The notes under the pieces: generated by a model | Told to the model about the DNA's origin: nothing | The model's input: only the letters and a program-made list of their open reading frames with translations | Database searches by the model: none | In this document: piece by piece, positions 1 through 64,000 of the stretch | Position numbering within the stretch: the stretch's first letter is position 1 | How the letters are laid out: every line of letters starts with the position of its first letter | Made by a program: the position numbers and the translations under genes | Assembly: GCA_017626145.1 (NCBI GenBank) | Contig: JAGAJK010000034.1 | Coordinates: 1 to 64,000, forward strand | Source of the DNA: Clostridia bacterium | GTDB taxonomy: Bacteria; Bacillota; Clostridia; RGIG6154 | Direction of reading: 5' to 3' | Length of the DNA: 64,000 nucleotides

Positions 1-47
1 CTAAGCAGCATTGCAACTGTAAGTAAAATACTTACTGCTTTTTTCAT
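1..47 (-). CDS. Partial secreted protein, signal peptide only
   Basis: The complement begins MKKAVSILLTVAMLL, a typical signal peptide start (Lys-Lys then a hydrophobic run), and runs off the left edge. An AAGGAG at 57-62 lies 9 bases upstream of the ATG at 47. An in-frame ATG at 56 directly touches the ribosome binding site and is too close to be used. Nothing can be said about function. Confidence 0.6.
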   Translation of the reverse strand, partial: MKKAVSILLTVAMLL

Positions 48-249
48 ATATTCCATCTCCTTAAAAAATTTATAAGTTCAGCCGGAGCTTTTCCTGAATC
101 AAGCTCCTGCCACCCCTTTATATAATATTAACACGTTTGTTACAAAATTGCAATGTTTTTTTCGATTTTGCTAAAATGACATAAAACTTCGGACAATTGT
201 GCTATATTTTCGAAAAAAGTTAAAGTCTTTTTTAGTTTACGGCAATAAA

Positions 250-285
250 AAAGGCTGCATCCGACGTATGCCGTTTGCAGACTCT
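250..285 (-). terminator. Probable terminator of the glycosidase gene
   Basis: On the complement a CTGCA/TGCAG-based stem with an inner GCAT/ATGC pairing is followed by six T. It sits just after the stop codon of the glycosidase gene. The stem is short, so confidence is moderate. Confidence 0.5.
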
Positions 286-292
286 CTTAAGA

Positions 293-1636
293 TTATTCAT
301 TTGGTGTTATTTCTATATAATATGTTGCAAAGAGAGGCATTGTAAATTCAATCTTGTCTTCCCATTCTTCGTACTGTTCCTCATAAACAAGTTCGCCGTT
401 GTGTTCTTCGTCAACCTGATAAAATTTAACGTTTGCACCCCACTTGCCCTTTAAGCTTGTTAAATCGATTGATACGTTTCTTGCAGGTGCATTATCGTGT
501 TCGCTGTAATTGGTTATAAAAATTCCGTTTACATCATCCTTTGATGCACAACAGTAATAAATATTGTCCTGCTTGTATTGGTCGCTCACAACGTAGTTAC
601 CAAGCTTTTTGAATTGATTGAACATTTTAAAAACATAATATGTTTTCTGCTGTGTTAAGAACTGGTCATAAAGCCCACACCACGCACAGGGATGTGCATC
701 GTAATACATAAGCTTACTTACGGGGCCTGCCTGTCCGCAGATAAATGCTCCTGCAACAAGTGCTGAACCTTTAAGCGAATTTATGGACTGCATTGAGTAT
801 TTGTATACATCTCCTGCCCAGCCACGAACATAATTCCATTCGTCAACCATAATTTCAACAGGCTCAACACCCACTTCTTCAAATCTTTCAAGAAGTCTTT
901 TTACTTCAACATTAATTTTTGCGGGATGCTTAAGATACAAGTGGAAGGTGTAGAAATCAAGAGGGATGTTTCTGTCCCTTACAGCTTCTAAAAATTTATA
1001 ATATATAGGCTGCGGCCAGTTTCCCGCAAAGCCGGGTCCGCCTATTTTAAGATTGGGAAAGCAGGCTTTTAAGTGCTTTGCAACAACCTCGTAAAAATCA
1101 ACAAATTCTTCTTCCGTTCCCTGCCAGCAGGGGTTAGAGCCATCTGCATTTTTACATTCAGGCTCATTCCAGATTTCCCAGTATTCTATATCGTAATTAA
1201 AGCCGTCTGCCCAACCCTCGGTATAATGACGGATAATATGCTCGCAAATTCTTGCCCATTTTGCAAAATCCTTCGGCGGATATGTTCCTACCTTGCGGTA
1301 ATGCTCGATAGATGCACCAAGACGATAAAACGGCTTTGTTCCCGATGCAACGATTGATGCTATATATCCGTCCGTAGGGCCGAAAAGGTATGAAGTGGGG
1401 TCATTTTCGTCTGCATCGAAATTTTTAAAAATTCTGTGCACGTCAACAGAATCTTCTCCGCCGCAATCAGGGTAAAAAGAAGAATCGTGCAATCTTGCAT
1501 AGGGAATTTCAAGGTCCTTATACAAATCAAAAACAGAATTCTTTCTTACAGATGAACCTGCAGGGCCGTTATTTGTTCCGTTAACGTCCTTGATTACTCC
1601 CTTTGTTTTCTTAAAATCTACTGATATATATACCAT
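293..1636 (-). CDS. Clan GH-A glycoside hydrolase, GH39-like
   Basis: A 447-residue cytoplasmic protein with no signal peptide. The acid/base candidate is Glu158 in WEIWNEPE and the nucleophile candidate is Glu266 in VDEWNY, the spacing expected of a clan GH-A (beta/alpha)8 retaining glycosidase. WEIWNEP favours GH39 (beta-xylosidase or alpha-iduronidase type). DEWN also recalls GH51 arabinofuranosidases, so the substrate is open. The start was placed at MVYISVDF because GAGGTGGG lies 4 bases upstream; a longer reading frame to 1696 has no such site. It is followed by a hairpin terminator. The next gene upstream, an amidohydrolase, is co-oriented and 86 bases away, but no shared pathway is evident. 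Confidence 0.75.
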   Translation of the reverse strand: MVYISVDFKKTKGVIKDVNGTNNGPAGSSVRKNSVFDLYKDLEIPYARLHDSSFYPDCGGEDSVDVHRIFKNFDADENDPTSYLFGPTDGYIASIVASGTKPFYRLGASIEHYRKVGTYPPKDFAKWARICEHIIRHYTEGWADGFNYDIEYWEIWNEPECKNADGSNPCWQGTEEEFVDFYEVVAKHLKACFPNLKIGGPGFAGNWPQPIYYKFLEAVRDRNIPLDFYTFHLYLKHPAKINVEVKRLLERFEEVGVEPVEIMVDEWNYVRGWAGDVYKYSMQSINSLKGSALVAGAFICGQAGPVSKLMYYDAHPCAWCGLYDQFLTQQKTYYVFKMFNQFKKLGNYVVSDQYKQDNIYYCCASKDDVNGIFITNYSEHDNAPARNVSIDLTSLKGKWGANVKFYQVDEEHNGELVYEEQYEEWEDKIEFTMPLFATYYIEITPNE

Positions 1637-1722
1637 AATACCCACCTCAAAGGAATTTATTTTGCGTATGATAACAACTTTTAAAACAAAAGTCAATGCA
1701 CAAAATAACTGTCACATGCATT

Positions 1723-2523
1723 TTATTTAAGAATGTTTAATGCATTTTTATGTGTTATATTGTCGTACTCTTCTTTAGTTAAATCAAACCCTTTTAAAAT
1801 CTCAGCATATTCCTTTGCATCGCCCCAGGGGGAGTCGGTTGCAAAGAGGATTTTTTCCGAGCCGTGGTTTTTGAGTATTCTTTTAAACTGCTCCTTTTTT
1901 ATCATTCTCATTATTGCCGAAGTGTCGAAATAGACATTCGTTCCAACTAAGTATTTTTCCACCTCGTCAAACATATCAAAGCCGCCCATATGAGAGGCAA
2001 TTATATATTTGCCCGAAACGTAATTAAGAGCATTTTTCAATTGCTTCGGTGAGCAATGAAGGGGTGGCTCTATACCTACATCTATTCCTGCGTGAAGAAC
2101 AGTATACATTTCCAATTCTTCTGCCTTTTTTAAAATTCTTATGCTTTCGGGCGAATCGATATCACATTGCTGATACTCGGGATGCAGCTTTATTCCCTTA
2201 AAGCCCCTTTTCTTCAAATCCTCTAAGATTTCTTCTGTGTTTTCATTTAATGGATGTATTCCTCCAAAGGAAACTACCTTTTCATTTCTTACGGTTTCAG
2301 CAAAATTATTTATGCTTTCCGTCTGATGCGGACTTGTTGCAACGGGCAGAACTATGCTCATATCAACGCCCTTTTCTTCCATAGAATTTATAAGCCCGGT
2401 CAGAGTGCCGTCTGTGTGGTTTATTACGTTATACTTTCCTTTGTTTGCGTTTTCCTTAAGTGATGCAATTGCTCCCTCTGCAATCTTATCAGGGAAAATG
2501 TGTGTATGAAAGTCTATTATCAT
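1723..2523 (-). CDS. Amidohydrolase family metal-dependent hydrolase
   Basis: 266 residues starting MIIDFHTHIFPD, the N-terminal HxH metal motif of the amidohydrolase-2 (PF04909) TIM barrels. Later strands show KLHPEYQ, VLHAG (about residue 143), SHMGG (about 177) and FATDSPWG (about 230), the remaining His and Asp metal ligands. The family hydrolyses or decarboxylates varied small substrates and this one cannot be assigned. The start was placed at the ATG 8 bases after GGAGG; the GTG at 2532 lies inside the ribosome binding site. It diverges from yhbY. Confidence 0.75.
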   Translation of the reverse strand: MIIDFHTHIFPDKIAEGAIASLKENANKGKYNVINHTDGTLTGLINSMEEKGVDMSIVLPVATSPHQTESINNFAETVRNEKVVSFGGIHPLNENTEEILEDLKKRGFKGIKLHPEYQQCDIDSPESIRILKKAEELEMYTVLHAGIDVGIEPPLHCSPKQLKNALNYVSGKYIIASHMGGFDMFDEVEKYLVGTNVYFDTSAIMRMIKKEQFKRILKNHGSEKILFATDSPWGDAKEYAEILKGFDLTKEEYDNITHKNALNILK

Positions 2524-2570
2524 TTCTGTCACCTCCTGCCTATTTTATCACCATAAATCTTCTCTGTCAA

Positions 2571-2599
2571 TTGACACCGTACAATAAATATGATAAAAT
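2571..2599 (+). promoter_or_regulatory. SigA-type promoter for yhbY
   Basis: TTGACA, 17 bases, TAAAAT, about 30 bases upstream of the yhbY start codon. Confidence 0.75.
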
Positions 2600-2628
2600 T
2601 ATATTAATTTGATATAAGGAGAATTAAA

Positions 2629-2919
2629 ATGACAGGTAAACAACGAGCATACTTAAGAGGTCTTGCAAATAAAATTGATGCAAAGTATCAGCTTGGAAAA
2701 GACGGTCTTACTGAAAGCTTTATAAAGCAGATTGACGATGCGCTGGAAGCAAATGAATTGATAAAGGTTCACGTTCTTGAAAATTCTTTGTCCGACCCAA
2801 GAGCAATAAGCGACGAGCTTTGCCGAATTTTAGATGCAGAGGGTGTTCAGGTTATAGGAAGTAAATTTGTTATCTACCGTGAATCGGAAAATAAAAAGAC
2901 AATAAAGATACCTAAATAA
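2629..2919 (+). CDS. yhbY: YhbY-family RNA-binding protein (CRM domain)
   Basis: 96 residues, the usual length of the single CRS1/YhbY (CRM) domain proteins. It begins MTGKQRAYLRGLANKI and has the conserved GKDGLT turn around residue 23 and a C-terminal GSKFVIYR strand. The family binds RNA and associates with pre-50S ribosomal particles. AAGGAG lies 7 bases before the ATG. It has its own promoter, and a second promoter separates it from the Fe-S pair downstream, so it is probably monocistronic. Confidence 0.9.
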   Translation: MTGKQRAYLRGLANKIDAKYQLGKDGLTESFIKQIDDALEANELIKVHVLENSLSDPRAISDELCRILDAEGVQVIGSKFVIYRESENKKTIKIPK

Positions 2920-2948
2920 TTGACAAAATACGCCCTTTATGGTAAAAT
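2920..2948 (+). promoter_or_regulatory. SigA-type promoter for the Fe-S scaffold/GGGtGRT operon
   Basis: TTGACA, 17 bases, TAAAAT. It begins right at the yhbY stop codon. A short leader follows, with AGGAGG before the ATG at 3001. Confidence 0.75.
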
Positions 2949-3000
2949 TAATTGGTTAATGTTAAAAAAGTAAATAAATTATTTTACAGGAGGTTTATCC

Positions 3001-3693
3001 ATGAAATACTCAGTAGAAGTAGAACATATGTGCCCTCTTAAGAAAGGCGCATACCACGGTCCTGCTCCTATCCCACAGGAAGGTAAATGGACTCAGGTTA
3101 AGGAAGTTAAGGATGTATCAGGTCTTACACACGGTGTTGGCTGGTGTGCTCCACAGCAGGGTACATGTAAGCTTACCTTAAACATTAAAGAAGGCATCAT
3201 TCAGGAAGCTCTGGTTGAAACAATCGGTTGCTCAGGTATGACACACTCTGCTGCTATGGCATCAGAAATCTTAGTTGGTAAAACAATTCTCGAAGCTTTG
3301 AACACAGACCTTGTTTGTGATGCTATCAACACAGCTATGAGAGAATTATTCCTCCAGATTGTTTACGGCCGTTCACAGACAGCTTTCTCAGAAGACGGTC
3401 TCCCAATCGGTGCAGGTCTTGAAGACTTAGGTAAGGGCTTACGTTCACAGGTTGGTACTACATACGCAACATTGGAAAAGGGTCCAAGATACCTCGAACT
3501 CGCAGAAGGCTATATCACAAAGCTTGCTGTTGACGAAGAAGGTCAGGTTATCGGTTACAAGTTCGTTCACCTCGGCAAAATGATGGAAAACATCGGCAAG
3601 GGTATGGACGCTAACGAAGCGCTCGAAAAAGCAAGCGGTCAGTACGGCAGAGTTGATGACGCTGCTAAGTTAATCGACCCAAGACATGAATAA
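3001..3693 (+). CDS. Iron-sulfur cluster assembly scaffold protein (NifU-N like)
   Basis: 230 residues. Residues about 35-135 resemble the NifU/IscU scaffold fold, with cysteines in GVGWCAPQQGTCK and IGCSGMTHSAAMASE, the latter matching the C-SG-A pattern of scaffolds. The protein is longer than IscU (about 130) and carries an extra C-terminal part after residue 150. It would hold nascent Fe-S clusters, but that role is inferred from the family. It starts after AGGAGG and lies 18 bases upstream of the GGGtGRT gene, a pairing known in anaerobic Firmicutes. Codon use is strongly biased (TCA, ACA, GGT, AAG rich), like gap and the S-layer gene, pointing to high expression. Confidence 0.8.
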   Translation: MKYSVEVEHMCPLKKGAYHGPAPIPQEGKWTQVKEVKDVSGLTHGVGWCAPQQGTCKLTLNIKEGIIQEALVETIGCSGMTHSAAMASEILVGKTILEALNTDLVCDAINTAMRELFLQIVYGRSQTAFSEDGLPIGAGLEDLGKGLRSQVGTTYATLEKGPRYLELAEGYITKLAVDEEGQVIGYKFVHLGKMMENIGKGMDANEALEKASGQYGRVDDAAKLIDPRHE

Positions 3694-3711
3694 TTAAAGG
3701 AGGTAAGAAAA

Positions 3712-4713
3712 ATGGCTTTATTTGAAAGTTACGAAAGAAGAATCGACCAGATTAACGCAGAGCTTGCAAAGCACGGCATTTCTTCAATTGAAGAAGCAAA
3801 AGAAATCTGCGACGGTGTCGGTGTTGATGTATATGAATTAGTAAAGAGCATTCAGCCTATCTGCTTTGAAAACGCATGCTGGGCATATATCGTAGGTGCT
3901 GCTATCGCAATTAAGGAAAACTGCACAAACGCTGCAGACGCTGCTGAAAAAATCGGTCTCGGTTTACAGTCATTCTGTATCCCCGGTTCAGTTGCTGATG
4001 ACAGAAAGGTTGGTATCGGCCACGGTAATTTAGGTGCTATGTTACTCAGAGAAGAAACAAAGTGCTTCGCATTCTTAGCAGGTCACGAATCATTCGCTGC
4101 TGCTGAAGGTGCTATCGGTCTTGCAAGAAGTGCTAACAAGGCTCGTAAGGAAGATTTAAGAGTTATCTTAAACGGTCTCGGTAAGGATGCCGCTCAGATT
4201 ATTTCAAGAATCAACGGCTTTACTTATGTTCAGACTCAGTTTGATTACTATACAGGTGAAGTTAAGGTTGTTAAGGAAACAGCTTATTCTAAGGGCGAAA
4301 GAGCAAAGGTTCGTTGCTACGGCTGTGACGACGTTCGTGAAGGCGTTGCTATTATGCACCTTGAAGGCGTTGACGTTTCTATCACAGGTAACTCAACCAA
4401 TCCAACCCGTTTCCAGCACCCCGTTGCAGGTACATACAAGAAAGAATGTATCGAGCAGGGTAAGAAATACTTCTCAGTTGCTTCAGGCGGTGGTACAGGA
4501 AGAACACTCCATCCTGATAATATGGCTGCAGGTCCTGCTTCCTACGGTATGACAGATACAATGGGAAGAATGCATTCTGACGCTCAGTTCGCAGGTTCAT
4601 CTTCAGTTCCTGCTCACGTAGAGATGATGGGCCTCATCGGCGCAGGTAACAACCCAATGGTTGGTATGACTGTTGCAGTTGCCGTTGCAATCAGCCAGGC
4701 ACTCAGCAAATAA
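3712..4713 (+). CDS. GGGtGRT family protein
   Basis: 333 residues with the name-giving SGGGTGRTLHPDNMAAGPASY segment around residues 262-282, which identifies the family. Further conserved-looking features are Cys-bearing FENACW and RCYGCDDV, and a C-terminal HVEMMGLIGAGNNPMVG. The biochemical role of the family is not established. Its constant pairing with a NifU-like scaffold gene, seen here with an 18-base gap, suggests a part in Fe-S metabolism. It has strong codon bias and AAAGGAGG before the start. The last 90 bases are duplicated at 5622-5710. Confidence 0.88.
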   Translation: MALFESYERRIDQINAELAKHGISSIEEAKEICDGVGVDVYELVKSIQPICFENACWAYIVGAAIAIKENCTNAADAAEKIGLGLQSFCIPGSVADDRKVGIGHGNLGAMLLREETKCFAFLAGHESFAAAEGAIGLARSANKARKEDLRVILNGLGKDAAQIISRINGFTYVQTQFDYYTGEVKVVKETAYSKGERAKVRCYGCDDVREGVAIMHLEGVDVSITGNSTNPTRFQHPVAGTYKKECIEQGKKYFSVASGGGTGRTLHPDNMAAGPASYGMTDTMGRMHSDAQFAGSSSVPAHVEMMGLIGAGNNPMVGMTVAVAVAISQALSK

Positions 4714-4730
4714 TTTTATATAAATTTATA

Positions 4731-4788
4731 CAGACACATCATTAGGATTTTCGCCTATGGTGTGTCTGATTTATTATTATTTTTTTGT
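4731..4788 (+). terminator. Terminator of the GGGtGRT operon
   Basis: CAGACACA pairs with TGTGTCTG around a 22-base loop, followed by a T-rich tail. The same stem recurs after the broken gene copy at 5804-5835. Confidence 0.75.
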
Positions 4789-4835
4789 TATACTTTTTAA
4801 AAACAAAAAAATATTTAGTTTTTTTTAATAAAATG

Positions 4836-4864
4836 TTGATTTTTTAGAATTTATAGTATATAAT
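4836..4864 (+). promoter_or_regulatory. SigA-type promoter for the PBECR4-like locus
   Basis: TTGATT, 17 bases, TATAAT. Predicted transcription starts near 4871, giving a leader of about 165 bases before the gene. Confidence 0.7.
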
Positions 4865-4870
4865 ATTAGT

Positions 4871-5038
4871 AGCCGATGAAACAGTTTGCTTTGTCAGGTA
4901 GTGTCTGTTGAGGCTCTTTAGTAGTTATTGCTAAGCTACTCCTGAATAGGGCTTGCCCGAGAAAAAAAAGCATAATTTGAAAGTTAGCGTCTCTTGTTAA
5001 GAGGCGCTTTAACTTATTACAAAGGAGTTTTTATAAAT
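4871..5038 (+). ncRNA. Structured leader ending in a terminator-like hairpin
   Basis: This stretch between promoter and gene has no plausible reading frame. It holds several stems: AGTAG/CTACT (about 4919-4943), GGGC/GCCC (about 4949-4958) and a strong hairpin at 4983-5013, whose GCGTCTCTT and AAGAGGCGC arms are separated by three bases and followed by TTT. The last hairpin resembles a terminator or attenuator placed just before AAAGGAG (5021-5027). This could be a regulatory or antitoxin RNA, but no known class was recognised. Confidence 0.45.
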
Positions 5039-5572
5039 TTGCTTAAGAAATGTGCTGAAACATACAGTAAATACATTGGATATGATTATACCTTTATAAC
5101 AGATTGTAATTTTTCGGTAAAAGTGAGATTTCCAAAGCAAAGCTTTTACCATCTTGTTGGGCTTCATTATCTTAAAGACGTTATTCAACTCGATAAAACA
5201 AGACCAAACAATTCACCATCTACAATATACAAACGAATTATTGATGAGAACATAACACAAGAACTCATTGAAAAAAGCAGTTTTTACAGCAAAATTGAAG
5301 AAAGAATAACTCATTTCCCTGATTTAGGAAAAATTCTGACATCAAAAATTATAGTTGATTTTGACTACACAAAAGTACCAAGAACACAACTAAAATCAAA
5401 GTATTTGCTGTATAATAAATTTGAAAACGGTTATGAGATTATAGGACTAAAATACGATTCTAAATATGATGTATTCGTACCTGAAACATTTATTGTGGAA
5501 CATTCGGAGTATTATGTTAAAAACCAGATTGCATACAACATTGTAGATATTGAGATTAAGTATTATAAGTAA
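5039..5572 (+). CDS. PBECR4-like putative nuclease
   Basis: About 177 residues. Features recalling the PBECR4 family (phage Barnase-EndoU-colicin-RelE-like nuclease) are FPKQSFYHLVGLHYLKD (about residues 33-49), IEERITHF, LKSKYLLYNKF and a C-terminal PETFIVEHSEYY followed by IVDIEI. Family members are predicted RNA-cleaving effectors of phages and mobile elements; activity here is inference. No ATG is well placed. The TTG at 5039, 11 bases after AAAGGAG, is the best start; the frame is open back to 4994 but that would consume the leader. It lies alone between the GGGtGRT gene and its partial duplicate, in AT-rich sequence with codon use unlike the upstream operon, which suggests acquisition. 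Confidence 0.6.
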   Translation: MLKKCAETYSKYIGYDYTFITDCNFSVKVRFPKQSFYHLVGLHYLKDVIQLDKTRPNNSPSTIYKRIIDENITQELIEKSSFYSKIEERITHFPDLGKILTSKIIVDFDYTKVPRTQLKSKYLLYNKFENGYEIIGLKYDSKYDVFVPETFIVEHSEYYVKNQIAYNIVDIEIKYYK

Positions 5573-5621
5573 TTTTGTAAAATTACTATATTCAGAATAT
5601 TATGGAACCTTGACCTAACAA

Positions 5622-5710
5622 ATGATAGGCCTAATCGGCGCAGGTAACAACCCAAGGCTAAAATGACCGTTGCAGTTGCCGTTGCAATTAGCCAGGCACT
5701 CAGCAAATAA
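5622..5710 (+). pseudogene. Broken copy of the GGGtGRT gene 3' end
   Basis: 89 bases align with 4624-4713, the last 30 codons of the GGGtGRT gene, with about a dozen differences, one of them a deletion that shifts the frame. The shared tail reads through the same stop codon (CTCAGCAAATAA). No start or ribosome binding site is present. It is followed, as in the parent copy, by a CAGACACATCA terminator. Confidence 0.85.
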
Positions 5711-5726
5711 GATAAATCAACAATTT

Positions 5727-5781
5727 CGTAGGGAATGACCTGTGTGTCATTCCGCGGTCTGCACAATATGTTCGACCCTAC
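5727..5781. repeat. Small interspersed palindromic element
   Basis: Bounded by GTAGGG and CCCTAC, with an internal GGAATGAC/GTCATTCC hairpin. A relative with the same kind of ends lies at 39262-39312. Elements of this form are common between genes of gut Clostridia (general knowledge). It sits inside the duplicated gene tail and terminator unit. Confidence 0.55.
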
Positions 5782-5803
5782 AAATTAAATACGTAAATTT
5801 TCA

Positions 5804-5835
5804 TCAGACACATCAAATGATGTGTCTGATTTTTT
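5804..5835 (+). terminator. Terminator downstream of the broken GGGtGRT copy
   Basis: A perfect 12-bp stem, TCAGACACATCA against TGATGTGTCTGA, with a two-base loop, then six T. It is a cleaner version of the terminator at 4731-4788. Confidence 0.85.
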
Positions 5836-5857
5836 GTATGCCAAAAATCAAAAAGTA

Positions 5858-5886
5858 TTGATTTTTTTATTATACATTGATATAAT
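5858..5886 (+). promoter_or_regulatory. SigA-type promoter for the mntA-hepT pair
   Basis: TTGATT, 17 bases, TATAAT, 36 bases upstream of the mntA start codon. Confidence 0.75.
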
Positions 5887-5921
5887 AATAATAAATCTAC
5901 GAACGAAGGGAGCAAGTATAT

Positions 5922-6224
5922 ATGACAGATACCATTTACACCATAGAAGAAATTAAAGCCACAGTAAAACCTATTGCAGATAAATATAATGTAGACTCAA
6001 TATACTTGTTTGGTTCATATGCTCGCGGTGATGCAACCGAAAATAGTGATTTGGATTTTTTAGTTTTTGGCGGAGATAAATTCAAATTAACAAATATTTT
6101 TGCTCTTGCCGAAGATTTAAGAATTGCGTTTAAAAGGCGAGTTGATGTATTTGAAATCAGTGAAGTAAATACCGACAGTGATTTTTATTTGAATATTATG
6201 AATGAGAGGTTAAATGTGGCATGA
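5922..6224 (+). CDS. mntA: MntA-type antitoxin nucleotidyltransferase
   Basis: 100 residues, a minimal nucleotidyltransferase domain. GSYARGD at residues 31-37 and SDLDFLV from 42 form the GSxARG...SDxD active site, and RVDVF near residue 75 supplies the third acidic position. In type VII toxin-antitoxin pairs this enzyme silences the HEPN toxin by adding AMP to its tyrosine. The stop overlaps the next start by four bases, so the two are co-translated. AAGGGAGC precedes the ATG. Confidence 0.85.
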   Translation: MTDTIYTIEEIKATVKPIADKYNVDSIYLFGSYARGDATENSDLDFLVFGGDKFKLTNIFALAEDLRIAFKRRVDVFEISEVNTDSDFYLNIMNERLNVA

Positions 6225-6556
6225 AATACTCTGACAAGCAACGTATTCAAAAAATATATGAATATGCCGAAAAACTTTTAACTCATATTAACGAGAATAA
6301 TATAACAAAAGAAAATCTACTTAATGATTATGCTCTGCAGTGGTTGGTTACGACCCCTTTATATAACATCGGTGAACAAGTATATGCACTATCCGATGAA
6401 TATAAAGCTGCGCATAACGATATACCATGGTCTATGATATCAGGACTAAGACATAGACTGGTTCACGATTATGACGGAACCAACTGGAATATAATCGTTG
6501 AAGTCGTGTTTGATGAATTGCCTGTACTTTTAAAACAATTAAAAATGCTTAGTTAG
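6221..6556 (+). CDS. hepT: HepT-type HEPN ribonuclease toxin
   Basis: 111 residues, all-helical HEPN (DUF86) domain. The catalytic motif is intact: Arg77, His82 and Tyr84 in RHRLVHDY fit R-x4-H-x-Y, where Arg and His cut RNA and Tyr is the known AMPylation target. Four-base overlap with the antitoxin gene makes a standard MntA-HepT operon under the promoter at 5858. A convergent hairpin follows. The motif indicates an active toxin, not a decayed one. Confidence 0.85.
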   Translation: MKYSDKQRIQKIYEYAEKLLTHINENNITKENLLNDYALQWLVTTPLYNIGEQVYALSDEYKAAHNDIPWSMISGLRHRLVHDYDGTNWNIIVEVVFDELPVLLKQLKMLS

Positions 6557-6562
6557 AAAAAA

Positions 6563-6615
6563 AAGAGCGCGTCTCAATAAGTGAATTTTTTCACAAAATT
6601 GAGGCGGTGCTCTTT
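6563..6615. terminator. Shared terminator of hepT and the Xre gene
   Basis: AAGAGC and GCTCTT ends with CTCAA/TTGAG inner pairing form a long imperfect hairpin between two converging genes. Runs of A before and T after allow use in both directions. Confidence 0.7.
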
Positions 6616-6820
6616 ATTTGTTCCTTTCAGGGTTATTTGTCTGTTCAAGCAAATAATCTATTGACACATTAAAATAATCTGCAAGTTTAATTAATTCATT
6701 TATCCCGGGCTCTCTTTCCCCTGTTTCATATCTGCTTATTGTGTTCTGATTCATATTTAAATCCATAGCAAGTTTAAGCTGTGAAATCTTCCTGTTACAT
6801 CTGAGTTCTTTTAATTTCAT
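6614..6820 (-). CDS. Small Xre-family transcriptional repressor
   Basis: 68 residues, a lone HTH_3 (Cro/cI) domain: QLKLAMDLNMNQNTISRYETG covers both recognition helices, followed by REPGINELIKLADYFNVSIDYLL. No sensor domain is present. Start at 6820 follows AAGGAGG with a 6-base gap. The gene is divergent from a zinc-ribbon membrane protein, and the shared gap carries two similar operators, so it probably represses both itself and its neighbour. Confidence 0.85.
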   Translation of the reverse strand: MKLKELRCNRKISQLKLAMDLNMNQNTISRYETGEREPGINELIKLADYFNVSIDYLLEQTNNPERNK

Positions 6821-6831
6821 AAAATTCCTCC

Positions 6832-6883
6832 TTGACATTATTATCCCATAATGGTATAATAAAATTATCCCATTTTGGTATAC
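6832..6883 (+). promoter_or_regulatory. Perfect promoter overlapped by two Xre-type operators
   Basis: TTGACA (6832-6837), 17 bases, TATAAT (6855-6860) drives the membrane protein gene. Two near-palindromes of the type TTATCCCAT-ATGGTATA lie at 6841-6859 and 6865-6883, 24 bases apart. The first fills the spacer and -10 region and the second covers the transcription start, as expected for repression. Confidence 0.75.
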
Positions 6884-6898
6884 CGAGGAGGAATTAAA

Positions 6899-7438
6899 AT
6901 GATTTGTAAAAAATGTAACGGAGAAATTGATAAAAAAGCCGTAGTATGTGTTCACTGCGGCTGCAAAATTAAAAAACCACTTTTGAAAAAATGGTGGTTT
7001 TGGGCAGTAATTGTAATATTAGTTATTGCTATAGCTAATATGGGTGGCGGAGAAAAAACTGAAACAACCTCAAATCAACAAGATAACCAGACGGTTGAAA
7101 CCGTACAGGAAACTGTTACTTACGAAACAGTAGAATTAGACGTTATGTTTGAAGACTTGAAAAACAATGCAATGAAGGCTGAAAAAAATTATCAGAATAA
7201 AAACATTGAGTTTACAGGTAAAATTAAAAGCTTTGACAGTGACGGAGATTATATCACTGTAGAACCTACTAATGCTGACGAATGGAATTTTGACAGTGCT
7301 ATGTGTTATATGAAAAACGAAGAACAGAAAAACTATCTTATTGAAAAAAACGTAGGCGACACTGTAACAATAAAGGGAAAAGTTAAAACAATCGGTGAAA
7401 TCATTGGTTACTCAATAGATATTGCAGAAGTCCAATAA
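6899..7438 (+). CDS. Zinc-ribbon membrane protein with OB-fold domain
   Basis: 179 residues. N-terminal zinc ribbon CKKCNGE...CVHCGCK (residues 3-22), one membrane helix after KKWWFW (about 34-50), a Gln/Thr-rich linker, then a domain from about residue 80 with FTGKIKSF, DYITVEP and DTVTIKGKV, matching the tRNA_anti-like OB fold (PF12869). It is probably anchored with the OB domain outside. Function is unknown. Start at 6899 follows GAGGAGG. It is controlled by the divergent Xre gene, an arrangement typical of accessory or phage-derived cassettes. Confidence 0.75.
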   Translation: MICKKCNGEIDKKAVVCVHCGCKIKKPLLKKWWFWAVIVILVIAIANMGGGEKTETTSNQQDNQTVETVQETVTYETVELDVMFEDLKNNAMKAEKNYQNKNIEFTGKIKSFDSDGDYITVEPTNADEWNFDSAMCYMKNEEQKNYLIEKNVGDTVTIKGKVKTIGEIIGYSIDIAEVQ

Positions 7439-7560
7439 GCACAACTTCAAAATGAAGCGGATAGTCTCCCCGAAACACGAATTTCATAGCTCAAAACAGC
7501 ATAGAGTATATTATCATTTTGAAGTTTACACAAATCGGGAAAATACCCTGCTAAACATGA

Positions 7561-7595
7561 AATGCACCACGAAAAATTTCGCGGTGCATTTTTTA
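7561..7595 (+). terminator. Terminator of the zinc-ribbon gene
   Basis: AATGCACCACGAAA pairs with TTTCGCGGTGCATT (one mismatch) and is followed by six T. It lies at the end of the converging regulator gene. Confidence 0.8.
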
Positions 7596-8606
7596 TCCGG
7601 TAACGTGATTATACATTTTTCTTACTGCTTCGTTCATATTTACCGGAGTCAGTTTGATGTCGGGATGTTCGTTCTTAAAGACGACAAAAATTTGATGTGC
7701 AAAGCCCTGCCCCATCCACTCAAGCTGATCAAAATCCAGTATAACTTCCTCGAAATTTGTAAGCTTGTTGCAAACACGTCTTGCCTGAGAGCGCGACACA
7801 GGGGAAGATTCAAAAATATTCTTAAGGGGAATCTTTGTTTTAACAAACCGTGAATCCTCATCCGAGTATTCGTCGAAAATTTCTTTCGCCTGCTTCTTTG
7901 AATGGTTGGAAAGAAACATCACAACTGCGGTTCCTTTTTTTTCCGAAAGTTCAGGAAAATCAAAGGTTTCGCTGGCATCGTATTTATTAACTGTAAAGAG
8001 CTTACCTGTCGAATATATTGTAAAACCATCCATTATTTTTGAGCTGAAAAAGATTCCTTCACCTGAATGTCTTGTTTCATCTGTGGTAAGCTTACCTTTA
8101 AAAAGCTCACATATAGCATCCTCGTAACTTTCAAGTTTAAAATGACTTTTAATTTTTTCGAATATTCCTATTCCGTCATCAATTATAGCAACTGTTGTTT
8201 TAAGATAATTTCGAGAAACATGGACTACCGCACATTTAGCCTCAGAATGATCGATAACATTATTTATCATTTCGCTGAAGGTATATTCCCATATTTCTCT
8301 GACATTTCTTTCTAAATCGCCAATAATATTTTTTAAATATCTTGAATATGCATAGCTGTCATCATCCAGATCTCCGTCTTGTCTGCTTAAAACAAAAGTA
8401 GTTGCCCGGCTTACAAGCTCATACTCTCCTCTTTTTACTTTTCTTATAATCTCATCTTTGACAAGATTTTTGATATATGAATGAACTGTTGATTCATTAA
8501 TTCCAAAGGTTTCCTGAACGCTTGAAACAATGCCGTTGCTTTTTTCTGCAACCTTTTCTATAATATACTGAATAATTGCATTTTTCTTTTCTGAATCAAA
8601 CTTCAT
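7593..8606 (-). CDS. HTH - histidine-kinase-like ATPase - STAS-like (DUF4325) regulator
   Basis: 337 residues in three parts. Residues 1-70 form a winged-helix-like domain (ESTVHSYIKNLVKDEIIRKV). Residues about 95-215 are a GHKL ATPase with FSEMINNVIDHSEA (N box), IIDDGIGIF (G1 box) and HSGEGIFFSSKI (G2 box). The C-terminal 80 residues (FEEVILDFDQLEWMGQGFAHQIFVVF) match the DUF4325 STAS-like domain. No phospho-acceptor His domain or membrane segment is visible. By analogy with anti-sigma kinases and STAS partners it may combine both roles in one chain; targets are unknown. It has a perfect promoter with four phased repeats upstream and probably belongs to the accessory island. Confidence 0.75.
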   Translation of the reverse strand: MKFDSEKKNAIIQYIIEKVAEKSNGIVSSVQETFGINESTVHSYIKNLVKDEIIRKVKRGEYELVSRATTFVLSRQDGDLDDDSYAYSRYLKNIIGDLERNVREIWEYTFSEMINNVIDHSEAKCAVVHVSRNYLKTTVAIIDDGIGIFEKIKSHFKLESYEDAICELFKGKLTTDETRHSGEGIFFSSKIMDGFTIYSTGKLFTVNKYDASETFDFPELSEKKGTAVVMFLSNHSKKQAKEIFDEYSDEDSRFVKTKIPLKNIFESSPVSRSQARRVCNKLTNFEEVILDFDQLEWMGQGFAHQIFVVFKNEHPDIKLTPVNMNEAVRKMYNHVTG

Positions 8607-8640
8607 AAATTACACCTCTTTTAAGCTCTATTATACTCTC

Positions 8641-8669
8641 ATTATATCGTTTTATTCTTATTGTGTCAA
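8641..8669 (-). promoter_or_regulatory. Perfect SigA promoter of the HTH-ATPase-STAS gene
   Basis: On the complement: TTGACA (8669-8664), 17 bases, TATAAT (8646-8641). Both hexamers match the consensus exactly. Confidence 0.85.
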
Positions 8670-8670
8670 T

Positions 8671-8750
8671 AGAAACTTGTTTAAATACGTAAGAAACTTG
8701 TTATAAATGTGTAAGAAGCTTGTTTTTAGGTAATTTTAAAACAAGTTTCT
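8671..8750. repeat. Phased operator-like repeats AGAAACTTGTT
   Basis: Copies start at 8671, 8692 and 8714 (the last with one change, AGAAGCTTGTT), and an inverted copy is at 8740-8750. Spacings of 21 and 22 bases put them on one face of the helix. They lie immediately upstream of the -35 box at 8664-8669, a position used by activators or by DNA-looping repressors. Confidence 0.7.
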
Positions 8751-8799
8751 CGAATGCAATATGGTTTGGGAAATATCGGCGTAAGCAGTCGCGTTAAAA

Positions 8800-8823
8800 A
8801 GGGACGATGAAAGCATCGTCCCA
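8800..8823 (-). terminator. Terminator of the parE-parC operon
   Basis: GGGACGATG pairs with CATCGTCCC around a short loop. On the complement it is followed by five T. Confidence 0.8.
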
Positions 8824-8855
8824 ATAATGTACATTTAAAAGCTTACAGCAGTCCG

Positions 8856-11051
8856 TCAGGACTCAAAGGAGAGCTGAGGATTATCCTTTATATGCTCCTC
8901 TTTAAGCTTTGTACCTGCAGATGGCAGGTTTTTGAAGCGGTATGGCTTGTTATCTTCAATACCCCAGTTTTCTACGGTATCAATTTTAGTCATTGTTCCC
9001 CGTTTGCCCGGATTAAAGCTTTTAACACCCTGAGAGCTTCGTGTAGTCTTTTCAGGCACGAGAACCGAATTAAACACAAACGCCTTGTTGTTTGAACCGA
9101 AAGCTACAATATCTGTTTCTTCTGTAAGGAACAGTGCAGAAACCATAGGTGAATGTGCACTGTAAGCCGAGGTAAGCATCTTTCTGTTGGTTTTGGTAAC
9201 GTAGGAAGAGAGAGGAACCTTACAGATTCTTCCGTCTGCAAAGCCGAAGAGCATAAAGCCCTTGTAGTCATTTGCAACAACCATTTTTTCCACTCTTTCA
9301 CCCTCACCGAGGCCAAGCAGATTAGTTAAATATTCACCCACCTGACTTGCCTTTGATTCAGGTATATCGTAAATTTTGGTTTTGTAAACATTGCACTTGT
9401 TGGTAAACAGCAGTACCTCATTTTTATTGCTTGTTTCCTCAACCTGAATTATGAAGTCATCCTCTAAAAGCTTCTGTTCACCGCTTGAACGCAGGGAAAC
9501 CAGGCTGATTTTCTTAATATAACCTCTGTCGGTAAGGAACAGCTTAAGCGCATAATCGTCAATAAAGCTTTCTGCGGTAACTGACGCCATCTTAACCTCG
9601 CTTGCGTCAACAATAACTGTCTTTCTGTCGGTGCCGTACTTTTTGGCAATATCCTCAAGCTCACGGCTTATAACCTTTTTGATGCGTCTTTCGCTTTCAA
9701 GGGTAATCTTAATTTCTTCAATTTCCCTCTGCAAATCGGCAATATCCTTGATATTCTTTAAAATGTACTCTTTGTTAAGGTTACGGAGCTTGATTTCCGC
9801 AACATACTCTGCCTGAACCTTGTCAATGCCAAAGCCTGCCATAAGGTTTGGAACAACGTCGGAATCCTTCTCTGTTTCACGGACAATTTTAATTGCCTTG
9901 TCAATATCAAGAAGAATTTTTTCAAGACCGTGAAGAAGATGAATTCTTGCCTCTTTTTTAGCAAGGTCGTACTGCAATTTACGGGAAACGCAATTAATTC
10001 TGAACTTAACCCATTCATTTAAAATCTCTCTTACGCCCATAACCCTTGGCGAACCGTTAACAAGAATATTAAAGTTACAGCTGAAGCTGTCACAAAGAGG
10101 AGTTGCTTTCATCAAAAGACCCATAAGTCTTTCCACATCCGCACTCTTTTTTACATCGATTGCAATTTTAAGACCCGTCTTGTCCGTTTCATCACGAACA
10201 TCGTTTATTTCCTTGTACTTACCAGCCTTAATGCCCTCAATAATCTTTTCAATAATTGCTTCCGAGGTGGTTGAGTAAGGAATTTCGGTTATTTCTATAA
10301 CTGAGTTTTTCTTGTCGTAGGTATATTTACTTCTTACCTTAAAGCTTCCTCTTCCCGTTTCGTAAATACTTCTCATTTCCTCTTCATTGTATAAAAGCTC
10401 ACCGCCGCCGGGAAAATCGGGAGCTTTAAGAGTAGTAGTTAAATCGTGATTGGGGTCACGCATTAATGCGATTGTGGTCTCACAGATTTCTCTTAAATTA
10501 AAGGAACAGATTTCACTTGCCATACCAACCGCAATACCCTTGTTGGGATTAACCAAAATATTCGGGAAGGTAACGGGAAGAAGAACAGGTTCTTTTAAGG
10601 TTGCGTCATAGTTGTCCTGAAAGTCCACCGCATCCTTGTCAAGGTCTGCGAAAATTTCCTTGCTTATGTCTGCAAGCTTTACCTCGGTATAACGTGATGC
10701 CGCAAACGCCATATCCCTTGAATACTGCTTACCGAAGTTACCCTTTGAATCTACAAAAGGGTGCAGAAGGGACGCATTACCCGTAGTGAGACGAACCATA
10801 GTTTCGTAAATTGCCATATCACCGTGAGGGTTTAGTTTCATTGTCTGACCTACAACGTTTGCCGACTTGGTTCTCTGATTTTTAAGAAGCCCCATTTTAT
10901 ACATAGTGTAAAGCAGCTTTCTGTGCGAAGGCTTGAAGCCGTCTATTTCAGGAATAGCACGGGAAACAATAACGCTCATCGCATAGGGCATATAGTTCGT
11001 TTCCAGTGTTTCCGCTATTTTTTGTTCCGTATAACCAAACTGATTTTCCAT
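8856..11051 (-). CDS. parC: Type IIA topoisomerase subunit A (ParC-like)
   Basis: 731 residues. Breakage-reunion domain with catalytic Tyr121 in AASRYTEVKL, winged-helix segment around SVIVSRAIPEIDGFKPSHRKLL, then C-terminal blades (for example DRGYIKKISL). The chain is about 115 residues shorter than GyrA in this window and lacks the GyrA tail, so it is the second type IIA enzyme, probably decatenating (topo IV-like). Met79 occupies the position of the quinolone-contact serine. The start was placed at MENQF; the frame extends ten codons further to a TTG, and neither has an ideal ribosome binding site. It is co-transcribed with parE 110 bases upstream. Confidence 0.82.
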   Translation of the reverse strand: MENQFGYTEQKIAETLETNYMPYAMSVIVSRAIPEIDGFKPSHRKLLYTMYKMGLLKNQRTKSANVVGQTMKLNPHGDMAIYETMVRLTTGNASLLHPFVDSKGNFGKQYSRDMAFAASRYTEVKLADISKEIFADLDKDAVDFQDNYDATLKEPVLLPVTFPNILVNPNKGIAVGMASEICSFNLREICETTIALMRDPNHDLTTTLKAPDFPGGGELLYNEEEMRSIYETGRGSFKVRSKYTYDKKNSVIEITEIPYSTTSEAIIEKIIEGIKAGKYKEINDVRDETDKTGLKIAIDVKKSADVERLMGLLMKATPLCDSFSCNFNILVNGSPRVMGVREILNEWVKFRINCVSRKLQYDLAKKEARIHLLHGLEKILLDIDKAIKIVRETEKDSDVVPNLMAGFGIDKVQAEYVAEIKLRNLNKEYILKNIKDIADLQREIEEIKITLESERRIKKVISRELEDIAKKYGTDRKTVIVDASEVKMASVTAESFIDDYALKLFLTDRGYIKKISLVSLRSSGEQKLLEDDFIIQVEETSNKNEVLLFTNKCNVYKTKIYDIPESKASQVGEYLTNLLGLGEGERVEKMVVANDYKGFMLFGFADGRICKVPLSSYVTKTNRKMLTSAYSAHSPMVSALFLTEETDIVAFGSNNKAFVFNSVLVPEKTTRSSQGVKSFNPGKRGTMTKIDTVENWGIEDNKPYRFKNLPSAGTKLKEEHIKDNPQLSFES

Positions 11052-11161
11052 GTAAATTTCTATCGCCTTTCTGCCCACCAAAAGTAATGAAAATTTTATT
11101 ATACGCCTTTAATGTGGGCAACCTAAACGTATAACAGATAAATTTTTAATTCCTTTTAAAA

Positions 11162-13129
11162 CTACGATAAATCCGCAAGCTCAAGGTACTTACTACCGAA
11201 CTCTGATATGAATTCCTTTCTTCCTGCAAGATTATCACCTAAAAGAAGGTCGAACATTTCCTTTGTAACCGTTTCATCCTGAGGCATAACCTTTATAAGA
11301 CGTCTTGTTTCAGGGTTCATAGTTGTCTGCCACATCATTTCGGGCTCATTTTCACCAAGACCCTTTGAACGCTGAATGGTGTACTTTTCGTCTTTGATTT
11401 CCTCCAATATTTTAACCTTTTCACTTTCGTTGTAAGCAAAATAGGTGTCCTTCGCTGTTGTTATTTCAAAAAGCGGTGATTCCGCAATGAATACCTTTCC
11501 TTCGTTAATAAGGGTAGGTGCTAAGGTGTAGAACAGCGTAAGGATAAGAGTTCTTATCTGGAAGCCATCAACATCGGCATCAGTACAGATAATTATTTTA
11601 TTCCATCTGAGGTCATCAAGATTAAACATCTTGTCATCCTTGTGCTTTGTCTTTATTTCAACACCGCAGCCGAACACCTTAATAAGGTCCGTTATAATTT
11701 CGCTTGCGAAAATTTTATTATAGTCAGCCTTAAGGCAGTTTAAGATTTTACCTCTTACAGGCATTATTGCCTGAAACTCCGCATCTCTGCCCTGCTTACA
11801 GGAACCGAGAGCAGAATCACCTTCCACGATGTACAATTCACGTCGTGACTTGTCCTTTGTACGGCAGTCAACAAACTTCTGTACTCTGTCGGTTACCGAA
11901 GTATTACCCGTTAATTTCTTTTTATAGGAAACTCTTGCTTTTTCCGCATTTTCTCTTGAACGCTTGTTCACAAGAACCTGGTCGATAAACTTGTCACCGT
12001 AGGTTTTAAATTCAACAAAATAAATTTCAAGCTGCTCTTTGAGAAACTCGGTCATTGCATCCTGAATAAATTTGTTGGTAATCGCCTTTTTGGTCTGATT
12101 TTCATAGCTTGTCTGTGTTGAAAACGAGTTTGAAACAAGTATAAGGCTGTCCTCAATGTCCGCAAAGGTGATTTTGGATTCGTTCTTGTTGTATTTGTTC
12201 TGTGCCTTTATAGCCTTATCAACAGCATAAACAAAAGCATTTCTTACCGCCTTGTCGGGAGAGCCGCCGTGCTCTAAGAAGCTTGAGTTGTGATAATATT
12301 CAAGAAGATTTACCTCGTTGTTAAAGCAGAAGGCAAAGCTCATTTTAACCTTGTAATCATCCTTATCGTCACGGTCACGACCTGTACGTTCCGCTTCAAT
12401 GTACTTGATTTCCGAAAAGCTCTTTTCACCCATAATTTCGGTAATATAGTCTGTTATACCGTTAGGGTACATATATTCGTAGTTCTGCTTTTCGGCGTGG
12501 TCAATAAATTTAAACTTAATGCCCTTATTAACCACCGCCTGCTTTCTCATAACAGTGCAGAAATATTCCGAGGGGATATTTATATCGTTAAAAACCTCTT
12601 TATCGGGCTTCCAGGTAATTTCTGTGCCCGTATGCTTGTAGCTTTCTTCAACCTTGGTAAGACCGCCTACGTTCTCACCCTTTTCAAAGTGAAGTGAGTA
12701 AATAAAGCCGTCACGTCGAACGACTACATCCATATATTCCGATGAATACTGAGTTGCACAGGCACCGAGACCGTTAAGACCCAACGAAAACTCGTAGTTG
12801 TTGCCCGAAGTATTGCCGTACTTACCGCCTGCATAAAGCTCGGTAAAAACAAGCTCCCAGTTATATCTCTGTTCTTTTTCATTCCAGTCAACAGGCACAC
12901 CTCTGCCCATATCCGAAACCTTTATGCTTCCGTCACCGAAGCGTTCAAGTGTTATAATTTTACCGTAGCCTTCCCTTGCCTCGTCGATAGAGTTTGACAG
13001 AATCTCAAAAACTGCATGCTGACAGCCGTCAAGACCGTCCGAGCCGAAAATAACGGCAGGTCTTTTTCTTACTCTGTCCGCACCCTTCAGAGAGGTTATA
13101 CTTTCATTTCCGTAATTATTATTTTTCAA
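11162..13129 (-). CDS. parE: Type IIA topoisomerase subunit B (ParE-like)
   Basis: 655 residues. GHKL ATPase (EILSNSIDEA, DMGRGVPVD, GLNGLGACA), transducer, and TOPRIM with [11 protein letters not shown] and ICTDADVDG. EGDSALGS replaces the usual EGDSAGGS. The sequence is clearly more diverged than gyrB at 54.7 kb (for example PAVIFGSDG for PGMYIGST), marking the second topoisomerase pair of Clostridia. The likely start is TTG at 13129. An ATG 10 bases upstream in another frame would make a six-codon peptide overlapping it, which could couple translation. Confidence 0.82.
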   Translation of the reverse strand: MKNNNYGNESITSLKGADRVRKRPAVIFGSDGLDGCQHAVFEILSNSIDEAREGYGKIITLERFGDGSIKVSDMGRGVPVDWNEKEQRYNWELVFTELYAGGKYGNTSGNNYEFSLGLNGLGACATQYSSEYMDVVVRRDGFIYSLHFEKGENVGGLTKVEESYKHTGTEITWKPDKEVFNDINIPSEYFCTVMRKQAVVNKGIKFKFIDHAEKQNYEYMYPNGITDYITEIMGEKSFSEIKYIEAERTGRDRDDKDDYKVKMSFAFCFNNEVNLLEYYHNSSFLEHGGSPDKAVRNAFVYAVDKAIKAQNKYNKNESKITFADIEDSLILVSNSFSTQTSYENQTKKAITNKFIQDAMTEFLKEQLEIYFVEFKTYGDKFIDQVLVNKRSRENAEKARVSYKKKLTGNTSVTDRVQKFVDCRTKDKSRRELYIVEGDSALGSCKQGRDAEFQAIMPVRGKILNCLKADYNKIFASEIITDLIKVFGCGVEIKTKHKDDKMFNLDDLRWNKIIICTDADVDGFQIRTLILTLFYTLAPTLINEGKVFIAESPLFEITTAKDTYFAYNESEKVKILEEIKDEKYTIQRSKGLGENEPEMMWQTTMNPETRRLIKVMPQDETVTKEMFDLLLGDNLAGRKEFISEFGSKYLELADLS

Positions 13130-13267
13130 TAATTTTCATACCTTTCTTTACAATCTGCAAAAATTAGTGTATACTAAAATCACAAAGGATTTTTAAAATA
13201 CTACATTTTGAGTTATACCTATATATAATATACAATATTTGTGAAATATTGTCAAGGAGCGAAAAAA

Positions 13268-14074
13268 ATGAGTTTTGTAAAAAAAATAAGGGATTTTGCA
13301 AAATATACAGGCTCGCAGAAGCTGTTTTCCTACTCAGCACAGGTTGCCTTTTACTTCATTCTTGCACTTTTCCCCTTTTTATATCTTATAATACGTCTTG
13401 CGGCATTCTTTTCAATATCCAACGAAGCTATAATGGATATGCTTTACTACATATTCCCCGGACAAAGCTACGGTATTGTTCTTTACGAGCTTGAAAGTCT
13501 TTCGGGAGAATCCTGGCAGGCATTCGTTACCTGCATAATCGGAATATGGTCGGCATCAATGATTGTTACCACCGTTAAAAACGCTATAAGACGCGGACAT
13601 AAGGAGCGTGTCAAAAGAAATTTTATAATTAACAGAATAATTTCAATTATGGCAACAATCCTTTTCGGTATCGGAATATTAATTTCCATCGTAGCGGTAA
13701 TCACCCTTAACGTTGTGGCAGGCTTTATTGCAGACTTTCTTAAGCTTGGCTATTTTACCGAATTCCTTACCGTCATTTTAGCAGGTGTCATCTTCCTTGT
13801 TGACCTTGTCATAACCTATATGATTGCTCCTGCCAAAAGAATAAGAATATCCGAAGCGCTTCCCGGTGCGGCTGTTGCAGAAATTCTTTTCCTTGCAGGG
13901 TCGGTGCTGTTTTCCTTCTACGTAGGCGAAATTGCCGATTATTCTATAGTTTACGGAGCTCTCGGCGGTGTTATTGTTTTAATAATGTGGCTGTATATCT
14001 GTTCTTTTATTCTTATCCTCGGCGGACACGTTAATAACTATATCCGTCTCAAGAAGCAGGAAAACGCAGAATAA
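13268..14074 (+). CDS. YihY/BrkB family membrane protein
   Basis: 268 residues, with about six membrane helices separated by short loops. Family marks are FSYSAQVAFYFILALFPFL near the N terminus, the IIGIWSASMIVTTVKNAI segment, PAKRIRISEALPGA and the final GALGGVIVLIMWLYICSFILILGG. The family was once called RNase BN, wrongly. Members are inner-membrane proteins of uncertain, perhaps transport, function. AAGGAG lies 8 bases before the ATG. It is divergent from parE. Confidence 0.85.
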   Translation: MSFVKKIRDFAKYTGSQKLFSYSAQVAFYFILALFPFLYLIIRLAAFFSISNEAIMDMLYYIFPGQSYGIVLYELESLSGESWQAFVTCIIGIWSASMIVTTVKNAIRRGHKERVKRNFIINRIISIMATILFGIGILISIVAVITLNVVAGFIADFLKLGYFTEFLTVILAGVIFLVDLVITYMIAPAKRIRISEALPGAAVAEILFLAGSVLFSFYVGEIADYSIVYGALGGVIVLIMWLYICSFILILGGHVNNYIRLKKQENAE

Positions 14075-14096
14075 AGAATAATTTTGTCAAAATCTA

Positions 14097-14124
14097 TTGC
14101 ATTTTTTTCAAAAAATGATATAAT
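14097..14124 (+). promoter_or_regulatory. Promoter of the pot operon
   Basis: TTGCAT, 16 bases, TATAAT, 35 bases upstream of potA. It lies in the short gap after the YihY gene. Confidence 0.65.
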
Positions 14125-14158
14125 CAATAGCAAGTACAGATTGAAAGGGGATTGATAA

Positions 14159-15202
14159 ATGAACGACGAAATCATACGCCTTGACAGCGTAAGCAAAACC
14201 TTTGACGGGGTGGAGGAAATTCTGCACCGTGTAAGCTTATCAATTAAAAAGAATGAATTTTTTACACTGCTGGGTCCGAGTGGGTGCGGCAAAACAACCA
14301 TACTTAGAATTATTGGTGGTTTTGAAACGCCGTCGGAGGGCAGTGTTTATTTTGATGGAATAGATATAACAAATCTTCCGCCTAACAAGAGGGAGCTTAA
14401 TACTGTTTTTCAGAAGTACGCACTTTTCCCTCACCTTAATGTTTTTGATAATGTGGCTTTCGGTCTTGCAATCAAAAAAACATCAAAGGATATCATTGAG
14501 CAGAAGGTTGAACGAATGCTTGAGCTTGTAGGTCTCAAAGGCTTCGGCAAGCGTGACGTTACCTCCCTTTCGGGCGGTCAGCAGCAGCGTGTTGCCATTG
14601 CAAGAGCTCTTGTTAACGAGCCTAAGGTTCTTCTTCTTGACGAGCCGCTTGGCGCATTGGACGCTAAACTGCGTAAGGAAATGCAGAACGAGCTTAAAAA
14701 GATTCAGAAGGAAGTAGGTATTACCTTTATTTTCGTTACTCACGACCAGGAAGAAGCTCTTTCAATGTCGGATACTATCGTTATATTAAATCGTGGTAAT
14801 ATTGTGCAAATCGGCTCACCTACCGATATTTATAACGAGCCTGAAAACCGTTTTGTTGCGGAATTTGTGGGCGAATCAAATATTGTTGAGGGAATAATGA
14901 AAAAGGACTACCTTGTTTCCTTCGACGGCTTCGACTTTGAATGTGTTGATACAGGCTTTAAGGACAACGAGGAGGTTGAGGTTGTTCTCCGTCCTGAGGA
15001 TATTGATATTACTTCGCCTGAAAATGCCAAAATTACAGGTGTTGTAAAATCTATCGTGTTTAAAGGTGTTCACTACGAAATCCGTGTTGAAACCGATAAA
15101 CGGACATATATAATCCACACGACCGACTACTGCGATGTAGACCGCCAAGTAGGTCTTTCCTTCGGCCCGGAGGATATTCACGTAATGTACAAGGACTATT
15201 AA
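14159..15202 (+). CDS. potA: Spermidine/putrescine ABC transporter ATPase PotA
   Basis: 347 residues. ABC ATPase with Walker [10 protein letters not shown] (about 39-47), Q-loop [11 protein letters not shown], signature [15 protein letters not shown], Walker [13 protein letters not shown] and switch THDQEEA. The C-terminal 110 residues form the TOBE regulatory domain ([10 protein letters not shown]). PotA powers polyamine import through the PotB/PotC channel. First gene of a potA-potB-potCD operon with gaps of 13 and 2 bases. Confidence 0.93.
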
Positions 15203-15215
15203 GGAGGGCAGATGT

Positions 15216-15986
15216 GTGAATTATTTTAAAAAGCTGGTTCGTCCATACATAATATGGTCAGCCGTATTCATTGCAGTTCCGCTCCTTATGATATTTCTTT
15301 ATGCATTTACCCAGAGCGGAAACTCGCTTCTTAATATTCAGTTTACCTTTGATAACTTCATCAAATTTGCAGATGAGGTTTATGTTGACGTGTTTGTAGA
15401 ATCCTTCAAGCTGGGTCTGCTTACCGTTATCATATGCCTTTTTGTAGGCTACACTCTGGCGTATATGATAAGCCGTTTTTCGGAAAAAACTCAGAGCTTT
15501 CTTATCCTGCTTGTGACAATTCCTATGTGGATTAATATGATTATCCGTATTTACGCCTGGAAAAGTATACTTGAGCCTATGGGTCTTATGTATACCGACT
15601 TTGCAGTTATGGTAGGTCAGATATGCGAATTTTTACCCTTTATGGTAATTCCTATCCATACCTCCCTTTCGAAAATGGATAAATCTCTCATTGAAGCCTC
15701 CTACGATCTGGGAGCAACTCATATCCAGACCTTTACAAAGGTTGTTTTCAAGCTTTCCATACCGGGGGTTATCAACGGTATTATTATGGTATTTCTTCTG
15801 TCCGTATCCACCTTTATGATTCCTCAGATTTTAGGCGGCGGTCAGTATATACTCATCGGTAACCTTATCGAAAAACAGTTTATCGAGGGTGGCGACTGGA
15901 ACTTCGGAAGTGCGGTTTCGCTTCTTCTTGCTGTTATCATTCTGCTCCTGATACACTGGATGAAAAAGGTTGATAAGGAGGGTTAG
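15216..15986 (+). CDS. potB: Polyamine ABC transporter permease PotB
   Basis: 256 residues with six membrane segments and the EAA loop EASYDLGATHIQTFTKVVFKLSIPG reading EAxxDLGA near residue 165, the PotA contact site. Start is GTG at 15216, 8 bases after GGAGG; an ATG four bases earlier in another frame stops after five codons. It pairs with the PotC half of the next gene. Confidence 0.92.
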   Translation: MNYFKKLVRPYIIWSAVFIAVPLLMIFLYAFTQSGNSLLNIQFTFDNFIKFADEVYVDVFVESFKLGLLTVIICLFVGYTLAYMISRFSEKTQSFLILLVTIPMWINMIIRIYAWKSILEPMGLMYTDFAVMVGQICEFLPFMVIPIHTSLSKMDKSLIEASYDLGATHIQTFTKVVFKLSIPGVINGIIMVFLLSVSTFMIPQILGGGQYILIGNLIEKQFIEGGDWNFGSAVSLLLAVIILLLIHWMKKVDKEG

Positions 15987-15988
15987 GA

Positions 15989-17854
15989 TTGAAAAAGCTT
16001 TCACGTTTATCAACGGGATTTTACATCTTTTTATGCTTTGCATTTTTGTATGTCCCCATCATTGTTACAATGATATTTTCATTTAATTCTTCAAAATCCT
16101 TCTCCCGCTTTACCGGGTTTTCCCTGCATTGGTATGAAGAATTGATTAACGATGCCGAAATTATGTCGGCTGTATGGGTTTCTGTTTCCATTGCCATAAT
16201 TGCAACAATAATTGCAACTGTTCTGGGTACAATTACCGCAATAGGTCTTTCAAAAAGCAGAAAGCTTTTAAGGGAATGGATTTTAAATATCAACAATATT
16301 CCCATTATGAACCCCGATATTGTTACAGCAATCGGGCTTATGATACTCTTTACATCCTTAAGAGTTGAAAAGGGCTACATTACGATGCTTCTTGCTCATA
16401 TCTGTTTTTGTACACCTTATGTAATAACAAGTGTGTACCCAAAGGTGCGTGAGCTTGATACAAATGTGGCAAACGCCGCTCTTGACCTGGGTGCAACACC
16501 CTTTCAGGCACTTATAAAGGTTATTGTGCCTATGATAAAGCCGGGTATTTTTGCAGGTATGCTTCTTGCCTTTACCATGTCAATTGACGACTTTGTAATT
16601 TCTTACTTTGTAAGCGGAAACGGCGTTGAAAACATTTCTATGATTGTGTACAACGCAACAAAGCGAATCAACCCTACAATAAACGCACTTTCAACAATAG
16701 TTATTTTAGTTATCACTGCGGCAGTTTTTGTGGTTAATATCGCTCCCGTTATTCAGAAACGCAAATGGTTCAAAAGACTTAAGAAATCTATTTCTCCTGC
16801 TGTAAAGAAAACCTTTACGGTTATTACCTCAGTTCTTCTGGTATTCCTTATCTGCTTCAGCGTTATTATGAGTAACACCAATAAGGCGGTTTTAAAGGTA
16901 TATAACGCAGGTGAGTATATAGACAATTCTCTTATTACAGAGTTCGAAGAACGTAACAACTGCAAAATCATATACGAAACCTTCGATTCAAACGAATCGA
17001 TGTACACGAAAATTATGAGCGGAGAACGCTACGATATCATTATCCCCTCCGACTATATGATTGAACGTCTTGCAAAAGAGGAATTTTTACAGGAAATTGA
17101 CAAAAGCAAGCTTAAAAATCTCGATAAGGTTATGCCGTATCTTTTAGATAAGCCCTTTGACCCTGAAAACAAGTATTCAATTCCGTATTTCTGGGGTAGT
17201 GTAGGTATTCTTTACGATAAAACTGTAGTTGATGAAACCGACCTTGAGGCAGGCTGGGAAATTTTAAGAAACCAGAAATTCAAAAACAACATCTATATGT
17301 ACAACTCCGAGCGAGACTCGTTTATGGTTGCTCTTAAGGCGTTAGGTTATTCCCTTAACACCACCGACAAGGCTCAGCTTTACAAGGCTTACGAATGGCT
17401 TGTGGAGCAAAACAGGCTGATGAATCCTGTTTACGTGGGCGACGAGGTTATTGACAGTATGATTAACGGCAACAAGGCAATGGCGATAGTTTACTCAGGC
17501 GATGCTGCTTACATTATGTCCGAGAACGAAAACCTTGAATTTTTCGCTCCCGATGCAGGTACAAATATGTGGATTGACGGTATGGTTATCACAAAGGACT
17601 GCACTAATACCGACCTTGCGCATAAGTGGATTGACTTTATGCTTGAGGAGGAAAGTGCCCGTGCCAACACCGTAGAAATCGGATATTCCTCACCGGTTGA
17701 AAGTGTTTACAACGAAATAAGCACCACCGAATATGACGGCATAAGTGCCTACGTTCCGAGACTTGATAATGAAAACGATGAGTTTTTCAGATATCAGCCC
17801 CTGGAAATCAAGCAGTATTGTGCCGAGCTGTGGATTAAGGTTAAGGCAAAATAA
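15989..17854 (+). CDS. potCD: Fused PotC permease and PotD binding protein
   Basis: 621 residues. Residues 1-265 are a PotC permease with six membrane segments and EAA-type loop ANAALDLGATPFQ. After a basic linker (KRKWFKRLKK) a further membrane helix (about 272-294) anchors the PotD-type periplasmic binding protein (about 300-621), with YNAGEYID, IIPSDYMIERL, YFWGSVGILYD and GEEVIDS-like segments. Fusion ties the binding protein to the channel, as in some other ABC importers of Firmicutes. Start is TTG at 15989 after AAGGAGGG. No separate potD is present. Confidence 0.93.
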   Translation: MKKLSRLSTGFYIFLCFAFLYVPIIVTMIFSFNSSKSFSRFTGFSLHWYEELINDAEIMSAVWVSVSIAIIATIIATVLGTITAIGLSKSRKLLREWILNINNIPIMNPDIVTAIGLMILFTSLRVEKGYITMLLAHICFCTPYVITSVYPKVRELDTNVANAALDLGATPFQALIKVIVPMIKPGIFAGMLLAFTMSIDDFVISYFVSGNGVENISMIVYNATKRINPTINALSTIVILVITAAVFVVNIAPVIQKRKWFKRLKKSISPAVKKTFTVITSVLLVFLICFSVIMSNTNKAVLKVYNAGEYIDNSLITEFEERNNCKIIYETFDSNESMYTKIMSGERYDIIIPSDYMIERLAKEEFLQEIDKSKLKNLDKVMPYLLDKPFDPENKYSIPYFWGSVGILYDKTVVDETDLEAGWEILRNQKFKNNIYMYNSERDSFMVALKALGYSLNTTDKAQLYKAYEWLVEQNRLMNPVYVGDEVIDSMINGNKAMAIVYSGDAAYIMSENENLEFFAPDAGTNMWIDGMVITKDCTNTDLAHKWIDFMLEEESARANTVEIGYSSPVESVYNEISTTEYDGISAYVPRLDNENDEFFRYQPLEIKQYCAELWIKVKAK

Positions 17855-17880
17855 TTTATCGGTAAATTTAATTTAAAAAT

Positions 17881-17940
17881 AGGCTCCCTTAGGCTCCCTT
17901 GGGCTCACTTAGGCTCCCTTGGGCTCCCTTAGGCTCCCTT
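17881..17940 (+). repeat. Six tandem 10-bp repeats
   Basis: Six exact-length units of the type AGGCTCCCTT, with units 3 (GGGCTCACTT) and 5 (GGGCTCCCTT) differing slightly. The last unit also forms one arm of a hairpin with AAGGGAGCT at 17945-17953, so the array looks like an expansion of the end of the adjoining repeat element. Confidence 0.85.
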
Positions 17941-18203
17941 GTGTAAAGGGAGCTGTCAACGAAGTTGACTGAGGGATTGATTCTTGCCGTTAAAACAGGT
18001 CGCCTTATCCCTCCACCACCATCGGTGGTCCCCCTCCCTTAATGCTTCGCATCAAAGGAGGCAAGACGGGAGCTGTCAACGAAGTTGACTGAGGGATTGT
18101 TTTTCTGCTTTTACTTTTATAGTTATATTTCTGCTTTTAACAATTACAATCCCTCCGAGTTTGCTACACAACCCCGCCTCCCTTTACACAAGGGAGGCTT
18201 TTC
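17941..18203. repeat. Composite interspersed repeat in a long gene-free gap
   Basis: Two direct copies of a 32-bp unit, GGGAGCTGTCAACGAAGTTG and onward to GGGATTG, at 17948-17979 and 18068-18099; each has an inner GTCAAC/GTTGAC hairpin. The end at about 18148-18203 is an inverted form (CAATCCCTCC ... GGGAGGC). The same kinds of sequence recur at 24146-24300. These are non-coding mobile-like repeats of gut Clostridia. The rest of the 17855-18444 gap holds only a CCACTGCAG/CTGCAGCGG hairpin and the suf promoter. Confidence 0.75.
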
Positions 18204-18385
18204 TCTTTAAAACTTTCTGCTAAATTTCTCATTTGTACTATACTGATAACTTTTGGGTGTTTATACGGTTTATTTCTGTTCACCGGTTAACCTTGATTGA
18301 ACCACTTCAACAATAACCCCACTGCAGGTATTCTGCAGCGGGTGTTTTACAGTTAGCTATATTTTCCAAAGTTTGTTATCTTTAC

Positions 18386-18414
18386 TTGCATTATGGGTAA
18401 AATAGTTGTATAAT
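18386..18414 (+). promoter_or_regulatory. Promoter of the sufC-sufB operon
   Basis: TTGCAT, 17 bases, TATAAT, 30 bases upstream of sufC. Confidence 0.75.
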
Positions 18415-18444
18415 ACTTATAAACAATATTGAAAGGACAAAAAT

Positions 18445-19173
18445 ATGCTTGAACTTAAGAATGTTTCATACAGTGCCGCAAATGAACAGGGCACCAAAGA
18501 AATTATAAATAATATTTCACTTACTTTAAACGAACGTTTTGTAGCACTTACGGGCCCCAATGGCGGCGGTAAGTCTACTCTGGCAAAATTAATTGCCGGA
18601 ATCTATATTCCAACATCGGGGCAGATTATTTTTGACGGAACCGATATAACCAATATGACTATAACCGAAAGAGCAAATCTTGGCATAAGCTACGCATTTC
18701 AGCAGCCTGTACGCTTCAAAGGTCTTACGGTAAAGGATTTGATTACCCTTGCAAGCGGTAACAAAAAGCTTTCTATGTCGGAGGCGTGTGCATATCTTTC
18801 AGAGGTAGGGCTTTGTGCTCACGATTATATTGACCGTGAAATTAACGCAAGTCTTTCGGGTGGCGAATTAAAAAGAATAGAAATTGCTATGACTATGGCA
18901 CGCGGAACCTCTCTTACACTTTTTGATGAGCCTGAAGCAGGAATTGACTTATGGAGCTTCGGCAATTTAATTGCAGTATTTGAAAAAATGCATCATCAGA
19001 CCAGGGGAACTATGCTTATTATTTCCCATCAGGAAAGAATTTTAAATATTGCAGACCGTGTTATTGTAATTGCCGACGGTAAAATTACAAAGGACGGCTC
19101 AAAGGAAGAGGTCTTAGGAGATCTTCTTACCAACTCAACCTGCTCCGTTTTAACGGACAAGCTTACTAAATAA
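18445..19173 (+). CDS. sufC: SufC-like Fe-S assembly ATPase
   Basis: 242 residues, an ABC ATPase without membrane partner. Walker A GPNGGGKSTLAK (about 36-47), Q-loop YAFQQPVRFKGL, signature SLSGGELKRIEIAM, Walker B LTLFDEPEAGIDLW and SHQERIL. SufC-type features are the PVRFKG and SGGELKR segments and the paired sufB-like gene 12 bases downstream. It would drive conformational change of the SufB scaffold during Fe-S cluster assembly. Confidence 0.85.
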   Translation: MLELKNVSYSAANEQGTKEIINNISLTLNERFVALTGPNGGGKSTLAKLIAGIYIPTSGQIIFDGTDITNMTITERANLGISYAFQQPVRFKGLTVKDLITLASGNKKLSMSEACAYLSEVGLCAHDYIDREINASLSGGELKRIEIAMTMARGTSLTLFDEPEAGIDLWSFGNLIAVFEKMHHQTRGTMLIISHQERILNIADRVIVIADGKITKDGSKEEVLGDLLTNSTCSVLTDKLTK

Positions 19174-19185
19174 GGAGGGATAACT

Positions 19186-20109
19186 ATGTCACTTGATAAA
19201 ATACAGCAGGATTTACTCGAAAAGGTTACAGACCTGCACGAAATCCCTGCAGGTGCATACAATATCCGTGCAAACGGCACCTCCGCAGGAAGAAATACAA
19301 CCGCAAATATTGATATCGTAACAAAGGAAGATAAAAACGGTATCGATATTATAATAAAACCAAACACCAAAAGCGAAAGTGTCCATATTCCCGTTATTCT
19401 TTCGCAGTCAGGACTTAAGGAAACTGTTTATAACGATTTCTTTATAGGCGAAAATGCAGTCGTTACCATCATTGCAGGCTGCGGTATTCATAACGGCGGA
19501 AGTGAGAAATCGGAGCATAGCGGTATTCACTCCTTCCATATCGGCAAAAATGCCAAAGTTAAGTATATAGAAAAGCATTACGGCTCAGGTGACGGAAACG
19601 GTGAAAGGGTTATGAATCCACAAACCGTTATTGAGATTGAAGAGGGCGGAAGAATGGAAATGGAAACAGCACAAATTAAGGGTGTTGATTCTACCGACAG
19701 AAGCACAACTGCCGTTTTAGCCGACAAAGCAACCCTTGTTATACGTGAAAAATTAATGACCCACGGCAATCAGTTCGCAAAAACCGATTTTACTGTGGAT
19801 TTAAACGGCATTGACTGCGGTGCGGACATTGTTTCCCGTTCCGTTGCAAAGGATAATTCAAATCAGATTTTCTATTCCTGCATAAACGGTAACAACAAGT
19901 CAAGCGGTCACACCGAGTGCGACGCAATTATAATGGATTCTGCATCCGTTTCCGCAATTCCGAAAATTACCGCAAATCACACCGAAGCCTCTTTAATTCA
20001 CGAAGCGGCAATAGGCAAAATCGCAGGCGAACAGTTAATTAAATTAATGACCCTCGGTCTTACCGAGCAGGAAGCCGAAGAACAGATAATTTCCGGCTTC
20101 TTAAGATAA
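19186..20109 (+). CDS. sufB: SufB/SufD-like Fe-S scaffold, short form
   Basis: 307 residues, shorter than SufB (about 465) or SufD (about 420) of the full SUF system. The beta-helix core is visible (HIGKNAKVKYIEKHYGSG, EIEEGGRMEMETAQIKG, RSVAKDNSNQIFYSC) and the C-terminal helices EASLIHEAAIGKI and LGLTEQEAEEQIISGFL are the SufBD hallmark. With sufC alone it forms a minimal two-gene system like the SmsC/SmsB arrangement described in anaerobes. No sufD, sufS or sufU is adjacent. AAGGAGGG precedes the ATG. Confidence 0.85.
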   Translation: MSLDKIQQDLLEKVTDLHEIPAGAYNIRANGTSAGRNTTANIDIVTKEDKNGIDIIIKPNTKSESVHIPVILSQSGLKETVYNDFFIGENAVVTIIAGCGIHNGGSEKSEHSGIHSFHIGKNAKVKYIEKHYGSGDGNGERVMNPQTVIEIEEGGRMEMETAQIKGVDSTDRSTTAVLADKATLVIREKLMTHGNQFAKTDFTVDLNGIDCGADIVSRSVAKDNSNQIFYSCINGNNKSSGHTECDAIIMDSASVSAIPKITANHTEASLIHEAAIGKIAGEQLIKLMTLGLTEQEAEEQIISGFLR

Positions 20110-20123
20110 AAACAAATAAAAAT

Positions 20124-20150
20124 ATCCGGCTCACATAAGTGAGCCGGATT
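20124..20150. terminator. Bidirectional terminator between sufB and copA
   Basis: A perfect 11-bp stem, ATCCGGCTCAC against GTGAGCCGGAT, with a four-base loop, between converging genes. Confidence 0.85.
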
Positions 20151-20161
20151 CTATCTTATTT

Positions 20162-20362
20162 TCAAACCACCTTATAGCCCTGAGCTTCGATGGTGCTGAT
20201 TATTTCGCTGTCGGGGATTTCCTTTGCCAAAACCACCTTTGCTGTTCCTGTTTCGTGGGAAACGATTGCTTCCGTTACTCCGTCGAGCTGTTCAAGAGCG
20301 GTTTTAACTCTGCCCGAGCAATGAGGGCACATCATACCTTCAACATTAAATGTTTTTTCCAT
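20162..20362 (-). CDS. Possible separate CopZ-like chaperone from an internal start
   Basis: Within the copA frame, at codon 745, an ATG (20362) follows AAAAAGGAG with an ideal gap of about 9 bases. Translation from it would give a 66-residue protein, MEKTFNVEGMMCPHC onward, the full length and start of a free CopZ copper chaperone. A copA-copZ pair that lost its intervening stop codon could still make both forms. The internal ribosome binding site is directly visible; its use is inference. Confidence 0.6.
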   Translation of the reverse strand: MEKTFNVEGMMCPHCSGRVKTALEQLDGVTEAIVSHETGTAKVVLAKEIPDSEIISTIEAQGYKVV

Positions 20363-22594
20363 TTTTCTATTCTCCTTTTTAATTTTTTTACCGAAATTGA
20401 TTCTGTTAAGGCGAAGTGCGTTTGACACAACGAAAAGACTTGAAACACTCATCGCCGCCGCACCCACCATAGGGTTTAATTTAAGTCCGTTAACATTTAT
20501 CCAGACTCCTGCCGCAAGTGGAATGCAGATAACGTTATAAAATAACGCCCAGAAAAGGTTTTCGTAAATATTCTTTAAAACCTTACGGCTTAATTTTACT
20601 GCATTTACAACACCCTTTATTCCGTCGGAAATTAAAATCACGTCGGAGGAAAGAGCGGCTATATCCGTACCTGAACCCATTGCAACGCCTATATCGGCAC
20701 TTGCAAGTGCAGGAGCATCGTTAATACCGTCACCTGCCATCAAAACCTTGCCCTGTTTTTTTAATTCTTTTACAGCCATAGCCTTGCCGTCGGGCAGCAC
20801 CGATGCAATTACCTTATTTACCCCTACAAGCTTTGCAACAGCGTTTGTCGTTCTTTCGTTATCGCCTGTAAGCATAACAGTACGAATACCCATTTTTTCA
20901 AGCTCTTGTATTGTTTTTTTACTGTCCTCACGTACAACGTCCGCAACAGCAATAATACCGATAGCTTCTTTGCCGTTTGCGAAAATAAGAGGTGTTTTTC
21001 CTTCATCGGCTAACTTTTCGGTTTCCTTTACAGTAGCTTCGTCAATATCAATAAACAACGATATAAACTTTTTATTTCCGCCATACACTTTTTCACTTTC
21101 CACAATTCCCGAAAGTCCGTTACCGGGGAAAACTTCAAATTCCTCTGCATCGGAAAGTGTAATATTTTTCTTTTCACATTCCTTAACAACAGCACTTGCC
21201 AACGGATGCTCACTTTTTAATTCAAGAGAGCCTGCTATTCTTAAAAATTCGTCCTCTGTAATGCTGCCGAAAACCTTTACATCGGTAACAACAGGCACGC
21301 CTTTAGTTATTGTTCCCGTTTTATCAAACACCGCAACCTTGATTTTTGCGGTTTCTTCAAGTGCGGTTGCGTTTTTAAAAAGGATTCCGTTTTTAGCACC
21401 AACGCCGCTTCCTACCATAACCGCAACGGGAGTCGCAAGCCCCAAAGCACACGGACAGCTTATAACGAGCACAGAAACGGCACATTCTATCGCCGTCTGA
21501 ACACCGCCGCCACATACAAGCCATACAATTGCGGTAACTAACGCAATTAAAATTACAATGGGAACAAATACTCCCGAAATTTTATCCGCCGCCTTCGCAA
21601 CGGGAGCTTTTGATGCCGATGCGTCTGAAACCCGCTTAATTATCTGTGAAAAGCTTGTTTCCTCGCCAACACGCAGGGCACGGCATTCAAGATAACCTGA
21701 CATATTAACAGTTGCCGCAGAAACATTGTCACCTGCGGCTTTATCTACAGGGATGCTTTCACCTGTAAGATTTGATTCGTCAACAGCACCGCTTCCCTTT
21801 TCCACAACACCGTCGCAGGGAATTTTACCGCCTGCACGAACAACAAATATGTCTCCGACTCTTAGATTTTCAATGGGAACAACAGTTTCTTTTCCATCCT
21901 TTAAAACTGTTGCACTTTCGGGAGCCATCTTCGAAAGAGCCTTTATTGCATCTGCTGTTCTCCCCTTTGAACGTGCCTCAAGCATTTTTCCTACTGTTAC
22001 CAAAGTAAGAATCATTGCCGCCGATTCAAAATAAAGATGATAGTGCTCACCGTATTTTATCATCATTAAAACTGCGTAAACACTGTATATAAATGATGCA
22101 CCTGAGCCGATTGCCACAAGGGTATCCATATTAGGTGACAAATTTTTAATTCCCTTAAAGCCGTTTATAAAGAATTTCCTGTTAATGTTAAGTACCCAGA
22201 AGGAAAGAAGCATCTGTACCGTTGCATTAATTACATATTCACCCGAAAAAAACGGTGGCAATGGGAAATTAAACATATGGTGACCCATTGAAAAATACAT
22301 TATGATAAGGCACAAAACAACCGACCATATAAGCCTGTGCTTTGTTTCATTTGCTTCTTTGTATCCGTCATTTGTTTCGGTACTTTTTTTATCGCCCTCA
22401 ACAAATGCACCGTAGCCTGCTTTCTGAACTGCATCTATTACAGTTTCACTTGTAACGTCGCCTGTAACGGTCATACTCGATGCAAGTAAATTAACCTCAC
22501 ATTTTTCAACGCCATCTATAGCACTAACTGCCTTTTCAACACGGGCACTGCATGCCGCACAGCTCATTCCCGTAACAGTATACTTTTGTTTCAC
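20162..22594 (-). CDS. copA: Copper-exporting P1B-type ATPase with C-terminal CopZ-like domain
   Basis: 810 residues. N-terminal heavy-metal domain GMSCAACSARV (Cys12, Cys15), eight expected membrane segments including the metal-site CPC motif in ISCPCALGLATP, phosphorylation motif FDKTGTITKG, SEHPLA of the nucleotide domain and GDGINDAPAL. This specifies Cu(I) export. A second metal domain, GMMCPHCSGRV, is fused at the C terminus after KKIKKENRK, an unusual place. Start is GTG at 22594 after GGAGGG. A promoter with an inverted repeat over its -10 box lies upstream, suggesting copper-responsive repression. Confidence 0.92.
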   Translation of the reverse strand: MKQKYTVTGMSCAACSARVEKAVSAIDGVEKCEVNLLASSMTVTGDVTSETVIDAVQKAGYGAFVEGDKKSTETNDGYKEANETKHRLIWSVVLCLIIMYFSMGHHMFNFPLPPFFSGEYVINATVQMLLSFWVLNINRKFFINGFKGIKNLSPNMDTLVAIGSGASFIYSVYAVLMMIKYGEHYHLYFESAAMILTLVTVGKMLEARSKGRTADAIKALSKMAPESATVLKDGKETVVPIENLRVGDIFVVRAGGKIPCDGVVEKGSGAVDESNLTGESIPVDKAAGDNVSAATVNMSGYLECRALRVGEETSFSQIIKRVSDASASKAPVAKAADKISGVFVPIVILIALVTAIVWLVCGGGVQTAIECAVSVLVISCPCALGLATPVAVMVGSGVGAKNGILFKNATALEETAKIKVAVFDKTGTITKGVPVVTDVKVFGSITEDEFLRIAGSLELKSEHPLASAVVKECEKKNITLSDAEEFEVFPGNGLSGIVESEKVYGGNKKFISLFIDIDEATVKETEKLADEGKTPLIFANGKEAIGIIAVADVVREDSKKTIQELEKMGIRTVMLTGDNERTTNAVAKLVGVNKVIASVLPDGKAMAVKELKKQGKVLMAGDGINDAPALASADIGVAMGSGTDIAALSSDVILISDGIKGVVNAVKLSRKVLKNIYENLFWALFYNVICIPLAAGVWINVNGLKLNPMVGAAAMSVSSLFVVSNALRLNRINFGKKIKKENRKMEKTFNVEGMMCPHCSGRVKTALEQLDGVTEAIVSHETGTAKVVLAKEIPDSEIISTIEAQGYKVV

Positions 22595-22612
22595 ACTTCT
22601 CCCTCCGTCCCT

Positions 22613-22657
22613 TAGTTAGTCACAACTAATTATACTATTATTAATTTAAAAAGTCAA
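22613..22657 (-). promoter_or_regulatory. copA promoter with operator over the -10 box
   Basis: On the complement TTGACT (22657-22652), 17 bases, TATAAT (22634-22629). An inverted repeat, TAGTTAGT-CACA-ACTAATTA (22613-22632, one mismatch), overlaps the -10 region. It differs from the TACA-TGTA box of CopY, so the repressor is not identified. Confidence 0.65.
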
Positions 22658-22701
22658 ATAATTATTGCATTTTAAAGAGGATGTCTATAGCAAACATCCT
22701 C

Positions 22702-23112
22702 TTAATTTAATTCAATTTTCTCTTTCAGGTAAGCTTCTATCTGATTTACAAAGTACTCAGATTCCTCAACCTGTTTTATAACATCTTCTTGGGGCACTGC
22801 ATAAAAATCTTCATAGTCGCTGTCACATCTCATATCAAAAGCGGATTTAATTATATTTGACATCAGCTTATCAAATATTCCTGTTTTAATGTAATTCTTC
22901 TGGAAATTACTGATAACACCTGAATGCTTTTTATAATCTTCACCATCAAATGCAAGAACAGCACGTGCTGCATGAAAAATTGCGTAATATGAACGATTGG
23001 ATGCTGCGTCGAACATCTCTAACTCAAGAGTTTTCTTTGCTGAATCCAAATCAGTTTTTGCTTTGTTCAGACGATACATTACCAAATCAATAATTTCCTT
23101 ACTGTACGCCAA
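22702..23112 (-). CDS. HEPN domain protein
   Basis: 136 residues matching the PF05168-type HEPN family: AASNRSYYAIFHAARAVLAFDG (about residues 37-58) with Arg and His in R-x6-H spacing. These are often RNA-cleaving toxins or RNA-binding partners. The start overlaps the end of the nucleotidyltransferase gene by 14 bases, a pairing similar to but distinct from the MntA-HepT pair at 5.9 kb. Activity is inferred from the family. Confidence 0.78.
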   Translation of the reverse strand: MAYSKEIIDLVMYRLNKAKTDLDSAKKTLELEMFDAASNRSYYAIFHAARAVLAFDGEDYKKHSGVISNFQKNYIKTGIFDKLMSNIIKSAFDMRCDSDYEDFYAVPQEDVIKQVEESEYFVNQIEAYLKEKIELN

Positions 23113-23443
23113 TATAAATCCCCTCCTTTATTACATTTGCATAATACGGAAGAGCAGTTGAATATTTTTCAAAAGTGAACTTATCCTGAAGCTTAACAGA
23201 CAACAATACATCGTACTTCAAATCGATATCGTTCGCAAGGTCTGACACAGTACGTCTGTAACGTGCAAGATCACTTTTTTCAAGGTTAACCAAAGCCATA
23301 ACATCAATATCGGATTCAGAATCATAATCACCACGTGCATAAGAACCGTAAAGAATAACACTTTCAAGCTTTTCTCCAAAAATTTCTTTTAGTCCGGTGT
23401 AAGCCTCTTTTAATAAAATATCAAGAGTACTTCTGTTACACAT
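23099..23443 (-). CDS. Nucleotidyltransferase domain protein, HEPN partner
   Basis: 114 residues with YGSYARGDYDSESDIDVMAL (GSxARG...SDID, about residues 32-50) and DLKYDVLL as the third acidic strand. It is probably the antitoxin or modifying partner of the HEPN protein encoded next. AGGAGG lies 10 bases before the ATG. It belongs to a different branch from the first MNT gene in the window. Confidence 0.8.
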   Translation of the reverse strand: MCNRSTLDILLKEAYTGLKEIFGEKLESVILYGSYARGDYDSESDIDVMALVNLEKSDLARYRRTVSDLANDIDLKYDVLLSVKLQDKFTFEKYSTALPYYANVIKEGIYIGVQ

Positions 23444-23531
23444 AACAAGTTCACCTCCTAATCTATATTACGCCTACATTTTAACATAGTTTACCAAAAA
23501 AATCAATATCTATGCAATATATGTTTATCAC

Positions 23532-23560
23532 TTGAAATATAGTGACGCATATGGTAAAAT
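23532..23560 (+). promoter_or_regulatory. Promoter of the SLOG gene
   Basis: TTGAAA, 17 bases, TAAAAT, 57 bases upstream of the start codon. Confidence 0.6.
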
Positions 23561-23617
23561 GTAAAAGCAGACGCATTCGACGAACAAACGGAATGCATTT
23601 AAGGAGTTTTTACAGAT

Positions 23618-24088
23618 ATGATTGAAAACAAGGTGTGCTGTTTTACGGGGCACAGACCGGAAAAATTGAATATTACGGAGCAGGAGGCAAAAAAAGTTCT
23701 TGAAAGTGCCGTAAAGGATGCAATCTCAAGAGGCTTTACGACCTTTATAAGCGGAATGGCAAGAGGAACGGATATGTGGGCGGCAGAAATTGTTTTAAGG
23801 GAAAAGGAAAACAATGCCGGTATACGCCTTGTCTGCGCCCTGCCACACCCGGATTTTGAAAAGAAATGGTCAAAGCAGAATCAGGAGCTTTACAATTATA
23901 TTTTGTCAAAAGCAGACGAGATTCATACTGTGTGCGAAGTTTTTTCAATGGGTGCGTATATGAAACGTAACAAATGGATGGTTGACCATTCAACCTTGGT
24001 GCTTGCCTTTTACAACGGCACCCCCGGCGGTACGAGAAACACAATTGAATATGCAAAACAAAATGAAACTGAAACTATAATACTATAA
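23618..24088 (+). CDS. SLOG-family (DUF1273/YpsA-like) protein
   Basis: 156 residues. Starts with CCFTGHRPEKL, followed by ISGMARGTDMWAAEIVL (the Rossmann-like GxARG nucleotide or ligand loop), VCALPHPDFEKKW and a C-terminal MVDHSTLVLAFYNGTPGGTRNTIEYA. This is the DUF1273 subset of SLOG domains, predicted to bind nucleotides or derived ligands. B. subtilis YpsA is a relative, but function is unclear. It stands alone with its own promoter. Confidence 0.85.
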   Translation: MIENKVCCFTGHRPEKLNITEQEAKKVLESAVKDAISRGFTTFISGMARGTDMWAAEIVLREKENNAGIRLVCALPHPDFEKKWSKQNQELYNYILSKADEIHTVCEVFSMGAYMKRNKWMVDHSTLVLAFYNGTPGGTRNTIEYAKQNETETIIL

Positions 24089-24145
24089 AAATGAGGATGT
24101 AAAAAATCAATGATTTTTTACATCCCTTTTTGTTATGCTTTAATA

Positions 24146-24300
24146 ATTACAATCCCTCCACCGTCTCCGACGGTCCCCCTCCCTTTAACAAAGGAGGCTT
24201 TTTTGTTGAACCTTTCCCCCAACATCTTCCTTTAACAAGGGAGGCTTTTTTGTTGAACCTTTCCCGGCGACTTCTTCCTATAACAAGGGAGGCTTTTATA
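24146..24300. repeat. Interspersed repeat cluster
   Basis: A CAATCCCTCC start and GACGGTCCCCCTCCC core match the repeats at 17.9-18.2 kb. Two near-identical 55-bp units follow, each ending CAAGGGAGGCTTTT and containing TTGTTGAACCTTTCCC. No gene is present between 24089 and 24361. Confidence 0.7.
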
Positions 24301-24301
24301 T

Positions 24302-24332
24302 AAAAAAACAAGCCGGACAAAAGTCCGGCTTG
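24302..24332 (-). terminator. Terminator of the S-layer gene
   Basis: A perfect 10-bp stem, CAAGCCGGAC/GTCCGGCTTG, with an AAAA loop. On the complement it runs into TTTTTTT. Confidence 0.9.
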
Positions 24333-24361
24333 AAAAATCTTAGTTTTTAATTTTGCAAATA

Positions 24362-27300
24362 TTAGTTACCGTAGTAAACCTTATTTACATAGTTCTTGTA
24401 AACGATGATGTCTGTGATTTCTTCTTTGTAGTACTTAACGAGTACTGCATAGTCACGATCTTCGTCTACCTGGCCATTGATCCATCTTGAAGACTGGATG
24501 TCGCCGAATGAACCTACAACAACCTTATTAGCTGCTGTGTTTGACTTTGTGCAGTCGATAACTACAACCTGAGCGTCAGCAGGAATTACGTGTCTGCCGA
24601 TGTTAGCTGTGTTGTTAGCATTAACTGTTGTGCCACCGTTTACATAAGCAACGAGGTTGATTGTTCTTGAAGCAGCGAACTTATCGTAAACTGCACCAAA
24701 TACATACTGAACCTTAGCATTGCTATTTTCATTGAAGATAGCGCTGTAGTTCTTACCAGCGATTTCGTTTACATCGAGTGGGTTGTTGTCAACGCCGTCG
24801 AATGCAACCTTATCGATAGCACCTTCTGAATCTGTGCTGTATTCAAATACTGCACCCTTAGCAAATGTTGTTGAATTGAAGATGTCGTTTGTTGTAGCAA
24901 GTGTCTTTTCTTCGCCACCCTGAACGAATGTTACGTTGTAAACCTTTTCACCGTTTGCATTGTTAGCTGTCATAGCCTTTAATACAACTGAGAGGTTCTT
25001 ATCAGGATTGAGACCGCCCTGGTTGCTTGTTGTAACCATAGCGCTTGCATTACCATCTTCGTTTACACTGAAGAGAGCTACTACGTACTTTTCATCATCT
25101 TCGAGTGAAGAAGCTGAAATTACGCTGAAGTCGTCTTTAGTTGAGTTGTTTGTGATAGGAAGGTTGAAGATAACTGCATCTTCTGCAACACCGTATGATG
25201 ATGCGAATGAAGCTGTCTTAGCCTTGTATGTGAGTTCTGCAGCATTTGCAGCGAGTGAGAAGTTCTTGTAATCAACACCGCTCTTAGCGAATGTGATTGA
25301 AGAAATCTTGTCTGAAGAATTTACTGTGAAAGTAATGATTCTGCCAGCATAGTTGTCAGCCATAGCTTCTTTTGTAGCGATTGCATTGTTGCTGTAATCT
25401 ACATAAGAACCGTTAGCCTTAAGTGTCCATACTGCATAGTCAGCATCAGCTGCATGACCTGTCTGGAATGCAGGCATCTTAGCGATGTAGTTATTGTATA
25501 CTGTTGCAGCAGGTGTTGTCTGACCGCTGATAGTATTATCAAGGTCTGTAATTCTTACGTTTTCTGCTAATACATATGTGTTTGTATTACCATCTTTGTC
25601 AAGGATTCTTACTTCGTATTCTGTATCACCAACTGATGAATACTGACCAGCTGCTACTACAAAACCGTAGTCCTTTGTACCTGAAGATGTTGAATCGTAA
25701 AGTGCGATGTTACCGAAAGCGTCGAGGTAGAAGATACCTTCGTCACCAGCGTTAACGCCTGTAAGACCAGCATCACCAAGTGAATAGAGGTTAGCAATTA
25801 CATATGTCTTACCATCGATTACTAACTGCCAATCTGACATATCATTTGAAGTTGTGTCACATTCTGAAATCTGACCTTCAACTGTTGAACGTGAAGCAAT
25901 AATTGTCCAGTGGTAAGCATCTGTCTTAGCTACTGAAAGAACGTCGTCTTTCTTAAGGTCTGCAACGTCTACAACTTCATCGTCAAGAACGATTGTGTAA
26001 GAAGCGTTTGTCTTTGTACCGAAGTCTAAGTTGATTGTACCAGCTGTTGTTGAAATCTTTGTGTTGTTGCCGTATGGTTCATCATCCATTACAGCTGTTT
26101 CATAAGAATCAACCTTTACATAGTCATAGTAACCATCGTTATCGATATCGATAAGATCTACTGTACCGCTTGTTGGAGCGTATACAAGACCGAGAGCTGT
26201 CTGACCTGTTGTTGTAAGAGATGAAGCTGAGAATGTGTTGATGTAGTTAGCTAAGTTAGCTGAAACTAAACCAATGTTGTTACCGTTAAGAAGAAGCTTA
26301 GCGTTAACATCTAATGAATAAGTTGTGTTTGTTGTATCTGTATCTGCATCATAAACTGAGAGATAGTAGATGTTGTTCTGTGTATCCCACTTAGATGACT
26401 TTGAAGCATTACCGAATGCCTGGATGTCTGTAGGATCTTCGATTGATTCTGTGTTGTTCTTAGCTGACTGTACAACGTAAGCAACTACTTCATACTTACC
26501 GTCAAGGTTTTCCTGAACGTAAATATCTGTAGCAAGGCAAAGTGTTGTGTCAACGTCTGTTTCACCAACTAAGAGGTTCTTGATAACCTTCTGACCGTTA
26601 GCTGCATCAGCTGTTGTGAATGAGAATTCATTCATCTGCTTACCGATCTTGTCAGTTGTCATGATGAAGTTGATCTTACCTTCATCTGTGTTTGAGTTAC
26701 CTTCAATGTATGAAGCTGAGTTTGCACTTACGAAACCTGAAAGTTTGTGTGTTGCAAGCTGCTTTTCAAGAAGGATTGTTGCGCTATCTGGAGCGTAGTT
26801 AGCGTTACCTGTTGTTTCATAAGTTCTGAGAACCATCATTGGAGCTGTTAAAGCCTGGTAAGCAAGTTTAGCAACAACGCCTCTGTAAGCAGGAGCGCCA
26901 GCTGATTCTGCTAAGCCCTTTGTGATACCCTGTTCTGTAGCGATTACAAGGTAACCTGTAGGCCATCCGCCTCTTGATGTAGCATATTCCTGTGTGTAAC
27001 CACAAGCAGCAACCATCATCTTAACTGCTTCTTCATACTTAACCTGGTCGTCTGGTCTGAATAAACCGTTACCGTCACCTGAGATGATACCCATCTGTGT
27101 AGCGAGGTTAACGTCGCCAGCATACCAAGCGTCTGCAGCTACGTCTGTGTAGTTTGTTGTACCACCAGCAGCTTTAGCTGCGTCTGAAAGTCCCTGCAAT
27201 CTGTTAACGATTGCAACAACTTCTGCTCTTGTGATTACCTTGTCAGGACCAAATGTTCCATCTTCGTAACCCAAGATGATTCCGAGATCGCTCAGAACCG

Positions 27301-27421
27301 ATGTAGCTTCTGCATATGTGCTGCCTTCTTCAATGTCTGTGAATGTACCAGCGAAAGCAACGCTTGATACTAACATTGTAAGGATGAGCACTAATGAGAG
27401 AACTCTTGCAAGATTTTTCAT
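24362..27421 (-). CDS. SLH-domain S-layer-type surface protein
   Basis: 1019 residues. Signal peptide MKNLARVLSLVLILTMLVSS with cleavage near AFA-GT. SLH domains follow: FTDIEEGSTYAEATSVLSDLGI with GYEDGTFGPDKVITRAEVVAI (about 27-73), then YTDVAADAWY with GDGNGLFRPDDQVKYEEAV (about 92-140), and a weaker third to about 190. The rest is Thr/Asn/Asp-rich beta-type sequence without cysteines, typical of S-layer proteins. SLH domains bind pyruvylated wall polymers. Codon choice is extremely biased, and a perfect promoter, long leader and strong terminator point to one of the most abundant proteins of the cell. Confidence 0.88.
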   Translation of the reverse strand: MKNLARVLSLVLILTMLVSSVAFAGTFTDIEEGSTYAEATSVLSDLGIILGYEDGTFGPDKVITRAEVVAIVNRLQGLSDAAKAAGGTTNYTDVAADAWYAGDVNLATQMGIISGDGNGLFRPDDQVKYEEAVKMMVAACGYTQEYATSRGGWPTGYLVIATEQGITKGLAESAGAPAYRGVVAKLAYQALTAPMMVLRTYETTGNANYAPDSATILLEKQLATHKLSGFVSANSASYIEGNSNTDEGKINFIMTTDKIGKQMNEFSFTTADAANGQKVIKNLLVGETDVDTTLCLATDIYVQENLDGKYEVVAYVVQSAKNNTESIEDPTDIQAFGNASKSSKWDTQNNIYYLSVYDADTDTTNTTYSLDVNAKLLLNGNNIGLVSANLANYINTFSASSLTTTGQTALGLVYAPTSGTVDLIDIDNDGYYDYVKVDSYETAVMDDEPYGNNTKISTTAGTINLDFGTKTNASYTIVLDDEVVDVADLKKDDVLSVAKTDAYHWTIIASRSTVEGQISECDTTSNDMSDWQLVIDGKTYVIANLYSLGDAGLTGVNAGDEGIFYLDAFGNIALYDSTSSGTKDYGFVVAAGQYSSVGDTEYEVRILDKDGNTNTYVLAENVRITDLDNTISGQTTPAATVYNNYIAKMPAFQTGHAADADYAVWTLKANGSYVDYSNNAIATKEAMADNYAGRIITFTVNSSDKISSITFAKSGVDYKNFSLAANAAELTYKAKTASFASSYGVAEDAVIFNLPITNNSTKDDFSVISASSLEDDEKYVVALFSVNEDGNASAMVTTSNQGGLNPDKNLSVVLKAMTANNANGEKVYNVTFVQGGEEKTLATTNDIFNSTTFAKGAVFEYSTDSEGAIDKVAFDGVDNNPLDVNEIAGKNYSAIFNENSNAKVQYVFGAVYDKFAASRTINLVAYVNGGTTVNANNTANIGRHVIPADAQVVVIDCTKSNTAANKVVVGSFGDIQSSRWINGQVDEDRDYAVLVKYYKEEITDIIVYKNYVNKVYYGN

Positions 27422-27437
27422 AAAAATCTGCCTCCTT

Positions 27438-27573
27438 ATAAAAAATATTTTTTATACGCAAAAACATTTGTATGAGGGATTCACACACGAGGAGTTTCGC
27501 GAGTCACCTCGGGAGAATACACCTCTGTTTCTGCTTACGGCTTGATTATAATACCGAAAAAAATAAATGTCAA
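27438..27573 (-). promoter_or_regulatory. S-layer promoter and structured 5' leader
   Basis: On the complement TTGACA (27573-27568), 17 bases, TATAAT (27550-27545). About 110 bases of untranslated leader follow, with a CGAGG/CCTCG hairpin (27488-27511), then AAGGAGG before the ATG at 27421. Long structured leaders stabilise S-layer mRNAs in other bacteria. Confidence 0.8.
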
Positions 27574-27632
27574 TACCCAAAAGCGCTTTGTAACATAAAT
27601 GTAAAATAACAGACAAAATACCCCTGTTTTTG

Positions 27633-29045
27633 TTACAAATACAATCCTTTTGCAATAATACCGTCCTGCATATTCAGTTCCAAACGGTATTTAAGACACC
27701 AGTAATCGGTCTGGAGAATATATAATAATGAAAGAACATCCTCTGTGTTATTTATAAATTCCCACAGCTTCTTTTTGTCAAGAAACTTATACAGAGGTCT
27801 TTCTCCCTTTCCCAGCTCATTTACAAGAATATTTCTTACAAAATCGCAATCCGGCAGAAAAATTCTTCCTTTATATATGTACTCGTTTCCACCGCCGTCT
27901 GTTACACATTCTAAAAACCTTGCATCCGCAAGAGGCAGAACTGCTTTTTTACCCGTATACTGCCCGAAGCGGGCAAGCACCTCACCCCACAGAGCGTACA
28001 AGGTATTGATTTTAAGCTTTATTTTTCCTGCGGCACGGACTTTCATTTCATCATCAAAATACACATTTGTTTTTGTTTCATATTCCGCCATGCTGTTCTT
28101 ATCGCCTAATTTTGTATCAATTCCGCTGATGTTTTTTTCATTTAAAAGTGTTCTCAGGTCGGGCGCATTTATTTCAGGCGGGAGAAACGGTATGTATATT
28201 TCTTCCGCTTTCTGCTCCTTTAACAGCTCTGTTACAAAATATACAGGCATATACACAGGAAAGCCAACGTAATCAACCATATCAAGTGCAGAAAACACCA
28301 GTTGCAACGGGTCGGGTTCTTTTTTACAGCATATCCGCTCTCCGCCTCTTATGCGTATTGCATCCTTTGCGATGAATTCAGAATTGAACTTGTCGGAAGG
28401 GTTAATGGAGTAATAGCTTTTAACACGTACACCATCACGGCTGAACTCAACAACACACCCCGGCGGCACTCTTTTTATATCCTCAAAGGGTGTGCTGCAG
28501 GGGTTAACCATACCGCAGTTTCCAAACAGCTCCGCAAGTGCGGCTTTATTTACAACAGGATAAACTCCCGGGAATCTCAAAAGGGCTTTAATTGACGAAG
28601 AAAAGGCAAAGCGGTTATTTTTAAAAGCATAGTATAAAGGATGCACTCCTGCCTTATCACGGAAAAGAAGAAGCTTTTTCCTTTCACCGTCCCATATTAC
28701 CGCAGAAAATTCCCCGAAAACAATCGCTTCTCCACGTGCTCCCATAGTATTATATACATTAAGGAAGGCAGAGGCAAAATTCTCCTCTGCCTGCACTCCC
28801 ATATCAGAAAGCTTTTCCCTTACTGTTTTAAAATTGGTAATATCGCCCTCGAAAATACAAACCTTTTCTCCCAACCTTGCAATACTGCCCTTTTCCGATA
28901 CCGACATCAGGGCATTTTCAGAAGAACACAATGTATGCTTTTCAAATCTTCCTGCAGAGCATTCGGTCATAATTGAACAAATCCGCTCCCAGTACAAGGA
29001 GGAAATATTACTGCTGAAACAACAAAATCCGTTTACTGTTGACAT
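27633..29045 (-). CDS. Degenerate asparagine synthetase-like protein
   Basis: About 470 residues. The N-terminal half follows the AsnB glutaminase fold: NGFCCFSSN, FGEFSAVIWDGERKKLLLFRDKAGVHPLYY, SSSIKALLRFPGV and RVPPGCVVEF. The start MSTVNG lacks the catalytic Cys2 of MCGI. The C-terminal half has no SGGLDS pyrophosphate loop. It therefore should not make asparagine; a binding or regulatory role is likely. ATGA overlaps the stop of the deacetylase gene at 29057; the ATG at 29045 has GAGGTG 6 bases ahead and was preferred. Last gene of the envelope operon. Confidence 0.7.
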   Translation of the reverse strand: MSTVNGFCCFSSNISSLYWERICSIMTECSAGRFEKHTLCSSENALMSVSEKGSIARLGEKVCIFEGDITNFKTVREKLSDMGVQAEENFASAFLNVYNTMGARGEAIVFGEFSAVIWDGERKKLLLFRDKAGVHPLYYAFKNNRFAFSSSIKALLRFPGVYPVVNKAALAELFGNCGMVNPCSTPFEDIKRVPPGCVVEFSRDGVRVKSYYSINPSDKFNSEFIAKDAIRIRGGERICCKKEPDPLQLVFSALDMVDYVGFPVYMPVYFVTELLKEQKAEEIYIPFLPPEINAPDLRTLLNEKNISGIDTKLGDKNSMAEYETKTNVYFDDEMKVRAAGKIKLKINTLYALWGEVLARFGQYTGKKAVLPLADARFLECVTDGGGNEYIYKGRIFLPDCDFVRNILVNELGKGERPLYKFLDKKKLWEFINNTEDVLSLLYILQTDYWCLKYRLELNMQDGIIAKGLYL

Positions 29046-29053
29046 TTTACACC

Positions 29054-29941
29054 TCATTTTAATATTTTACCGAAAAACTCCTCGGTGGTTTTGGTTCCGT
29101 CTCGGTTAAAGCGTTTAAGGCCGAAAAGACATTCTGTGTCACGGGTAATGACATTTATTCCCTCCTCACAGCCGTATGTGGCTTTAAAGCCGAGACCTTC
29201 TATAATTTCTCTGCCGTGGGGAGATACCGCACCAAAGGGGTATGTATAAGCCAGCGGTGCTTTACCCGTCGCTTGCTGTATAAGGCTTGAATTTCTTTGT
29301 GTGTCCTTTATAAGAAGCTCCTTATAGAGCTGTTCGTCCTCCCCCTTATTACGCAGAATCCCCTTTCTTCTGCTAAGGTCGTGCATATCGTAGGAGTGGT
29401 TTTCTATCTCTACAAGACCGCTGTCGCTCATTTCCTTAATCTGACTCCAGGTGGCATGAGAATAGTTGTTGTTCAGAACCTCCCCCTCTCTTGAAAAGGT
29501 ATCCGCATAAATCCCCACAACGGACAGCACCGCCTTCTGATTTGTTTCCTTTAAAACGGGATAAACGTAGCTGTAATTGTTAAAATATCCGTCATCAAAG
29601 GTTATAATAACAGGTTTTTCGGGAAGCGGAGCGCCCTTTTCGCAGAAATTCACCAGTTCAGAGGTTGTTACTGTGGTGTAGCCCTTTTCCTTAAGGTAAT
29701 CCAAATCATTCTTAAGGGTCTGAGGCGTTATTACATATTTTGATGCACGTGAGGTGCTGTCAAGAACGCTGTGATACATTATTACGGGAAGATTGTAAAA
29801 AATTTCACCGTTGTTGGAAACGTATACCGCTCCGAAGGGTGTTTTTTTTACATTTACAAGTACCATAAGCAATATCACCGACAAAACAGCACTTATTATA
29901 TTATGTCGGGTCGCCGTGCTCAAGCTTAAGAATTTCTTCAT
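29054..29941 (-). CDS. Membrane-anchored polysaccharide deacetylase
   Basis: About 295 residues. One N-terminal helix (SAVLSVILLMVLVNV), then a NodB domain: PVIMYHSVLD, ITFDDGYFNNY (catalytic and metal Asp pair), ENHSYDMHDLS (metal His pair, H-x4-H) and AYTYPFGAVSP. It would deacetylate peptidoglycan or another wall polysaccharide outside the membrane. Start at 29941 (MKKFLSL) follows GAGGTG with 10 bases; an ATG 9 bases earlier is too close to that site. It overlaps the upstream 59-residue gene and is coupled to the AsnB-like gene. Confidence 0.85.
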   Translation of the reverse strand: MKKFLSLSTATRHNIISAVLSVILLMVLVNVKKTPFGAVYVSNNGEIFYNLPVIMYHSVLDSTSRASKYVITPQTLKNDLDYLKEKGYTTVTTSELVNFCEKGAPLPEKPVIITFDDGYFNNYSYVYPVLKETNQKAVLSVVGIYADTFSREGEVLNNNYSHATWSQIKEMSDSGLVEIENHSYDMHDLSRRKGILRNKGEDEQLYKELLIKDTQRNSSLIQQATGKAPLAYTYPFGAVSPHGREIIEGLGFKATYGCEEGINVITRDTECLFGLKRFNRDGTKTTEEFFGKILK

Positions 29942-30080
29942 CCGGCTCATACACCTCGCAATCCTGTATTTCTATTATTTTCTGCTCAGGCGGCTGTGAA
30001 TTTCCGAAAATAAAATATATTGCCGCTACAGTTATAAAGATTGATACTACCACAAGAAGTGAATAAATCTTATACTTCAT
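29901..30080 (-). CDS. Small membrane protein, 59 residues
   Basis: A short frame starting MKYKIYSLLVVVSIFITVAA, one membrane helix then an acidic tail (EVYEPDEEILKLEHGD). AAAAGGAA lies right before the ATG at 30080. It overlaps the end of the SpoIID-like gene by 11 bases and runs about 40 bases into the deacetylase gene in another frame. Such nested ends within an operon support real translation. Function unknown. Confidence 0.6.
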   Translation of the reverse strand: MKYKIYSLLVVVSIFITVAAIYFIFGNSQPPEQKIIEIQDCEVYEPDEEILKLEHGDPT

Positions 30081-31683
30081 TTCCTTTTCCCTCTCTGTAC
30101 AAAGCTCTTATGGCATTATAGGTTTCGGTGTCTGCCTCTCCGCTTTCGGGAAGCTGTGCATTTTTCTGTACCTGTTTTACTGCCATTTGCGTAGACTGAC
30201 CGTAAACACCGTCGGGGATAACACGGTAACCGATGCTTCTTAAGGTCTGCTGAAGATGCTTTACGGGAGTGGTCACAGTCTGTCTTGTGTTTTTTAACAT
30301 ATTATCCTCCATACCCATTGCCAGGTCGTAGCCGGGATACTGTGTAATTTTAGGGTTGATTGAGCTTATTTTTATCAGATACTCATCCCGCAAAAGCTGT
30401 TTGGTTCTTTTGTCGGCACTTCCGGAGCCGGGAACACCCACACTTTTGCAAAACTCCGAAACAGTTTTTTTAGTAAGACTTCCGTACATTCCTGTTTCTG
30501 CTATATCCGTTCCCATTACATAATTAAGCTGCTTTTGCAGCAGTCGCACCTCTTCGTTTACAGACCCCGGTGAAAGGGTAGTATCGGTAAAGCTTTCGAG
30601 TCTTAAATTAAATTCGTCAAGGTAGGGTGTAAGAGTTATGTAGGTTCTGTAAATATCATCGTAGGTTTCTTCGCTGACAACTCCCGTTTCGTCCATAAGA
30701 AACTGTTTCTGAAAGGCAATAACGGCATTTTGTGTCTGTTGGTCGTAAATTCCCGTTATTTCAACACGTGGAATTGTAGGGTAAAAGGCTGAAATAACCC
30801 TTAAATAAAACTGCATCAGCTCAACACTCTTTGTATGCTCATCAATACCTGCAACTCTGCTTCCTGCAGGAGTTCCTTCTAAGATGACACCCTCGGAATG
30901 AAGCTCCGTTAAATTGCGTATTCCTACATATAAATAAACCATTCTGTACCAGGTGTTTCTGCCCGTTATTCCGTCAACGGTTAAATTAAAGGTTTCCTGA
31001 AACACTCTTACCGCATTTTCCATATTTTCATCGTAAATATAACCTACAGGGTTTATTTTCGGGATAATGGGATAGTGAGTGGAAATTAAATTAAGCATAT
31101 ACCCTGCCGTATACACAAAACGGTTATTTGTGCCGAGGCGAAGTGCCGTACCGGGATAGGATTCAACTATTGTCCTTACGGGAGTGTCGGTGTTTAAAAC
31201 TATGTCGTCCCCGTAGTAGGTTTTTAAAATGTCGATTGCTATTTCCCCCTGATTTGCCAGATCCACCGTTCCCCACTGACTAAGCCCTTCGCAGGTTGAG
31301 GTGGTGCCGTTGCAAAACCTCGCCGCCAACGGTTCGGTAAAATTCTCACGTCTTATGTAGGTGTCAAATATTTCGTAAACAAGCTCGCTTATGTTTTCAA
31401 ACACATTTCGCCCCGGAGAAAAAGACTGGTCGACGGCAGTTGAATTTGTTATATCAAAATCGTAGCCACGGGAGCGGTAAAACTCAAGATAGATTTTGTT
31501 TAAAGCAAAGCTTATCTGTGCATATATGTTTGCTTTTAATGATTCAACGGGCCAGGTTGGATAAATTTCACCCGATGCCACGTTTTCTATGTATTCAGGA
31601 AAGGTTAATGTAACATTCTGTGCATTTGAGTCGGGAGGTCCTAAATGGACTGTTATTGTTTCGGGAATATATGGTGTTGGCAT
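30070..31683 (-). CDS. SpoIID-like domain and peptidoglycan-binding repeat protein
   Basis: 537 residues without signal peptide. Residues about 1-190 match the conserved N-terminal region of a Firmicute family (PETITVHLG, YIENVASGEIYPTWP, AQISFALNKIY, FCNGTTSTCEGLSQWG) that resembles SpoIID/LytB glycan enzymes. Three or four peptidoglycan-binding-1 repeats follow (VRVFQETFNLTVDGITGRNTW, VIAFQKQFLMDETG, KQVQKNAQLPESG). It may act on the spore cortex or the forespore wall. Start MPTPYIPE has GGAGAT upstream. It is 14 bases downstream of the 126-residue gene. Confidence 0.75.
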   Translation of the reverse strand: MPTPYIPETITVHLGPPDSNAQNVTLTFPEYIENVASGEIYPTWPVESLKANIYAQISFALNKIYLEFYRSRGYDFDITNSTAVDQSFSPGRNVFENISELVYEIFDTYIRRENFTEPLAARFCNGTTSTCEGLSQWGTVDLANQGEIAIDILKTYYGDDIVLNTDTPVRTIVESYPGTALRLGTNNRFVYTAGYMLNLISTHYPIIPKINPVGYIYDENMENAVRVFQETFNLTVDGITGRNTWYRMVYLYVGIRNLTELHSEGVILEGTPAGSRVAGIDEHTKSVELMQFYLRVISAFYPTIPRVEITGIYDQQTQNAVIAFQKQFLMDETGVVSEETYDDIYRTYITLTPYLDEFNLRLESFTDTTLSPGSVNEEVRLLQKQLNYVMGTDIAETGMYGSLTKKTVSEFCKSVGVPGSGSADKRTKQLLRDEYLIKISSINPKITQYPGYDLAMGMEDNMLKNTRQTVTTPVKHLQQTLRSIGYRVIPDGVYGQSTQMAVKQVQKNAQLPESGEADTETYNAIRALYREGKGNEV

Positions 31684-31697
31684 AAAAATCTCCTTTT

Positions 31698-32078
31698 TTA
31701 CAGATTCTGAGGAACTACAACTATTATTTTTTCGCCCTCCGTCACACCTTCGGGAAGAGGTATCATATTTACATACTGAATTGACGTTCTTTCAGCAAAA
31801 ACCTGCATATCCCTTACTGCAACGGAATAAAAGCCTGACGAGGTTATGAAAACATCAAACAAGCTAAAAGGTGTACTCGTATTATCCGGTGTTTCGGAAA
31901 AAGAAATGTCAGGTGCTTCCACGGTAAAACGAACAGTTTTTCCCTCGGGGTCAGTAAAAGATGAGCTTATCAAATTCCTCTCCTCACCGTCGTGGGCATA
32001 AATCTCAACCTTAGCGTTTTCAAGCGGCAGGCTTTGCTGTGCCACCGATACCTGTACTAAAATATAGCCTTGTGCCAT
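31698..32078 (-). CDS. Small beta-sandwich protein, first gene of envelope operon
   Basis: 126 residues: MAQGYILVQVSVAQQSLPLENAKVEIY then a carboxypeptidase-regulatory-like pattern (DPEGKTVRFTVEAPD, YSVAVRDMQVFAERTSIQYVNMIPLP). No signal peptide. Genes of this type commonly precede the SpoIID-like protein found next, so both probably serve the same wall or spore process. Start at 32078 has AAGGAG 10 bases upstream. Confidence 0.65.
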   Translation of the reverse strand: MAQGYILVQVSVAQQSLPLENAKVEIYAHDGEERNLISSSFTDPEGKTVRFTVEAPDISFSETPDNTSTPFSLFDVFITSSGFYSVAVRDMQVFAERTSIQYVNMIPLPEGVTEGEKIIVVVPQNL

Positions 32079-32135
32079 AACAAATTCACTCCTTCTTCTT
32101 TTAATGTTATTGCTGTACAAAGTGAAATATGCTTG

Positions 32136-32179
32136 TTGACTAATTACAGTATTTAAGTTATACTTAAAACAAAGGAGAC
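32136..32179 (+). promoter_or_regulatory. Stranded promoter and Shine-Dalgarno of the SLH gene at 33834
   Basis: TTGACT (32136-32141), 17 bases, TATACT (32159-32164), then AAAGGAG (32171-32177) and GAGAC, where the IS110 element begins. Removing the element joins this to GTTTTATGAAAAAAC at 33829, restoring AAAGGAGACGTTTTATG with ideal 7-base spacing. Confidence 0.85.
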
Positions 32180-32308
32180 TAACTATTAAAAGTCAATAGT
32201 TTTTTAGAAAAAAGTACAAAGAAATTTTTAAAATAAAAGATTGCATGACAAATAGACCCTTTAAAATTAATTTTTTAAAAAGTCTAAAGTATAAGTTTTA
32301 GAAGTTAG

Positions 32309-33478
32309 TTATAGAAGCTTGTCTGCTTTGAATGGCTGATTAGTGGTTTCAAGTGTATAAATCAACCTGATTAACTTCTTGGCAACATGAGATAAAGCAA
32401 CCCTGTGTGGTTTACCCTCAGCACGCTTTTTGGCGTAGAATTCAGCAAACGTCATATTGAACTGAATTAAAGGTAAACAACAATTGATAATAGCACATCT
32501 TAAATGTGATGAACCACGCTTAACCATATGACCTGTATGCTCAGATTGACCTGATTGAAAGTAGCCAGGTTCTAAACCTGCAAAAGAAAGCATCTGTGCC
32601 GGTGATTTGAATTTGGATATATCTCCATATTCAGAAAGGATAACTGCGGCAGATAAAATTCCAACTCCGGGAATAGTTAAACAAGGTCTGTTAAGTTCAA
32701 GAGTAAGAGTTTTAATTTCAGCTTCAATATTGGTGATTTCTTCATCAATTTGACGATAGAGCCTTAAAACGCAAGATAGCTCCATTTCAAAAATCCGATT
32801 GGAAACACCAACAGAATTTTTTGCAAGTTCTTTTAAAGCAAGAAATTTCTGCATAGAAAACTTACCTCTTGAAATCTTGCGAAGTTCATCATATGAAGTG
32901 GTTCTGAATGCTGCAATTTTTTCAGGCGAACCATACTTTTCAAGAATATGTAAAGCTGTGGAGCTAAAGTTGTTGTTAAAAAACGGTTTAAACTCAGGAA
33001 AAATGTGGTCTAAAATGTCAGTAATTCTGATTAAATAAAAAGTTCTTTGCTTAATTAAAGAAAATCTTAATCTAGTTAGTGACTTTAGAGAATAATTGTG
33101 GTAAAATGACGATGGATAGGGTTTGTACTCTACTGTCATTAACCAACGAGCAATAGTCTGCGAATCTATTGCATCGGTTTTAGTCTTTCTAAGCGATAGA
33201 GCTTTTCCGTACTGACTAATCAGAGCTGGTTGAAACTCCACAAAGGTGTAGGAGTGTTTCTCTAAGAACAGCTTAAGGTTTAAAGTGTAATGACTTGTAG
33301 ATTCAAATCCTATTCTTTTTTCTTCAGAAGAATTAAGAGAATTCAATCTGTCAAGAAACATTTCAAAACCTTGTTTGTTGTTCTCAAAGGAAAATACACC
33401 AAAAGGAGCTTCACCGTCTGAAGATACGATAAAGCAATCATACTTGTATTTGGAAACATCAATTCCAACAAAATACAT
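32309..33478 (-). CDS. IS110-family transposase
   Basis: 389 residues. RuvC-like DEDD domain: Asp7 in YFVGIDVSK, Glu59 in IGFES, Asp102 and Asp105 in KTDAIDSQ. A coiled segment follows (about 235-265). The Tnp_20 domain has TIPGVGILSAAVIL, SFAGLEPGYFQSGQSEHTG (candidate catalytic serines 309 and 312) and KRGSSHLR. The start at MYFVGID has AGGAGG ten bases upstream; a longer open frame would overlap the guide loops and is rejected. All key residues are present, so the enzyme looks active. Confidence 0.93.
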   Translation of the reverse strand: MYFVGIDVSKYKYDCFIVSSDGEAPFGVFSFENNKQGFEMFLDRLNSLNSSEEKRIGFESTSHYTLNLKLFLEKHSYTFVEFQPALISQYGKALSLRKTKTDAIDSQTIARWLMTVEYKPYPSSFYHNYSLKSLTRLRFSLIKQRTFYLIRITDILDHIFPEFKPFFNNNFSSTALHILEKYGSPEKIAAFRTTSYDELRKISRGKFSMQKFLALKELAKNSVGVSNRIFEMELSCVLRLYRQIDEEITNIEAEIKTLTLELNRPCLTIPGVGILSAAVILSEYGDISKFKSPAQMLSFAGLEPGYFQSGQSEHTGHMVKRGSSHLRCAIINCCLPLIQFNMTFAEFYAKKRAEGKPHRVALSHVAKKLIRLIYTLETTNQPFKADKLL

Positions 33479-33489
33479 TAGGTTAAAAC

Positions 33490-33700
33490 CTCCTAAAAAA
33501 ATAATTAGCACTGCTTGTTTGCCACAAGAATTTCGACAATGTAATCTCGCAAATAAAAACGTCAAAGCGTTAACTAACTGATTAACAATTAAGGCGAAAT
33601 ACTGTGGTTTGAGTCTCCTTTGAACAGTCGAAGCTGTAAATTTTATGAACAAATCCACAGTGCCTATATATTATATCAAAGGTAGCTATCCTTTGGTATA
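33490..33700 (-). ncRNA. Predicted bridge RNA of the IS110 element
   Basis: On the complement, 5' to 3': a small hairpin (33700-33675); a target loop (33661-33601) closed by ACTGTGG/CCACAGT and TTTG/CAAA; a donor loop (33600-33530) closed by ATTTCG/CGAAAT; and a short CTTGT/ACAAG hairpin before a T run. The target loop carries TTCATAAAA (33649-33641) and CAAAGGAGACT (33622-33612) on either side of an inner hairpin. These match the two sides of the present insertion site. The donor loop carries AGTTAGT (33579-33573) and TGCGAGAT (33551-33544), which match the element's right and left ends. The exact 5' end is uncertain. Confidence 0.8.
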
Positions 33701-33833
33701 AACAAAACAAAAAAACAACTACGATCTATCACTAAACAGATAATTGCAGTTGTTAAAATAAAAATTTAAAGAAAGGAAAAGTATAATACAATTATCTTTA
33801 GTTTGAGGATAATTATATTATACGAGACGTTTT

Positions 33834-35060
33834 ATGAAAAAACTTATATCAATAGTGCTTGTTATCTGTGTGCTTACGGCAAATATAACAGCAATGGCAG
33901 AAACGAAGGAAGTTGAAGGCTTGCACGAAAAATTAAATGCCATAATTCTTGAAAATAATTTTTCCGAAGAACAAATAGCGGATATGGATGCTCAATTTGT
34001 AGAAGAGTTTAACCGAACATGGCCCGGTATGTTAGAAGGGTATAAAGCCCTTGGAAAAATGGAAACCGATAGCGATGAAGAGGAATATGAATATCGATTA
34101 AATTACGAACGTCCAGATTTTTCATGCGGAGTCAAGGTGACGTTATTAAGTGTTAAACGAAATTATGTAAAACAGTATGCCGATGTAAATTCTTTTAAGT
34201 ATTTGTTCAGCAAAAATGAATTTTGGTTAGTTCCTGTTTTGGAAGAATATGATTTATCCGGTAAATTAATAGCACCTACAAACGAAACCTTTTATAACAC
34301 ATATTCAGGTACTATCATTTACAGTGAAAATGTAGAAGTTATAAAAAATGAAGAATATATTAAAGAATTATTATTAGAAAAAAATGAAACAAAGGTTGAA
34401 GATATAAAAATTTTCTCTTTTCAACTGACAATTCCGTTTTTATATATAGACTGCGGCGAAAACGAGTATTTAATGCGTTTTTATGAAGATCAAATATGGA
34501 GAGATTTCTTGAAACCTTTTGAACCGTATAAGTTATATCCGCTTAAAGATGTTGTAAATGAACTGTCAAAAGGCAGCAAATTTATTCGACAAGAAAAACC
34601 AACCTTTGAAAATGAGGCTTTTAGTTTGCAGGAAAGAGGGCTTTTGCAGGGAAATGAGAATGGGCTTGATTTGTTAAAGCCTTTGACACGAATTGAGGCA
34701 GCAACGATGCTCCTTCGTGCAATGGGTGAAAGTACCGAAAGTGAAGCATCGGTGCAGACGTTTTCTGATGTTCCGCAAAGTCATTGGGGCTACGGTGCAG
34801 CAGAGAATGCCTATTCACTGGGCTTGATACAGGGTGTCGGAAACGAAATGTTTGCACCCGATGAGCCTGTTACATCAACACAATTTGCAACAATGATACT
34901 TCGTGCAGGAAGCTATGAAGAATTTAACTGGGAGGAAGCCCTCGACATCTTAATAAACGAAGGGATTTTGTCCGAAGAAGATACCACGGCAATGGATTTA
35001 TTCACCCGTGGCGACATGGCAAAAATCATTTACGAATCTATGGAAAAAGGCTTATTTTAA
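33834..35060 (+). CDS. SLH-domain secreted protein, expression disrupted by IS110
   Basis: 408 residues. Signal peptide MKKLISIVLVICVLTANITAMA. The middle (about 25-255) is an unrecognised acidic domain. Residues about 260-400 carry SLH-like units (LLQGNENGLDLLKPLTRIEAATMLLRAMG; FSDVPQSHWGYGAAENAYSLGLIQGVGNEMFAPDEPVT). The reading frame is intact, but the IS110 element has separated the ATG from its own ribosome binding site and promoter. Only a weak GAG remains about 8 bases upstream, so the gene is probably silenced or reduced. Confidence 0.75.
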   Translation: MKKLISIVLVICVLTANITAMAETKEVEGLHEKLNAIILENNFSEEQIADMDAQFVEEFNRTWPGMLEGYKALGKMETDSDEEEYEYRLNYERPDFSCGVKVTLLSVKRNYVKQYADVNSFKYLFSKNEFWLVPVLEEYDLSGKLIAPTNETFYNTYSGTIIYSENVEVIKNEEYIKELLLEKNETKVEDIKIFSFQLTIPFLYIDCGENEYLMRFYEDQIWRDFLKPFEPYKLYPLKDVVNELSKGSKFIRQEKPTFENEAFSLQERGLLQGNENGLDLLKPLTRIEAATMLLRAMGESTESEASVQTFSDVPQSHWGYGAAENAYSLGLIQGVGNEMFAPDEPVTSTQFATMILRAGSYEEFNWEEALDILINEGILSEEDTTAMDLFTRGDMAKIIYESMEKGLF

Positions 35061-35079
35061 TTAATTCAGAGGTATAACT

Positions 35080-36222
35080 ATGATTTATTTTATTGGTGCT
35101 ATATGCATTTTATTAAACATTATAACGTTGATTGCTGTTTTTACAAAAAAAACGAAGCCGGACAACAGGGAAATTATTGATGCGGTAAGGGATATTAATC
35201 TTATGAGTAATCAGAGCGTTACAAATAACTTTACTCTTATGGAGGAGCGAATAAAATCTCTTGAAAACTCCAACGACAGACGTCTTGAGAATATAAGAGT
35301 TGCTATGGAAAACTCTTTAAAGCATATAGCGGAGGACAACGCAAATCAATTAAGCGAAATGCGTAAAACAGTTGACGAAAAGTTGCAGAAGACTTTAGAA
35401 ACGAAGATGAACGAATCCTTTCGTTTAGTCAGCGAAAGACTTGAAGAGGTTTATAAGGGTCTTGGTGAAATGAAAACCCTTGCTTCAAACGTAGGCGACC
35501 TTAAAAAGGTTATGAGCGGTGTTAAAACACGAGGTATTTTAGGTGAAATTCAGCTTGGTGCTATTTTAAAGGAAATTCTTACGGTATCCCAGTACGATGA
35601 AAATGTGGCAACGGTGCCTGAAAGCAGTAACCGTGTTGAATTTGCGGTTAAAATGCCCAAAGACGGCGGTTTTGTTTATCTTCCTGTTGATGCAAAATTC
35701 CCTGCAGATACATATATGAACCTGCAGAATGCCTACGAAGAGGCAGATGCCGACAAGATAAAGGCTTGCCGTGAGCTTTTAAAGACTACGTTAAAGAGCG
35801 AAGCAAAGGATATTCACGAAAAGTATGTTTCACCACCTCACACAACGGATTTTGCCATTATGTTCCTGCCGTCGGAGGGTCTTTATTCCGAAGCGGTTAA
35901 TTTAGGAATGGTTGAAATTCTTCAGAAGGATTACAAGATAAACATTGCAGGCCCTTCAACCATGGCGGCACTTTTAAACAGCTTGCAGATGGGCTTTAAA
36001 ACACTTGCTATTCAGGAAAGAAGTATGGAGGTATGGAACGTACTTTCAGAGGTTAAAACGGAATTTGCCAAATTCAACGATGCCCTTGCCAAGGCACAGG
36101 AGCGAATCAATCAGGCAGGCACAGAGCTTGACAAATTAATGACCACAAGAACCAACGCAATGAACAGAAAATTACGTTCGGTAGATAAGTTAGAAGCTCC
36201 TGATAATTTTGAAGAAGAATAA
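35080..36222 (+). CDS. rmuC: RmuC family DNA recombination protein
   Basis: 380 residues. N-terminal membrane helix (FIGAICILLNIITLIAVF), a long coiled coil (about 35-135), then the RmuC nuclease-like core: SGVKTRGILGEIQLGAILKEIL, LPVDAKFPADTY, YVSPPHTTDFAIMFLPSEGLYSEAV and GPSTMAALLNSLQMGF. RmuC limits inversion and other rearrangement at short repeats. AGAGG precedes the ATG. It follows the SLH gene by 19 bases; a strong terminator follows. Confidence 0.92.
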   Translation: MIYFIGAICILLNIITLIAVFTKKTKPDNREIIDAVRDINLMSNQSVTNNFTLMEERIKSLENSNDRRLENIRVAMENSLKHIAEDNANQLSEMRKTVDEKLQKTLETKMNESFRLVSERLEEVYKGLGEMKTLASNVGDLKKVMSGVKTRGILGEIQLGAILKEILTVSQYDENVATVPESSNRVEFAVKMPKDGGFVYLPVDAKFPADTYMNLQNAYEEADADKIKACRELLKTTLKSEAKDIHEKYVSPPHTTDFAIMFLPSEGLYSEAVNLGMVEILQKDYKINIAGPSTMAALLNSLQMGFKTLAIQERSMEVWNVLSEVKTEFAKFNDALAKAQERINQAGTELDKLMTTRTNAMNRKLRSVDKLEAPDNFEEE

Positions 36223-36262
36223 AATACAAATAAATTTATAAGGATAAGTCCTCACATTACAA

Positions 36263-36306
36263 AAATCCCCTGCCCGGCGGTGTGCCGTGCAGGGGATTTG
36301 TTTTTG
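36263..36306 (+). terminator. Terminator of rmuC
   Basis: An 11-bp stem, AAATCCCCTGC/GCAGGGGATTT, followed by GTTTTT. The rest of the 36223-36635 gap shows only AT-rich sequence and the next promoter. Confidence 0.9.
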
Positions 36307-36516
36307 CCGTTTCATTGGCTTAAATTTTTAATTCAGACATTTTTTTGTGGTTATGAACTTTTTTTCATTTTCCTCTTCCTTTCTTGATTTATTACTGAAA
36401 ATTCCATGTTGATATGGAAAAGAAGCTATAATTTATTACCTGTTATTTTCCTCTTTACGTTTTAACACAGCACTTTTTTTCTGTCAATAAAATTTACTGC
36501 ATTTGGCTGATTTTTC

Positions 36517-36545
36517 TTGAAAAAGTAAAAATATTGTGATACAAT
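36517..36545 (+). promoter_or_regulatory. Promoter of the decarboxylase beta-subunit gene
   Basis: TTGAAA, 17 bases, TACAAT, 90 bases upstream of the start codon. Confidence 0.65.
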
Positions 36546-36635
36546 GTTAAATGGGTATATTTTGGTATTCATTTCTCCCGAATTTATTTAATAAAGCTTT
36601 GCTTTAAATATGAATTATGAAAGGCAGACGTAAAA

Positions 36636-37775
36636 ATGGAGTTTTTATTGGAAAGTTTTAAAGCGGTAACCTGGCAGCAGGGTCTTATGTACCTTGTGGG
36701 TATACTTTTAATTTACCTTGCTATCAAAAAAGGGTATGAACCTGCACTTTTGCTGCCTATGGGCTTTGGTGCGATTCTTGTAAACCTTCCCTTTACAGGA
36801 GTTTTAAATCAGACCATCGAAGGAATCGGTGAGGTTCAGGGTATTATTCAGTGGCTCTTTGAAGGTATGATTGAAGCATCGGAAGCAATGCCTCTGCTTT
36901 TATTCATAGGTATCGGTGCTATGATTGACTTTGGTCCGCTGTTATCAAACCCTAAGATGTTTCTTTTCGGTGCGGCAGCACAGTTCGGTATTTTCTTCGT
37001 TATCGCAATTGCCGTTCTCTTCGGCTACGATTTAAGGGATGCGGCATCTATCGGTATTATCGGTGCGGCTGACGGCCCTACCTCAATCCTGGTTTCACAG
37101 GTTTTAAAATCAAAATACGTGGGTGCAATAGCTGTTGCGGCTTATTCTTATATGGCTCTGGTTCCTATTATTCAGCCATTTGCCATTAAGCTTGTTACAA
37201 CCAAAAAGGAAAGACAGATTAAAATGCCTTACAATCCTTCAAATGTTTCAAAGGGTATTCGAATTGCATTCCCTATAATCGTTACATTTGTTGCAGGCTT
37301 TATCGCTCCTACCTCGGTTGCTCTTGTAGGCTTTTTGATGTTTGGTAACCTGCTTCGTGAATGCGGAGTTTTAAACTCACTTTCCGATACGGCTCAGAAC
37401 GTTCTTGCAAACCTTATAACACTTCTTTTAGGTATAACAATTTCATTCAGTATGCAGGCGGCACAGTTCGTTAATATAGATACCATTATCATTATGTGTC
37501 TCGGTCTTGTTGCGTTCGTGTTTGACTCTGTTGCAGGTGTATTCTTTGCAAAGGTTATAAACCTCTTCAGCAAAAAGAAAATCAACCCTATGGTTGGTGC
37601 GGCAGGTATTTCTGCATTCCCTATGTCTGCACGTGTTATTCAGAAAATGGGACTTGAAGCTGACCCCACAAATCACCTTCTTATGCATGCAGTAGGTGCT
37701 AACGTATCAGGTCAGATTGCATCTGTTATTGCAGGCGGTATGATTTTAAGCTTAGTACCACAGATGATACATTAA
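36636..37775 (+). CDS. Na+-pumping decarboxylase beta subunit (OadB/GcdB type)
   Basis: 379 residues and about nine to eleven membrane segments. Family signatures are GIGAMIDFGPLLSNP, SIGIIGAADGPTSI (the sodium-site Asp region), VAAYSYMALVPIIQP and GAAGISAFPMSARVIQKMG. The subunit couples decarboxylation of carboxybiotin to Na+ export. The alpha and biotin subunits are not adjacent, so the acyl substrate (oxaloacetate, methylmalonyl-CoA or glutaconyl-CoA) cannot be told. AAAGG precedes the ATG. A 50-residue membrane protein follows after 22 bases. Confidence 0.9.
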   Translation: MEFLLESFKAVTWQQGLMYLVGILLIYLAIKKGYEPALLLPMGFGAILVNLPFTGVLNQTIEGIGEVQGIIQWLFEGMIEASEAMPLLLFIGIGAMIDFGPLLSNPKMFLFGAAAQFGIFFVIAIAVLFGYDLRDAASIGIIGAADGPTSILVSQVLKSKYVGAIAVAAYSYMALVPIIQPFAIKLVTTKKERQIKMPYNPSNVSKGIRIAFPIIVTFVAGFIAPTSVALVGFLMFGNLLRECGVLNSLSDTAQNVLANLITLLLGITISFSMQAAQFVNIDTIIIMCLGLVAFVFDSVAGVFFAKVINLFSKKKINPMVGAAGISAFPMSARVIQKMGLEADPTNHLLMHAVGANVSGQIASVIAGGMILSLVPQMIH

Positions 37776-37797
37776 TTAAGGAAAGGACTGTTTATTT

Positions 37798-37950
37798 ATG
37801 ATTCAGCTTCTTGAAAAAGCAAATATAGATATGATAGATTTAAACAACGCCTTCAAGCTTATGGGCGTAGGAATGCTCGGTATTTTCATTGTAATGGTTA
37901 TCATCTCTTTGATAGTGTTCATTTCAACAAAAATTCCGGCTAAAAAATAA
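37798..37950 (+). CDS. 50-residue membrane protein, likely decarboxylase gamma/OadG-type partner
   Basis: MIQLLEKANIDMIDL then one membrane helix (GVGMLGIFIVMVIISLIVF) and a short TKIPAKK tail. AAGGAAAGG is upstream of the ATG. Position directly after the beta subunit and single-helix layout suit the small gamma subunit that holds such complexes together, though it is shorter than most OadG proteins. The assignment rests mainly on context. Confidence 0.65.
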   Translation: MIQLLEKANIDMIDLNNAFKLMGVGMLGIFIVMVIISLIVFISTKIPAKK

Positions 37951-37963
37951 TTTTGTAAAAATT

Positions 37964-38000
37964 AAGGGGTGTAAAGAAATTTAATTTCTTTACACTCCTT
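37964..38000. terminator. Bidirectional terminator
   Basis: A stem of about 18 bp (AAGGGGTGTAAAGAAATT against AATTTCTTTACACTCCTT, one mismatch) between converging genes. Confidence 0.85.
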
Positions 38001-38002
38001 AT

Positions 38003-38935
38003 TCAATAGTTGCTTATTCTCGTCAGATTTACCTTCTCATAATCATCGGTATTGTCAGTATGGAAATATAGTGCTTCTTCTCTCAGACACAGCATAAGAC
38101 TAACTGTTTCTTCTCCGATTTCCACATCGAAGGGTTCAAAATAAATACGATTGTTATCTGCTGTAACAAGGACATCTGCAGTTTGCTGAAAATCTGCTGT
38201 ATATACTACAGACTTATGCTCACTTGCTACCACATTTATTTTTGCGTTTTCCTTTTTCTCAGAAAAATCGGTTATCTCGATGCAGTAAAAATATTTATCA
38301 TCTGTAAAATACCATTTACCGTGAGGCGTCCATTTTCCGACCTTTTCAACATCCTCCTGACAGCTCTTTCTTACCCATTCAAGCTCTTTCTCATCAAAAA
38401 CATATTTGCAGGTTATTTTTCCCGATGCAACAGATATTTCGTTTTCCCTTTCAAAGGATGCTACAACCTCACAGCTTCGGTTTTCTTCATCAAAGGTATT
38501 TGATTCAATAACAAATTTATCACAAAGTGGATATTCGTTTTCTATTTCTTCCAGAGCCGTTGCATCATCAACACCCTTTATCGGCATTAAAACAAACCTC
38601 TGATAATTTTTAACCGTTTTCAATGTCCAGCCCTTTTTAGCCTTTGTAAGGTCACAACGGTAATACAGCTTTGCATTAACCTCGTCGCCTTCAAGAAGCA
38701 CTTCGATGTCACAGCTGGCATCGTCTTCAAAAACATTGCTTTTTTCAATATTTACCTTTGATACCTTAAGTGTCAGCTCATCGCCTTTAAAACCGCAGTT
38801 TTCGGCATTTAACACATTAAGGCCGTTTTCGTTTACGACACTCATCATATCCGCTTCCGTAAGTGCGTTCTTTTTACACCCCGAAAGTGAAAAAATCACA
38901 CAAAACACCATCAGTACAAGAAAAATTTTTTTCAT
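38003..38935 (-). CDS. Lipoprotein of unknown function
   Basis: 310 residues. Lipobox LSGC at about residues 16-19 after a short hydrophobic stretch. The mature protein is acidic, with no recognised domain; it shows repeated beta-rich stretches such as DASCDIEVLLEGDEVNAKLYY, and several cysteines. Start at 38935 (MKKIFLVL) is 9 bases after AAAGGA. It stands alone and converges on the decarboxylase genes. Confidence 0.65.
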   Translation of the reverse strand: MKKIFLVLMVFCVIFSLSGCKKNALTEADMMSVVNENGLNVLNAENCGFKGDELTLKVSKVNIEKSNVFEDDASCDIEVLLEGDEVNAKLYYRCDLTKAKKGWTLKTVKNYQRFVLMPIKGVDDATALEEIENEYPLCDKFVIESNTFDEENRSCEVVASFERENEISVASGKITCKYVFDEKELEWVRKSCQEDVEKVGKWTPHGKWYFTDDKYFYCIEITDFSEKKENAKINVVASEHKSVVYTADFQQTADVLVTADNNRIYFEPFDVEIGEETVSLMLCLREEALYFHTDNTDDYEKVNLTRISNY

Positions 38936-39039
38936 TTTCCTCATTCCTTTCAGTTACAGTATAATATAAATAAAAATTTTGTCAATAAATGTCGCCGAAA
39001 AAAAGTATAAAAATATACTCTGCGTAAAAAATATATTCA

Positions 39040-39057
39040 GCATAAGAATTCTTATGC
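39040..39057. promoter_or_regulatory. Perfect 18-bp palindrome upstream of the Asn-rich gene
   Basis: GCATAAGAATTCTTATGC is a perfect palindrome 25 bases upstream of the small gene's start codon. It could be an operator or a 5' mRNA hairpin. Confidence 0.5.
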
Positions 39058-39082
39058 AAAATTAATTTGGAGGCGTTTTCAG

Positions 39083-39205
39083 ATGGAAAAGAACAAAAAC
39101 AACAACCAGAACAACAACAAGAATGAACAGAACAAAAATGACAACAAGAACAATCAGAACAACAAGAACGAAAACAAAAACGATAATATGAAGAAATTCA
39201 ACTAA
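39083..39205 (+). CDS. 40-residue Asn/Lys-rich peptide
   Basis: MEKNKNNNQNNNKNEQ and onward: 20 of 40 residues are Asn and 9 are Lys, ending MKKFN. A good ribosome binding site, GGAGG, lies 10 bases before the ATG, and a perfect 9-bp terminator follows 12 bases after the stop, so this is a complete small gene. It is expected to be disordered. No homologue is recognised; small Asn-rich spore or coat-associated peptides are one possibility. Confidence 0.65.
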   Translation: MEKNKNNNQNNNKNEQNKNDNKNNQNNKNENKNDNMKKFN

Positions 39206-39216
39206 CTTTTCCCTCT

Positions 39217-39240
39217 ATGGCTGTCACACGACAGCCATTT
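39217..39240 (+). terminator. Terminator of the Asn-rich peptide gene
   Basis: ATGGCTGTC pairs perfectly with GACAGCCAT (loop ACAC), followed by TTACATATTT. Confidence 0.75.
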
Positions 39241-39261
39241 ACATATTTCTTATACATAAAC

Positions 39262-39312
39262 GCAGGGACGGATGCTTTCTGCGGTACGATGTGGGCATCG
39301 TCCCCTACAAAA
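39262..39312. repeat. Small interspersed element
   Basis: GCAGGGACGG at one end and CGTCCCCTACA at the other, with inner GGATGC/GCATCG pairing. It resembles the element at 5727-5781. The remainder up to 39390 is non-coding, with a GAACGCCTGAGGCGTTC hairpin. Confidence 0.5.
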
Positions 39313-39397
39313 TTCATATTTTATAATTGAAATCTGCTTCGCATTTTGGTTGCCTAAACGAACGCCTGAGGCGTTCTTATCCTTTTGGCATCAAGCT

Positions 39398-39435
39398 AAA
39401 CAAATAAACACACCAAATGGTGTGTTTATTTGTTT
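39398..39435 (-). terminator. Hairpin directly behind tRNA-Pro
   Basis: A perfect 17-bp stem (AAACAAATAAACACACC against its complement, loop AAAT) touches the CCA end of the tRNA gene. It probably serves as terminator and processing boundary. Confidence 0.75.
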
Positions 39436-39510
39436 GGTCGAGATGACAGGATTCGAACCTGCGGCATCTTGCTCCCAAAGCAAGCGCGCTACCATCTGCG
39501 CTACATCTCG
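39435..39510 (-). tRNA. tRNA-Pro (anticodon UGG)
   Basis: 76 bases on the complement. CGAGATG acceptor pairs with CATCTCG; the T arm carries GGTTCGAATCC; the anticodon stem CTTGC/GCAAG holds loop TTTGGGA with anticodon TGG at 39475-39477. The CCA end is encoded (39435-39437). The UGG anticodon can read all CCN codons with suitable modification. Confidence 0.95.
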
Positions 39511-39550
39511 ATATCACTATTAAATTTCAGCTGTTTCAACAGCAAAAATT

Positions 39551-39579
39551 ATTATACTATATTTTTTAAAAAAAATCAA
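39551..39579 (-). promoter_or_regulatory. Promoter of tRNA-Pro
   Basis: On the complement TTGATT (39579-39574), 17 bases, TATAAT (39556-39551), about 40 bases ahead of the tRNA. Confidence 0.75.
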
Positions 39580-39690
39580 GTCTTTTTTTAATTATTTTAT
39601 AATATTTTGAAAAAACGGGCAGATTAATTAATCTGCCCCTACGTTTTTATATATTTTATATATGAGAAATGTTTGTTAAACAGTCTATTT

Positions 39691-41370
39691 TTACTTGTTG
39701 ATTATTCCCAGACCGCAATAGAAGCTTCCGCCTGAAGAAATGCGTTTTTGGATACCTGTAAGAAAGCTGTTGGTTGGGTAAAGATATTTTACGTTGAATC
39801 TGTTGGTGTTCCACCTGAAAGCATATCGCAGTATTGCATCATCTTTTTCCTGACTTACAATGTTAAATAGTGTCTGAAATTTTAATATGTTGCTGTTTTC
39901 TCTTAAAATTTCATTTAATGTTTCATCAAGCAGCCAGCAACGGCAGGTAAAGCATTTATATTCATATTCGGGGAAATATTTTGCGAAAAATTCTTTTGCT
40001 ATTTCTATTGATTTTACACACTCATCATAATCAAGTGGGCCGCAGGCAGGAATGTGAACTTCTATTACATTATCGCCCTTGAATAAATTCACTTCAGGTG
40101 CGTCGTGTTTTGCCTGATTCATGCAAAACTGCAGTCTTCCAAGCTTAAATAGTTTTCCTGAAAGATGCTTTTTAAGCCAGGAAAGCTCGCCAAAGTACAA
40201 GGTGTTTTTAAGGTCGCTCCAGGTATCTGTCCAGATAACAAGGTCTTTTGCTGTATCAATTAAAATTTCTTCGCTTATTCCCTTTTCTGTGTACCTTTCT
40301 TTTAATTTTTCGCACAGGAAAAGGAAAGATAAAAGATTTCTCTTTCCGTCTGTTTCGGTATAATCGTAATTTTCAATAGTTATTGCATCCGAAACAGATA
40401 TATTTTTGAGAGCAGGATAAAATTCTTTATCAAAATACTTTGGAAATTCGAGAGCTTTGTACCATTTTTCTATAATTTCCGAAACCTCTTCGTTTACGGG
40501 ACTCCATGCATTTGCATCGTCGGTATCGGGGATATTCCGACTAATCTTTTCCTCCGTTTTTCCGAAAAATCTTAAAACATTGTTATAATACAAGTCCTCA
40601 CGGCAACTTTGACTTACACCTAATTTATCCATAAGCTTTCTGTCTGTTTCAAGCCACTTTGATGCCCAGGCAGAATTATATTTATGAGCATATGAGTCTG
40701 TACCGAACATAATATTCTTTCCCACATCGTAGCCGATTGTGTAAAGCTTTGTCATTAATTCTTCACGGTAAATATCGGGAGTTCCGGGGGTTATGTCAAA
40801 GAACATTTCGGCAGTTTCTTTTTCCATTAGCGTGTTCATAAATTTGCCGTAAAGAGAAATGCATTCATCAACCCACGGCCAGGAGCAATGACCCATAGAA
40901 AAACGAAGACCTTTAATATTTATAAGTGCTTCCCAGTGAATGGGTCGGTTACGGTCGGAGGATACCTGTCCGTCCCAGAGTATTCCTGTATGAAAAATTA
41001 CAGGCTTATTCAAATTTGCGATTTCCTGCAAAACTTCAAGACTCTTTTCCTCGTATACGTAGAAGTTGGTGCACGCCATTTTAAAGCCTGCAATCCCTTT
41101 TTCTACGGCAATATGCACCTTTTGTATTATATTTTCTTCATAAGGATGAATCCACAGCACGGGAAAAATTCTGTCCTCATAACCCTTACTCCAGGAAAGA
41201 ACCTCACTGAGTCTTTCTTCAAAGGAAATCCCCACCTCGGGAACATTTTCTTTGGGCTTTGTTGAAAAAACACAGCATCCGTAAAGTCCTGCTTTTTCAA
41301 GATTTTCCAGCAATCCTTTTGGGTCAACCTCTTTATTAACAGCATGAATATGCATATCAAACATTTTCAT
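39691..41370 (-). CDS. Amidohydrolase fused to GNAT-like acyltransferase domain
   Basis: 559 residues. The N-terminal 280 residues form an amidohydrolase-2 barrel: MFDMHIHAV (HxH), VLWIHPYEE, GFKMACTNF, VIFHTG, SMGHCSWPW and FGTDSYAHKY. After about residue 300 the chain matches the NAT_N/GNAT_C pair: KALEFPKYFDKEFYPAL, then VIEVHIPACGPLDYDECVKSI, FFAKYFPEYEYKCFTCRCWLLDE and NSNILKFQTLF. Hydrolase and acyltransferase joined in one chain suggests remodelling of an acylated amine or amide, but the substrate is unknown. GGAGG is upstream of the ATG. It is divergent from fucU. Confidence 0.72.
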   Translation of the reverse strand: MKMFDMHIHAVNKEVDPKGLLENLEKAGLYGCCVFSTKPKENVPEVGISFEERLSEVLSWSKGYEDRIFPVLWIHPYEENIIQKVHIAVEKGIAGFKMACTNFYVYEEKSLEVLQEIANLNKPVIFHTGILWDGQVSSDRNRPIHWEALINIKGLRFSMGHCSWPWVDECISLYGKFMNTLMEKETAEMFFDITPGTPDIYREELMTKLYTIGYDVGKNIMFGTDSYAHKYNSAWASKWLETDRKLMDKLGVSQSCREDLYYNNVLRFFGKTEEKISRNIPDTDDANAWSPVNEEVSEIIEKWYKALEFPKYFDKEFYPALKNISVSDAITIENYDYTETDGKRNLLSFLFLCEKLKERYTEKGISEEILIDTAKDLVIWTDTWSDLKNTLYFGELSWLKKHLSGKLFKLGRLQFCMNQAKHDAPEVNLFKGDNVIEVHIPACGPLDYDECVKSIEIAKEFFAKYFPEYEYKCFTCRCWLLDETLNEILRENSNILKFQTLFNIVSQEKDDAILRYAFRWNTNRFNVKYLYPTNSFLTGIQKRISSGGSFYCGLGIINK

Positions 41371-41480
41371 TTTTGTTTCCTCCGCATCCTTTGTGATATT
41401 GTTATTTTAACATTAATAACCTTCTTCGTCAACGCAAAAAGACAAAAATGCAAAATTAGGTTACGAAAGTATAAAACATC

Positions 41481-41509
41481 TTGAAATAATTCTTTAAATA
41501 TAGTATAAT
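41481..41509 (+). promoter_or_regulatory. Promoter of fucU
   Basis: TTGAAA, 17 bases, TATAAT, 36 bases before the start codon. Confidence 0.75.
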
Positions 41510-41545
41510 TCAGGTATAAATTACAAAAACAGGAGGAAAATAAAA

Positions 41546-41968
41546 ATGTTAAAAGGTATTGATAAGATTATTTCACCCGATTTGCTTAAAATTATGATGG
41601 AAATGGGTCACGGTGACGAAATTGTTATCTCGGACGGCAACTTCCCTGCTGCAAGCATTGCACAGCGTCTTGTTCGTCTTGACGGTCACAATGCTCCCGA
41701 GGTTATTGAAGCTATGCTTAAATTACTTCCCCTCGACACTTATGCTCAGCCCGTTTATTTAATGGCGAAGGTTCCCGGCGACGATGTTGAAACCCCTATC
41801 TGGGACACATATGCTGAAATTACAGGTAAATACACCGACGCAAAGCCTGAATTTTTAGAAAGATATGAATTTTACGAAAGAGCAAAGCAGGCTTACGCTG
41901 TTGTTTACACAGGTGAAAGTGCACTTTATGCTAACGTAATTCTCAAAAAAGGTGTCGTTACAGATTAA
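41546..41968 (+). CDS. fucU: RbsD/FucU family sugar mutarotase
   Basis: 140 residues, the length of L-fucose mutarotases. Conserved parts are LKGIDKIISPDLLKIMMEMGHGDEIVISDGNFP (N terminus, His22), VPGD and RAKQAYAVVYTGESALYANVILKKGV (C terminus with the Tyr and Asn of the active site). It interconverts anomers of fucose or a related sugar. No fucose isomerase or kinase is adjacent. AGGAGG precedes the ATG. Confidence 0.88.
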   Translation: MLKGIDKIISPDLLKIMMEMGHGDEIVISDGNFPAASIAQRLVRLDGHNAPEVIEAMLKLLPLDTYAQPVYLMAKVPGDDVETPIWDTYAEITGKYTDAKPEFLERYEFYERAKQAYAVVYTGESALYANVILKKGVVTD

Positions 41969-42025
41969 AACGAACACAATTTTGAAAAAAATTAACTTTT
42001 ATTTGTTAAATTTGTTAAAAAACAC

Positions 42026-42054
42026 TTGTATTTTAAACAGTTTGGTGGTATAAT
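42026..42054 (+). promoter_or_regulatory. Promoter of gap
   Basis: TTGTAT, 17 bases, TATAAT, 40 bases upstream of the start codon. Confidence 0.75.
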
Positions 42055-42094
42055 ATACGGGTGAAAATTTGATATTCTCAAGGAGGAAATTAAT

Positions 42095-43105
42095 ATGTCA
42101 GTTAAAGTTGCTATTAATGGTTTCGGCCGTATCGGTCGTCTTGCATTCAGACAGATGTTTGGTGCAGAAGGTTATGAAGTTGTTGCTATCAACGACTTAA
42201 CAGATCCTAAGATGCTTGCTCATCTTTTAAAGTATGACTCATCACAGGGCAGATACGACGGTCACACAGTTGAAGCCGGCGAAAACTACATCGTAGTTGA
42301 CGGCAAGAAGATTATGATTTACGCTATCAAAGACGCTAACGAATGCCCATGGGGCGAGCTTGATGTAGACGTTGTACTTGAATGTACAGGTTTCTACTGC
42401 TCAAAGGAAAAGAGCATGGCTCACGTAAATGCAGGTGCTAAGAAGGTTGTTATTTCTGCTCCTGCAGGTAACGACCTTAAGACAATCGTATTCAGCGTTA
42501 ACGAAAATACACTTACAAAGGAAGATCAGATTATTTCTGCTGCTTCTTGTACAACAAACTGCCTCGCTCCTATGGCTAAGGCATTAAACGATTACGCTGC
42601 TATTCAGTCAGGTATCATGGCTACAATCCATGCTTACACAGGCGATCAGATGATCCTCGACGGTCCTCACAGAAAGGGTGACTTAAGAAGAGCAAGAGCT
42701 GGTGCTGTTAACATCGTTCCTAACTCAACAGGTGCTGCAAAGGCTATCGGTCTTGTTATTCCTGAACTTAACGGTAAGTTAATCGGTTCTGCACAGAGAG
42801 TTCCTGTTCCAACAGGTTCAACAACAATCCTTACAGCTGTTGTTAAGGGTAAAGACGTAACAAAGGAAGGCATCAATGCTGCTATGAAGGCTGCTGCTTC
42901 TGCTTCATTTGGTTACAACGAAGATGAAATCGTATCTTCAGATATCATCGGTATCACATACGGTTCATTATTCGATGCTACACAGACAATGGTAGCTCCT
43001 ATCGGCGACGACCTTTACGAAGTTCAGGTTGTTTCATGGTATGATAATGAAAACTCATACACAAGCCAGATGGTAAGAACAATTAAGTATTTTGCAGAAC
43101 TCTAA
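42095..43105 (+). CDS. gap: Glyceraldehyde-3-phosphate dehydrogenase, type I
   Basis: 336 residues. NAD-binding start [17 protein letters not shown], active-site [13 protein letters not shown] (Cys about 153), HAYTGDQ (catalytic His) and [13 protein letters not shown] at the C terminus. It oxidises glyceraldehyde-3-phosphate in glycolysis. Strong AAGGAGG site, very biased codons and a perfect terminator agree with high expression. It is monocistronic. Confidence 0.97.
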
Positions 43106-43138
43106 TATATTGGAAGGCGAGTAAATTTCGACCCTAAC

Positions 43139-43170
43139 AGCCACGGAAACAAAAGTTTCCGTGGCTTTTT
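43139..43170 (+). terminator. Terminator of gap
   Basis: AGCCACGGAAAC pairs perfectly with GTTTCCGTGGCT, loop AAAA, followed by TTTT. Confidence 0.92.
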
Positions 43171-43224
43171 TATACACAGCTTCTTGCCGTACAATAAGTA
43201 CTGTCTGCGAAGCTGTGTATAAAA
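43168..43224. repeat. 16-bp inverted repeat in the gap-MFS intergenic region
   Basis: TTTTATACACAGCTTC at 43168-43183 is the exact complement of GAAGCTGTGTATAAAA at 43209-43224, with 25 bases between. GCCGTACAATAA inside it recurs near 43348. No gene is convincing between 43106 and 43468; both converging genes are already served by other stops. Confidence 0.7.
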
Positions 43225-43468
43225 TATGATTCGAAATTTTCTTCGCCTTCGGGTAGTGGTAACTGTTTGCAACAGCGAACATTAAATATCTCTCCAATTT
43301 TACCTGTCTTCAAACATATGAAACCAAGTGTGTTTCTGGTGTTTTTGCCGTACAATAATATTACGGGCTTTTTTGATGTAGTATAAATTAAAAATATGGC
43401 TTCAAAACCAAAACTGCCTTATCTGGCTGTGGCGTTATCTGCCCTGTTTTTAAAAATTTAATTATTTT

Positions 43469-44761
43469 CTATTGATGGAGAACCTTCTGTTTTTCTATTA
43501 CTTTATGTATATAGAATGCCGCAAGCCCTATCACTATTGCAGAAAACAGTGCAAGTATCTGCTGTCCGTAAATCTTTATACCGAACAGAAATAAAGAATT
43601 TTGCTGATAGAAAGCTAAGAATTTACCTGCAAGAAGTGCCGTTATAAAGCCTGCAATGCCTCCTATACTGTTCTTTATTGCCATTGCCTGAACTATGTAT
43701 TCTTCCTTTACGTAACTGTAGGTAACGTTGAAGCTGTTGGCATTTATTCCTGCAAATGCTATGGAATTAAGTATGCCGTATATTGCAATGAAAAACCAGG
43801 TCTGTGGCATTGTGAAAACAACAATTGCGTATCCTGCCGCAGCTATACCAAGGCCAAGCTTCATACCCTTTGCAAAGGATTTTCTGTCGGAATACTTACC
43901 GAATGGCTGTGAAACAAGAAGTCTTGCTATCTGACCTAAAACGTTCATTATTTCAATTATACCAACACTTATAAGCAAATCGTTTGTTCTGTACGTTGCA
44001 AGAAAGCCTACTGTTGCACATCTTCCCACATCCCACAAAAGCTGAAGAATAAGAACATGGCGGAAATTTTTGTTTTTAATTGTATTTTCCACTATATCCT
44101 TTGTTTTAGGATTTGTTGCCTTATTATTCTGCGGTTCGTCCTTCTTTATAAGTAACAAACAAATTAAATTTATAATGCTTATTGAAAAACCTATTATTAA
44201 GATAAGCGTAAAGCCTTTTTCTATTTGTCCTGCACTTTCAAATGCATCAAAAACAAAGCCTACCACAAGAGAATAAACTGCACCGCAGCCTAAAGAAATC
44301 ATTTCCTTTATTGCTGAAAACACGCCTCTTTTATGCGGTTCAACAAAAGAATTTCCCCATTTAAACAACATCCCGGAAACAAGATATATTGAAAAGTAGG
44401 AAAGAACTATTCCTACGATTATAAGTATCTCTTTTGTTTTTTGAGATACGTCAAAAAACGGTGTTAAAAACACGCTTACATGTATAAACTGTGCAAGTGA
44501 GTTAAAAATAAGGGTTATTGTTTTAAGACTTTTCAGTCTTCCTACCAAAGGTATAGATAAAATCTGAAACATAAAAGCAAGGGATGAAATGGAAAGTATT
44601 ATACCCGTAAGTGAATCGCTCATTCCTATATGCTTTGCGAGCTTCGAAAAAAACGCTCCCGTTATAATTAAATTTATGAGATATTCAAAGGTACACTGCA
44701 TTGCATATATCCATCTTGACCTTTTATACGCCGTTGTTGAAAATTTATCTGTCATTGTCAT
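43469..44761 (-). CDS. MFS transporter
   Basis: 430 residues with twelve predicted membrane segments. MFS marks include GISDSLTG-type loop after helix 1 (KHIGMSDSLTGIILSISSLAF), RLKSLKTITL and, in the second half, QPFGKYSDRKSFAKGMKLG, the loop 8-9 motif. The substrate is probably a sugar or glycoside, since the gene follows a LacI regulator with overlapping ends (17 bases) and lies near a rhamnosidase-like fragment. AAGGAAG is 5 bases ahead of the first ATG. Confidence 0.82.
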   Translation of the reverse strand: MTMTDKFSTTAYKRSRWIYAMQCTFEYLINLIITGAFFSKLAKHIGMSDSLTGIILSISSLAFMFQILSIPLVGRLKSLKTITLIFNSLAQFIHVSVFLTPFFDVSQKTKEILIIVGIVLSYFSIYLVSGMLFKWGNSFVEPHKRGVFSAIKEMISLGCGAVYSLVVGFVFDAFESAGQIEKGFTLILIIGFSISIINLICLLLIKKDEPQNNKATNPKTKDIVENTIKNKNFRHVLILQLLWDVGRCATVGFLATYRTNDLLISVGIIEIMNVLGQIARLLVSQPFGKYSDRKSFAKGMKLGLGIAAAGYAIVVFTMPQTWFFIAIYGILNSIAFAGINANSFNVTYSYVKEEYIVQAMAIKNSIGGIAGFITALLAGKFLAFYQQNSLFLFGIKIYGQQILALFSAIVIGLAAFYIHKVIEKQKVLHQ

Positions 44762-45755
44762 TCGCTTCCTTATTCAAGTTTTTCACTGTATCTCTTATAA
44801 TAAGTCTGTACCCTACCACAAATTTTTGTAACTCATTACTCTTTTTTAGTATTTTATCATATAGAAGCCTTACAGCCTCGACGCCCTGCTGATGCTTATA
44901 AACCTGTACGGTTGTAAGAGGTATCTGGGCAAAGGATGCATAAAAAATATCGTTTATACCTATTACAGATATATCGTCAGGAACTGAAATTCCTTCTTTA
45001 TTAAGCTTATGAATCAGTCCCATGGCAATTTCATCGTATGCTGCCAAAACTGCTGTAGGTCTGTCTTCACTTTCAAATATTTTTATTGCTGCATCATAGC
45101 CTGCTTTTTCAAATCTCTGATCACTTTCATAAATATAATTATTATTTACTTCAATTTCATTGTTTTCAAGTGCTTTTACAAAATTTTTGCATCTGCCGGT
45201 TGTATATTTTTCTCCAACGAAACCTATTTTTTTATGTCCCATCTTTTTAAGGTAATTTATAGCTTCATTTGTTACCTCATATCCTCCCGCACAAACAACA
45301 TCGCACCACTGTTCTTCTGCATCATCGTCTTTGTTTAAGACAACGGTGGGAATTGAAGGCTTTACCTGGAGCTTTTTCTGTGAAAAGGTAATAATACCGT
45401 CGGTTTCATTTTTTAAAATAATCATTTTAAAAATATCATTCAGCTTCCGTTCATCAAAATCATAAATATAAACAGCAACCTGACCGCCTCTTTTTTCTAC
45501 CTCTTCCTTTATATTAGAAATAATCCTGCAATAGTAAATACTTATTATTTCCGGACAGACAACTGCAATCAATGCGCCTTTCTTTCTGTTTTTTTCTACT
45601 CTTCTTTTTCTTTTTTCGTCAAAATAACCCTCACGGATAGCAATATTTTTTATTTCTTCCGCAAGAGCAGGACTTACTTCCTTACTTCCCGAAAGAGCCT
45701 TTGATACTGTTGACGGAGATACCTTTGCAATTTGTGCTATTTTTTTCTGGTTCAT
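44745..45755 (-). CDS. LacI-family transcriptional regulator
   Basis: 336 residues. HTH KKIAQIAKVSPSTVSKALSGSKEVSPALAEEI at the N terminus, followed by a hinge (KRKRRVEKNRKKG) and a periplasmic-binding-like sensor with GIITFSQ, KKIGFVGEKYTTGRCKNF, AVLAAYDEIAMGLI and SVIGINDIF. It is expected to repress the overlapping MFS gene and itself until a sugar ligand binds. Confidence 0.88.
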   Translation of the reverse strand: MNQKKIAQIAKVSPSTVSKALSGSKEVSPALAEEIKNIAIREGYFDEKRKRRVEKNRKKGALIAVVCPEIISIYYCRIISNIKEEVEKRGGQVAVYIYDFDERKLNDIFKMIILKNETDGIITFSQKKLQVKPSIPTVVLNKDDDAEEQWCDVVCAGGYEVTNEAINYLKKMGHKKIGFVGEKYTTGRCKNFVKALENNEIEVNNNYIYESDQRFEKAGYDAAIKIFESEDRPTAVLAAYDEIAMGLIHKLNKEGISVPDDISVIGINDIFYASFAQIPLTTVQVYKHQQGVEAVRLLYDKILKKSNELQKFVVGYRLIIRDTVKNLNKEANDNDR

Positions 45756-45835
45756 AATATTATAGCCTTTCTGCTATTTATTCTTATTCATTTTACCACA
45801 AAAAACATTTTTTTCAATATAAATAATAACGAATT

Positions 45836-46714
45836 TTATTCGATTTTATGAACGCCTGCAAGATGAATTTCAGCTTCCCCTTCTAAAACTGTTACCTTAA
45901 TATATCTTAAATTAATTCTGTGAAAGCTTTCTCTTTCAAACTCGCCGTCTATAACATCAAAATCAATAAAGCCGTCCTCACGTTCCTTAGATAAAGAGTA
46001 GCTTACTCTTATTTTTGCCTTTTTCCCGGTTTTGAAAGCAACCCGTACAAAACCTTCCATTTCCTTTTCCATATCAAAAAGTGCATATTCGCCGTCAGTA
46101 AGGGTTACAGGATAACGGGTTTCAACATTTTTGTAAGGAGTAAATTTGCCTTTTTCAAGTGCCTTTACCGCATTTTTGTAGGAATATTTGTATTCTGAAA
46201 AAATTCCTTTAAAACGCATTGTGCCAAGGTCGATTATATCTACATTCGTTTTAATCATTGTGGCACCGGAAATTCTGTACTTTTCTCTGTAATCGCCGTT
46301 TTCTGTTTTTTCTGTGCTTTTTTCACGTTCGGCATCCACAAAGCCTATAAAATTACAGCCGGTAGCAACCAGCGGTCTGCCGTCGCAAAAAATTTCTGCC
46401 ATTATAAAATTTTTCTGTTCTTCACCGTTTACGTCACTTAAATATCCCGCACATTCAATTACTATCTGATTTATTCCCTCGGTTACAAACGGTGTTATAT
46501 CAACCGTTTCATAACAGAACATACTCATAACCTTTTTAATTCTGCTGTCGCAGGCTGTGTCTGAGTTTACAGTAACTCTGTACACCGATGAACCCGTAAT
46601 ATCAAGTATTACAGGCTTATCCCCTTCATATTCAAAATTTGCCGCAAAAAACGCAGTTATATTTTTTTCTTTTTCCTGTCCCTTCAAAAATACAGGAGCT
46701 GCATATTTAAACAT
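45836..46714 (-). CDS. Orphan beta-sandwich protein resembling the N-terminal part of GH78 rhamnosidases
   Basis: 292 residues. Two beta-rich parts: residues 1-135 (DITGSSVYRVTVNSD, DITPFVTEGINQIVIECAGYL) like the rhamnosidase N-terminal domain, and residues 150-292 (ALFDMEKEMEGFVRVAFKTGKKAKIRVSYSLSKEREDGF) like the Bac_rhamnosid sandwich. The (alpha/alpha)6 catalytic domain that should follow is missing. It is either a truncated enzyme or a stand-alone carbohydrate-binding protein. No signal peptide. It starts 2 bases after the coiled-coil gene and so is in the parAB transcription unit. Confidence 0.55.
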   Translation of the reverse strand: MFKYAAPVFLKGQEKEKNITAFFAANFEYEGDKPVILDITGSSVYRVTVNSDTACDSRIKKVMSMFCYETVDITPFVTEGINQIVIECAGYLSDVNGEEQKNFIMAEIFCDGRPLVATGCNFIGFVDAEREKSTEKTENGDYREKYRISGATMIKTNVDIIDLGTMRFKGIFSEYKYSYKNAVKALEKGKFTPYKNVETRYPVTLTDGEYALFDMEKEMEGFVRVAFKTGKKAKIRVSYSLSKEREDGFIDFDVIDGEFERESFHRINLRYIKVTVLEGEAEIHLAGVHKIE

Positions 46715-46716
46715 AT

Positions 46717-47145
46717 TTAAAAGTCACCCTGTTCTGTAAGCTCATTCTTTAATTCATCACTTATTTCAAGATTATTTATGTTGTTCATTATTTCGTCATA
46801 TTTTTCTTTATCGGTTTCTTTTATTTTCTGAGCCTGAATATAAAGTCTGTAGGCTTCATTTTCATTTACAGCAGATTCCTTTTCCTTAAGAATTTCTTCC
46901 TTTTCTGCGGTAAGCTTTTCAATTTCACCATTTAATCTGTTGTTTTCCTGAGTAAGTGCAAGGTTCTGATTACTTACCTCCTGAACCTTGTCATTTGAAT
47001 TAAAATTTCTGATTATTCTGTCATCGCCACGGTTAATACTTCTTGAAAGGCTTATTCCGCCTATTAAAATGCATATCATAGCAACAACCAAAAGGGTAAT
47101 TGAATATTTAATAAGATTTTTTTCGTTATGATTTTTGTTGTTCAT
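46717..47145 (-). CDS. Membrane-anchored coiled-coil protein
   Basis: 142 residues: basic N terminus, one membrane helix (ITLLVVAMICILIGGISL), then a coiled coil of about 55 residues (SNQNLALTQENNRLNGEIEKLTAEKEEILKEK, heptad-like), and an acidic tail. The layout recalls septum or spore envelope proteins, but no family is recognised. It lies two bases downstream of parB, which links it to origin segregation only by position. Confidence 0.6.
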   Translation of the reverse strand: MNNKNHNEKNLIKYSITLLVVAMICILIGGISLSRSINRGDDRIIRNFNSNDKVQEVSNQNLALTQENNRLNGEIEKLTAEKEEILKEKESAVNENEAYRLYIQAQKIKETDKEKYDEIMNNINNLEISDELKNELTEQGDF

Positions 47146-47147
47146 TA

Positions 47148-48011
47148 TTATTCTCCAAGTAATTCAAAAAGTCTGTTCATCTGCTGCATATCTTTAAAGC
47201 TGATTTCAAGCTTTCCTTTAAATTTATCTGAATATTTGATATTAACCTTAAGACCGTACTTCTTTTCAAGTCCCTTAACGGAAGAATCAATTGCATTCTT
47301 CACATCACGGTCAACCTTAACTTCCTTCTTAGCTTTTTCTTCTTTTCCCTTTGCAAGTGCTTCTGTCTGACGCACACTAAGATCAAGATTCACAACAGTC
47401 CGGGCAAGCTTTATCATAGCTTCTTCATTTTTTGCACCTAAAATTGCTCTTGCGTGACCTTCTGTAAGCTTTCCTTCTTCAATTAATTCAAGAACCTTTG
47501 AAGGAAGCTTTAAAATTCTCATGGTATTTGTAATTGCAGTTCTGCTTTTACCTATTTTTTTGCTTAATTCATCCTGAGTAAGTCCGAAGCGTTCGATAAG
47601 ACGCATATAACCCATTGCTTCTTCAATTAAGTTTAAATCCTCTCTCTGAAGATTTTCAACCAAAGCAACCTGTTCAGTTTCAAACTCATCATATTCCTTT
47701 ACTATAACAGGAACCTTTTCAAGCCCTAATAATTTAGCGGCTCTCCATCTTCTTTCACCGGCAACAATTTTATAATAATCCTTTTCCTTAACTGCGATGA
47801 TAGGAGAGATGATGCCGTGTTCCTTAATAGAATCGGCAAGTGCCTGCAATTTTTCCTTATCAAACTTTTTTCTTGGCTGTTCTCTGTTGGGTTCAACTGT
47901 ATTTATATCAAGCTCAAGAGCATTTTTTCTTTCTGTTATTTCTTCTACCTTTTCTGCGGATATAAGTGCTTCAAGACCGAAGCCTTTACCGAGACCGCCT
48001 TTTCTTGCCAT
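47148..48011 (-). CDS. parB: Chromosome partitioning protein ParB (Spo0J)
   Basis: 287 residues. N-terminal GLGKGFGLEALI, CTPase site IVAGERRWRAAKLLG and VALVENLQREDLNLIEEA, HTH LTQDELSKKIGKSRTAITNTMRIL, then the parS-binding and dimer regions. It loads on parS as a CTP-dependent clamp and spreads. Start is ATG at 48011, 9 bases after AAAGGA; a TTG three codons earlier is less likely. Confidence 0.95.
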   Translation of the reverse strand: MARKGGLGKGFGLEALISAEKVEEITERKNALELDINTVEPNREQPRKKFDKEKLQALADSIKEHGIISPIIAVKEKDYYKIVAGERRWRAAKLLGLEKVPVIVKEYDEFETEQVALVENLQREDLNLIEEAMGYMRLIERFGLTQDELSKKIGKSRTAITNTMRILKLPSKVLELIEEGKLTEGHARAILGAKNEEAMIKLARTVVNLDLSVRQTEALAKGKEEKAKKEVKVDRDVKNAIDSSVKGLEKKYGLKVNIKYSDKFKGKLEISFKDMQQMNRLFELLGE

Positions 48012-48034
48012 TAAATTCAATCCTTTCAGTTAAT

Positions 48035-48050
48035 TGTTTCACGTGAAACA
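48035..48050. promoter_or_regulatory. parS site 1
   Basis: TGTTTCACGTGAAACA, an exact match to the Firmicute parS consensus. It lies between parA and parB, just ahead of the parB ribosome binding site. Confidence 0.97.
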
Positions 48051-48071
48051 ATTTATGTTTTTATAAAATAA

Positions 48072-48087
48072 TGTTTCACGTGAAACA
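48072..48087. promoter_or_regulatory. parS site 2
   Basis: A second exact TGTTTCACGTGAAACA, 37 bases from the first and touching the parA stop codon at 48088-48090. Confidence 0.97.
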
Positions 48088-48846
48088 TTATGATTTTATT
48101 ACTTCATCTGCAAGCTTATCGTAAGCAAGTGCACCTGTTGAATGCTTGTCGAACACGTTAATAGGTTCACCAAAGCCCGGTGCTTCCGAAAGTCTTACGT
48201 TTCTCGGTATAAGCGTTTTATATACCTTTTTTCCAAATACCTTTCTCACTTCCTCAACCACCTGAATTGAAAGGTTTGTTCTTCCGTCAAACATTGTCAT
48301 AAGAACACCTTCAATTTCAATTTTCGGATTATAAGCCTTTTTAATTAAATTAATTGTATTTGTAAGCTGAGCGATTCCTTCAAGTGCGTAATATTCACAC
48401 TGAACGGGAATAATTACCGAATCAACCGCTGAAAGGGCATTTACCGTTACAAGCCCCAGTGACGGGGGACAGTCAACTATTATATAATCGAATTTGTCAC
48501 TAAGCTTGTCCAGAGCGTTTTTAATTCTGTATTCTCTTTGTTCAATACCTACAAGCTCAATTTCAGCACCGGCAAGGTCTATGTTTGCAGGTATAATTTT
48601 CATATTGAAATATTCAACATCGCTGATTGCCTTTTCAGGCTCAACTCCGTTTACAAGAATGTCGTAAATTGTATATTCTACCGCTTTTTTATCAATTCCA
48701 AGACCGCTCGTGGTATTTCCCTGAGGGTCAACATCAACAACAAGAACTCTTTTATTTTTCTGTGCAAGTGCAGAAGAAAGATTAACAGCCGTAGTAGTTT
48801 TTCCTACGCCGCCCTTCTGGTTTGCAACAGCAATTATTTTAGCCAC
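48088..48846 (-). CDS. parA: Chromosome partitioning ATPase ParA (Soj)
   Basis: 252 residues. Deviant Walker A NQKGGVGKTTTAVNL at the N terminus, DVDPQGNTTSGLG, DYIIVDCPPSLGL (Walker B) and PVQCEYYALEG. It forms an ATP-dependent gradient that moves ParB-bound origins and also touches DnaA control. Start is GTG at 48846, 7 bases after AAAGGAG; the frame continues six codons upstream but without a suitable site. Confidence 0.95.
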   Translation of the reverse strand: MAKIIAVANQKGGVGKTTTAVNLSSALAQKNKRVLVVDVDPQGNTTSGLGIDKKAVEYTIYDILVNGVEPEKAISDVEYFNMKIIPANIDLAGAEIELVGIEQREYRIKNALDKLSDKFDYIIVDCPPSLGLVTVNALSAVDSVIIPVQCEYYALEGIAQLTNTINLIKKAYNPKIEIEGVLMTMFDGRTNLSIQVVEEVRKVFGKKVYKTLIPRNVRLSEAPGFGEPINVFDKHSTGALAYDKLADEVIKS

Positions 48847-49018
48847 AAAACCACTCCTTTGCAATTACTACCATTTTAGCATAACAACACATATTTTGCA
48901 ACTGTTTTATTTGTAATACCCTTTTAAATATGATGTTACCTTTTTGTAACAATACTGTGTTATAATGAAATTGCAGAATGGGATAGCTCCCATCACATTA
49001 TTTATAAAGAAGGTGTTA

Positions 49019-49492
49019 ATGTTGAAAAAGTTTATCTTTACTTTAATTGCAGCTGTTTCTTTGGTTTTTCTTACATTTATCGTTTCATCAGCCGCACCTG
49101 CATCACTTCCTGCAACTGTTTCAACATCAGGTAATATAATTACAGTTACTAATCCCCCCTCATTTTCAACTACAACAAATAAGGGTGTAGTTTTCTGCGG
49201 TTACGGTGAAAGCGGAACAAAGCTTTACTTCTACGAATATAACAGCACAACCAATACATATAAGCCTATCTATGAAAACGGTGAGCATATTTCTCTTACA
49301 ATTAACTCATCAGGCGTTTTCTGGAAGAAGATTAATTTCAATTCAGGCTATCACAAGGTTGTTGTTTATGCTGAATCAGGAAGCTCAACACAGAGTGTTA
49401 AAAGAGAAATTAATGTTATCACTTCTGATATTATGGACAGAATCAAAGGTTTTTCCGTTAATGTAAACGGTATTGTTAAGAAAGGAATCTGA
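49019..49492 (+). CDS. Secreted protein of unknown function
   Basis: 157 residues. Signal peptide MLKKFIFTLIAAVSLVFLTFIVSSA-A. The mature part is Ser/Thr-rich beta-type sequence (VVFCGYGESGTKLYFYEYN, HKVVVYAESGS), resembling an Ig-like or filament domain. The gene ends 4 bases before a YycH-like gene, so the two are one transcription unit. AAGAAGG precedes the ATG. Confidence 0.65.
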   Translation: MLKKFIFTLIAAVSLVFLTFIVSSAAPASLPATVSTSGNIITVTNPPSFSTTTNKGVVFCGYGESGTKLYFYEYNSTTNTYKPIYENGEHISLTINSSGVFWKKINFNSGYHKVVVYAESGSSTQSVKREINVITSDIMDRIKGFSVNVNGIVKKGI

Positions 49493-49496
49493 TCCT

Positions 49497-50885
49497 TTGA
49501 GTATTGAAAGAATCAAAACCTTAATACTTACATTGTTAATATTAATCTGCATTACCCTTGGTGTGCAGATTTTATTTGAAGAGAAATTATGGTCTGACGA
49601 CTATGATTTCTTTTCTGTTTGGTCGGAAAAAATATCTTCACTTTTCGGTAACAACGAAAATGCAACAAACATTAATGTTACCGGTGCTCTTGACAGTATA
49701 TTTTCTCCCCGTGTTGCCGTTCTTTCATATACTGACGGAAGAATCACCGTAAATTTTACAGACGATGAATCAAAAGAATTAAGAAACGCATTAAATAATG
49801 TAATGAAGGAAGCCCTTGTTAAAACAGATATTACGGCAACCGAACAGCAATGGCAGGCGGCACTTACATCCAAAAGTGTTTATGCAGACTTTTCTGTTCC
49901 TGTAAGCTTTGAAGCAATGGGTGAATTTTTAGGAATAAAAAACAATATTACCACACTATCATATTTTGACAGTATGGTAATAGTAACAAACAATATATCC
50001 AACACAAGCCAGGTACCCGTTTATTTTTGTGACAGCACAAAGGGTGAATATTTAAACGTATCAATTTTTCTGAACGATAATTTTCTTTACGATATCCAGG
50101 AAAACTACTCCAAAAAAGAAAAGCAGAATATTTCCTACGCATTTGAAATGAATCTTGATAAAAAGCTTGATACCAATACACATCAGAAAATTATCTTTGA
50201 TTCTTATGTAAGACTTAACCTTGACCCTATTAATTTAAATGTACTTGAAAGAGAAAATGTTGACATATATAATGAAAACACTGTAAAAAAGATTCTGCAG
50301 GTATTATCTCTTGATTATAAAGCTTCAAAAAAATATACCCAATCCGATTCAACAACCCTTTACGTTGATTCTGACTGTGTAATAACCTTCCGCCCCGACG
50401 GTATTATAGAATATGAAGCAACAGAAGGAAAAGGTATAAAAATAAGTGAAGAAACCACAATTTCCTCCTGTGCTGCAGGAAGTGCAAAGCTTCTTGACGA
50501 TTTATTCGGATGCTTTAATATTTCAGAAAACACAAGAATATTTGTAAACTCCCCTTTAAATGAGGACGAAACCGAAAGCTATACCTTTGATTTTGACTAT
50601 CTTTACAACTCAATACCTATTTATTCAGAGAATCACGGTTGCAGTATAGATGTTAAAAACGGAAGAATTACTTATCTCAAGGCATACATAAAGAATTTCA
50701 CTCTCGCTTCCGAAGGAAAAGAAAGTAATCCTCTTGAGGTTATAGATATTCTTTACGAAACAATGGGAGAAAAAAACATAAAAATCAACGACCTTTATTT
50801 TGGTTATTTTGATAAAAACGGACAAATTACCCTTTCATGGCAGGCACAGATTGAAGGCTCTGACGATATTATAATAATTAACTAA
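49497..50885 (+). CDS. YycH-like membrane-anchored protein
   Basis: 462 residues. N terminus MSIERIKTLILTLLILICITLGVQ recalls YycH (basic start, one helix, long extracytoplasmic part). The C-terminal YFDKNGQITLSWQAQIEG resembles the end of YycH/YycI domains. In Bacilli these proteins tune the WalK wall-stress kinase; no walRK is in this window, so the partner is unknown. Start is TTG at 49497, with AAAGGAAT ahead, 4 bases after the preceding stop. Confidence 0.6.
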   Translation: MSIERIKTLILTLLILICITLGVQILFEEKLWSDDYDFFSVWSEKISSLFGNNENATNINVTGALDSIFSPRVAVLSYTDGRITVNFTDDESKELRNALNNVMKEALVKTDITATEQQWQAALTSKSVYADFSVPVSFEAMGEFLGIKNNITTLSYFDSMVIVTNNISNTSQVPVYFCDSTKGEYLNVSIFLNDNFLYDIQENYSKKEKQNISYAFEMNLDKKLDTNTHQKIIFDSYVRLNLDPINLNVLERENVDIYNENTVKKILQVLSLDYKASKKYTQSDSTTLYVDSDCVITFRPDGIIEYEATEGKGIKISEETTISSCAAGSAKLLDDLFGCFNISENTRIFVNSPLNEDETESYTFDFDYLYNSIPIYSENHGCSIDVKNGRITYLKAYIKNFTLASEGKESNPLEVIDILYETMGEKNIKINDLYFGYFDKNGQITLSWQAQIEGSDDIIIIN

Positions 50886-50900
50886 AAAATGTATTTTTTA

Positions 50901-50929
50901 AAACTGTATGCATAAGCATACAGTTTTTA
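50901..50929 (+). terminator. Terminator of the YycH-like gene
   Basis: A perfect 11-bp stem, AAACTGTATGC/GCATACAGTTT, loop ATAA, then TTT. Confidence 0.85.
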
Positions 50930-50952
50930 TAATATTCTTTATTGGTGATACA

Positions 50953-51528
50953 ATGCTTAATTACATATGGGTATTTATGATGGTAGTTTCCTTTATTTGT
51001 GCCATTTTTACAGGTAATATGGAAAATCTTTCACAAGCCGTTTCAAAAGAAGCTATGAACGGTGTTAATTTGATAATAACTTTAGCATCCGGGATGTGCT
51101 TCTGGTCAGGTATATTGAAAATTATGGAAAAAAGCGGGCTTACTTATAAATTCTCCCTATTACTTTCCCCTTTAATCAACATAATTTTTCACGATATCAA
51201 AAATAAAAAAACAAAAAGCCTTATCAATATGAATATTACAAGTAATATATTAGGTCTCGGAAATGCCGCAACCCCCTTTGGAATAAAAGCAATGCAGGCT
51301 CTTGACAAGGAAAACGGTTTTAAAAACACATCAAGTAATTCAATGTGCCGTTTTGTTCTTCTTAATACTGCGTCTATTCAGCTTATTCCTACAACCTTGA
51401 TAACATTAAGAACACTTAAAAACGGAATTTGTGACAGCAGACTTCTTTATTGCATATGGATAAGCTCATTTTCCGCTTGTATATTCGGTATAATTCTATG
51501 TTTTATATGTGAAAGGTTTAAAAAATGA
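50953..51528 (+). CDS. spmA: Spore maturation protein A
   Basis: 191 residues, five or six membrane segments of the nucleoside-recognition (gate) type. SpmA marks are MLNYIWVFMMVVSFICAIFTG, ASGMCFWSGILKIMEKSG and NILGLGNAATPFGIKAMQ. SpmA/SpmB are needed for full spore core dehydration. Start ATG at 50953 after GGTGAT. The stop overlaps spmB by four bases. Confidence 0.92.
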   Translation: MLNYIWVFMMVVSFICAIFTGNMENLSQAVSKEAMNGVNLIITLASGMCFWSGILKIMEKSGLTYKFSLLLSPLINIIFHDIKNKKTKSLINMNITSNILGLGNAATPFGIKAMQALDKENGFKNTSSNSMCRFVLLNTASIQLIPTTLITLRTLKNGICDSRLLYCIWISSFSACIFGIILCFICERFKK

Positions 51529-52034
51529 ATTTTTTTGTTCCTCTTTTTATAGCTTTTACTGTTTTATATGCTTTAATAAAAAAAGAAAACGTATTTTCTT
51601 TATTTTGTGACGGTGTAAAGGACGGTCTTAAAACAACCATAAGTATATTCCCGTCAATTTTAGGTTTAGTAACAGGAGTTGGAATGTTAAAGGCATCAGG
51701 ATTTTTTGATTTATTATCAAAATATTTACTTCCTGTGTGCAATTTATTTGATATTACTGCAGATATAATACCAATGGCAATTTTAAGACCTTTCTCCGGA
51801 AGCGGTTCTTTTTCACTTCTTAACAATATTTTTGAATCAACGGGAGTTAACTCCTTTGCATCACTTTGCGCATCTGTAATGAGCGGAGCAACCGAAACAA
51901 CCTTTTATACACTTGCAGTTTACTATGGTGCAACAGGTGTCACCAAAACACGCCACAACCTGATTTGTTCAGTATCAGCAGACGTTTTTTCCTTTATTTT
52001 GGCGGTTTTAACGGTAAAGCTCTTTTATTTTTAA
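51525..52034 (+). CDS. spmB: Spore maturation protein B
   Basis: 169 residues, about four membrane segments. SpmB features: FCDGVKDGLKTTISIFPSILGLVTGVGML, RPFSGSGSFSLLNNIFESTG and SGATETTFYTLAVYYG. It works with SpmA; the four-base overlap makes a two-gene operon that marks the organism as a spore former. Confidence 0.93.
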   Translation: MNFFVPLFIAFTVLYALIKKENVFSLFCDGVKDGLKTTISIFPSILGLVTGVGMLKASGFFDLLSKYLLPVCNLFDITADIIPMAILRPFSGSGSFSLLNNIFESTGVNSFASLCASVMSGATETTFYTLAVYYGATGVTKTRHNLICSVSADVFSFILAVLTVKLFYF

Positions 52035-52040
52035 TAAAGA

Positions 52041-52088
52041 AAAACAGTGACAGAATCAAATTTTTCCGCCACTGTTTTAAAAAAATGA
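52041..52088. terminator. Terminator between spmB and gyrA
   Basis: AAAACAGTG/CACTGTTTT stem with a 20-base loop, with A and T runs on both sides, between converging genes. Confidence 0.65.
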
Positions 52089-52116
52089 GAAATGTATGAA
52101 AACCCGTTAAATTTTA

Positions 52117-54663
52117 TTATTCGTTTCCGTTTGAAGCTTCTTCAGTTACTTCTACAGTTGTATTTTCTGCTCCTTCGGTATTTTCAATTTCTTCTTCCGG
52201 CTCTTCGTGCTCTGTTTTAGAAATTGAAACAATCTTTTCATCCTCGTCAAGACGCATTAAGATAACACCCTGAGTTGCTCTTCCCATCTTGTTAATACCG
52301 CTTATTGCAGTTCTTATAATAGTACCGCTTGAAGTTATCATCATAATATCTTCATTTTCACCTATTGCGGTAAATCCTGCAAGAGGACCTGTCTTTTCAG
52401 TAATCTTATAAGTCTTAACACCCTTACCTGCTCTTGACTGAACCTTATATTCACTAATATCTGTAATCTTACCGTAACCCTTTTCGGTAACAATAAGCAT
52501 ATCAGAATCACTGCTTACAACCTCACAGCCTATAACAAAGTCATCCTCAGCAAGGTCAATACCACGAACACCGTGAGCTGTTCTGCCCATTGCACGTACA
52601 TCTGTCTCATTAAATCTGATAGATTTGCCGTTTTTGGTTGCAATAAACACTTGCTGTGAGCCATCTGTGAGTGCGACATTCATTAATTCATCATCTTCGT
52701 TAATTGAAATCGCGTACAGACCGCCTTTTCTTGCTGTGTCATATTCCATCAAATCAGTCTTTTTAACAAGACCCTTCTTTGTTACCATTGTAAGGTACTT
52801 GCCATCGATGAATTCCTTAAGAGGAATAATGGTAGTAACCTTTTCATCCTTCATTAAAGGTAATATATTCTGAATTGCAGTACCCTTTGCCTGACGGCTT
52901 GCTTCAGGAATTCTGTATGCCTTTACCTTGTACATTCTTCCGAGAGTTGTGAAGAATAATAAATAATCGTGTGTACTGCAGGTGAAGATATTCTTAACAA
53001 AGTCTTCTTCTCTTGTTGAAAGAGCAGAAATGCCTTTACCGCCACGACGCTGACTCTTATAAGTATCTGTTGTAAGTCTCTTTACATAACCAAAATGTGT
53101 AAGTGTGATAACAACCTGCTCCTGAGCAATTAAATCCTCATAATCAACATCATCGATTGCAGCTTCAATATTCGTTCTTCTTTCATCGCCGTATTTGTCG
53201 GCAATTGCAGAAATTTCTTCTTTTATAATCTCATTAAGTTTACCTTCATCTGAAAGTATAGCTCTGAATTCCTCAACCTTTAACTCAAGCTCATGGAATT
53301 CTTCGTCAATCTTTTCACCGTTCAATCTCTGTAACTGAACAAGACGCATATCAAGCACGCTCTGTGCCTGAATATCGGAAAAACCGAATTTTTCCATAAG
53401 TCTTTCTTTAGCATCGTCGTAAGAATTTCTTATAACGTGAATAACTTCATCAATATTTGCAAGAGCAATTCTTAAACCTTCTAAAATGTGCATTCTTGCA
53501 AGAGCCTTATCAAGGTCAAACTTTGTTCTTCTTGTAACAATCTCCTGCTGGAAAGCAATGTAATTTCTTAAAATTTCCTTTAATGTAAGTACCTTTGGTC
53601 TGCCGTCCTCAATTGCAAGCATATTAATTGAAAAGCTGTCCTGAAGACGTGTAAATTTATAAAGGTGATTTAAAACAACCTGAGGATTTGCATCTCTCTT
53701 TAAATCAATAAGAATCTTAATACCGTCACGCTTTGAAGAAAGGTCACGGATACCACTTATACCTTCGATTTTTTTCTCGTTTGCCAAATCTGCAATTGAT
53801 TTAACAAGAACTGTTTTATTAACCTGATACGGAATTTCTGTGATAACAATAGAAAATCTGTCGTTCTTTGCTTCAATAATTTCAGCTTTTGCACGAACAA
53901 CAACTCTTCCACGACCTGTTTCATAAGCACTTCTTATACCGCTTTTACCCATAATAGTTCCACTTGTTGGAAAATCAGGACCTTTAACATATTCCATTAA
54001 TTCATCAACAGTAATATCAGGGTTATCAATCTGTGCGACAGCAGCAGAAATTACCTCCTTTAAATTATGAGAAGGAATGTTTGTTGCCATACCTACCGCA
54101 ATACCTGAACAACCGTTTACCAGAAGGGTTGGTATTCTTGTAGGAAGAACAACAGGTTCTTTTCTCTTTTCATCAAAGTTAGGAACAAAATCAACTGTAT
54201 TTTTATCAATATCAGCCATCAGCTCGTTTGAGATTTTGCTCATTCTTGCTTCTGTATAACGGTAAGCAGCCGGTGGGTCACCGTCAATCGAACCGAAGTT
54301 ACCGTGACCGTCAACAAGCGGATAACGAAGTGAAAAGTCCTGTGCCATACGTACCAATGCATCGTACGCAGAAGCATCACCGTGTGGATGGTATCTGCCG
54401 ATAACGTTACCAACTGTAGTAGCCGACTTAAAGAACGGCTTATCTGCTGTTAAGTGCTCTTCAAACATAGCATATAAAATTCTTCTGTGAACAGGCTTAA
54501 GACCGTCACGAACATCAGGAAGAGCACGGCTAATGATAACCGACATTGAATAGTCAATAAAAGCTTCCTTCATTCTTTTTTCAATGTCTACATCAATTAT
54601 TGTCTGATATTCAAGATTTTCAACAAAATTTTCATCGTGTTGTATTTCGTTATTATTTTTCAT
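52117..54663 (-). CDS. gyrA: DNA gyrase subunit A
   Basis: 848 residues. Catalytic Tyr136 in AAYRYTEAR, GyrA box QRRGGKG in the C-terminal pinwheel ([13 protein letters not shown]), and an acidic tail ([17 protein letters not shown]). With GyrB it introduces negative supercoils. In the quinolone-contact segment [10 protein letters not shown], Ala97 replaces the usual serine or threonine. It lies 12 bases downstream of gyrB. Confidence 0.97.
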
Positions 54664-54675
54664 TATTTTTCCTCA

Positions 54676-56607
<1,932 letters not shown>

Positions 56608-57696
56608 CTAAATATCTGAAACTTTTGCATTATCTATATGAATAAGCTTTGTATCCTTTCTTCTTCCGAAGCTGCCTTTATCGGTAGAAGTAATTATAAC
56701 CTGCTTATTTCTTATCTCACTTAAAAAATATCTTCTTCTGTCTGCATCAAGCTCTGATAAAATATCGTCTAAAAGCAAAACAGGATATTCTCCAACCTTT
56801 TCTTTTATATATTCAGCCTGAGCGAGCTTTAAAATAAGGATTGCAGTTCTCTGCTGACCCTGAGACGCATACTCTTTAATTTTTTTGCCGTTAATAAAGA
56901 ATGAAACATCTTCTCTGTGAGGACCGAAAATACTTGTTCTTTCAAGCATTTCCTTTTCTCTTATACGTTCAAGCTTTTTAAGTATTTCCTTTTTTACGTT
57001 TTTTCGGTCTGTATAAGGCACGCAGGGCTCATAAATTATTTCGAATTTATCTTTAGTTAAAGTTACCTGCTTGTGTAAAAGACCTACATTTTCAGAAATA
57101 AATTTATAAAATTTATATCTGTAATAAATTATATCTGCCGCAACCTCTGCTAAATTTTCGTTATAAATATCAAGCATTGCGGAAAAACCCGAAGTATCCT
57201 TTAAAATCAGATTTTTTTGCTTTATAATTTCTTTATATTTAAGTAAACAGTTAAAGTAATTTGGCTTAATCTGTGAAATTGCAATGTCGGTAAATCTTCT
57301 TCTTTCTGAAGGACCCTCCTTTATAACTGAAAAATCCTCAGGAGAAAATAAAACTGCGTTGAATTTACCTATTAAATCGGAATTTCTTGCTGTTTTTATA
57401 TCATTTACCCTTATTTTTCTGTTCTGATTTTTAGAAAGAACAATTGATGCATTAAAATCTCTGTCTTTATTTTCAAAATCCATTTCGAGTCTTGCAAACT
57501 CGCATCCGTCCTTAATCATTTCAAAGTCGTGATTGACTCTGTGAGATTTTAAAGAAGCAAACATATAAACAGCTTCAACAATATTCGTTTTTCCCTGACC
57601 GTTATTTCCGTAAATATAATTTATTTCAGGAGAAAATTCAAGCTCTAAACCTTCATAATTACGGAAATTTTCAAGCTTAATCTTTTTCACTAACAT
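56608..57696 (-). CDS. recF: DNA replication and repair protein RecF
   Basis: 362 residues. Walker A GNNGQGKTNIVEA (about residues 30-42), signature YASQGQQRTAILILKLAQ and Walker B PVLLLDDILSELD. RecF helps load RecA at gaps. It overlaps the RemB-like gene by 20 bases and has no strong ribosome binding site, so translation is probably coupled. Confidence 0.95.
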   Translation of the reverse strand: MLVKKIKLENFRNYEGLELEFSPEINYIYGNNGQGKTNIVEAVYMFASLKSHRVNHDFEMIKDGCEFARLEMDFENKDRDFNASIVLSKNQNRKIRVNDIKTARNSDLIGKFNAVLFSPEDFSVIKEGPSERRRFTDIAISQIKPNYFNCLLKYKEIIKQKNLILKDTSGFSAMLDIYNENLAEVAADIIYYRYKFYKFISENVGLLHKQVTLTKDKFEIIYEPCVPYTDRKNVKKEILKKLERIREKEMLERTSIFGPHREDVSFFINGKKIKEYASQGQQRTAILILKLAQAEYIKEKVGEYPVLLLDDILSELDADRRRYFLSEIRNKQVIITSTDKGSFGRRKDTKLIHIDNAKVSDI

Positions 57697-58477
57697 AATA
57701 GCCTAAGTTTTCTTCTTCCTTTATTCTTTTATAAAGAGTATGAGGGGTAAATTCCGAAACGTATATATAAAGACGTGTTTTTTTAGGATAATATACCTTT
57801 TTTCCGTAAAGAAAAATTTTACCGAAGCCTAAAACGTAGCTTATCCCTTCTCTTTCCTCTATTGCTTTTGCTTCCTCTTCTCCGTATTCAACAGTTGTAT
57901 GAACACGAAACGCTTCAACCATCCTGCATTTTTCATATAAGTTATACTCAGGAAGAATTTTTTCTATTTCTTCTAAGGTTGCACCGCCGAAAAATTCAGA
58001 ATCGAAAAACAACTCTTCAATTGTTTCTCCGGTTTCTATATAAATCGCATCATAAAGATTAAAATGTGATTTAATACCCGGAAATCTTTGCTCAACCAAA
58101 AGATCAACTCTGTTTATTTCACTTTCGGAAATTTTACCTATGATTCTTTCATAGTTTCCCCTTCCTTTGGTGCTTTCCTCTTCAAAAAGCTCCTCATCGC
58201 TTAAATAAAACTCTCCGCCTTTTAAAAATCTTTCATCATCTGTGACATTTATTTTTTCAAGGCTTTCCTTAATTTCTTCCTCATCGTCAATTCCCTTAAG
58301 GACAAAAACGCAGCTCTGAGGAAAAAACTGCTCTTCAGGGTTTTCAATGTAACCCTTTTCTATAAACGAATCAATATAATCCTGACCTTTTTTAAAAGAA
58401 GTAAGTCTTTCAAAATCGGTTATTGCAATTATATCTTCAATTCTTACTACATTACCTCTTCCTAAATGAAGATACAT
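57677..58477 (-). CDS. RemB-like (DUF370) protein with a large internal insertion
   Basis: 266 residues. Residues 1-60 (MYLHLGRGNVVRIEDIIAITDFE ... QSCVFVLKG) match the start of RemB/YaaB, an 80-90 residue protein. The RemB ending appears only at the C terminus (RLYIYVSEFTPHTLYKRIKEEE). About 170 acidic residues with no recognised domain lie between. Position between dnaN and recF is where small RemB or S4-domain genes sit in relatives. RemB is linked to matrix gene control and DNA binding in Bacillus; whether the insert changes that is unknown. Confidence 0.65.
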   Translation of the reverse strand: MYLHLGRGNVVRIEDIIAITDFERLTSFKKGQDYIDSFIEKGYIENPEEQFFPQSCVFVLKGIDDEEEIKESLEKINVTDDERFLKGGEFYLSDEELFEEESTKGRGNYERIIGKISESEINRVDLLVEQRFPGIKSHFNLYDAIYIETGETIEELFFDSEFFGGATLEEIEKILPEYNLYEKCRMVEAFRVHTTVEYGEEEAKAIEEREGISYVLGFGKIFLYGKKVYYPKKTRLYIYVSEFTPHTLYKRIKEEENLGYYVSEKD

Positions 58478-58485
58478 ACTAATTC

Positions 58486-59595
58486 CTACTTTCTAAGTCT
58501 TACAGGAAGGATTACATAAAGGAACTTATCTCCTTCAAGGGGAGTAATAACCAAAGGACTGAGAGGTGTTGAAAACTCTAAAAATACCTCGTCATCATCG
58601 CAGGCAGAAAAAGCATCAACAAGATACTGATTAGTAAAGCCTATTTCAAGGTCATCACCGTATAAAACATCAACATTTGTTTCATCGTGAACCTTACCTG
58701 TAAGTGTTGCACAGTCAATTGTAATAATTCCGCCGCTTAAATTAAGTCTTACAGGGCTTTTTACCTTCTCATTGAAAATAATAGGCTGAACTCTGTTAAA
58801 GGTGTTACGCATTTTTCTTATATCCGCTCTTACCTTTGTAGAAGACTGAACCTCAATAATTTTATCGTAATTAATGTATTCGCCGTCAATAACTCTTGAA
58901 ATAAGCTTACAGCCGCCGAATTCAAACATAAGAAATCTTTTTGAAGGGAAAATTTCAACCTCTCCCTCATCACCTGCAATCTTTAAAAATTCGTTAAGAG
59001 TTTTGAAAGGAACAACAAATTTAGTTACACCGTCGTTACGGATAAACTTTTCTTTTCTTATTGCAATTCTGTGATTATCAAGAGCAACAACATTTAAAGT
59101 ATCTTCAATAACACGGAATAATTCACCTGTAAGAGTCTGACGGAATTCGCTTTTGCTTGTTGCAAAAATAGTCTGTCTTATCATACTTTTTAAAACAGGG
59201 GTTTCCATAACGATGCTTGAATTGATTTCAAAATCAAACGGGTCAGGAAATTCATCGGCATTAATACCTGAAATTTCGAAAACAGAAAGACCTGAAGTGA
59301 TTTTTGCCACATTTTTTTCATTTGTTTCAAATTCAACAGTTTCTCCGCCTGTTTTTCTTATAATATCAGAGAACATACGGCAGTTTAAAACTATTTTACC
59401 GCATTCTGCAACCTCTGCCTCAAATTTTGCTTCAATAGCAATTTCCAGGTCATTACCTGTTAATACAACGCAATCTTTGAATGCGTTAATCATAATACCC
59501 TCCATAACAGGAAGTGAGGATTTTGGAGGTACTGCCTTTTCTGCCTTTGATACAGCGGAAACTATATCTTCTCTTTTGCAGGAAAATTTAATCAT
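58486..59595 (-). CDS. dnaN: DNA polymerase III beta subunit (sliding clamp)
   Basis: 369 residues, the standard three-domain clamp. It begins MIKFSCKREDIVSAVSKAEKAVPPKS and ends PLVITPLEGDKFLYVILPVRLRK, with the partner-binding pocket at the C terminus. It follows dnaA across the origin region. AAAGGAAC precedes the ATG. Confidence 0.96.
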   Translation of the reverse strand: MIKFSCKREDIVSAVSKAEKAVPPKSSLPVMEGIMINAFKDCVVLTGNDLEIAIEAKFEAEVAECGKIVLNCRMFSDIIRKTGGETVEFETNEKNVAKITSGLSVFEISGINADEFPDPFDFEINSSIVMETPVLKSMIRQTIFATSKSEFRQTLTGELFRVIEDTLNVVALDNHRIAIRKEKFIRNDGVTKFVVPFKTLNEFLKIAGDEGEVEIFPSKRFLMFEFGGCKLISRVIDGEYINYDKIIEVQSSTKVRADIRKMRNTFNRVQPIIFNEKVKSPVRLNLSGGIITIDCATLTGKVHDETNVDVLYGDDLEIGFTNQYLVDAFSACDDDEVFLEFSTPLSPLVITPLEGDKFLYVILPVRLRK

Positions 59596-59858
59596 GGTAA
59601 CTGTTCCTTTCGTTTAAAAAAATCCACTCTAACTTACGAAAAAAGTCAGAAAAATATATATATTTATTCTTATTCACAGCAGTCGTCGTAGTATAGGCTG
59701 TTTAAATGTGGAAAAGATACAAATTTGTTTTATTCAAAGGGAAAATCTGTGTGTAAAAGAAGTGGATAAATGATAAAAATTATCAACGTAAATTTTCAGT
59801 AAACATTTTCCACACCGTTTTACCAACTTATCAACACGAAATTGTTGATAAATGTCAA
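59596..59858. other. Chromosomal replication origin region (oriC)
   Basis: The dnaA-dnaN gap. DnaA-box-like 9-mers: TTATTCACA 59670-59678, TGTGGAAAA 59707-59715, AGTGGATAA 59761-59769, TTATCAACG 59780-59788, TTTTCCACA 59806-59814, TTATCAACA 59828-59836 and TGTTGATAA 59843-59851. Most differ from TTATCCACA by one or two bases. An AT-only stretch at 59651-59668 next to the first box is the probable unwinding element. Synteny with other Firmicutes supports the call. Confidence 0.88.
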
Positions 59859-61199
59859 TTACTGATTTTCAAGAACATTAACAATATCTTCTACCATAGA
59901 TTTAAGAGGCGAATTTTTTTCAATATCGTCACTTATTTTATTGATTGCATAAAGAACCGTAGAATGGTCACGTCCGAATTCCTGACCTATTGTAACGGAT
60001 GTGGCATCAGCAACCTTTTCAGAGCATATGTACATACAAATCTGTCTCGGATTAACAAATTCCTTTCTTTTGCTCTTTCCGAGTAAATTATCAAGAGTAA
60101 TATGGAAGTAATCAGCAACTGCCTTTTCAACCATTTTGTAAGTAATATTAAGCTCTTTTGCAGGGGTAAGGTAATTTTTAAGAATTTCACCTGCACGTTT
60201 TTCATTTATTTCAAGCTCCTTGTTGATTCTTGCAAATGCGTGAATTTTATTAAGAGCACCTTCAAGATCACGAATGTTTGAAAAAACGTTATCCGCAATA
60301 AAGGTAAATATTTTTTCATCAACAAAAAGATTTTCTTTCTCTGCCTTTTGCTGAAGAATGGCAAGTCTTGTTTCAAAATCGGGTGGGTTAATTTCTATAT
60401 TAAGACCCATATTGAATCTTGAAATAAGTCTTTCTTCAATATCGTTAATTTCGCTTGGCGGACGGTCGGAAGTTAAAACTATCTGTTTTCCGTTGTCGTA
60501 CAAATCGTTAAAGGTGTGGAAAAATTCTTCAATAGTTGAATATTTTCCTGATATAAACTGAATATCGTCAACTATTAAAATATCAGCATTTCTGTATTTT
60601 TCACGGAAAACGTGAGTTCTTTTTTCCTTTAAAGATGTGATAAATTCATTTGTATATTTTTCCGCCGAAACGTAAATAACCTTTCTTTCGGGAGCATACA
60701 TTCTTGAAAAATTCACAATAGCGTGGCAAAGGTGGGTTTTACCCAAACCTGCACCTGCACAAAGAAATAATGGGTTTAAATACTTTGAACCGGGAGACTC
60801 AGCTGCAGAAAGTGCATAAGCGTGAGCAAAGCGGTTTGACTGACCTACTATAAAATTTTCGAATGTATAATTTTCATTGATTTTAGTTTCTTCTTTGAAA
60901 TAAGAAATTTCGTCCTTTAAAAGCTCATCCTCTGACGGAGCCGTTTCCTCCGGAAGAAGAACACAAAGCTTATAGACGTTTTTTGTTACACGGTTAGCCG
61001 CATCCGAAATTAAAGAAACATATCTTTCTGATATAGAATTTTTAACTAAAGTATTAGGTGTCCATAAATATAAAATTCTTTCACCGAATTTTACTTTATA
61101 AATAGGCTTAATCCATGTATCAAACAAAACCTGGGGTATAAGTCCGGAATTTTTTATTCTTTCACAGACTTCACTCCATAATGCTTCATGGTTATCCAT
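59859..61199 (-). CDS. dnaA: Chromosomal replication initiator DnaA
   Basis: 446 residues. Domain I at the N terminus, AAA+ domain with Walker A CAGAGLGKTHLCHAI and Walker B DILIVDDIQFI, arginine-finger region RLISRFNMGL, and domain IV with signature GRDHSTVLYAINKI. It opens oriC, located just downstream of its own gene. GGAGG lies ahead of the ATG. A TTATCACA-like box in the upstream region may give autoregulation. Confidence 0.98.
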   Translation of the reverse strand: MDNHEALWSEVCERIKNSGLIPQVLFDTWIKPIYKVKFGERILYLWTPNTLVKNSISERYVSLISDAANRVTKNVYKLCVLLPEETAPSEDELLKDEISYFKEETKINENYTFENFIVGQSNRFAHAYALSAAESPGSKYLNPLFLCAGAGLGKTHLCHAIVNFSRMYAPERKVIYVSAEKYTNEFITSLKEKRTHVFREKYRNADILIVDDIQFISGKYSTIEEFFHTFNDLYDNGKQIVLTSDRPPSEINDIEERLISRFNMGLNIEINPPDFETRLAILQQKAEKENLFVDEKIFTFIADNVFSNIRDLEGALNKIHAFARINKELEINEKRAGEILKNYLTPAKELNITYKMVEKAVADYFHITLDNLLGKSKRKEFVNPRQICMYICSEKVADATSVTIGQEFGRDHSTVLYAINKISDDIEKNSPLKSMVEDIVNVLENQ

Positions 61200-61307
61200 T
61201 TTTTCCTCCGTAACAAATAAAAATTTAATGTGATAAATATCGATATTTATACTCCTCTATTATACCATAAAAATTACAAAAATTCAATAAAAATATTTCG
61301 TAAAACT

Positions 61308-61345
61308 CAAAAAAATGCACTTATTTTAAAATAAGTGCATTTTTA
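61308..61345 (-). terminator. Terminator of the YycI-like gene
   Basis: AATGCACTTATT/AATAAGTGCATT stem with a four-base loop. On the complement it is followed by TTTTT. Confidence 0.8.
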
Positions 61346-61408
61346 GTAAAATAGATTAAAATATATGATTTTTGAAAATAAAGGGTATTTTTAATTTACT
61401 GAATAAAA

Positions 61409-62239
61409 TCAGTCATTTTCAAGCAATTTTCCGTCGATTAAATCGAAGTAATAAATTTCACCCGATTTAAGAGTAATTTTTATAGAAGGAATAACCGAAA
61501 AGGTTGCATATTCCTGGCGTGGATTAAAGTAACCCTCTTTAATGGAAGAAATATAAATTTTTTCATCTGTTTCTTTTAAGTTTGAAAAACGTATTAAAAT
61601 TTCTTCCTTTGTTTTAAGATTCGGATTTTCCGAATCAAAGGAATGAATTGAATATATTCCTCCTTTTATTTTTACAATGGAATTATCTTTAACATAAACA
61701 CCCAGCGGAGAATTAAGAAGCTCCTTTTCATAAAAAATATGAGAATAATTAACTGAAAAAGCTCCGTTTTTATCCTTCAAGGTCTCTTTATATTTAAGCT
61801 TTTCAACAGAAAAGCCCGAATTTTTCAGTATTGAAATAATTTCCTTAGGTAAAGCTGAGTCATTGACATTTTTTGACAGAGTTATACCTTTTGACGGAAT
61901 AAAGCAGAACTCACCGCTTTCAAAAGTCATTTTTCCCTTTTGTGAAGAATAAGTTCCCTCTTCATCAACCTTAAATTCACCTAAAATAAGATTTGCAAAA
62001 TAATCCTTGTCACCTGAAAGGTTTTTAAGGGTGAGGTTAAAAAATTTACTCTGATTTAAAATTGTTTCATCCGTCTCAATAAAAATGTTTCTTTCCTCTA
62101 AAAGCTTTGTTACCTTTTCGTAGCTGTCATTTTTAAAAAATGGGTTTGATGAAGAATTAACAAGCAGTGAATATAACAGGAAAATATCAACTGCCAGAAA
62201 CATAATTATAAGAAACGTCTTTGCCTTTGAAAAATTCAT
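61409..62239 (-). CDS. YycI-like membrane-anchored protein
   Basis: 276 residues. MNFSKAKTFLIIMFLAVDIFLLYSLL closely follows the YycI N terminus (short basic start, single helix, DIFL). The extracytoplasmic part ends SIKITLKSGEIYYFDLIDGKLL, as in YycH/YycI domains. In Bacilli YycI restrains the WalK kinase. Here it lies between pfp (3-base gap) and dnaA. A second related protein is at 49.5 kb. Confidence 0.72.
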   Translation of the reverse strand: MNFSKAKTFLIIMFLAVDIFLLYSLLVNSSSNPFFKNDSYEKVTKLLEERNIFIETDETILNQSKFFNLTLKNLSGDKDYFANLILGEFKVDEEGTYSSQKGKMTFESGEFCFIPSKGITLSKNVNDSALPKEIISILKNSGFSVEKLKYKETLKDKNGAFSVNYSHIFYEKELLNSPLGVYVKDNSIVKIKGGIYSIHSFDSENPNLKTKEEILIRFSNLKETDEKIYISSIKEGYFNPRQEYATFSVIPSIKITLKSGEIYYFDLIDGKLLEND

Positions 62240-62242
62240 ATA

Positions 62243-63445
62243 TTACCTTCTTATAACTTTAATAACGCCGTTTTCAAAAATCGGCTGTGTTTCACCTTCA
62301 ATAAGTGGCTTAAGATAATTTACCGCATCAATTGTAAGAGATGCATCCTCTATCCATTCAAGGGGAACACATTTTTCCTTGTTTGCGGCATTTTCAATGC
62401 TTTCACTTTCAATTCTGATGGTATAAGGACCTTTTTTCTTTCTCTTGAACACCATCATTTCGCCTGTATGACCCATTAAAGCAAAGGAAACAGCTTCCTT
62501 TCCTATTTTAAAGGATTCTTCAATATCTGTTTTTGAAGCAATGTGTGAGGCACATCTCTGACTTACATTAACCTCAACACCACGTGCTTTTATTTTCAGT
62601 CTGTCACGTACTAAGTTTTCAAGAACCTTTGCAGTACCGCTAAGGCACTTATGTCCGAAATTATCCACAAGACCGCTTGATGCTTCCTCACAGATAAATT
62701 CACCGTCGGCATTTTTGATACCCTCGGAAACGCAGATAATTACGTTACCCTCACGGTCTGAAATTTCCTTTACCTTTTTAATAAAATCTTCAGTATCAAA
62801 GGGTACTTCGGGAAGGTAAATAAGGTGTGGAGCATTTGTACCCTCATCCTTTGCAAGAACTGATGCTGCCGTAAGCCAGCCTGCGTGACGACCCATAATT
62901 TCAATAATTGTTGCACTTTTAAGGTCGTAAACACTACTGTCACAGCAAATTTCACGGACAGTATTTGCAATATATTTTGCCGCACTTCCGAAACCGGGAG
63001 TGTGGTCGGTGCAGGGCAAGTCATTATCTATTGTTTTAGGCACGCCCATAACCTTAACATCAGAATTTATTTTTTCTGCGTATTTTGATAATTTCAAAAC
63101 GGTATCCATAGAATCGTTACCGCCTATGTAAAAGAAATATTTAATATCGTTATTTTCAAATACCTTAAAAATTTTCTGAAAAATTTCTTCGCTGTCGGAG
63201 GGTAATTTGTATCTGCAGGAGCCAAGATATGAGGATGGTGTCTGTAATAAGATATTTAAATTTTCATGACTGTCGAACTTTTCATTTAAAACAACTAAAT
63301 TTTCGTTTATAACTCCTTCAATACCGTTTACGGCACCGTAAATTTTATCAATGCTTGAAAGAAGCGCACCGTGAATAACACCGGCAAGAGTAGCATTTAT
63401 AGCGGCGGTAGGACCGCCTGACTGAGCAACAATACAGTTTGCCAT
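62243..63445 (-). CDS. pfp: Phosphofructokinase, probably pyrophosphate-dependent
   Basis: 400 residues. Start IVAQSGGPTAAINATL; phosphoryl-donor loop GGNDSMDT (residues 108-115) and MGVPKTIDND (133-142). The Lys in PKTIDND, in place of Gly in ATP enzymes (PGTIDND), and Asp111 in GGND mark use of pyrophosphate as donor. It phosphorylates fructose-6-phosphate reversibly, saving ATP. AAAGGTTC precedes the ATG. Next gene downstream is yycI-like. Confidence 0.88.
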   Translation of the reverse strand: MANCIVAQSGGPTAAINATLAGVIHGALLSSIDKIYGAVNGIEGVINENLVVLNEKFDSHENLNILLQTPSSYLGSCRYKLPSDSEEIFQKIFKVFENNDIKYFFYIGGNDSMDTVLKLSKYAEKINSDVKVMGVPKTIDNDLPCTDHTPGFGSAAKYIANTVREICCDSSVYDLKSATIIEIMGRHAGWLTAASVLAKDEGTNAPHLIYLPEVPFDTEDFIKKVKEISDREGNVIICVSEGIKNADGEFICEEASSGLVDNFGHKCLSGTAKVLENLVRDRLKIKARGVEVNVSQRCASHIASKTDIEESFKIGKEAVSFALMGHTGEMMVFKRKKKGPYTIRIESESIENAANKEKCVPLEWIEDASLTIDAVNYLKPLIEGETQPIFENGVIKVIRR

Positions 63446-63559
63446 TTTATCAGAACCTTTCTTTTGTTATACTTATATAATACACTAAAATAAAAGAAAA
63501 AACAATACCGATATTGACTAAAGATATATAAAATGTTAAAATAAAAACAGGTGAAGAAG

Positions 63560-64000
63560 ATGAATCTTACACAGAGTGTGGAAAAGTTAATAAAAATTGC
63601 ACGTTCAAGCGGTTGTGATGCCTACGCTGTAGGCGGATGTGTCCGTGACAGTCTTATGGGACTTACTCCAAAGGACTGGGATATAACAATAAACTGTCCG
63701 CCCGAAAAAACAAAGGAGATTTTTAAAGACTTTAAAACCTTTGATACGGGAATAAAGTACGGAACCGTTTCCGTTATAATTGATGATGAAATTTTTGAGG
63801 TTACCACCTTTCGTGCAGAAAAGGAATATAAGGATTTCCGTCACCCTGATGAGCTTACATTTTCTGATGATATAAATGAAGATTTAAGGCGCCGTGATTT
63901 TACGGTTAATGCTATGGCTTATAATCCCTCAAAGGGTATTGTTGATTTATTCGGCGGACAAAATGACCTTGAAAATAAAATATTAAGATGTGTGAGAAAC
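63560..64000 (+). CDS. cca: CCA-adding tRNA nucleotidyltransferase (partial)
   Basis: The first 147 codons, cut by the right edge. YAVGGCVRDSLMGLTPKDWDITINC is the class II nucleotidyltransferase head with DWDIT as the metal pair, followed by GTVSVIIDDEIFEVTTFR, DLRRRDFTVNAMAY and GIVDLFGGQNDLENKIL. It adds or repairs the CCA end of tRNAs. GAAGA lies near the ATG. It is divergent from pfp. Confidence 0.92.
   Translation, partial: MNLTQSVEKLIKIARSSGCDAYAVGGCVRDSLMGLTPKDWDITINCPPEKTKEIFKDFKTFDTGIKYGTVSVIIDDEIFEVTTFRAEKEYKDFRHPDELTFSDDINEDLRRRDFTVNAMAYNPSKGIVDLFGGQNDLENKILRCVRN

What the first reader, a model, noticed from the sequence alone, without database searches (positions are those of the whole stretch)
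33490..33700. IS110 bridge RNA whose guides match its own insertion site and its own ends
Read on the complement, the 350-base left end folds into two consecutive loops. The first holds TTCATAAAA and CAAAGGAGACT on opposite sides of an inner hairpin. TTCATAAAA is found again at the left flank (33838-33830), and CAAAGGAGACT again across the right junction (32170-32180), as left and right target guides should be. The second loop holds AGTTAGT, present at the element's right end (32185-32179 region), and TGCGAGAT, which pairs (with two G-U pairs) with GTCTCGTA at the left end. So target and donor specificity of this element can be predicted without any search.
Basis: partly seen in the sequence, partly recalled or inferred. 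Interest (0 to 1): 0.95.

Follow-up and report, generated by a model that had tools for sequence, protein, structure and literature searches.

The report
Jumping gene aims at ribosome-binding sites
A small mobile DNA element carries a guide RNA that matches both the element's own ends and the spot where it has landed, and in this element and dozens of relatives that spot is the ribosome-binding site just in front of a gene's start codon, a target class I could not find described for such elements.

Summary
Window 32178-33824 (minus strand) is an intact IS110-group element. Its ~157-nt RNA gene (33664-33508) has the two guide loops of a bridge RNA. Comparison with about 70 relatives fixes the register. 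Target TTCATAAAACGT-CT-CCTTTG faces left guide TTCATAAAATTT and right guide CAAAGG-AG. Donor TTAGT-CT-CGTATAAT faces AGTTAGT and GCGAG. Guides covary with flanks, ends and core across relatives (p <= 5e-4).

Read on the other strand, the target is a Shine-Dalgarno sequence plus start codon: CAAAGGAGACGTTTTATG of the gene at 33834. Of 51 insertion sites of the clade, 37 sit 4-12 nt before an ATG that opens a long ORF (random positions 3.2%, p = 3e-44). More distant elements hit the same kind of site with the Shine-Dalgarno complement in the other guide.

The mechanism is known (IS621/ISCro4). Programmed targeting of translation-initiation sites was not found in the open literature searched. A weaker idea is that the left end supplies a replacement ribosome-binding site. 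No RNA or recombination was tested.

The parts
32178..33824 (-). IS110-group insertion sequence without the core dinucleotide; left end at 33824, right end at 32178
   Evidence: Ends set by comparison with about 70 relatives, including many copies at different sites
32309..33478 (-). IS110 transposase/recombinase, 389 aa, apparently intact
   Evidence: Pfam DEDD_Tnp_IS110 1.7e-31 and Transposase_20 3e-21; PDB matches ISCro4 9t56 and IS621 8wt6
33508..33664 (-). bridge RNA gene, closed by GCACTG/CAGTGC
   Evidence: Alignment of 41 relatives with compensatory pairs; covariance model R1 recovers homologues in 35 of 391 genomes
33638..33649 (-). left target guide TTCATAAAATTT
   Evidence: Matches 33827-33838; own-pair matching exceeds shuffled only at registers 0 and +1, p = 5e-4
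33624..33637 (-). inner hairpin ACAGCTTCGACTGT between the two target guides
   Evidence: Alignment A1
33615..33622 (-). right target guide CAAAGG and core guide AG; sense Shine-Dalgarno sequence
   Evidence: Complementary to CTCCTTTG at 32170-32177; RTG-RT covariation p = 2e-4
33612..33614 (-). handshake guide ACT, expected to pair with donor AGT after strand exchange
   Evidence: RTG handshake base fits the last left-donor base in 50 of 50 scored relatives, including changed ones; role documented in PMC11208158
33573..33579 (-). left donor guide AGTTAGT
   Evidence: Identical to right end 32178-32184; changes to AGTTTGT or AGCTAGT with the right end in relatives
33544..33551 (-). right donor guide TGCGAGAT including handshake base
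   Evidence: Pairs with GTCTCGTA 33821-33828; core guide agrees with the core in 45 of 45 scored
33825..33826 (-). core dinucleotide CT, left copy
32176..32177 (-). core dinucleotide CT, right copy
33827..33838 (-). left target TTCATAAAACGT; its complement holds the start codon of the gene at 33834
32170..32175 (-). right target CCTTTG; its complement CAAAGG is part of the Shine-Dalgarno sequence of the interrupted gene
32136..32164 (+). probable native promoter of the interrupted gene, TTGACT-17-TATACT
   Evidence: consensus match only
33834..35060 (+). host gene cut off from its leader, 408 aa, S-layer-homology domain; reading frame intact
33771..33824 (+). outward-facing GAAAGGA followed by a hairpin, just before the host start codon; possible replacement ribosome-binding site
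   Evidence: GAAAGGA-type motif in 42 of 42 distinct left ends of the clade; hairpin kept with pair changes; spacing to ATG outside the hairpin 13 nt

Best explanation
The feature is the bridge RNA gene of an intact IS110-group insertion sequence. The recombinase, loaded with this RNA, would pair its first loop with a host site and its second loop with the joined ends of the excised circle (TTAGT-CT-CGTATAAT), cut next to the CT core and exchange strands, as shown for IS621. In this clade the first loop is programmed for translation-initiation sites: the right guide carries a Shine-Dalgarno sequence and the left guide carries the complement of the spacer and start codon. The element therefore lands between a gene's ribosome-binding site and its ATG, pointing away from that gene. 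Shown here: anatomy, guide-to-flank and guide-to-end covariation, and the site preference. Inferred: that the RNA is made, that the recombinase uses it, and that pairing causes the preference.
For: Transposase domains and PDB relatives. All strings at the stated places. LTG-LT match above shuffled only at registers 0 and +1 (p = 5e-4) and RTG-RT p = 2e-4. Core and handshake guides agree with ends: RTG core guide 50 of 50, plus three rows that the script read one base off and that agree when shifted; RTG handshake 50 of 50; RDG core 45 of 45, including the CA-to-CT core change that this element shows in both RTG and RDG. Against its 85%-identical relative L033 the target guides are 14/22 identical and the rest of the RNA 125/135 (p = 7.5e-4), with a matching change of site. 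Shine-Dalgarno/start-codon context: 43 of 51 sites by a loose test and 37 of 51 by a strict test, against 17% and 3.2% at random positions; mean anti-SD energy -6.4 against -1.4 kcal/mol. The same class of site in multi-copy genomes G318, G336 and G183.
Against: No RNA data and no recombination assay. No true empty copy of this site was found; the 98% identical partial copy of the host gene in the same genome has a different leader. Left-guide matching is weak in many relatives (mean 4.9 of 10 against 4.1 for shuffled). Some sites disagree with their guide (L042 and L083). Not every relative aims at a Shine-Dalgarno sequence: L154-L156 hit another repeated sequence.
Confidence: 0.92

Rival explanations
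1. The Shine-Dalgarno preference is not guide-driven: insertions into coding sequence are lethal or lost, so surviving copies sit just upstream of genes, and the guide matches follow from that.
For: Selection against gene disruption is general; the left guide is only loosely matched.
Against: Selection alone would not put the junction at a fixed distance (7.3 +- 2.2 nt) inside the Shine-Dalgarno-to-ATG interval, nor make right guides change together with the Shine-Dalgarno variant of the site (GAGGTG, GGAGATG, AGGAGTG, AGGAGG, AGAAAG).
Confidence: 0.05
2. The strings are chance matches in AT-rich DNA and the RNA has no guide role.
For: The 9-mer left match alone occurs in 3.4% of shuffles; single-sequence fold z = -1.4.
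Against: The right-junction match never arose in 20,000 shuffles; family-level covariation for the guides; conserved structure.
Confidence: 0.02
3. About the left end only: the outward-facing GAAAGGA-hairpin is a transcription terminator or a DNA-level end signal, not a replacement ribosome-binding site.
For: Read inwards it is a hairpin followed by a T-rich tract (TTTTCCTTTCT), and it overlaps the -10 box of the circle-junction promoter; four elements that keep the host Shine-Dalgarno sequence also have a weaker form.
Against: The invariant part is the GAAAGGA purine block rather than a plain T-run; strong AAGGAG forms occur only where the element separates the gene from its Shine-Dalgarno sequence (25 of 51 against 0 of 15), though few independent lineages are involved.
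Confidence: 0.55

Closest known systems
IS621 bridge RNA system (IS110 group; Durrant et al. 2024 PMC11208160, Hiraizumi et al. 2024 PMC11208158)
   Same: Recombinase family, RNA in the long left end, two guide loops, CT core, handshake bases, -35 in the right end and -10 in the left end forming a junction promoter (here TTGACT-17-TATAAT).
   Different: IS621 targets repetitive extragenic palindromes. Here the target is a Shine-Dalgarno sequence and start codon. The left guide ends before the core, in an inner hairpin; the right guide is longer; most relatives use a CA core; an outer GCACTG/CAGTGC stem can close both loops; a -10-like box also lies directly before the RNA.
ISCro4 (PDB 9t56)
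   Same: Closest solved recombinase by sequence (3.5e-18).
   Different: Low identity; target class not compared here.
seekRNA of IS1111/IS110 elements, e.g. ISEc11 and ISEc21 (Siddiquee et al. 2024, PMC11187229)
   Same: Short element-encoded RNA that selects the target and can be reprogrammed; related elements with different guides use different targets.
   Different: ISEc11 is of the IS1111 type, with the RNA downstream of the gene; no ribosome-binding-site targeting is mentioned in the passages found.

Membership tests
IS110 group of the IS110/IS1111 family | DEDD transposase with Transposase_20 domain | tested here: met
   Pfam E-values 1.7e-31 and 3e-21
IS110 group of the IS110/IS1111 family | Long non-coding left end upstream of the transposase, short right end | tested here: met
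   Left end 346 nt before the ATG, right end about 131 nt after the stop
IS110 group of the IS110/IS1111 family | No long subterminal inverted repeats | not tested
   Ends were read by eye only; the hairpin at the left end lies within one end
Bridge RNA | Structured RNA with a target-binding and a donor-binding loop | tested here: met
   41-sequence alignment, 7 of 20 pairs with double changes
Bridge RNA | Target guides match the insertion site and covary with it | tested here: met
Bridge RNA | Donor guides match the joined ends and covary with them | tested here: met
   LDG and RDG follow right-end and core changes
Bridge RNA | Core dinucleotide included in the left target guide pairing, as in IS621 (a trait of IS621 rather than of the whole family) | tested here: not met
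   In this clade the left guide stops at the inner hairpin before the core; only the right guides read the core. A variation within the mechanism, not the defining feature of the family
Bridge RNA | Promoter rebuilt at the circle junction | tested here: met
   TTGACT at 32191-32196, 17 nt, TATAAT in the left end after joining (read; sequence only)
Bridge RNA | RNA is expressed, binds the recombinase and directs recombination | not testable with these tools
   needs experiment

The most novel reading that the evidence does not exclude
The clade is a translation-initiation-site homing transposon with a built-in repair. It splits a gene from its Shine-Dalgarno sequence but brings a substitute at its left end, GAAAGGA(G), whose spacing to the start codon is shortened by a hairpin to about 13 nt. 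The host gene could then still be translated while the element stays in an abundant, conserved target class.
Probability: 0.33. Interest if true: 0.82.

Novelty: new variant of a known kind. Interest (0 to 1): 0.68.

Why it matters
Bridge RNAs are being developed as genome-writing tools, yet what natural guides are programmed for is known for few elements. A clade aimed at ribosome-binding sites would be a natural solution to the safe-landing problem: a target that occurs at very many genes, is held constant by the ribosome, and lies outside coding sequence. It gives a ready set of natural guide pairs with known sites, including a core change from CA to CT, and two opposite placements of the Shine-Dalgarno sequence in the guides. 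It also raises a testable question about how host genes survive such insertions.

Tried and rejected
Rfam at gathering scores found only a tRNA in the window. Single-sequence folding was not decisive. An empty site for this copy was sought in relatives and paralogues; only a partial 98% copy of the host gene with another leader and, in G318, an eighth copy of that genome's own element rather than an empty site. Uninterrupted orthologues of one other target gene show a Shine-Dalgarno sequence directly before the ATG. Automatic classing of distant elements by guide energy failed because the right guide was cut wrongly; it was redone by hand from printed sequences. The idea that the left-end GAAAGGA proves a replacement ribosome-binding site was held back, because the elements that keep the host Shine-Dalgarno sequence form one clade and four of them have a weaker version. 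Paper searches and readings gave no report of IS110 elements aimed at Shine-Dalgarno sequences; the library lacks most subscription journals and preprints.

Full report
What was checked. The transposase at 33478-32309 is a full-length IS110 protein, related by sequence to ISCro4 and IS621, whose structures are solved. It is the only copy of this element in the genome; two other IS110 genes there are distant.

Ends and register. One genome-wide scan gave 73 relatives, two of them 85% identical in protein. Several species carry the same element at many sites, so the ends can be read directly. The left end starts CGTATAAT, the right end finishes TTGACT...TAGTTAGT or TAGTTTGT, and between flank and end lies a dinucleotide, CA in most relatives and CT here. 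In window coordinates the element is 32178-33824 with core copies at 32176-32177 and 33825-33826. Joining the ends gives TTGACT-17-TATAAT, the junction promoter known from IS621 (PMC11208158).

Guides. The RNA is GCACTG...CAGTGC, 157 nt here. In the first loop the left guide (33638-33649) ends at an inner hairpin and pairs with the left target up to the core; the right guide (33615-33622) pairs with core and right target. Across 37 distinct left guides, own pairs match better than shuffled pairs at registers 0 and +1 only (z 5.2 and 4.6, p = 5e-4; the other five registers are null), and right guides match their own right targets (p = 2e-4; the script misaligned three rows). The donor guides follow the ends likewise: AGTTAGT, AGTTTGT and AGCTAGT in step with the right end, and GCGAG here against ACGTG elsewhere in step with the core. 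The element and its nearest sequenced relative differ mainly in the target guides (14 of 22 identical against 125 of 135 in the rest of the RNA, p = 7.5e-4), and they lie at correspondingly different sites.

What the target is. Removing the element leaves TTGACTAATTACAGTATTTAAGTTATACTTAAAACAAAGGAGACGTTTTATGAAAAAACTT on the plus strand: a promoter-like pair of boxes, a Shine-Dalgarno sequence and the start codon of the 408-aa gene at 33834. The same holds for the clade: 43 of 51 sites have a host reading frame starting within 20 nt of the junction, at 7.3 +- 2.2 nt, against 17% of random positions and 20% of other GAGGTG words in the same flanks. With ATG only, 4-12 nt and at least 80 codons, it is 37 of 51 against 3.2% (p = 3e-44). 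The right guides are Shine-Dalgarno-like in nearly every variant seen (TAGAAAG in L087 is the weakest).

Wider family. A covariance model of the RNA found homologues in 35 of 391 genomes of the class. Multi-copy genomes G318, G336 and G183 also insert at Shine-Dalgarno/start-codon sites. In G318 and G183 and several single elements the complement of the Shine-Dalgarno sequence is in the left guide, so the junction lies upstream of it and the host gene keeps it. L154-L156 target something else. On a transposase tree the elements that keep the host Shine-Dalgarno sequence form one clade, with the L154 type nested in it. Uninterrupted orthologues of one target gene show the Shine-Dalgarno sequence directly before ATG.

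A possible replacement signal. In the window clade the gene is cut off from its Shine-Dalgarno sequence. Reading outwards, its left end always has a GAAAGGA-type word followed by a hairpin that ends about 10 nt before the host ATG: 42 of 42 distinct left ends, 9 of 9 distant elements with the sequence in the right guide, and 4 of 15 (none with a strong AAGGAG) with it in the left guide. For two of the nine distant elements (L159, L163) the site itself was not shown to be a start codon; they were classed by their right guide. The hairpin is stable (mean z -3.8), its arms change together, and the distance from GAAAGGA to ATG outside the hairpin is mostly 10-19 nt, 13 here (three low values are script misassignments of the motif or fold). 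This fits a substitute ribosome-binding site, but the number of independent switches is small and a terminator-like reading in the other direction is not excluded.

Verdict. Membership in the IS110 group and the bridge RNA mechanism rest on tested sequence features; expression and activity are inferred from homology. Targeting of translation-initiation sites is a strong statistical finding that I did not find in the literature available here.

Noticed in passing
L186 (G000:C93), 898-1208: A 98% identical partial copy of the host gene (first 60 and last 47 codons fused) lies elsewhere in the genome; identity starts exactly at TATG and the leader differs (TGGAGGTAATTATTGCTATG).
   Followed up: partly
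window 33701-33755: The left end is about 55 nt longer than in the 85% identical relative L033; the extra stretch holds ACAACT...AGTTGTTTTTTT, a terminator-like hairpin pointing at the bridge RNA.
   Followed up: no
L154, L155, L156 (G152): Relatives whose left guide TTACACCCACCT matches a different repeated sequence (CACACCCACCTC), not a start-codon site: a natural guide change within the clade that otherwise targets ribosome-binding sites.
   Followed up: partly
L042, right flank: The right flank CACTCCTTTG does not fit this element's right guide GGAGGTG, though it still reads as a Shine-Dalgarno sequence on the other strand.
   Followed up: no
L061 and L068, bridge RNA: Two relatives carry insertions of about 15-18 nt in the donor-loop half of the RNA (a short tandem duplication in L061, an extra hairpin in L068).
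   Followed up: no
L138 and L139 (G318): Two copies share the same left flank and a nearly identical right flank, and an eighth copy (L194) shares the flank of L142: segmental duplications that carry the element.
   Followed up: partly
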